Assembly: GCA_030620115.1 (NCBI GenBank)
Contig: JAUXFG010000041.1
Location: 1-27,461, forward strand
Origin: Candidatus Fermentibacterota bacterium
Lineage (GTDB): Bacteria; JAFGKV01
Reading direction: 5' to 3'
Length of the DNA stretch: 27,461 nt
Shown here: positions 1 to 27,461 of the stretch, one piece after another
How positions within the stretch are numbered: position 1 is the first letter of the stretch
Layout: each line of letters opens with the position of its first letter
Notes under the pieces: model-generated
What the model was told of the DNA's origin: nothing
The model's database searches: none
What the model saw: only the letters and a program-made list of their open reading frames with translations
Program-made: the position numbers and the translations under genes

Positions 1-711
1 CCAGACAAGCTGCGCATCTGGCGATTCGAGCCATCGTCTGTCAGTGACCTGGCCGGCCAAGGGAGTCGAGGCCCAAGACCCGGAAGCTTGCGTATTTCTG
101 AACTTGATTTTCAGCACGGGAGTATCAAAGACACGGGGCGAATCCACGACCTGACATCATACTCTTATCAGATGAACGTTGATCATCAATCAACGCACCT
201 TCTGCTGGAACGGAAGGAGAAAGGATTCTCGCGATTTTCCCTCCATGATGCAGTCACAGGTGATCTCCTTGTTGCGCTATTGCCTGGCAAGGAGCTGCAG
301 CAAGCGCGATCACGATTCCTTACCCATGGCGGCTTTGTCATTGCTTCCGTGTCTGCGGGTAAGGCCGACTTCGACGTGTTTTCATCCGATGGCCAACACC
401 TGCGCACAGCTGCCTTGGGCCACGGAGTCCGTGCAATCCTCGGAAGAGAGACGGAATCTGATGTGCTGGTCGTGGCCCTGGCGCAAGAAGGGCCCCAGGA
501 GGAGTCTGTTGCCTCCTACCTGGTGGATCTTATGAAGGGTACGCGACAGCTTCTGGGAGAGGGCATTATGCCTTGGAACTCCCTACAAAGACCAGGCACG
601 CCAGGTGGGATCTCCTCTAGGCTCTTCATAGAAAAACCATCTGAGAAATTTCTGGAAGTGGATCCACACACCGGCACGCGTCGAGTTCTGATACAAACCT
701 GTCAAGGGTGA
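1..711 (+). CDS. Unrecognised protein, 3' part only (5' end outside window)
   Basis: The reading frame is open from base 1 to the TGA at 709-711, so this is the C-terminal part (about 236 residues) of a longer protein. A TTG at 88 is in frame but has no Shine-Dalgarno before it, and coding continues upstream (PDKLRIWRFEP...). The visible part alternates short beta-strand-like stretches with turns, for example FSLHDAVTGDLLVALLPG, FDVFSSDGQHLRTAALG and LVDLMKGTRQLLGEG, which is the texture of the last blades of a beta-propeller. I see no catalytic motif, membrane segment or sorting signal. It converges on the minus-strand ybaK-type pair, with a perfect palindrome between them. I do not recognise the family; the propeller assignment is inference from texture only. 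Confidence 0.6.
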   Translation, partial: PDKLRIWRFEPSSVSDLAGQGSRGPRPGSLRISELDFQHGSIKDTGRIHDLTSYSYQMNVDHQSTHLLLERKEKGFSRFSLHDAVTGDLLVALLPGKELQQARSRFLTHGGFVIASVSAGKADFDVFSSDGQHLRTAALGHGVRAILGRETESDVLVVALAQEGPQEESVASYLVDLMKGTRQLLGEGIMPWNSLQRPGTPGGISSRLFIEKPSEKFLEVDPHTGTRRVLIQTCQG

Positions 712-760
712 GATAGCTGTCTTCACCAAACGGCGGCACTGTAAGGTGAGGAGTGGGGGC

Positions 761-792
761 TGGCCAAGTGGCGGCATGCCGCCACTTGGCCA
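761..792. repeat. 32-bp perfect palindrome between convergent genes
   Basis: The two 16-nt arms (TGGCCAAGTGGCGGCA and its complement) meet with no spacer, centred between bases 776 and 777. It lies between the stop codons of the two convergent flanking genes. As RNA it would fold back almost without a loop. There is no T-tract on either side, so it is not a standard intrinsic terminator, though it may act as a bidirectional end signal or a cruciform. Confidence 0.8.
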
Positions 793-815
793 CATTCATC
801 AGCACAATCTGATGG

Positions 816-995
816 TCAACTGCTGACCGTCGCGTTCAACCGAATACCTCCGCCGGGTTCTTCCAGTTCGGGAACACGATTCAAATCGAGCACGATCTCG
901 TCGTGGGCAAAAACCCAGCTCAACTCATCTCGCGGCTTCTTGGTTGCCGGGATCCCCAGCAAGCGCTGAAATATATTCCGCTTGTATGGCTTCAT
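816..995 (-). CDS. Small protein resembling the N-terminal segment of a Rieske-like 2Fe-2S protein (probable remnant)
   Basis: The 59-residue product starts MKPYKRNIFQRLLGIPATKK and contains VLDLNRVPELEEPGGGIRL. From memory this matches the first 60 or so residues of a family of small Rieske-type proteins that begin in this way and then carry CxH and CxxH iron-sulfur ligands. Here the frame stops right after the PGGGIRL segment, and the bases beyond the stop, read in the same frame, do not supply the ligands. The ATG at 995 lies 2 nt past the ybaK stop, so translation could reinitiate there. An in-frame ATG at 1010, behind AAAGGTG, would overlap ybaK and give 64 residues. It is either a truncated gene that has lost its cluster-binding half or a short stand-alone protein. 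The family link is recognition without a search. Confidence 0.45.
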   Translation of the reverse strand: MKPYKRNIFQRLLGIPATKKPRDELSWVFAHDEIVLDLNRVPELEEPGGGIRLNATVSS

Positions 996-997
996 GC

Positions 998-1459
998 CTA
1001 CAGAGCGCATTTCACCTTTTTCGGTTGGACCAAGCGCTCAAAATCCCCATACGGGAGCTTGACAAGCTCCTTGTGCGTGCCCGCACTGAAGGCGATCTCC
1101 TCGTCCTCGCTCAGCAGTTCAGCCACGTACACATCCATGCCATACAGATTGCCGAACGGCGGCATGGCGCCGACCTCACACTCCGGGAATATGTCCTTGA
1201 ACTCCTTCTCCGTGGCAAGTTCCACCTTTTTCACGCCCGCGGCCTTGGCCATAAGACCGAAATCCAATTTGCATGATGCGGGCAGTACCGCCATGGCCAT
1301 GGCGTCATCCATCTTCACCATGACCGTCTTTGCGAGCTCTTTCCCGGGGATGTGGGCGGAAGCGGCGATCTCCTGGGCCGTATAGGCCACCGAATGCTGA
1401 ATGGCCACGTACTTCACGCCGTTCTCATCCAAGAACTGCTTCAGCTTCTCGATTGGCAT
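998..1459 (-). CDS. YbaK/EbsC-family aminoacyl-tRNA deacylase-like protein
   Basis: This 153-residue protein is the normal length for the single-domain YbaK/ProX family, which hydrolyses mischarged aminoacyl-tRNAs such as Cys-tRNA(Pro) or Ala-tRNA(Pro) in the cytoplasm. Family features seen are the N-terminal LKQFLDENGVKYVAIQHSVAYTAQE, the lysine motif ELAKTVMVK (K45, the usual catalytic or substrate-binding lysine) and the loop VGAMPPFGNLYGMDVYV at about 97-113. Start: ATG at 1459 preceded by AGGAGGG about 5 nt upstream. It precedes the small Rieske-like ORF, which starts just past its stop. The substrate cannot be told from sequence: members of this family differ in the amino acid they edit, and no prolyl-tRNA synthetase is nearby. 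Confidence 0.88.
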   Translation of the reverse strand: MPIEKLKQFLDENGVKYVAIQHSVAYTAQEIAASAHIPGKELAKTVMVKMDDAMAMAVLPASCKLDFGLMAKAAGVKKVELATEKEFKDIFPECEVGAMPPFGNLYGMDVYVAELLSEDEEIAFSAGTHKELVKLPYGDFERLVQPKKVKCAL

Positions 1460-1490
1460 AATACCCTCCTGGTTTTCTCGAGCCTGCCCT

Positions 1491-1562
1491 GAAACTTCAT
1501 CCCGAACTTCGTCTCGAACTTCGTCTCGAACTTCATCGGGAACCTCGTCGGAATCTTCGTCG
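1491..1562. repeat. 12-bp tandem array, about six units
   Basis: Six degenerate 12-bp units run head to tail. Units two and three (1503-1514 and 1515-1526) are identical, CGAACTTCGTCT; the others differ at a few bases. It lies just upstream of the ybaK-type gene in the 323-nt gap after the hydroxylase operon. Being a multiple of three, it stays open when translated (KFETKF on the minus strand), but I see no sign of a real gene. Confidence 0.75.
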
Positions 1563-1678
1563 AGCCTGAGCCAAGTTTCTTCCCGAATGATCCCGCAGAC
1601 TGGCGGGTCGCGGCACTAACTCGAAACTTCAACTGCGAACCTCTTCATCCAGTGTCGAGAGGCGTCCTAAGATAAACG

Positions 1679-1713
1679 AACATTCAACATCGAACATCGA
1701 ACGTCCAACGCCG
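1679..1713. repeat. Heptamer tandem array, five units
   Basis: Five consecutive 7-bp units: AACATTC, AACATCG, AACATCG, AACGTCC, AACGCCG. It sits in the same gene gap (1460-1782) as the 12-bp array. Apart from these two arrays I see nothing in the gap: no gene, and no terminator for the hydroxylase operon. Confidence 0.7.
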
Positions 1714-1782
1714 AACCGGGCTAAAGCAACATACTAGAGCCATATTGCCGACCGGTCAACTCCGAAGTCATCAGATCACTGT

Positions 1783-4059
1783 CTATCCCTCGAGAAGACG
1801 GAGGACGCGCTCGGGAGTCAATGGGATCTCATACACCGGTTTGCCGATGGCATTCGAAACGGCGTTGGCAATGGCAGCCGGCACCCCAATGAGCGATGGT
1901 TCGCCGATTCCTTTGGCGCCAAACGGACCCTCTTTCCATGGATGCTCAACCAGACCCCAACGTACTTCAGGCACATCGGCGATGCTGGGGATCGCATAGT
2001 CGGTGAATCCGGGGTTCAGGAGAATGCCACCAGAGGTGACAAGCTCTTCCCAGAGAGCAAGGCCGGCACCTTGTGCAATGCCGCCTTCGATCTGGCCCTT
2101 TATGCCCTGCAGGTTGATCGCCCTTCCCACGTCATGAACAGCGGTAACCCTCACGACGCGAACGAGGCCCGTATCCCTATCTACTTCCACTTCCGCCACG
2201 TGGGTGGTATACGAATTCGTGGCATAGGGCTTCCCCTGGCCTGTTGCGGGATCATAGGATCGCTCGGGGGGCTTATAGTAACCCAATGCAGCCATCTCCA
2301 CACGACGTGCATAGCAATACGCAACCCCATCTTCCCAAGACATCAGCTCCTCATGCGACTTCCTGTCCCGAAAAACACCTTGCTCGATCACTATCTGCGA
2401 ATGACCAGTAGCCTCCCCTATGGCTCTTTGCATCCTCCTCTTGAGCACTCCTGCCGCGGCCCGGGCAGGCATGCCTGACATGATGGTGCCTCGGGAGGCC
2501 ACCGTGGGACCACTGTCTTGCACGATATCGGTGTCCACAAGCCCCACACGAATCCTTTCTATCCCCACACCAAGCTCTTCCGCCACGATTTGTGCCACCG
2601 CAGTGAGCAGCCCCTGGCCCATCTCGGTCAGTCCAACGGCAACATTGATGCTGCCATCGGGATTGATGCCCACCCACGCCTGACTGCGATCGAGATGTTC
2701 ACCGCCATTGTGCAGGTTGTTGCCATAGTAGCTGGCGGCAAGTCCGATGCCCCGCAGATGGCGCCCATCGCGGGCACGGAGAGAAAGAGCTCGCTGGCGC
2801 TTCTTGTACTCCGATAGATCAAGCGCTTTCCTGAATGTCCGCCGCATAGGTACGATCCCCGTGAGGGTTTCTCCCGATGCGGTGATGCTCCCACGCTTCC
2901 ACAGGTTGATCTCCCGGATCTTCTTTGGATCCATGGTGAGGCGCCCGGCCAGCTCATCGATCTGACGTTCGGTCGCGAAGGTGACCTGGGGCGCTCCAAA
3001 TCCACGGTAGGCGCCGGTGAACAGGTTGTTCGTGTACACTATCCGTGTATGCACATCAACCGCTTCGATCTCGTAGGGACCACAGGCCGAGCTATTTCCA
3101 CGCTCGGCAACCACCACGCTCAGCCCGCTGTACGCCCCGGCATCGTAAATGATCTCGACGCGCATGCCAAGGATCTTTCCTGACCGCAGGGCAGCGAGCC
3201 GGTGCCGGATCACCGTGCGGTGGCGCTTGCTCGTCCACCGGAAGTCCTCGCTTCGATCGTAGGCCAAACGAACGGGACGCCCCATTTTCAATGCCAATAA
3301 AGCCGCACCTGCGGCTACCTCGGATGGATAGTCCTCCTTGCCGCCAAAGGCGCCACCCGTCACCGTTTGACAGACCCGCACCTGACTCTGGGGAAGCCCA
3401 AGGATCTTGGCCACCGCACTCTTTATGTAGAATGGACACTGGCACGTTGAATGGATTGTCATTCTCCCGTCTGTGCCCGGCACGGCCACCGCGCCCTGGG
3501 GTTCCAAGTAAGCATGTTCCTGGTACCCCGTGCGGAACACATTCTCAATTGCAAGATCCGCGCGCCCGAAGGCGGCATCTGCGTCACCACGCACGACTCG
3601 CAGCCGCGCCACCACATTTCCCGACGCATGGATGAGCGGAGCCTCAGGATTCAGCGCGAATTCCGGATCATCCACCACGGGCAATGGCTCGATTTGACAT
3701 CGAATCTGCTCGGCGATACGCCGCGCACCATCGAGAGAGGGCGCCGCCACCAAGGCAATCCTCTCCGCCAGGCTTCGCACCCTACCCGTGGCCATGAACT
3801 CCTGATCTTGTTGCACAATGCCGATCTGATTGACACCTGGAATGTCGCGCGCCACCAAAACCAACCCTTCCGATGATGGCACCGAAGGGATCTCAATGCT
3901 CTTCAGTATCCCATGGGGGACTGTTGTCGTTACCACCACGGCCTCCCATAGTCCCTCCACACGAAGGTCGGAGAGAAAGGTCGCTTTGCCGGTGACCTTG
4001 TCGTGCGCGTCCAATCTCAGTGGAGCGGTTCCAACGACTCTCAACGAGCGGGCGGGCAT
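1783..4059 (-). CDS. Molybdenum hydroxylase large (molybdopterin) subunit, xanthine dehydrogenase type
   Basis: This 758-residue subunit binds the molybdenum-pterin cofactor and carries the hydroxylation site of the xanthine oxidase family; it works with the two subunits encoded upstream. Motifs seen are QCPF (207-210), GGAFGGKE (235-242), AER (318-320), AYRGFGAPQ (350-358) and GAKGIGE ending at E720, the position of the essential family glutamate. By comparison with mammalian xanthine dehydrogenase, E242 and R320 match the purine-orienting Glu802 and Arg880, and Tyr351 stands in for Phe914. The CO dehydrogenase loop (AYxCSFR) is absent. This favours a purine-type hydroxylase over a CO, aldehyde or aromatic-CoA enzyme, but the substrate is inference. 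In E. coli naming it would be XdhA. Start: ATG at 4059 behind GAGGAGGGG, overlapping the 2Fe-2S gene by 19 nt. No XdhC/CoxI-type maturation gene is in the window. Confidence 0.9.
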   Translation of the reverse strand: MPARSLRVVGTAPLRLDAHDKVTGKATFLSDLRVEGLWEAVVVTTTVPHGILKSIEIPSVPSSEGLVLVARDIPGVNQIGIVQQDQEFMATGRVRSLAERIALVAAPSLDGARRIAEQIRCQIEPLPVVDDPEFALNPEAPLIHASGNVVARLRVVRGDADAAFGRADLAIENVFRTGYQEHAYLEPQGAVAVPGTDGRMTIHSTCQCPFYIKSAVAKILGLPQSQVRVCQTVTGGAFGGKEDYPSEVAAGAALLALKMGRPVRLAYDRSEDFRWTSKRHRTVIRHRLAALRSGKILGMRVEIIYDAGAYSGLSVVVAERGNSSACGPYEIEAVDVHTRIVYTNNLFTGAYRGFGAPQVTFATERQIDELAGRLTMDPKKIREINLWKRGSITASGETLTGIVPMRRTFRKALDLSEYKKRQRALSLRARDGRHLRGIGLAASYYGNNLHNGGEHLDRSQAWVGINPDGSINVAVGLTEMGQGLLTAVAQIVAEELGVGIERIRVGLVDTDIVQDSGPTVASRGTIMSGMPARAAAGVLKRRMQRAIGEATGHSQIVIEQGVFRDRKSHEELMSWEDGVAYCYARRVEMAALGYYKPPERSYDPATGQGKPYATNSYTTHVAEVEVDRDTGLVRVVRVTAVHDVGRAINLQGIKGQIEGGIAQGAGLALWEELVTSGGILLNPGFTDYAIPSIADVPEVRWGLVEHPWKEGPFGAKGIGEPSLIGVPAAIANAVSNAIGKPVYEIPLTPERVLRLLEG

Positions 4060-4541
4060 GACTTCCCCTCCTCGTGCGCCATACGTTTCGCCGCAAGATC
4101 AACGGCCTCAACGATGCCGTGATAGCCCGTGCATCTGCAGAGATTCCCCTCGAGAAAGGCTATGATCTCTTCCCGAGTCGGGCAAGGGTGTGCCTGCAGG
4201 AGCGCATACGTGCTCATGATGAATCCTGGTGTGCAGAAGCCGCATTGAACAGCCCCAGCCTCGATAAATGCTTGTTGAATGGGATGCAGCGCGCCGTCCA
4301 TGCTGAGCCCCTCGATAGTCACCACCTCGCTCCCCTGCGCCTGGAGCGCAAACAAAAGGCATGAGTCAACAGCTTTGCCATTGAGAAGTACGGTACATGC
4401 ACCACACTCACCCTCGCCACAACCCTCCTTGACGCCGGTGAGCCCGAGTTCCCTCAACACATCAAGAAGCCTTGCGTTGGGGGCTACCATGAGTGACTCC
4501 TCTCGCCCATTCACCATCATTGTCAACGGGATTTTTCCCAT
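4041..4541 (-). CDS. Molybdenum hydroxylase 2Fe-2S subunit
   Basis: This 166-residue protein carries the two 2Fe-2S clusters that pass electrons from the molybdenum site to FAD. The N-terminal plant-ferredoxin-type cluster is bound by C41, C46, C49 and C61 (GCGEGECGACT and the later cysteine). The C-terminal helical cluster is bound by C100, C103, C135 and C137 (QCGFCTPG and LCRCTGY). All eight ligands are present and the length is usual for the family (XdhC in E. coli, CoxS in CO dehydrogenases). Start: ATG at 4541 behind CGAGGA, 2 nt after the stop of the FAD subunit gene, and the end overlaps the large-subunit start by 19 nt, so the three genes form one operon with coupled translation. Confidence 0.95.
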   Translation of the reverse strand: MGKIPLTMMVNGREESLMVAPNARLLDVLRELGLTGVKEGCGEGECGACTVLLNGKAVDSCLLFALQAQGSEVVTIEGLSMDGALHPIQQAFIEAGAVQCGFCTPGFIMSTYALLQAHPCPTREEIIAFLEGNLCRCTGYHGIVEAVDLAAKRMAHEEGKSCPPAR

Positions 4542-4543
4542 GA

Positions 4544-5401
4544 CTATCCTCGTGTGCTCTCCCCAAGGAGAGCTTCATTCAGGAATTGATACACCAGGTT
4601 GTGTACTACCCGGCGTCGGTATTCGGCGCTGGCTCGATGGTCATCGATGGGCGAACAGTCCTCTTCCGCAGCGAGAAGCGCTGCTCTGGCGATTTCATCC
4701 GGCCCCACAGAATCCAAAGAGTTGAGGTATTTCTCCGCGCAACGCGCCCGGATCGGCGTGGGCGCCACGGAGCCAAGACCGATTCGCACATCGACTTCTC
4801 CATCCCTCCGCGGCCGCACCATGCCTGCCACGGCTACGTTTGAGATAAAATGGCGCGATCGCGGGCCGACCTTCCTGAACCATTGCCGAGCAGAACGATC
4901 AGGCGGAACCAGTCGAAACCCACGCACGAGCTCGTCAACCTTCAGGCTCGTCGTACCGGGCCCCGTGATAAACGCGGAGAGAGCCTCTGTGCGCGAATTG
5001 GTTCGCGCCTCAATAAGCACTTCGGTGTCCAGAACGAGGAGGCAGAGCGCCATATCCGCGGCCGGAGACGCATTCACTACATTCCCCCCAAGGGTCGCCA
5101 TATTCCTGACCTGTGCCCCCCCCACTTCGCCGGCCGCCTTGGCAAGCATAGACAAATCGTCCACCACTGAGGACGAAAGATCAGCTGCAGTGACAGTGGC
5201 GCCCAGCAAGATCGAGTCGTTGCTTGAGCTGATGGTATCCCATCCGAGCGCGGCAAGGCTCAGAATCGCCTCGGGCCAAGCACGATCTCTCCTGAGCCGA
5301 ACCATGAGATCCGTTCCGCCTGCCAATACTCTAGCGCGGGAACCAAGTTCATGCTTGATCCGTAATGCCTCGTCCGCGGTATGGGGAATCAGAAAACGCA
5401 C
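4544..5401 (-). CDS. Molybdenum hydroxylase FAD-binding subunit
   Basis: This 285-residue protein is the medium, flavin-binding subunit that delivers electrons to NAD or another acceptor. Family motifs are AGGTDLMV (27-34) and ATLGGNVVNASPAAD (about 102-116), both contacting FAD, and WFRKVGPRSRHFISNVAVAG, a stretch typical of the xanthine dehydrogenase branch. Length is typical of XdhB or CoxM. Start: GTG at 5401 with GGGAGG 5 nt upstream. It is the first gene of the operon FAD - 2Fe-2S - molybdopterin subunit, the order used by many bacterial xanthine dehydrogenases and related hydroxylases. A weak TATGAT -10 candidate lies just upstream. Confidence 0.92.
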   Translation of the reverse strand: MRFLIPHTADEALRIKHELGSRARVLAGGTDLMVRLRRDRAWPEAILSLAALGWDTISSSNDSILLGATVTAADLSSSVVDDLSMLAKAAGEVGGAQVRNMATLGGNVVNASPAADMALCLLVLDTEVLIEARTNSRTEALSAFITGPGTTSLKVDELVRGFRLVPPDRSARQWFRKVGPRSRHFISNVAVAGMVRPRRDGEVDVRIGLGSVAPTPIRARCAEKYLNSLDSVGPDEIARAALLAAEEDCSPIDDHRASAEYRRRVVHNLVYQFLNEALLGESTRG

Positions 5402-5723
5402 GGAGCCTCCCTATCGGGGATCCTTTCACACATCATAGGTGTCAGAAGATAAGAAGAAGCCCCCCGTCCGTCATCTGCCTTGACGTCATGTGGCGGTGAT
5501 GGGCTTTCTGGACCTTGATGGCCCAATGACTTCTTGGTTCTTTGTCACGCGACATCACCTATATCGGTCCCAGAAGGTGTGCCCTTATGGACCGTTTCTT
5601 GCTTGATTCTTTCGGGGCGCTATGCGCGGCCGCCCTCCTACATCAGGGAGAGCCGACCACTTGGAACGTGATTCCCATGGCAACGACCTGGTGCCTTTGC
5701 GGCACACCGGGAGAGGGGAAATA
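5402..5723. other. Divergent intergenic region between hydroxylase operon and barrel-fusion gene
   Basis: This 322-nt gap must hold the promoters of both divergent units. On the minus strand a TATGAT box (complement of 5432-5437) lies about 30 nt before the GTG start of the FAD subunit, without a good -35. For the plus-strand gene I see no convincing promoter. A short plus-strand ORF (5587-5724) lies at the right end. No repeat family found elsewhere in the window occurs here. Confidence 0.4.
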
Positions 5724-5724
5724 A
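5587..5724 (+). CDS. Possible short leader ORF, 45 residues
   Basis: The ORF starts with ATG at 5587 behind GAAGGTG (8-nt spacing) and stops with a TAA whose last base is the first base of the next gene's ATG (TAATG at 5722-5726). It encodes a hydrophobic N-terminal stretch (FLLDSFGALCAAALL) and a tail with two cysteines. An in-frame ATG at 5542 would give 60 residues. I recognise no family. It may be a translationally coupled leader peptide or a chance ORF. Confidence 0.25.
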   Translation: MDRFLLDSFGALCAAALLHQGEPTTWNVIPMATTWCLCGTPGEGK

Positions 5725-8600
5725 TGCTTGTCAGATCCCGACTATCACTCGCTTTCTTGGCCATTGCGACGCTGTGGATAGGCTCAGCCTGGTCACAATA
5801 CTTTGGTCAGAACAAGGTCCAATACCACGATTTCGACTGGAAGGTCATTCACACCGACAATTTTGATGTACACTATTATGGTTCTGAGCGCCGTACTGCG
5901 CTCGATGCAGCCCGACTGGCCGAGAAAGCATACGCCGAGCTCGCTGAAGATTTCGGCTATGAGGTTGACGACCCGATCCCTTTGATTCTCTACGCCTCTC
6001 ATGGGCATTTCCAGGAAACGAATGTGATCCCTTCTCTCATCTCAGAAGGCACCGGGGGCATCACTGAACTGACCAAGCGAAGGGTATTCCTGCCCTTCAC
6101 CGGGAGCTATGCCGAGTTGAACCATGTGCTCAAGCATGAGTTGGTACATGCATTCCAGATAGATCGTCTCTTGGGGAGCGGCCGTGCTCTCATGGCAAGC
6201 CAGTTCGTCTCTCCACCTCTCTGGGTGATGGAGGGGATGGCGGAGTATTACAGCCTTGGCGGCATAGATGGAAATACGGCGATGTGGATGAGAGATGCCG
6301 CAATGTCGGGATACCTCATCGACATCGAACAGCTCAGTCGGGTATACGACATTCGCGTGTATCGGTTCGGGCAAAGCATCATATCGTTCATCGGCGACCG
6401 CTACGGAAACCAGAAAGTCGGCGAGCTCTGGCTCCGCCTGACCCGGCTCAACAGCCTGGACAAGGCTATTGAGAAAACACTCGGCATGACGGTGAAGGAA
6501 TTCTCTCGCAAGTGGCATCTCCACGTACGCAGAACATATCTCCCTCAGATCGCCGGCCGCGATTCCCCCCATGAGACAGCCAGGTTGGAGGCTGGCGGGC
6601 CGGATGCTCGCGGAAGCTACTACCTCGCTCCAGCACTCAGCCCGAACGGCGAACGCATGGTGTTCATATCGGATCAGGACATGCTCATCGATCTATGGGT
6701 CAAGAATGAGGACGGAAGCACCAAGCGACTCGTGAAAGGCCAGCGTTCTGGCACATTCGAATCCTTGCGCTTCCTCTCCACCACCATCTCATGGTCGCCG
6801 GATGGCAACCAGCTTGCGCTCTCCGTTAAGTCCGGCGGCAAGGAGGGCATCTATCTCATCGATTCGTCTTCCGGGAAGATCCGTAAGAAGATCTTCCCGC
6901 CATTGGACGGCGTGGCAGGTCCTGCGTTCAGCCCGGACGGAAAGCGTTTGGCCTTCGTGGGTTTCCACGGCGGGCAATCTGATCTGTATCTTTATGACCT
7001 GGCCACCGATGAGCTGAGCGTGCTCACCGATGATCGCTATGCGGAACGAGATCCGTCATGGTCCCCCGACGGCACCCATCTGGTCTTTTCCACGGATCGT
7101 TCAGCTCTGACCGACTTCTCAACCTTGCTCATCGATAATTGGGGAATTGGAATCATGGAGCTCGAGTCCAGGATGATCACCTTGCTTCCACGCCTCTCGG
7201 GCAAGAACCTGAACCCCGTGTATTCTCCCGACGGGCGCTATCTCGCCTTCGTGTCGGACGCTGATGGCATCGCGAATGTCTATATGTGGGATCAGGATTC
7301 CCTCCGTGTGGGCAAGTTGACCAATGTGTTTACCGGGATCAGCGGGCTGACCAACAACAGTCCGTGCCTCAGCTGGGCCATGCATGATGACCGTTTGGCC
7401 TTCTCCTCATTCGAGGAGGGGAAGTGGAACGTCTACACCATTGATGATCCCGTGACCATGGTGAACGAATGGAACCCGCCGCCCGCGGCAGTGCCCGAAG
7501 TTCCGACCGATCAACCGGTTCCCAGCATTGCTGATACCACCACATTTGTCATCTCTGACTACAAGGTCGGCTTCTCGGCTGACTACCTTGCCGGTGGAGC
7601 CGTGTTCTCCTCCAATTATGGCTTACTGGGACAATCGTACGTCTCCTTCAGCGATATCCTGGGCAATCATTCCATTACCGTGGGGGCAGCCATCTACGGA
7701 TCTCTGACGGATGCTGATCTTCTCCTCTCCTACACAAATCTCGAAAAACGGCTCAATTGGGGGGTGGCGTTGTACCAGTATCGCAATGACTATCTCCTTT
7801 TCGAGGCCTCCGACCGGGAGGAATTCAGGAGTGAAATCTACCGTGGCGGTGAGGCGCGATTACTTTGGCCACTCTCGCGATTCTCTCGTTTTGAGCTCTC
7901 GCTGGAGTTGCTCGCTATTGATCAGAAAACATACATGCATACGATATATGATCCCACGCACCTCTATGAGCTGGATCAGGCAAACCTCTTCTACATGGCC
8001 CCGGCACTGTCTTGGGTGACTGACAATACGATCTGGGGTTCAACAGGACCCATCGCGGGCCACCGTACCCGCGTTTCGGCACAACTGGCGCGTGGTGACC
8101 TGAATTTCTTCACCGGCGTCTCGGATTTCCGGCTCTATCAGAACATCGCACGGGACTACGTATTTGCCACAAGAGGGGTATTCGGGCTGAGCGAGGGCGA
8201 TACGCCGCAGCTCTTTCATATTGGTGGAGCTCAATCGCTGAGGGGCTACGACTATGGGAGCCTCGAGGGGAGCAGGGCGTTCCTCGCCAATCTGGAGTTT
8301 CGATTCCCGCTTGTTCGGCACTTGTGGCTCGGATTTCCTTTGCCCCTGAACATCTGGGACATGAGAGGATGCCTCTTCTTGGATGCGGGGACGACCTGGC
8401 AAGACTGGGATGTTTCATTCTTCACCAAGGACGAGAGTACAGGTTTGCTCAAGACAAAGGATCTCCACGCATCTTATGGTCTCGGTGCGCGGCTGAATCT
8501 AGGCATCTTCGTACTCAAGTACGACCTCGCGCGGAAAACGGATCTCGTCTCCAGCAAAGGAGTCTGGGATTCCATATGGTCTCTTGGCGCGGAATTCTAG
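5724..8600 (+). CDS. Secreted gluzincin-like peptidase domain fused to PD40 propeller and outer-membrane barrel
   Basis: The ATG at 5724 follows GAGAGGGG and starts a clear signal peptide (LSLAFLAIATLWIGSAWSQ), giving 958 residues; the frame is open further upstream but without these features. Residues about 45-275 form a peptidase-MA-like domain with HELVH (H138, E139, H142) and WVMEGMAEYY, whose E170 is the likely third zinc ligand. Residues about 300-580 hold at least five PD40/TolB-type WD repeats, each with an SPDG-like core (near 306, 358, 403, 447 and 500). After a proline-rich linker (about 583-600), residues about 605-958 look like a surface-antigen (Omp85/BamA-like) barrel with the hallmark GGAQSLRGYDYGSLEG and a C-terminal aromatic residue (GAEF). 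The peptidase and propeller would sit in the periplasm or at the surface, anchored by the barrel. The domains are recognised by motif; the biological role is unknown. Confidence 0.85.
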   Translation: MLVRSRLSLAFLAIATLWIGSAWSQYFGQNKVQYHDFDWKVIHTDNFDVHYYGSERRTALDAARLAEKAYAELAEDFGYEVDDPIPLILYASHGHFQETNVIPSLISEGTGGITELTKRRVFLPFTGSYAELNHVLKHELVHAFQIDRLLGSGRALMASQFVSPPLWVMEGMAEYYSLGGIDGNTAMWMRDAAMSGYLIDIEQLSRVYDIRVYRFGQSIISFIGDRYGNQKVGELWLRLTRLNSLDKAIEKTLGMTVKEFSRKWHLHVRRTYLPQIAGRDSPHETARLEAGGPDARGSYYLAPALSPNGERMVFISDQDMLIDLWVKNEDGSTKRLVKGQRSGTFESLRFLSTTISWSPDGNQLALSVKSGGKEGIYLIDSSSGKIRKKIFPPLDGVAGPAFSPDGKRLAFVGFHGGQSDLYLYDLATDELSVLTDDRYAERDPSWSPDGTHLVFSTDRSALTDFSTLLIDNWGIGIMELESRMITLLPRLSGKNLNPVYSPDGRYLAFVSDADGIANVYMWDQDSLRVGKLTNVFTGISGLTNNSPCLSWAMHDDRLAFSSFEEGKWNVYTIDDPVTMVNEWNPPPAAVPEVPTDQPVPSIADTTTFVISDYKVGFSADYLAGGAVFSSNYGLLGQSYVSFSDILGNHSITVGAAIYGSLTDADLLLSYTNLEKRLNWGVALYQYRNDYLLFEASDREEFRSEIYRGGEARLLWPLSRFSRFELSLELLAIDQKTYMHTIYDPTHLYELDQANLFYMAPALSWVTDNTIWGSTGPIAGHRTRVSAQLARGDLNFFTGVSDFRLYQNIARDYVFATRGVFGLSEGDTPQLFHIGGAQSLRGYDYGSLEGSRAFLANLEFRFPLVRHLWLGFPLPLNIWDMRGCLFLDAGTTWQDWDVSFFTKDESTGLLKTKDLHASYGLGARLNLGIFVLKYDLARKTDLVSSKGVWDSIWSLGAEF

Positions 8601-8666
8601 CCCGGATTTCTGGGATGTTTCAGGATAGGCAGCATAAACTCCGCGCAACGATCTCGATGTGCGGAT

Positions 8667-8940
8667 AAGATTGCTTCGTCGCTGCCCTCCTCGCAATGAC
8701 AGGTGGAGGGGCTGGTCATCGCGAGCGATAGCGCGGCGATCTCAGTTGAGGGCCTGAGATTGCTTCGTCGCGCGCTCTGTCCTGCCTCCGGCCTGTAGGG
8801 CCTACGCCCCGGAGGGAGCTTGTCGCTCGCCCCCTCGCAATGACTGAGGGTGGAGCCACGGTTCCGGGATCTCTCTACGGGATTTTGTATCCCCATCGTG
8901 AGCCGTTGCGCGAGGTCGAGACCGCAAGACGAGAGAATAA
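8667..8940 (-). repeat. Composite dispersed repeat, copy 1 (with about 55-bp insertion)
   Basis: Read on the minus strand, this block aligns end to end with 12873-13091. Both start near ATTCTCTCGT, run through ATCCCGTAGAGAGAT and ACCGTGGC, then CAGTCATTGCGAGG, and end in GACGAAGCAATCT motifs. By eye about four fifths of aligned bases match. Copy 1 is 55 nt longer because one GATTGCTTCGTCG...CTCGCAATGAC unit (8756-8844) contains extra sequence. No gene is visible in 8601-9035, including the long minus-strand ORF across it. Confidence 0.75.
8771..8830. repeat. Extra hairpin segment inside composite repeat copy 1
   Basis: The unit 8756-8844 is 89 nt, whereas the equivalent unit of copy 2 is 34 nt, so about 55 nt has been gained here (or lost there). 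The extra piece has its own nested inverted repeats: CTCCGG with CCGGAG on the outside and GTAGG with CCTAC inside. Exact borders are uncertain by several bases. Confidence 0.5.
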
Positions 8941-8959
8941 TAAATCCCGGACTTCTCAT

Positions 8960-9032
8960 ATTGATGAGGAATAGGGTTTTGATACTTGAATACTGACAGC
9001 CGACACCTGCAATAGAAGAGGTTTCAAGGAAC
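8960..9032 (+). repeat. Heptamer-cored dispersed element, copy at trkH 5' end
   Basis: From 8985 to 9032 it matches 18642-18689 at 39 of 48 positions without gaps (counted by eye), and weaker similarity with one indel reaches back to TTGATGAG near 8961. The core is a run of 7-bp units (ACTTGAA, TACTGAC, AGCCGAC, ACCTGCA). Its right end TTTCAAGGAAC contains the AAGGA that serves as the Shine-Dalgarno of trkH. Just before it, CCCGGACTTCTCA (8947-8959) is one end of the palindromic family seen at 10900, 18366 and 26003. Confidence 0.65.
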
Positions 9033-9035
9033 ACA

Positions 9036-10796
9036 ATGATCAGCAGACCAATCGAACCGCCACGGAAGTGGCCATTCGGCGAGCGTTCGTTTCCTACGGT
9101 CCGAAGGCTTTCGAGAAGCATTCTCCTGGCACTGACTGTCTGGACATTTGTTGCGTGGCTATGGGAGCACGGTCTCGTGCTGGATGTCCCACGGGAGTTC
9201 ATCTGGCCAACGCGTATCCTCGATATCTTGGCGATTATCTCTCTGGCCGCTGCATCCATCTTGCGCCTGATCACCGCCACAAGCACGCTCAGAACAAGAA
9301 CAGGCATATTCGGGGCGATTATCGCGGTGCTCTCCTTTCTCCGGTGGTTGCATACCGGTGATGCGCGCCTCCTGGTCCTCTGTGGGCAGATCGTTCACCT
9401 GGCCTCTTCTCCGGCAGCGGAAAATATCCGTGAATGGCTCGTGCAACAGCTGGAAACCCGGGCCGCGAGGCTTGTCCCCCTCTCTTTCCTCATCTGTATT
9501 CTTGCCGGCACTCTGCTCCTCTCCCTCCCGGTCTCCGTTCGTCATCATTCGGCCCCTCCTCTGGTGGATGCCCTGTTCACGTCAACTTCGGCCACCTGCG
9601 TCACCGGGCTCATTGTCCATCCCACGCCAACCTACTTCAGTGGCTTCGGGCATTGGGTCATTCTTGCCCTGATCCAGGCTGGCGGTCTCGGAACCATGAC
9701 CCTCTCACTGGCGGTATTGCTGCTCTTTCGTACGGCGCCCATGGGCAGGCAGCGACAGGCGTTGTTGGATATCTTCCCTGGCGTGAGAAGAGCAGAGATC
9801 TATCATATGGTACGATTCCTCTTTTTTGTGACATTCGGCGCCGAAGCCCTGGGGTGGCTCGCGCTCAGCCTCTCCGGTTTGCCGGCATCGCCCTCGGGAG
9901 CGGGAGGAGCCTTCTTGTCCCTCTTTCATGCAGTATCAGCCTTCTGCAATGCCGGATTCTCACTCTACAACGATAGTCTCTCGCGTTGGCCGGCTTCCTC
10001 CGTACTGACCATAGCCGGGCTTGTGATCATCGGCGGCCTCGGCTTCATCGTATTGAGGGAATTGGTGCACCCCATGTCGTGGAAGCTGATCCAGCGCCAA
10101 ACGTCTGCCTCAGTCTGGTGGAGCAGGCTCTCACTCCATACCAAAATGGCGCTTTTCGCCACGGCAGTCCTTCTTGTACTTGGCACGATACTGGTGTTCT
10201 ACGGCGAGTTCGACAGCTCTCTTCGGGAGTATTCGTTTGGAACCAAGATACTCCACTCGTTCTTCCAATCGGTTACCATGCGTACCGCGGGATTCAACAC
10301 GATTCCTATTGAGGCCCTCTCGCCGGCCCTCCTTTTTGGCGCTTGTTTGTTCATGTTTATCGGCGCCTGTCCCGGCTCCACCGCGGGGGGCATAAAGACC
10401 ACCACCGCGGCAGTACTGCTTCTTTCTCTCAGATCAATGGTATCAAGACGAGGCACTCTCGAGTTCCATGGTCGCCGCGTCGATGAGAGGCTCTTTCAGA
10501 AGGCGGTTGCCATTGCGCTCACCGCCATGGCGACTCTCTCTCTTGGGATCTTCCTCCTCCTGGTGGTAGAGGCAAAGCCAACCCTCTCTCTTATCTTCGA
10601 AGCCGCTTCGGCATTCGGCACGGTTGGCCTTTCTACTGGCATCACAGGCGATCTCAGCGTGTCAGGAAAGCTCATCATCATTGTGCTCATGTACGCGGGG
10701 AGGGTCGGCCCCCTCACCATCGCTCTGTCCCTTGGGATGAAAACCCGCTCCGCACCACGCCATCAGTACCCTACCGGCGACGTGCTGGTTGGCTAA
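9036..10796 (+). CDS. TrkH/KtrB-family potassium (cation) uptake channel with N-terminal membrane extension
   Basis: This 586-residue inner-membrane protein has the four pore loops of the SKT superfamily, which moves K+ (or Na+ with K+) into the cell. The filter glycines are in TSATCVTGL (G191), SAFCNAGFS (G307), TMRTAGFNT (G419) and SAFGTVGLSTG (G531), about 112-116 residues apart. CPGSTAGGIKTTT (about 445-457) follows the third filter, as in other TrkH/KtrB proteins. About 145 residues with roughly three to four hydrophobic segments precede the first pore unit, which is longer than KtrB (about 450 residues). Start: ATG at 9036 with AAGGA about 7-8 nt upstream, inside a dispersed repeat. A regulatory TrkA/KtrA partner with RCK domains is expected but is not in the window. 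Confidence 0.92.
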   Translation: MISRPIEPPRKWPFGERSFPTVRRLSRSILLALTVWTFVAWLWEHGLVLDVPREFIWPTRILDILAIISLAAASILRLITATSTLRTRTGIFGAIIAVLSFLRWLHTGDARLLVLCGQIVHLASSPAAENIREWLVQQLETRAARLVPLSFLICILAGTLLLSLPVSVRHHSAPPLVDALFTSTSATCVTGLIVHPTPTYFSGFGHWVILALIQAGGLGTMTLSLAVLLLFRTAPMGRQRQALLDIFPGVRRAEIYHMVRFLFFVTFGAEALGWLALSLSGLPASPSGAGGAFLSLFHAVSAFCNAGFSLYNDSLSRWPASSVLTIAGLVIIGGLGFIVLRELVHPMSWKLIQRQTSASVWWSRLSLHTKMALFATAVLLVLGTILVFYGEFDSSLREYSFGTKILHSFFQSVTMRTAGFNTIPIEALSPALLFGACLFMFIGACPGSTAGGIKTTTAAVLLLSLRSMVSRRGTLEFHGRRVDERLFQKAVAIALTAMATLSLGIFLLLVVEAKPTLSLIFEAASAFGTVGLSTGITGDLSVSGKLIIIVLMYAGRVGPLTIALSLGMKTRSAPRHQYPTGDVLVG

Positions 10797-10899
10797 TATT
10801 CCGACGCGTCAGGTTGTGCAGGTGTGCGAGTCTTCAGACTTAACGCGGACTTGCCCATCGTAGCGTCCGGCCTCATCTTTGTGCTGAACCTACGCACCT

Positions 10900-10999
10900 T
10901 AGCCCGGACTTCTCACCGGCTTTCGAAGCGAAGTCCCGCGTCGGACGCGGGATGCCATATCGGCGGCTGTAGCCGAAAGTTGGTGAGAAGTTCGGGCTA
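10900..10999. repeat. Long-armed palindromic element, copy 1 (with nested hairpin)
   Basis: Outer arms of 26 nt (10900-10925 and 10974-10999) begin TAGCCCGGACTTCTCACC and pair with three mismatches, most of which become G-U in RNA. The interior holds a second small hairpin (10932-10953). The element ends 29 nt before the start codon of the FG-GAP gene. The rest of the gap 10797-10899 shows no gene and no clear terminator for trkH. Confidence 0.75.
10932..10953. repeat. Mini-hairpin AGTCCCGCG-N5-CGCGGGAT, copy 1
   Basis: The stem TCCCGCG pairs with CGCGGGA around the loop TCGGA. The same arms with a different loop occur at 12791-12812. This copy lies inside the larger palindrome, while the other copies of that palindrome (18366 and 26003) lack it. 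Confidence 0.6.
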
Positions 11000-11028
11000 G
11001 AATCAATCATGAGCACGAGGAGGACAAC

Positions 11029-12729
11029 ATGAGAGCTATTGCCTGCATTTCCGTAACCCTCCTGCTACTTCCAGTGGCTTTGTCCGCAACCGAGGCCGAT
11101 TTCGGCTTGTGCAATGCCCGGGCGACCACACCATCGGACCCGCTGCCACTCCCCCAGGAAAGCAGAGCCGAGCTTCTCTGGAGCTATACCGCGCCTCAAG
11201 ATAATGGAGACATCAATTCCCCGAGATCTCTTCCGGACATCAATGCTGATGGTCTCTGTGAGGTAGTGGTGTGTATCTACGATGCGGGGTATGGACACGA
11301 CGATCTCCTCTGCTTCGACGGCAGGAGCCAGGGAACCGGCTCTATGCTCTGGTCTGTGGATTCGCAGCAAGGCGCCTCCGGGAGCGGAGGCTACGGACAG
11401 GAATGCGTCGAAGTGATATCCGATGTAAATGGTGACGGGATGGCGGATGTGCTCTACGGCACAGCTTGGGGTGGGCGGACCTTCTATTGCCGGTCAGGCG
11501 CAACCGGCGCTCTCCTATGGTACCTCGATACGTATGATGAACCGAACTCCGGCTGGGTATACGATGTGACTGCGTTTCAAGACATCACCAATGATGGCAT
11601 ACCCGAAGCGCTCGCCGCAGTGGGCAAGGACGCGTGCACGCTCTATTGCGTGGATGGATCTTCCTCCGGGGTCGCCGATGTGGTATGGTCCTTTCCCAGT
11701 CCCGACGGCTTCCTGAGCGTTGATGTGCTTGGCGACATCAATGGCGATGGAATCAGTGAGGTGATTGCAGGGAACGGCACCAACTACGAAGACGATCGCG
11801 TGTTCTGCCTCCATGGTGCTGCAGATTGGGGCGGTCCGCGTGAGATCTGGAGCTATCATACAGGTGGTGTCGTCAGATCAGTCATCGCCACGTCTGACAT
11901 CAATGGCGATGGCAAGCCAGACGTCCTGGCCGGATCATCGAATAATTGGGTCTACTGCCTCTCAGGCGAGGATGGAAATCTCTTGTGGTCGCGAAACATG
12001 GGCCACTCGGTCATGAAGCTTGCCCTTCTGGGAGATATGAATGGCGACGGCCTCCCTGAAGTGCTCGTTGGTCCCTCAACCAACGCCATCTACTGCCTTG
12101 ACGGGGCCAATGGGACGGTGTTCTGGTCTACACCCACGGGGACCGCCAATGGGGGCTATGTCTGGACTGTTTCATCCATCGCGGACCTTGATGGCGACAG
12201 TCTGCCTGATGCCATTGCAGGCTCATTCGACACCAAGGTCTATGCGCTTCGGGGCACGGATGGTTTGGTCTTCGATACATTTTCCACGGGACGACGACTC
12301 TATGGAGTTTCGAGTATGCCGGATCTGGATGGTGACGGATTGGAAGAAATCCTCGCGGGAACCCAGGGCCTCTACGGTTCTCATGCAACGCTCTACTGTT
12401 TGTCGGGCGGCAGTTTTGTTCCCTTGCGCCTGTCAATTACACAAATGGCGGGCAGGCTCGAGCTGTCATGGTCACCCTTCGACGGGGCCGCAGCCTATTG
12501 GGTGCATGGGGAGGCAAATAGCCCCTACTTCGTGCCTGCTCTTGTTCCGCAGTACGAGAACAGGCTTGCCGTTCTGGCGCCGACCACTACCACGTGGCTT
12601 ACTGACAACGGAATCGGAAACCCCGAGATGGATTGGACATTTCTCGTCATCGCAGTCAATGGCATTGGTGAGGAATTGTTGCGATCCGGAAGGGTTGGTG
12701 AATCGGAGTTCGTCTCTGCTATCCCATGA
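11029..12729 (+). CDS. Secreted FG-GAP/VCBS beta-propeller protein with C-terminal FnIII-like domain
   Basis: The ATG at 11029 follows GAGGAGGA and starts a signal peptide (IACISVTLLLLPVALSA), so the 566-residue product is exported. It contains eight calcium-loop repeats of the form DxNxDGxxEVLxG, near residues 70, 132, 185, 236, 290, 336, 386 and 432, about 50 residues apart (for example DINGDGISEVIAG and DMNGDGLPEVLVG). Between them are PQQ-like strands such as VYCLSGEDGNLLWS. Eight repeats fit a closed seven- or eight-bladed propeller. Residues about 465-566 look like a fibronectin-III-type domain (LELSWSPFDGAAAYWVHGE). There is no obvious type IX secretion tail or membrane anchor. Proteins of this layout are usually cell-surface or secreted; the ligand is unknown. 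Confidence 0.85.
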   Translation: MRAIACISVTLLLLPVALSATEADFGLCNARATTPSDPLPLPQESRAELLWSYTAPQDNGDINSPRSLPDINADGLCEVVVCIYDAGYGHDDLLCFDGRSQGTGSMLWSVDSQQGASGSGGYGQECVEVISDVNGDGMADVLYGTAWGGRTFYCRSGATGALLWYLDTYDEPNSGWVYDVTAFQDITNDGIPEALAAVGKDACTLYCVDGSSSGVADVVWSFPSPDGFLSVDVLGDINGDGISEVIAGNGTNYEDDRVFCLHGAADWGGPREIWSYHTGGVVRSVIATSDINGDGKPDVLAGSSNNWVYCLSGEDGNLLWSRNMGHSVMKLALLGDMNGDGLPEVLVGPSTNAIYCLDGANGTVFWSTPTGTANGGYVWTVSSIADLDGDSLPDAIAGSFDTKVYALRGTDGLVFDTFSTGRRLYGVSSMPDLDGDGLEEILAGTQGLYGSHATLYCLSGGSFVPLRLSITQMAGRLELSWSPFDGAAAYWVHGEANSPYFVPALVPQYENRLAVLAPTTTTWLTDNGIGNPEMDWTFLVIAVNGIGEELLRSGRVGESEFVSAIP

Positions 12730-12790
12730 GGAAACCATGTTCAATGATGAATCCCCGTTCGAAGGGTTCGCGCAAGAATAAGCTGCTGCG

Positions 12791-12812
12791 AGTCCCGCGC
12801 AGTACGCGGGAT
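12791..12812. repeat. Mini-hairpin AGTCCCGCG-N5-CGCGGGAT, copy 2
   Basis: It has the same arms as 10932-10953 but the loop is CAGTA. It stands free, 60 nt after the FG-GAP gene stop. With only 7-bp stems and no T-tract it is not a clear terminator. Confidence 0.55.
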
Positions 12813-12872
12813 TCGCGATCGAGGCGAGGCCGATCGATGGGCCGAAGATGGGATGTCAAATGATGGGGATGT

Positions 12873-13091
12873 TTCATTCTCTCGTTTTACGGTCTCGGCC
12901 TATCGCTACGGCTCAAGAATAGGAATAAGGAATCCCGTAGAGAGATTCCCGAACCGTGGCCTCACCATCAGTCATTGCGAGGAGGATAACGACGAAGCAA
13001 TCTCATGTCGGCAACTGAGATCGCCACGCTTTCGCTCGCGATGACCCCGAGCCCCCTGTTATTGCGAGGAATGCAGCGACGAAGCAATCTC
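12873..13091 (+). repeat. Composite dispersed repeat, copy 2
   Basis: This block is the uninterrupted counterpart of 8667-8940 in the opposite orientation. Within it, CATTGCGAGG...GACGAAGCAATCTC units (12972-13004 and 13060-13091) alternate with an inverted-type unit ending CTCGCGATGACC (13017-13046); a further inverted unit follows at 13111-13141. It fills most of the 600-nt gap 12730-13329. The rest of that gap holds the mini-hairpin, heptamer fragments and the tRNA promoter region; no protein gene is supported. Confidence 0.75.
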
Positions 13092-13224
13092 GTTGAGAGA
13101 TCGCGGGATGGAGATTGCTTCGCTTCCGCTCGCAATGACAGGCTATGCTCAGGAATCGGGGAATCCAGTACCCTGAACCTGTGAACGGTTACAATTATTC
13201 CTGCGCAAACCCTTAGGACTTCAA

Positions 13225-13257
13225 GTTGATCAGGATTGCTTTCTCTGAAACCTGAAT
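13225..13257 (+). repeat. Partial copy of the heptamer-cored dispersed element
   Basis: GTTGATCAG followed by TTTC and CTGAAACCTGAA matches the first half of the element at 18616-18689. The second half is missing. It lies upstream of the tRNA-Gly gene. Confidence 0.45.
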
Positions 13258-13306
13258 GATAGAATCCGTGCACAGAGTTGACATGCCGTATGCCAAACAA
13301 TTGCTT
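13236..13306 (+). promoter_or_regulatory. Candidate sigma70-type promoters for tRNA-Gly
   Basis: Two alternatives are visible. TTGCTT (13236-13241) and TAGAAT (13260-13265) are 18 nt apart. A perfect TTGACA (13278-13283) has only a poor -10 (TTGCTT, 13301-13306) at 17 nt. Either would give a short leader before the tRNA at 13330. Confidence 0.3.
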
Positions 13307-13329
13307 GGCCCGATGCTTTTTCGCTGAAA

Positions 13330-13405
13330 GCGGGAGTAACTCAGTTGGTAGAGTGACAGCTTCCCAAGCTGTAAGTCGCGGGTTCGATTCCCGTCTCCCG
13401 CTCCA
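13330..13405 (+). tRNA. tRNA-Gly (anticodon CCC), CCA encoded
   Basis: The 7-bp acceptor stem GCGGGAG (13330-13336) pairs with CTCCCGC (13395-13401). The D arm follows the usual form (AACTCAGTTGGTAGAGT). The anticodon arm is ACAGC - TTCCCAA - GCTGT, giving anticodon CCC, which reads GGG. The T arm is GCGGG - TTCGATT - CCCGT, with one G-U-type pair. The discriminator is T and CCA is encoded at 13403-13405. Total length is 76 nt. Confidence 0.95.
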
Positions 13406-13407
13406 AA

Positions 13408-13432
13408 GCCATTGCTCTCTATGGCCCTTTTT
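13408..13432 (+). terminator. Weak intrinsic terminator after tRNA-Gly
   Basis: A 5-bp stem GCCAT/ATGGC (13408-13412 and 13421-13425) is followed by a T-run at 13428-13432. The stem is short, so the call is tentative. Confidence 0.35.
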
Positions 13433-13476
13433 CGTGCACCTCCATAGCTGGCACTATCCTCGAGGAACTCGCCGCA

Positions 13477-14799
13477 ATGCATATCCGTATGATCGCAATC
13501 ATTGGCAGACCAAATGTAGGGAAATCGACGCTTTTTAATGCCCTCATCGGCAGGAAGATCGCCATTGTTCACGACGACCCCGGAGTCACGCGTGATCGCG
13601 TATTCCATAGACTTCCCGTTGACAAGGGAACAGCCATGCTGGTGGATACCGGTGGCATCTTGACGGATCCAAGAAGCGGCGTAGAGCTTGGTATCCGGGA
13701 TCAAACGCTCTTGGCTTGTGATGAGGCTCATCTTGTGCTCTTCGTGGTAGATGGTCGCGTTCCGCCTCCTGAGGAGGATGAGCATATCGCGCGGCTACTA
13801 CAGAAGAAGAAAGCCCGCGTCATCGTCGTCGCGAACAAGCTCGATAGTGAGAAGGATGACGATATAGGTCTCTTGTACGTCAAGCTCGGCCTCGGTCGTC
13901 CAGAGATGATTTCCGCACTTCGGCGTCGGCATCTCTCAAAGCTCAAAGCCAGGATCTCCGTCGAACTCCCGGAACCAATCCCCGAGACGAGGCATGCCGC
14001 CGGTCCTGCCATCGCCATCATTGGAAAGCCAAATGTAGGGAAGTCGTCACTCCTCAACAAACTCGTAGGAGATGCCCGTGCCCTGGTCGACGCCACACCG
14101 GGGACCACACGAGACGCAGTCGACATGCCTGTGGTGCTCTCGGGAAAATCGTTTCTTCTCATCGACACTGCAGGAATCCGGCGCAAGAGCCATCATCACA
14201 TCGGCGTTGGGTACTATTCGTACCTGCGGGCCCTCAAGGCCCTCAATCGATGCGATGTCGCCACACTTGTTCTCGATGCAGCAGATACGGAACTCGAGGT
14301 AGTGGAAATACGCTTGGCGCATCAAGCTGTTCAGAACGCAAAAGCAGTTCTCGTGGTGGTCAACAAATGGGATACGGTCACCGGGGATGGTGAGCGAGAG
14401 CGATGGCTTGCCATGCTGAGAAGGCGTCTGGGATTTCTCGGACGAATCGAACCTCGCTTCATATCAGCCAAGACGGGGAGGGGCGTCTCTGGGCTCCCCG
14501 AAAGGATGGTGGAGCTGGCGACGAAACGAGTCGAGATCTTTGCACCCGTTCGGCTCGCCGCAGTACTGGCAAAGATTCTGGCCAAGAATTCCCCACCATC
14601 CTACAAGGGACGGGAAGTCCGGATCTATAGGATCGCGCAGCAGGAGGCTCGTTTTCCGAAATTCGTGATCTATACCAACAACCCCAACTCGGTTTCCGAG
14701 GGTTATGCCCGCTATCTCCGGAATAGCATTCGGGACGAGTTGGGCCTCCAGGGTGTTGGGTTCGACATGTATGTGCGGCAAGCAAGGAGTTTGAATTGA
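13477..14799 (+). CDS. der: Ribosome-assembly GTPase Der (EngA)
   Basis: This 440-residue protein has the tandem GTPase layout unique to Der, which acts in 50S ribosomal subunit maturation in the cytoplasm. GTPase 1 has GRPNVGKST (10-18), DTGG (57-60) and NKLD (120-123); GTPase 2 has GKPNVGKSS (183-191), DTAG (230-233) and NKWD (296-299). A KH-like domain follows (about 355-440, with YRIAQQEARFPKFVIYTNNP). Start: ATG at 13477 with GAGGAA about 9-10 nt upstream; an ATG at 13489 is also possible and would still keep the first P-loop. It lies just after tRNA-Gly and overlaps gpsA by 4 nt. Confidence 0.96.
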   Translation: MHIRMIAIIGRPNVGKSTLFNALIGRKIAIVHDDPGVTRDRVFHRLPVDKGTAMLVDTGGILTDPRSGVELGIRDQTLLACDEAHLVLFVVDGRVPPPEEDEHIARLLQKKKARVIVVANKLDSEKDDDIGLLYVKLGLGRPEMISALRRRHLSKLKARISVELPEPIPETRHAAGPAIAIIGKPNVGKSSLLNKLVGDARALVDATPGTTRDAVDMPVVLSGKSFLLIDTAGIRRKSHHHIGVGYYSYLRALKALNRCDVATLVLDAADTELEVVEIRLAHQAVQNAKAVLVVVNKWDTVTGDGERERWLAMLRRRLGFLGRIEPRFISAKTGRGVSGLPERMVELATKRVEIFAPVRLAAVLAKILAKNSPPSYKGREVRIYRIAQQEARFPKFVIYTNNPNSVSEGYARYLRNSIRDELGLQGVGFDMYVRQARSLN

Positions 14800-15842
14800 G
14801 CGCTCACGTCGTGATTTTGGGTTCAGGCAGCTGGGGGCTCGCCCTGGCAAATTTGCTGTCTACTGGTCCCTTGCCCGTGTCCATATGGCCGCCCACGGAC
14901 CGGGAGTTCGATCTTCTCACCGCCAGACGCGAAAATCCGGATGTCTTGCCTGGCGTCAAATTGGACCGCCGGGTTTCCATCCTTCGCGATCCGGTTACGG
15001 AAGGTGATCCTTTGCATCTCTTGATCGTGGTTCCCTCGCATGCGGTCAGGCCGGTGATGAAGAGAATACATCTCCCCGAGCAACCTGGTGAGGGATCCAC
15101 CGTGATCTGCGCTGCCAAGGGTATTGAGATCGACACGCTTCTGAGGATGAGCGAGGTTCTCGATCAGGTGCTTCCCTCCGCGTGGCGCTCCCGGATAGCA
15201 GCACTGTCTGGGCCGAGCCATGCAGAAGAGGTTTCCCGCGGAATCCCCACCGCCATCGTGGTGGCGAGTCCCAATCTATCCGTAGCCAGCCATGCGCAGG
15301 CGTTTCTCGCAAGGGAGCGTTTCAGGGTCTATATATCGGAAGACATAGTCGGCGTTGAACTGGGGGGGGCTTTGAAGAACGTGATTGCCATCGCTGCAGG
15401 AATCTCTGATGGCCTCGGGTATGGGGATAATACAAAAGGCGCGCTGCTTACCAGGGGCATGGTCGAAATAGGCCGACTTGGTGCTGTCATGGGCGCCAAA
15501 GTCAAGACATTCGCCGGGCTCACGGGCATGGGGGATCTGATTACTACCTGTGTCAGTCGGCACAGCAGAAACCGATACGTTGGTGAGGAATTGGGCAAGG
15601 GACGTCCATTGGAGGAAATCCTTGAAGGAATGACCATGGTTGCCGAGGGAGTCAGAACCACTCAGGCGGCGGTTGCGTTGGCAAAAAAACATGAGGTGAT
15701 CATGCCCATCACCGCTCAGGTCCATGGTATACTCTTCGACGGCTTTCCCCCTGATCGGGCCATGATCAAGCTCATGATGCGCGACCCCAAGACTGAAGAT
15801 GGGATACCAATCCGTTTGCTTGCCACGCCGAATGAGCCTTGA
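14796..15842 (+). CDS. gpsA: Glycerol-3-phosphate dehydrogenase [NAD(P)+]
   Basis: This 348-residue cytosolic enzyme reduces dihydroxyacetone phosphate to sn-glycerol-3-phosphate, the backbone for phospholipids. Visible are the Rossmann motif LGSGSWGLALA (8-18, lacking the second alanine-type glycine variant of some homologues), the AAKGIE segment with K108, GPSHAEEV (139-146) and GGALKNVIAIAAGISDGLGYGDNTKGALLTRG with catalytic K194. Start: TTG at 14796, in the TTGA that also contains the der stop codon, with AAGGAG 8 nt upstream. This 4-nt overlap implies translational coupling with der. The length is usual for the family. Confidence 0.95.
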   Translation: MSAHVVILGSGSWGLALANLLSTGPLPVSIWPPTDREFDLLTARRENPDVLPGVKLDRRVSILRDPVTEGDPLHLLIVVPSHAVRPVMKRIHLPEQPGEGSTVICAAKGIEIDTLLRMSEVLDQVLPSAWRSRIAALSGPSHAEEVSRGIPTAIVVASPNLSVASHAQAFLARERFRVYISEDIVGVELGGALKNVIAIAAGISDGLGYGDNTKGALLTRGMVEIGRLGAVMGAKVKTFAGLTGMGDLITTCVSRHSRNRYVGEELGKGRPLEEILEGMTMVAEGVRTTQAAVALAKKHEVIMPITAQVHGILFDGFPPDRAMIKLMMRDPKTEDGIPIRLLATPNEP

Positions 15843-15915
15843 CTTCGAGCACATTCTCATGCAATTGGTATGGTAACCTATCGTCCTCATTGTGCTCAAC
15901 CGCGTGGGGTTTCTC

Positions 15916-16341
15916 ATGCGCACTCGTGATCGCTCAACCAATAAGCTCTTCTATTCGATAGGAGAAGTATGCGAGCTTCTTGGACTCGAGGCCCACGTGC
16001 TCAGGTATTGGGAGAGTGAGTTTCGCCTGCTGAAGCCCAGCAAAAATCGATCGGGAAAACGCGCCTACAAAGAGAAGGATATCAGAATCCTTCGGCTCAT
16101 CAAGTATCTGGTCTATGATGAGGGATATACCATAGAAGGTGCTGACAGGAAGCTCAAGAAAATGCTCCGCCCGAAGACATCAGGGTCTCAAACCGAAATC
16201 TCCTTCGACCCGCCATCGTCTATTGATGTCCTCAGGGAGATATCCCAGGAACTCGTAGATATCAGAGCCCTCCTTGATTATCCACCGGCAGAGGAAGAGA
16301 AGAGACCCAAGACCCCGGCTACGACGCCGGCTGATCAATAG
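15916..16341 (+). CDS. MerR-family transcriptional regulator
   Basis: This 141-residue protein has the N-terminal MerR winged helix: YSIGEVCELLGLEAHVLRYWESEF (13-36) is the helix-turn-helix and LLKPSKNRSGKRAYKEKDIRIL the wing. A coiled-coil-like stretch (about 60-84) for dimerisation follows. There is no cysteine cluster for metal binding, and the tail (about 90-141) is polar, so no effector can be named. An ATG at 15916 is chosen because GTGGGG precedes it at fair distance; a GTG at 15892 would add eight residues but has no clear ribosome site. It lies 73 nt after gpsA and its last 23 nt overlap the 3' end of the opposite-strand kinase gene. Confidence 0.85.
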   Translation: MRTRDRSTNKLFYSIGEVCELLGLEAHVLRYWESEFRLLKPSKNRSGKRAYKEKDIRILRLIKYLVYDEGYTIEGADRKLKKMLRPKTSGSQTEISFDPPSSIDVLREISQELVDIRALLDYPPAEEEKRPKTPATTPADQ

Positions 16342-18352
16342 CTCCCAGAACGCTTCGTAACTCCTGAATGCTGAATGGCTTGGGAAGAAAAGCCTTGAAT
16401 CCATCACATCGCAGGTTCTTGGGGTCGCCGCCATCGAAGTATCCACTCACCGCAACGACCCGTACATCGGGGTCGAATTCCAGCAGACTGCGGACTCCCT
16501 GGATCCCCCCCGATCCACCAGGAATAGTGAGATCCATGAGCACGATGTCAAATGGCTCGCCGCGTTGGAGTGCATCGATATAGAGGGCAACACCGGCGGT
16601 CTCGTTGTCTGTCACAGTGGTGGCATATCCCATGACCTTCAGCATCTTCTGTGTCGCTCGCCTGACCCCCTGGTCGTCATCGATCACCAATATCCTGCCC
16701 TCTCCTCCTGTGCCTACGGGCTCAACAGGGCGCTCTCTTTTGACTTCTCCGTCGGAAGCAGGCAGGTAGAGATCGAAACTCGTCCCTTTCCCGGTTGTGG
16801 AATGTACTTCCACACGTCCCCCGTGGCCCGTGACCACGGAAAGGACTGATGCGAGACCAAGCCCCGTTCCTTTATCCTTGGTGGTATAGAAGGGCTCAAA
16901 AATGCGTCCAATATGCTCTTCAGGGATGCCGACTCCCTCATCGATGATGCCAATATGGATATATCTGCCGGCGGGCAAGGGGCCCACTGTCGATTCATGG
17001 ATCTCTTCATTCTTGCCAACAATCCTGATCGTGCCCCCCATAGGCATTGCCTGATCCGCATTGATGAAAAGATTGGTGAAAACCTGATTCATCTGCGCAA
17101 CATCGGCGTCCACAGGCCATAGTTCTTCCGGCAAATGCAGCTCACATCTGACGTTGGAACCCCGGAGGGAAAGGCAGGCGCTCTCGGTGATGACTTCTGC
17201 CATGGAAGCTGTTCTGAGAACGGGCGGCTCGCCGGCGGAGAGAGTCAGCAATTGCCGAGTGAGTCCCCTGGCCCCAAACACCCCCTGTATCGCCTCGTCG
17301 AGCAGCTCTCGTATCTCGCTCTCCGGTTCCGCCAGTTCTTTTGCCACAGAGAGACTTCCCAAGACGCTGGCCAGGATGTTGTTGAAGTCATGGGCGAGCC
17401 CACCGGCAAGGAGACCGACGGATTCCATTCTGGCGGATGAGGTCAGTTCCTCCTCCATCCTTTTCTTCTCAGTGATATCTCGAAACGCCACCACGATGCC
17501 GATGTGCCGCCTCGCTCCGTCAGTGATCAACGATCCGGTTCCCGCTATCAACCGCTCCTTGCCATCGCCTCCGAGAAAAATGGCTGCACCATTATTGCCA
17601 AAAACAGCCTCTCCTGTAACGACGCTGTCGACGAACTCGGTGATAGGTGTTCCTCTCGTGATCTCGCGCAAAGGCAAGATCTCTTCAAGATGCTTCCCCA
17701 CGGCTTGCTCAACACGTACTCCCGTGATGGTCTCAGCTGACCGGCTCATGAGCATTACTCTTCCACTCATATCCGCAGCGATGACTCCATCATCAATGGA
17801 GCGAAGGGTGACACGCAACCGCTCCTTTTCTGCGGCAAAGGCCTGCTCGGCCGCCCTTCTATCCGTGATATCCCGGCATATACCTCGGACGCTCACTGCC
17901 TGCCCATTCCTCTTCACCAGAGAGCTTTCGAACTCGAGGACCACCTTCCGGCCACCAGCAGTCCGGAACCCAATGACCCCCCGCATGCTTCCTTCTTGCT
18001 GAATCTCCCGAAGGTAGCGGTCAATCCTCCGACCAGAACGTGGTAGGAGCAGGTTATTTAGCTTTTTGTCAACGATCTCGTCCGACGGAATCCCCACACA
18101 TCGTTTCGCCGCTTCATTGATTTCCAGAATCGTGCCATCAAGCGAGTGGACGTAGACTATATCGGAAACATTGTTGAAGAGCTCCATATATCTATGCTCA
18201 GCGTGCTGCAACTCTTCAAGCCGCCGTCTTTCCGCAAAGAGATAGCGTCTCTGGCCCAAGACCATGCTCAAGACCAGCCCCACGGCGAAGACCAGAAGAG
18301 CCGTGGTACCGGCCATCAAGGCCCATAAAAGCTGCACACCACTATCAGGCAT
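16319..18352 (-). CDS. Hybrid sensor histidine kinase: membrane anchor, two PAS domains, kinase, receiver
   Basis: The 677 residues show, in order, one transmembrane segment (about 9-32), PAS 1 (about 52-165, ending GICRDITDRRAAEQ), PAS 2 (about 178-298, ending VAFRDITEKKRMEEE), a HisKA-type dimerisation helix with phosphoacceptor H321 in GGLAHDFNNIL, an ATPase domain (N431, DEGVGIP 471-477, FEPFYTTK 485-492, GTGLGL 495-500) and a C-terminal receiver (acidic D558-D560, phosphoacceptor D607, S636, K658). There is almost no periplasmic part, so sensing is probably through the cytoplasmic PAS domains. No partner response regulator with a DNA-binding domain is in the window. Start: ATG at 18352 with AGGGGA 8 nt upstream, next to a palindromic element. 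Confidence 0.93.
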   Translation of the reverse strand: MPDSGVQLLWALMAGTTALLVFAVGLVLSMVLGQRRYLFAERRRLEELQHAEHRYMELFNNVSDIVYVHSLDGTILEINEAAKRCVGIPSDEIVDKKLNNLLLPRSGRRIDRYLREIQQEGSMRGVIGFRTAGGRKVVLEFESSLVKRNGQAVSVRGICRDITDRRAAEQAFAAEKERLRVTLRSIDDGVIAADMSGRVMLMSRSAETITGVRVEQAVGKHLEEILPLREITRGTPITEFVDSVVTGEAVFGNNGAAIFLGGDGKERLIAGTGSLITDGARRHIGIVVAFRDITEKKRMEEELTSSARMESVGLLAGGLAHDFNNILASVLGSLSVAKELAEPESEIRELLDEAIQGVFGARGLTRQLLTLSAGEPPVLRTASMAEVITESACLSLRGSNVRCELHLPEELWPVDADVAQMNQVFTNLFINADQAMPMGGTIRIVGKNEEIHESTVGPLPAGRYIHIGIIDEGVGIPEEHIGRIFEPFYTTKDKGTGLGLASVLSVVTGHGGRVEVHSTTGKGTSFDLYLPASDGEVKRERPVEPVGTGGEGRILVIDDDQGVRRATQKMLKVMGYATTVTDNETAGVALYIDALQRGEPFDIVLMDLTIPGGSGGIQGVRSLLEFDPDVRVVAVSGYFDGGDPKNLRCDGFKAFLPKPFSIQELRSVLGAIDQPAS

Positions 18353-18365
18353 CGTGTCGTCCCCT

Positions 18366-18421
18366 TAACCCGTACTTATCACCAGCTTTCGGCTGCTGCA
18401 GCCGGTGAGAAGTCCGGGTTA
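18366..18421. repeat. Long-armed palindromic element, copy 2
   Basis: The 21-nt arms (18366-18386 and 18401-18421) have ends TAACCCG...CGGGTTA and three mismatches, around a 14-nt centre. It lies 13 nt upstream of the kinase start codon on the minus strand, so it would be in that gene's 5' leader, and its edge touches the Shine-Dalgarno. Confidence 0.75.
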
Positions 18422-18533
18422 CACACAATCCTTCAGACGCAGGACCGCGCCATCTCGTATATCCAGACACGCCAGATACGGACAAGAAGTTGGCACACGA
18501 GTCGACAATCTGCAAACGCGGTAGCCGTTCACG

Positions 18534-18561
18534 GGTTTCAGTGTTCCCCGTTCAGGGTTCA
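18534..18561. repeat. Heptamer tandem array GGTTCA-type
   Basis: Four 7-bp units: GGTTTCA, GTGTTCC, CCGTTCA, GGGTTCA. It lies in the gap 18353-18680 between the kinase and the membrane protein; besides the repeats listed I see no gene there. Confidence 0.6.
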
Positions 18562-18615
18562 GGAGGGGAGCTTCTTTCCACGTCACGGCATCGTTCAGTA
18601 GCAACAGGCCACCGA

Positions 18616-18689
18616 GTTGATCAGACAAACCTTTCCTGAAACCTGAACACTGACAGCTGACACCTGCAACCGAAACGGCTTCAAGGATC
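18616..18689 (+). repeat. Heptamer-cored dispersed element, copy overlapping a gene end
   Basis: The core is six 7-bp units from 18635 to 18676 (CCTGAAA, CCTGAAC, ACTGACA, GCTGACA, CCTGCAA, CCGAAAC). 18642-18689 matches 8985-9032 at 39 of 48 positions. The last 9 nt overlap the membrane protein gene on the minus strand, so its final residues (DP and the stop) come from the element. Confidence 0.65.
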
Positions 18690-19316
18690 GTCACAAGATG
18701 TGCGACACAGTAGGGCTGCTCCGTAACATAGGTAGGCAACGGATATCGAGAACCAACGGAGGTGAGTCGCCGTGAGGAAAAGCGAAGGGTTATCAGCCAT
18801 CTGATTCGCGGCGGCGTAGGAAAGGATGCCGCCTGAACAGTAGATCAAGATAGCCACTGAAACCCAAAAACGTTCATCTTTATGAAGCAGTCTCTCTTCT
18901 CCGCTGAGCCTGAGAAGCATGCGAACCGCCAGCAACACGAAGATCAAGGATCCCAGCGTAGAGGTGAATGCATCGAAAAGATGGAAGTCCTCGATGCTCA
19001 ACTTCGCAAGAAACCACACAATGCAGAATGCCGGTATCGAACCCCATAGGAGATTCCTTTTCCGCATGGTCTCCTCCCACATGGAGAACGCCATCACAAT
19101 GAGACAGTATTCCACCAATGTGTAGAGATGCATCAGCCATAGGTTGGGCCTGTGATGGCGTATGCAGAGGAGGCATGATGAGTCGGTCAAAAAAGCCAGG
19201 AAAAAGAGAAGGATGAATAGCTTCATTCCTTTGCTCGCCAAACGCCACCGAATTACCCCCAAGGCGGCAGGCGATCCTGATATTATGTATGGGAAAAAAG
19301 AGTAAAAGCTACGCAT
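18681..19316 (-). CDS. Polytopic membrane protein of unknown function
   Basis: The 211-residue product has about six or seven hydrophobic segments (near 31-49, 60-80, 89-108, 114-134, 150-169 and 180-203, perhaps also 5-23) and short loops, so it is an integral inner-membrane protein. A conserved-looking stretch is LMHLYTLVEYCLIVMAFSMWEE (about 61-82). I do not recognise a named family; small proteins of this texture, often beside sensor kinases, occur in Bacteroidota-like genomes, but that is memory rather than proof. Start: the ATG at 19316 with AGG 7 nt upstream is chosen over TTG 19331 and ATG 19322. It lies upstream of the hybrid kinase on the same strand, with a 328-nt repeat-filled gap. 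Confidence 0.65.
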   Translation of the reverse strand: MRSFYSFFPYIISGSPAALGVIRWRLASKGMKLFILLFFLAFLTDSSCLLCIRHHRPNLWLMHLYTLVEYCLIVMAFSMWEETMRKRNLLWGSIPAFCIVWFLAKLSIEDFHLFDAFTSTLGSLIFVLLAVRMLLRLSGEERLLHKDERFWVSVAILIYCSGGILSYAAANQMADNPSLFLTATHLRWFSISVAYLCYGAALLCRTSCDDP

Positions 19317-19484
19317 ATTCATACCTGCCAAGCGGCATGCGAAAATGGCTCCGGGAGTTCTGAGCGCAAATGGGCATGGCCGAAACCCAACGATGTGGGA
19401 GAGGTCACCTTCATGTCAAGCATGCAGCGCGATCGGGCCGCTCCGCGATTGTGGTTTTGGAATGACAAGACGTTGGGATGAAGA

Positions 19485-19587
19485 GAGATTCTTCGCTCCT
19501 TGCAGTCGCTCAGAATGACAGTGGTAGGGCGCAGACGGATGTGGTACTGTGTGTCATTCTGAGGGAGCAGAGCGACCGAAGAATCTC
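19485..19587. repeat. Inverted repeat pair of the TCATTCTGAG / GAAGAATCTC type
   Basis: The left arm (19485-19520) reads GAGATTCTTCG ... CTCAGAATGACA and the right arm (19552-19587) TGTCATTCTGAG ... CGAAGAATCTC, 36 nt each, around a 31-nt centre. It differs in sequence from the GATTGCTTCG composite repeat but has the same design. The gap 19317-19925 (about 610 nt) contains this pair, the inverted repeat at 19809 and heptamers; I find no gene in it. Confidence 0.7.
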
Positions 19588-19808
19588 GGGGAGGGGAGAG
19601 GATGAAAAGGATGAAGATTCTGATATCTCCTCTCTCCGGGAGTTCCCACTCCAGAACTCCATCCTGTGGCGTCGTAGCCACGGAGGGGTTTGTCTTTCGG
19701 TGGTTGACCGTGTTCGCAAGGCCATTAGATATTTGATGAGAGCTTGAATGGTGGTACGGTTCAGGTTTTTTGAGTTGACCGACAATCCTTGAACCCCGAA
19801 CCTCTTGT

Positions 19809-19842
19809 TTGAGAGTACATCTCATATCCGCTGTACTCTCAA
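19809..19842. repeat. Short inverted repeat, 11-bp arms
   Basis: TTGAGAGTACA (19809-19819) and its complement (19832-19842) flank a 12-nt loop, in the leader region upstream of the endonuclease IV gene. CCCCGAA occurs on both outer sides. It has no T-tract. Confidence 0.55.
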
Positions 19843-19881
19843 CCCCGAAAAATCTGATGGCGCGGTGCCGTCAGAGGCCGG

Positions 19882-19902
19882 ACTGAACCCTGAACACTGA
19901 AC
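19882..19902. repeat. Heptamer array CTGAAC type before nfo
   Basis: Three exact-register units: ACTGAAC, CCTGAAC, ACTGAAC. The array ends 24 nt before the nfo start codon. Confidence 0.6.
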
Positions 19903-19925
19903 CCTTCATCGAGGTGTCTCTGTCC

Positions 19926-20825
19926 ATGCCACGAGCTTCTTCGGAGAGCTATGATACGCCCAGATTTGGCGCGCACATGTCCATTGCCGGCGGCCTGCTC
20001 GCTTCCATCAAGAGAAGCGTTGAAGCAGGCTGCCAGTGCATGGCCATATTTTCGGCATCGCCGAGAGTATGGCGGCGAACCATGCCGGATCACCAGCTTG
20101 CAGAGACGTTCCAGGCAACGGCAAAGGCCAAAGGGCTCTCTCCCATCATACTCCACGCCTTGTACCTGGCCAATCTCGCCTCGCCTGACAGGAGGATCCG
20201 GCAGCGTTCCATCCATGCAATGGTTTCCGAGCTCGAGTTCGCAGCCCTGCTGGGAATCCGGTGGGTAGTGCTCCATCCGGGCTCCCATGGTGGCAAAGGT
20301 GAAGCAGCTGGTGTTTCACAATGCGCCCGCTCATTGGAGGAAGTGCTCCGTCGCACGGCCAAGCTCCCCGTGGGCATCGCATTGGAGACCACGGCAGGCG
20401 CGGGGGGATTCATCGGGGCGCGTCTCGAGCATCTTCGGGATATTATCGACTCGTGTCGCCTCAGGGACCGACTGAGTATCTGCGTGGATACCTGCCATAT
20501 CTTCGTTGCAGGGTACGATATCAGAACCGCCGAGGCCTGGGAAAACACGGCACAGCTCATAGACAAGGTGACAGGACTATCATCGCTCACCGTGCTTCAC
20601 TTGAATGATTCCAAAGCCGATCTGGGCAGCCATGTAGATCGCCATACACATATCGGCGAGGGAAGAATCGGGCTGGAAGGCTTCAAAGCCATAATCAACG
20701 ATCCCCGCCTTCATGCCGTCCCCATGATCTTGGAGACCCCAAAGAGTGACGACGGAAGCATGGATAAGACGAATCTCGAGAGACTGCGTTCTCTTGTGTA
20801 TCGTGATCGACCTCCACGTTCTTGA
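19926..20825 (+). CDS. nfo: Endonuclease IV (AP endonuclease, Nfo family)
   Basis: This 299-residue enzyme cuts DNA 5' to abasic sites in base excision repair, using three metal ions in a TIM barrel. Family segments seen are FGAHMSIAGGL, FSASPRVWRR (usual form FxxNPRxW), LHPGSHGG, ALETTAGAGGFIG (usual LENTAGxG, with T for N here), CVDTCHIFVAGYDIRT and HLNDSKADLGSHVDRHTHIGEG. Metal-binding histidines and glutamates of the last two signatures are intact. Start: ATG at 19926 with GAGG 11 nt upstream; a GTG at 19914 would add four residues but lacks a ribosome site. The gene is followed by the nucleoside transporter after 167 nt. Confidence 0.93.
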   Translation: MPRASSESYDTPRFGAHMSIAGGLLASIKRSVEAGCQCMAIFSASPRVWRRTMPDHQLAETFQATAKAKGLSPIILHALYLANLASPDRRIRQRSIHAMVSELEFAALLGIRWVVLHPGSHGGKGEAAGVSQCARSLEEVLRRTAKLPVGIALETTAGAGGFIGARLEHLRDIIDSCRLRDRLSICVDTCHIFVAGYDIRTAEAWENTAQLIDKVTGLSSLTVLHLNDSKADLGSHVDRHTHIGEGRIGLEGFKAIINDPRLHAVPMILETPKSDDGSMDKTNLERLRSLVYRDRPPRS

Positions 20826-20838
20826 GCAGAGGCCTGGC

Positions 20839-20868
20839 TTGACACCGTGGACCGCATTGGGGGATATT
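20839..20868 (+). promoter_or_regulatory. Candidate sigma70-type promoter for the CNT transporter
   Basis: A perfect TTGACA (20839-20844) is followed after 18 nt by GATATT (20863-20868), which matches the -10 consensus at four of six positions. It would give a leader of about 115 nt before the start at 20993. Confidence 0.35.
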
Positions 20869-20992
20869 GGGCCTCATTCGCAAAGATGATCCCTTTTTGC
20901 CTTGAACGTGGTCTATCGTACTCCATGCAATACCTGGACATCGAGCATGGCTTCCGCCGGTCCCACGTTTCCACGCATCTACGGAGGCCATG

Positions 20993-22543
20993 ATGCAAAA
21001 ACCTTGCTTACATCCGTTCCCCTCGCTCCTGTTGGTACTACTCTTCTTGGCCATGTGTGGCTCTGTGCAAGCGCAGGCCATTGACGGGCATGCTTCCGAG
21101 CTTTCCATCGGGGAAGTGAGCGAGGAGGAGATGGAGCTGGCTGAGCCTCCTTCCTCGACCCTGTCGAAGTCTGAAGCCATACAGCAGAGAATGGCAACAC
21201 TCAAGAGGGAGACTGGCGGCATCGTCTGGTACCAGCGGATCATAAGCCTCCTGGGACTGGGAGCAATGGTTGCAATAGGTTGGCTCTTCTCTGAGTCACG
21301 AAAGAATCTCTACTGGCGCACCATCGGCTGGGGCATAGGTCTACAGCTCATATTTGGCATCATCGTTCTCAAGACGGCTCCAGGAAGGGCTTTCTTCTCG
21401 ACCATGAATACGGCGGTGGTCACATTCCTGGGCTTCACGGAGGAGGGTGCACGATTCATCTTTGGGAATCTCGTCAAGAACAACGTCCCTGTAGGAACGC
21501 CGCTGGGTGATCCGTTTGCTGGCCCGATTCTCCCCGCTGCCCAAACCGGCTGGGCGAATACGGGCGCCTATTTCGCATTCAACGTGTTGCCCACCATTAT
21601 CTTCTTTTCGTCATTCATGTGCATCCTCTACCACTTAGGAATCATGCAGTTCTTCGTCAAATTGATGGCCACAATCATGCAAAAGACCATGAAGACGTCG
21701 GGAGCGGAATCACTCTCCGCGGCTGCGAACATCTTCGTGGGGCAAACCGAGGCGCCGTTAGTGATACGCCCCTACGTACCCACCATGACAAAGAGCGAGC
21801 TCATGGCAGTCATGACCGGAGGATTTGCCACGGTGGCCGGTGGGGTAATGGCTGCCTATGTGGGCATGCTGGCGGGAAGCTTCCCGGATATTGCGGGCCA
21901 TCTCATCGCCGCCAGCGTCATGAGCGCCCCGGCCGCTTTGGTCATGGCAAAGGTGATGATTCCTGAACGTGAGAGGTCGCAAACCACTGGAACTGTGTCG
22001 TTGACCATAGAGAAGACCGACGTGAACGTCATAGATGCCGCAGCAAGGGGGGCCGGCGATGGGCTCAAGTTGGCGCTGAACGTTGCTGCCATGCTCCTGG
22101 CATTCGTGGCATTGTTGGCAGCCTTCAATTATGGCCTCGGAGCAATAGGCGCGTGGTTCGGCATCGAGAATCTCTCCCTGCAACTGATTCTTTCCATCAT
22201 CTTCTGGCCCATCGCGTGGATCATGGGAACGCCTCTCTCGGATTGCAGAACAGTGGCCATGTTGCTTGGTGAGAAAATCATCCTGACTGAATTCATCGCG
22301 TATCTCCATCTGGGAGACATCCTGGCATCAGGCACTATTGATATGACATACCGCGGCGTGGTGATCGCGACATATGCACTCTGCGGCTTTGCGAACTTCG
22401 GATCAATCGCCATCCAGATCGGAGGCATCGGTGGAATCGCTCCCGACAGAAGACACGACTTGGCTCGATTGGGGGTGAAGGCAATGTTCGCCGGATTCCT
22501 CGCGGCCAACATGACCGCAACCGTGGCCGGGCTGCTTCTGTAA
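20993..22543 (+). CDS. Concentrative nucleoside transporter (CNT/NupC family) with N-terminal extension
   Basis: This inner-membrane symporter imports nucleosides with Na+ or H+. Family hallmarks seen (numbering from the earlier ATG) are FAFNVLPTIIFFSSFM (195-210), the nucleoside- and cation-binding stretch ESLSAAANIFVGQTEAPLVIRPY (240-262), GGFATVAGGVMAAYV and the C-terminal YALCGFANFGSIAIQIGGIGGIAPDRR. About 80 residues precede the transporter core; they begin with a signal-peptide-like segment (SLLLVLLFLAMCGSVQAQA), then an acidic polar stretch that would face the periplasm. E. coli NupC (400 residues) lacks this. Start: ATG at 20993, 5 nt after GGAGG; the ATG directly before it (20990) is too close to that site. 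Confidence 0.92.
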   Translation: MQKPCLHPFPSLLLVLLFLAMCGSVQAQAIDGHASELSIGEVSEEEMELAEPPSSTLSKSEAIQQRMATLKRETGGIVWYQRIISLLGLGAMVAIGWLFSESRKNLYWRTIGWGIGLQLIFGIIVLKTAPGRAFFSTMNTAVVTFLGFTEEGARFIFGNLVKNNVPVGTPLGDPFAGPILPAAQTGWANTGAYFAFNVLPTIIFFSSFMCILYHLGIMQFFVKLMATIMQKTMKTSGAESLSAAANIFVGQTEAPLVIRPYVPTMTKSELMAVMTGGFATVAGGVMAAYVGMLAGSFPDIAGHLIAASVMSAPAALVMAKVMIPERERSQTTGTVSLTIEKTDVNVIDAAARGAGDGLKLALNVAAMLLAFVALLAAFNYGLGAIGAWFGIENLSLQLILSIIFWPIAWIMGTPLSDCRTVAMLLGEKIILTEFIAYLHLGDILASGTIDMTYRGVVIATYALCGFANFGSIAIQIGGIGGIAPDRRHDLARLGVKAMFAGFLAANMTATVAGLLL

Positions 22544-22590
22544 CGGGATTCTTGACAGCTGGAAGATATTCTCGCTACCGGAGGTCGTTG

Positions 22591-23907
22591 GTGGATACCG
22601 GAAAAACAAATTTTGTGGAGAAGGTGAACAATCACGACGCCGTGGTTGGCATTGTTGGTCTTGGGTATGTGGGGCTTCCCCTGGCCCTTGCGTTCTGTGA
22701 ACGTAACTTCTCCGTGGTGGGATTGGACATCGACCCCGAGAAAATAAGCGCCCTCACATCCGGGGAATCGTACATACGGCACATTGCCTCAGCAGAGGTG
22801 AGCAATGCGGTATCGGCTGGGCGTTTATCCGCCAGCACCGATTTCTCCCGGATTGGTGAGTGTGATGCGGTGATAATTTGTGTGCCTACGCCTCTCGACC
22901 GGCACAAGCAACCTGATCTGTCCTATCTTAGGGACACGGCTGTGGCAGTCGCACCATTCTTGAAGCGAGGCGCCCTGGTCTCGCTGGAATCAACTACGTA
23001 CCCGGGAACTACCGACGAGCTTCTTATTCCGCTCCTTGAGGCAGGCTCCGGTCTCTGCGTAGGCACCGACTTCCTGGTCTGCTTCTCACCCGAGCGTGAG
23101 GATCCAAACAATAAGGAGTACACAACCAGGACTATTCCCAAAGTCGTAGGTGGGCATAGTCCGGAAGCACTGGCTGCAGGCTGTGCACTATACGGAGCGG
23201 TCGTGGAGAAGGTTGTTCCTGTTTCGAGCACACAGACTGCTGAGGCAACGAAGCTCATGGAAAATATCTTCCGGAGCGTCAATATTGCCTTAGTCAATGA
23301 GATGAAGATGATATTCGACGCCATGGGTATCGACGTGTGGGAGGTCATCGAGGCGGCAAAGACCAAACCATTCGGCTACATGGCATTCTACCCGGGTCCC
23401 GGCCTTGGTGGTCACTGCATACCCATAGACCCATTCTACCTTTCATGGAAGGCGAAGGAGTATGATGCACCGGCGCGCTTCATTGAGCTCTCTGGCGAGA
23501 TCAACACCTCCATGCCCTACTATGTGGTGAGGAAGACTATGGAGGCTTTGGACCAGCAGGGCAGCACGACCCATGGGGCGCGTCTGCTCCTCGTCGGTCT
23601 TGCTTACAAGAAGGATATCGATGACATCCGCGAGAGTCCCTCGTTAAAGCTATGGGAGCTGTTCCAGAAGAGGGGCGCCCATGTCGACTATCATGACCCA
23701 TTCATTCCATCCATACCAGCTACGAGGAAACATGGCGCGCTGGCAGGCAAACAGAGTGTTGAGTTGTCAGAGCTTCCGGCATACGATGCGGTCATCGTGA
23801 GCACGGATCATTCTCGCATCGACTTCGAGCAGCTTCCGAACAAGGCCCGCCTTGTCATTGATACGCGTCACGTGTGTCCGGATGCCCCTAACGTGATCAG
23901 AGCATAG
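22591..23907 (+). CDS. UDP-N-acetylglucosamine 6-dehydrogenase-like nucleotide-sugar dehydrogenase
   Basis: This 438-residue enzyme oxidises the C6 hydroxyl of a UDP-hexose to the uronic acid with NAD+, for capsule or O-antigen sugars. The Rossmann motif IVGLGYVGLPLA (about 21-32), VPTPLD, ESTTYPGTT, FSPERxDP, EATKLMEN and PGPGLGGHCIPIDPFYLSW with the catalytic Cys (about 276) are all present. The last motif and overall length place it with the WecC/WbpA-type group that prefers UDP-GlcNAc or UDP-ManNAc over UDP-glucose; this is family knowledge, not proof. Start: GTG at 22591 with GGAGG 6 nt upstream; the TTG at 22552 has no ribosome site. It is followed within 7 nt by the ABC ATPase gene. 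Confidence 0.92.
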   Translation: MDTGKTNFVEKVNNHDAVVGIVGLGYVGLPLALAFCERNFSVVGLDIDPEKISALTSGESYIRHIASAEVSNAVSAGRLSASTDFSRIGECDAVIICVPTPLDRHKQPDLSYLRDTAVAVAPFLKRGALVSLESTTYPGTTDELLIPLLEAGSGLCVGTDFLVCFSPEREDPNNKEYTTRTIPKVVGGHSPEALAAGCALYGAVVEKVVPVSSTQTAEATKLMENIFRSVNIALVNEMKMIFDAMGIDVWEVIEAAKTKPFGYMAFYPGPGLGGHCIPIDPFYLSWKAKEYDAPARFIELSGEINTSMPYYVVRKTMEALDQQGSTTHGARLLLVGLAYKKDIDDIRESPSLKLWELFQKRGAHVDYHDPFIPSIPATRKHGALAGKQSVELSELPAYDAVIVSTDHSRIDFEQLPNKARLVIDTRHVCPDAPNVIRA

Positions 23908-23914
23908 ACGCCTG

Positions 23915-24601
23915 GTGATTCTCTCCTTCAGCCATGTAACGTTCTCTGTGGGGCATGCATCCCGGCGCCGGAGAGTACTCCATGATGTGTCGTTCTCCCT
24001 CAGTCGAGGTGAGATCGTCGCATTGGTAGGACCTTCAGGTGAGGGAAAAACCACGGTAATCAATCTTGCCACCGGGCTCCTGACGCCGGACGAGGGAATC
24101 ATCGATACCTTGGGGGTGGAGGTTTCCAGCGCTCCCGACATGAACGTCTCGCGTCTTCGCGCGCAAAGAATCGGCGTGGTTTTCCAGAGCTTTCATTTGC
24201 TGCCCCGGGAATCAGCACTGGAGAATGTCCTGCTGCCTGCGTACTTCGGCGCGCGTCCGGCATACGACATGCGCGAGAGGGCCGCCACGCTCCGTGAAAG
24301 AGCCGGGCTTGAGGGTTGGCGGGATGTGGCGGCCATCGAGCTTTCAGAGGGCCAACGGCAACGAGTAGCCATTGCGCGGGCGCTTCTTCAAGGTCCCGAA
24401 CTCGTGCTGGCGGACGAGCCCACCGGGAATCTAGACGATGTGGCAGCTCTGAAAGTTCTTCGGCTTCTCATCGACGAGGTCCGGCGGGAGAACGGAACCC
24501 TGCTCATAGCCACCCATGATCAACGATGTCTGGGCCTGGTGGACAAAACACTTGTTCTTCGCCAGGGCAGGATTGGCACGCCGGACACACCAGAAGCATG
24601 A
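23915..24601 (+). CDS. ABC transporter ATPase, MacB/LolD type
   Basis: The 228-residue ATPase powers the permease encoded next. Motifs are Walker A GPSGEGKTT (39-47), Q-loop Q91 in VVFQSFHLLP, signature LSEGQRQRVAIARAL (143-157), Walker B LVLADEPTG (163-171) and switch H201 (ATHD). The signature has E in place of the usual first G of LSGGQ, but every other catalytic residue is intact. FQSFHLLP and ADEPTGNLD are typical of the MacB/LolD/FtsE group that serves FtsX-type permeases. Start: GTG at 23915, 7 nt after the dehydrogenase stop, without a strong ribosome site, suggesting coupled translation. Its end overlaps the permease start (ATGA). Confidence 0.93.
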   Translation: MILSFSHVTFSVGHASRRRRVLHDVSFSLSRGEIVALVGPSGEGKTTVINLATGLLTPDEGIIDTLGVEVSSAPDMNVSRLRAQRIGVVFQSFHLLPRESALENVLLPAYFGARPAYDMRERAATLRERAGLEGWRDVAAIELSEGQRQRVAIARALLQGPELVLADEPTGNLDDVAALKVLRLLIDEVRRENGTLLIATHDQRCLGLVDKTLVLRQGRIGTPDTPEA

Positions 24602-25893
24602 TATTTCAGAATGTCTGGGCATTGGCGCGCAAGAGTTTCTCCTTCACGCGAACCGCCACCATCTCTCCCCTGCTCTCCGTTGCCATGGCATCCGGTGCTT
24701 CACTGCTCCTCCTCAGCCTGGTGATCGGCGTAAGGCGCGTCGGCGTTGGTGGGTTACTTTCCACCCTCCCCATTACCCGCCTGGTGGTCGGTCCCAAGCA
24801 GGTTGATCTCCTCTTTCTCAGGCTGGGATCGTCCACGGTCTCCATGGAGAGCTCAGCCATTGATTCCCTTCGAAACATAGACGGCGTGGCAGCCGTATGG
24901 CCCGAGATGGTGCTCACCATGCCTACCAGTCTCACGGGGAATCTCATCGGCACCCCATTCTCCACGGACTGCGCCACCTATGGTGTGCCACTGGAGTTTT
25001 TCCCCCCTGAGCAGCGGCCAAGCGGTTTCTCGCGCGCAAAAACAGGAGAACCTATTCCCGCAGTGCTCAGCCTCCAGCTCATTGATCTGTACAATAGCGG
25101 ATTCGCGGGAGCGCAGAACCTCCCAGGCCTTTCACCCAAAGCACTTTTGGGCAGACACTTCAACCTATTTCTAGGCACATCGAGCTTCTTTCCTTCTCCC
25201 CCAGGGGGGAAGACAAAATGGGTCCGCTGCAAGATCGTGGGGTTATCCGATCTTGTTTCCGTCACCGGAGTCACGGTTCCCGAGACCTATGCCAAGGAAT
25301 GGCATGAATGGTACTATGATGGAGCCGAGTCACCGAAGTTTTCGAGCCTGCATGTAGTGGTTGAATCCAGCGAACAGGTGGCCACTGTCAGGAAAGAAAT
25401 CGAAGCTCTGGGGCTCCAGGCAAGAAGCCCTGGTGAGATGGCAGAGAAGGTCGCGCTGGTTTCCCGCTACCTCTCCTTCGCCACGGCGGTACTGATGGGG
25501 CTTCTGCTCCTGCTTGCCGGCATGGGAACTGCGAATACATTGGGCCTTGAAGTAACGTTTCAGGCACAACGTATCGGTCTCTACAGAGCCCTGGGAGCCT
25601 CCAGGAAAGATGTGACCCGCATCTACCTTCTCCGTGCGGTATGGATCGGGGTCTCAGGCGCCATTGCCGGCCTTATCCCCGCCGCGGTGCTTCTTCTTAT
25701 TGCGGATAGTCTCCTCGTCCGTGTCCTTCCCGCATTGGCCAGACTGCCGTCGTCACCGCTGGCCATCTCTCCATTCCTCATGCTCATCTCATGTGTCTTG
25801 GCAATCACTGCCAGTGTCGTGGCAGGCCTTGGCCCCGCAGTGAAGGCTTCGCGCGTGGATCCCGTGGTGGCGCTAAGGAGACAAGAAACATAG
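24598..25893 (+). CDS. FtsX/MacB-type ABC transporter permease
   Basis: The 431-residue protein has the four-helix FtsX/MacB layout: TM1 (about 24-46), a large extracytoplasmic domain (about 50-290), then TM2 (293-315), TM3 (347-373) and TM4 (388-411). Between TM2 and TM3 is the hallmark QRIGLYRALGASRKDVTRIYLLRA, and the end VKASRVDPVVALR is also typical. Such pairs do not import: they move lipoproteins, peptides or antibiotics from the inner membrane outward, or control a periplasmic enzyme. The substrate is unknown; there is no MacA-like or LolC-type partner beside it. Start: ATG at 24598 within the ATGA that closes the ATPase gene; an ATG at 24526 in the same frame lies deep inside that gene and is rejected. 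Confidence 0.92.
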   Translation: MIFQNVWALARKSFSFTRTATISPLLSVAMASGASLLLLSLVIGVRRVGVGGLLSTLPITRLVVGPKQVDLLFLRLGSSTVSMESSAIDSLRNIDGVAAVWPEMVLTMPTSLTGNLIGTPFSTDCATYGVPLEFFPPEQRPSGFSRAKTGEPIPAVLSLQLIDLYNSGFAGAQNLPGLSPKALLGRHFNLFLGTSSFFPSPPGGKTKWVRCKIVGLSDLVSVTGVTVPETYAKEWHEWYYDGAESPKFSSLHVVVESSEQVATVRKEIEALGLQARSPGEMAEKVALVSRYLSFATAVLMGLLLLLAGMGTANTLGLEVTFQAQRIGLYRALGASRKDVTRIYLLRAVWIGVSGAIAGLIPAAVLLLIADSLLVRVLPALARLPSSPLAISPFLMLISCVLAITASVVAGLGPAVKASRVDPVVALRRQET

Positions 25894-25897
25894 GGGA

Positions 25898-25973
25898 ATT
25901 GCTGGATTGCTGGATTGCGTGAATGCTGGAATGGGTGAAGAATCTAGAATCTGCAATCTCGAATCTAAAATCT
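25898..25973. repeat. Octamer array followed by heptamer array
   Basis: Five 8-bp units (25898-25937: ATTGCTGG, ATTGCTGG, ATTGCGTG, AATGCTGG, AATGGGTG) run directly into five 7-bp units (25939-25973: AGAATCT, AGAATCT, GCAATCT, CGAATCT, AAAATCT). It starts 5 nt after the permease stop. Confidence 0.75.
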
Positions 25974-26002
25974 GAGGATGAGATCGGTTGGCTATCCAAC
26001 GT

Positions 26003-26056
26003 TAACCCGGACTTCTCACCGGCTTTCCAAGCGAAGCCGGTGAGAAGTCCGGGTTA
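26003..26056. repeat. Long-armed palindromic element, copy 3 (perfect arms)
   Basis: The 23-nt arms (26003-26025 and 26034-26056, beginning TAACCCGGACTTCTCACC) pair without mismatch around the 8-nt loop TCCAAGCG. It lies between two genes that converge here (permease plus, repeat protein minus). It is the best-preserved copy of this family in the window. Confidence 0.85.
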
Positions 26057-26101
26057 TGCGTGAGGTTCAGGGGCGAGGATGGGAATTCCGGGACCCGGAT
26101 A

Positions 26102-26131
26102 GAACAAAAGGGCGAGCCGGTTGGCTCGCCC
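26102..26131 (-). terminator. Intrinsic terminator of the GVYG-repeat gene
   Basis: On the minus strand GGGCGAGCC - AACC - GGCTCGCCC (stem 9 bp, 26110-26118 with 26123-26131) is followed by TTTTGTT. It lies 18 nt past the TAG stop of the repeat protein gene. Confidence 0.9.
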
Positions 26132-26149
26132 CCAAGAATCTCAGGATCC

Positions 26150-27461
26150 CTACTCGGCCTGGTTGCTCGGCGATTCCCGGTGCAACCGAAGCCGTTCCTC
26201 CTCGGCTCGTCCGCGCTCCTCCTCTAGCCTGGCGCGCTCATCTTCCATCCGGACGCGTTCCTCCTCGCGCTCGCGCAGCTCTTTTTCACGTAATTCAGGA
26301 TAGAGGAAGGAGTCGGTTTCCGCTGCTTTGCAGTAGTCGAGACGTCTCTGTTCAAAGCCCTTGCGCTTCGCGACAACCCGATACCAGAAGCTAGAATCGT
26401 TGGTTCCGTTCTCCACCTCGAAGCCTGTCAGACCCCGCCTGACCTTGAGCCCGGTGCTTTCCTCATTCTCCAGCTGGACGAACACTTTCAGGGGATTCTG
26501 CTGGTTGATGGTCACCGTCTCCAGAAACAACGGGTCCAGCTCAATGTGGGCTTTCCCATTCACGAGCTGCCCCTCCCCGAAATCCTCGAACCAGTTCTCC
26601 GTGCTCTCTTGGCAGTACATCAGAGTCGGTCCCTGCGACGTCTTCACCACGCAGCTCTTGGTACCGGTCCCCGCCAGCCCGCCCGAGTAGTAGACGCCGT
26701 AGCCGGCCGCCGAATTACTCTGGCCATAGACACCATAGGTCGTGCCTGTCCCGGAGTAGGCGTGGCCGAACACGCCTCGTCCGGAGCTGGAGCCGTTCTC
26801 AAACCTTCCGCCAAAGCATTCGCCAGTGGTGGCAATTGCATGGCCGTAGACGGCACGGCCATTGGTGGAGTTGCTCTCGGCGTAGACCCCGAAGTTCGTC
26901 CCAGTGGTGGCCAGGGCGTAGCCGTACACGCCCCTACCGGACGTGGAGACGCTCTCGAATCTACCCCCGTAGGTGGTGCCCGTGTTAGCCGTGGCCTCGC
27001 CGTACACGCCCCTACCGGACGTGGAGGCATTGGAACCCTCTATGATGCCGCGATTCCCACTGATAGCCGTAAGGGAGAGCGGAACGTCGACATTCAGTGT
27101 GACATCGCCGGACGCGCCGCCTCCATACAGACCAGTGCCCGCATTCACCGCCGATATGTCACCCATTCCCGGAGCAGTGAGGGCGCCGCCAACCGTGAGG
27201 TCGCCGGTGACTTTCGCATCTCCATCAAAGTACCCGGCATAACCCGAGGGAGAATCCGTTTTCCCATACACCCCGTAGTTCGTCCCGGAGGTGGCGGAGA
27301 CGTAGCCGTACACGCCACTGCCGGATGTGGAGTGGCTCTCACCCCTTACCCCATAGGTGTTGCCCGCAGTAGCCGAAGCCTCGCCGTAGACGCCTCTGCC
27401 GGATGCGGAGACGCTCTGGCCATAGACCCCATGGGTGATGCCCGTGGTGGCCGTGTTCACG
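26150..27461 (-). CDS. Surface-type protein with strict 26-residue GVYG repeats, 5' end outside window
   Basis: The frame is open to the right window edge; the GTG at 27460 is probably an internal valine. At least 436 residues are visible. Numbered from there, GVYG-like tetrads fall at 11, 23, 37, 49, 63 and 75, and again at 151, 165, 177, 191, 203, 217, 229, 243 and 255, that is in alternating steps of 12 and 14. The block between (about 80-140) has GDAKVTGDLTVGGALTAPG and GDISAVNAGTGLYGGG, common in tail-fibre-like and cell-surface fibrous proteins. Residues about 265-390 are a compact C-terminal domain (NWFEDFGEGQLVNGKAHIELDP, YRVVAKRKGFEQRRLDY). The last 45 residues are a Glu/Arg-rich coiled coil. 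A terminator follows. It is probably an exported fibrous protein; its signal peptide would be outside the window. Confidence 0.8.
   Translation of the reverse strand, partial: VNTATTGITHGVYGQSVSASGRGVYGEASATAGNTYGVRGESHSTSGSGVYGYVSATSGTNYGVYGKTDSPSGYAGYFDGDAKVTGDLTVGGALTAPGMGDISAVNAGTGLYGGGASGDVTLNVDVPLSLTAISGNRGIIEGSNASTSGRGVYGEATANTGTTYGGRFESVSTSGRGVYGYALATTGTNFGVYAESNSTNGRAVYGHAIATTGECFGGRFENGSSSGRGVFGHAYSGTGTTYGVYGQSNSAAGYGVYYSGGLAGTGTKSCVVKTSQGPTLMYCQESTENWFEDFGEGQLVNGKAHIELDPLFLETVTINQQNPLKVFVQLENEESTGLKVRRGLTGFEVENGTNDSSFWYRVVAKRKGFEQRRLDYCKAAETDSFLYPELREKELREREEERVRMEDERARLEEERGRAEEERLRLHRESPSNQAE

Follow-up and report, generated by a model that had tools for sequence, protein, structure and literature searches.

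An inverted repeat pair around trkH and an FG-GAP gene, very probably two insertions of a MITE that carries CGTC-type REP-like palindromes

MITEs described from bacteria include MITEAba12 (PMC6382973) as well as Nezha, EFAR and others (PMC3733652). Di Nocera et al. (2013) described a superfamily of CGTC-tagged REPs to which RPE-4 and RPE-6 of Rickettsia belong; it is reported without a transposase, and the route by which such REPs spread was left open in that survey (PMC3733652). According to the survey's passage on H. neapolitanus, CGTC-1 dimers are situated inside a 41-bp palindrome (PMC3733652).

The window, i.e. the whole stretch of 27,461 nucleotides analysed here, is one contig of a draft source assembly (4.10 Mb, 296 contigs). 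Its genes trkH and FG-GAP are enclosed by an inverted repeat pair, copy A on the minus and copy B on the plus strand, and this pair of the original prediction is real. An inverted alignment of the copies covers about 240 bp and has a local score of 121, against at most 27.5 in 200 shuffles; the ungapped identity is 86% (201/234 positions). Their longest common exact run is 18 bp, and copy A contains an extra segment of 55 bp relative to copy B. The unique left part that had been reported is present and collinear in both copies. Very probably, both copies stem from old insertions of the same small element, which has no genes, and belong to a single MITE family.

Copy A spans 8612..8948 (minus strand) with a full length of 337 bp including the extra segment; the inverted collinear alignment holds as predicted, whereas the extent of 8667-8940 given with it was too short. 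The right TIR is intact at 8612-8622 (GGGATGTTTCA on the plus strand), and the left TIR, ending at 8948, is decayed to GGGATTTATTA. The target duplication consists of GGATTTCT at 8604..8611 (plus strand; AGAAATCC on the element strand) and GGACTTCT at 8949..8956 (plus strand; AGAAGTCC on the element strand), matching in 7/8 positions. Inside copy A are a REP-like unit at 8667..8700 (minus strand; unit scan match C114:8669-8699 minus) and the arms of a REP-like dimer at 8714..8770 (minus strand). The bamA-like gene upstream ends in a stop codon that consists of the first bases of copy A (TAG).

Copy B is located at 12866..13152 (plus strand), with an approximate boundary at its decayed right end: it extends from 12866 to about 13103, or to about 13152 if a further decayed unit is included. 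Its left TIR, GGGATGTTTCA, is intact (12866-12876, plus strand) and begins the unique left module (12866-12967, plus strand). The inner REP-like dimer follows at 12971..13046 (plus strand), composed of the arm GTCATTGCGAGGAGGATAACGACGAAGCAATCTC and the inverted arm GAGATCGCC...GCTCGCGATGAC, and a second dimer of two inverted arms is found at 13058..13139 (plus strand). The target duplications that were to be looked for at the ends are recognised at copy A only, none being recognisable at copy B with its decayed right end.

The target of copy A lies within a copy of an unrelated palindromic repeat, TAGCCCGGACTTCTCACC..., which makes copy A a nested insertion. For this second family of palindromic repeats (TAGCCCGGACTTCTCACC...GGTGAGAAGTCCGGGCTA, about 55-100 bp), 267 kb of the source genome contain 17 matches to the ends. 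In the window it is present in intact copies at 10899-10999 and 25999-26056, and at the further sites 18365-18421 and 8598-8611 plus 8949 onward, the latter split by copy A. Other repeats of the window comprise a perfect 32-bp palindrome, TGGCCAAGTGGCGGCATGCCGCCACTTGGCCA, directly after an ORF (761-792), which may be a terminator or a further short repeat, and a 51-bp direct repeat (82%) at 8980-9030 and 18637-18687 (CTGACAGCNGACACCTGCAA...), just upstream of two ORFs and unrelated to the MITE. At 26150-27460 the window end truncates a protein with many GVYG-type repeats, and the corresponding DNA repeats are visible in self-comparison.

A genome-wide search for the block of copy B, as proposed with the original prediction, yields full-length-type matches and not the short units alone: with 40 of 134 candidates scored, at least 40 dispersed full-type places were found (43 matches in all, 78-90% identity). 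The family comprises roughly 60 copies in the source genome. Edges are sharp in the copies aligned with their flanks (left GGGATGTTTCA, right TGAAACATCCC), and the sequence outside is unrelated. The 11-bp TIR (GGGATGTTTCA...TGAAACATCCC) is present at both ends, with paired ends in 34 copies. Its 11-mer occurs exactly 67 times in the genome, against 0 for the reversed control, and an element body adjoins 60 of these occurrences. Among the other 7, one has a different hairpin body; the remainder, situated mostly within genes, resemble chance occurrences. The exception, L059 (G000:C126 around 238), combines the left end GGGATGTTTCA with the hairpin body GAGAGATTCTTCGCTCC..., and may represent a second MITE family with common ends.

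Complete copies are mostly 249-277 bp long, with a consensus of about 250 bp and optional internal segments; full-length alignment reveals common ends and modular internal indels. The median identity to the consensus is 92%, so the family is not fresh. Flank identity of the 34 copies bounded at both ends peaks only at a length of 8 (0.643, against 0.353 in mismatched flanks), and lengths of 7 and 9 give background values. In 19 of these 34 copies 6 or more of the 8 flank positions match, in six of them perfectly, where 3% are expected; the other 15 have no recognisable TSD. The duplicated site resembles RRAATTYC. The element is short, non-coding and of high copy number, and its 11-bp TIR, length of about 250 bp and 8-bp target duplications identify it as a MITE. 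Strong support for the original prediction of a non-autonomous mobile element inserted twice thus comes from the TIRs, from the duplicated 8-bp targets and from the dispersal of dozens of copies. Some copies (G000:C102, C10, C246, C237, C161) contain other repeat-like motifs (CCCTTCGGCAAGCTCAGGA..., TCCTGAGCTCAGTCGAAGGGCC), which suggests repeated capture of foreign palindromes.

The GATTGCTTCG units inside the element are CGTC-type REP-like palindromes. On the other strand they correspond to element positions 105-137 (up to 178), essentially the sole part of the element matched in other genomes, with inner-unit matches in 10 of 59. The MITE left module has no match in the other species, plasmids, phages or viral contigs searched. 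An exact pattern of 28 fixed bases recovers the unit across phyla, with at least 118 stretches from named genomes, among them Chryseobacterium, Sphingopyxis, Thioalkalivibrio, Rickettsia, Omnitrophota, Dehalococcoidia, Planctomycetota and WOR-3. The terminal tag of CGTC REPs is CGTC (or TGTC/CCTC); 73 of 81 public occurrences start with CGTC or TGTC, and an inverted partner arm is nearby in 33 of the 81, against 0 in shuffled sequence; tags beside units in the source genome are mostly AGTC/TGTC. Single units fold no better than shuffles, while the dimer does (z -3.6), and for this reason the units are called CGTC-type here and not assigned to the CGTC REPs as members. A literature search for the sequence of the unit found no description.

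The source genome possesses 98 units (reversed control: 0), of which 69 are located near the MITE left module and 13 more near the right module. Another five have only a TIR-like site in their vicinity, and 11 have none of these features nearby, several of the 11 at contig edges. With 82 of 98 units adjoining parts unique to the MITE, we infer that the MITE is how the units multiplied in this genome. The inner dimer is in some places tandemly expanded inside single MITE copies with an 88-bp period, as in L011/L009 (G000:C179:1503-2020, 7200-7552) and also in C208, C215, C139 and C182.

The enclosed segment of the window contains no transposase gene, as had been noted before. An autonomous partner was not found in the draft genome (296 contigs) among six transposase families or by end matching. 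Transposases of the IS1595, ISL3, IS256 and IS6 types are absent from this draft and are thereby ruled out as partners in it. Eight DDE_Tnp_1 genes have no pair of ends matching the MITE in their flanks, and the flanks of four Y1_Tnp genes contain neither the TIR nor a pair of matching ends. Such a partner could belong to another family, have been lost, or be missing from the assembly.

In the explanation proposed here, a cut-and-paste transposase would move the non-autonomous element; an enzyme of DDE type, acting in trans, would have pasted the copies into 8-bp RRAATTYC-like targets. The left and right modules would have been amplified jointly with at least one CGTC-type REP-like dimer (about 88 bp per repeat), and inside the elements dimers would afterwards have been expanded in tandem or lost. 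Most surviving copies are intergenic, with tandem or convergent genes on either side, and the A/B pair very probably reflects two insertions that occurred independently and came to lie near each other by chance, without acting as a switch.

The CGTC/TGTC-tagged palindromes inside the element and the four Y1_Tnp genes of the genome would also suit spreading of REP-like palindrome clusters by a RAYT/IS200-type (Y1) transposase, the common ends being secondary. This is very improbable: the units travel with the TIR and with both unique modules, left and right, the TIR is absent from the Y1_Tnp flanks, and 8-bp duplications are present, which are a signature of DDE transposition and not expected from Y1 single-strand transposition.

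Only 4 of 39 copies are inside an ORF (at least 120 aa), compared with 55% of random placements, and the gene contexts are tandem (20), convergent (13) and divergent (1). This bias fits insertion anywhere, followed by survival where neither a gene nor a promoter is hit. For the consensus strand, a fold of three hairpin domains is predicted, which the terminal repeats close and which is stronger than that of shuffles (z -4.2; the two window copies -2.4 and -2.5). Given such a closed multi-hairpin fold, the copies could possibly affect downstream transcripts. Together with the position of copies downstream of genes, the predicted fold might point to a structured RNA or a transcription terminator whose copies arose because their function was selected and not by transposition. 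We regard this, too, as very improbable, since TIR and 8-bp TSD require transposition; the modules vary and decay freely, and apart from a tRNA there is no Rfam match. A function gained once the element had inserted would be compatible with a MITE.

In G002, a relative of a different genus but the same family, the bamA-like gene, trkH and FG-GAP are adjacent in the same order and on the same strand, with no match to the element. G002 is the only syntenic relative, and at 50-67% protein identity the empty sites are not base-precise. The alternative orientation of the trkH/FG-GAP segment is not seen in it. The enclosed segment of the window consequently seems to have kept its ancestral orientation, and both insertions, missing at the locus of G002, probably arose in the lineage of the window. 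That the 3.9-kb segment between two inverted collinear copies is flipped by recombination, resulting in phase variation of trkH/FG-GAP, is accordingly unsupported and exceedingly improbable, considering the same orientation in G002 without the repeats, the longest exact run of 18 bp at 86% identity, which is poor for RecA-type recombination, the presence of the element at dozens of unrelated places, and an enclosed segment in which no recombinase is seen. For the window, the inverted pair is explained by ordinary insertions of the MITE, and the phase-variation reading is removed.

The element family is new to the collections searched, its kind, the MITE, being already known. It shares with bacterial MITEs the short non-coding sequence, TIRs, target duplication, many dispersed intergenic copies and the lack of a transposase of its own, but differs from those named above in having no identified parental IS and variable numbers of REP-like dimers. 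It is unusual because its internal palindromic repeat occurs across many bacterial phyla with no known way of spreading. About five sixths of the units in the source genome are beside MITE-specific sequence, which offers a concrete, testable route, with the units as passengers of an ordinary TIR/TSD element. Speculatively, and with a rather low probability in our estimation, transposase-less CGTC-type REPs may hitch-hike by inserting into, or being captured by, DDE-type MITEs, to be multiplied within a genome and possibly carried between lineages, the element described here being a preserved carrier. Like CGTC REPs, the inner unit possesses a CGTC/TGTC tag followed by arms that start with AT, and forms inverted dimers in many phyla without a dedicated transposase. 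Unlike them, its dimer is placed inside a TIR/TSD element, and in contrast to the single CGTC REP unit, with a stem of 8-9 bp, a loop of 4-5 nt and a CCA-like tail, the single unit has no such stem and a CTC tail. As in CGTC-1 of H. neapolitanus, a CGTC dimer is nested in a larger inverted repeat; the survey's passage on CGTC-1 gives neither a target duplication nor unique modules, whereas the element described here possesses both.
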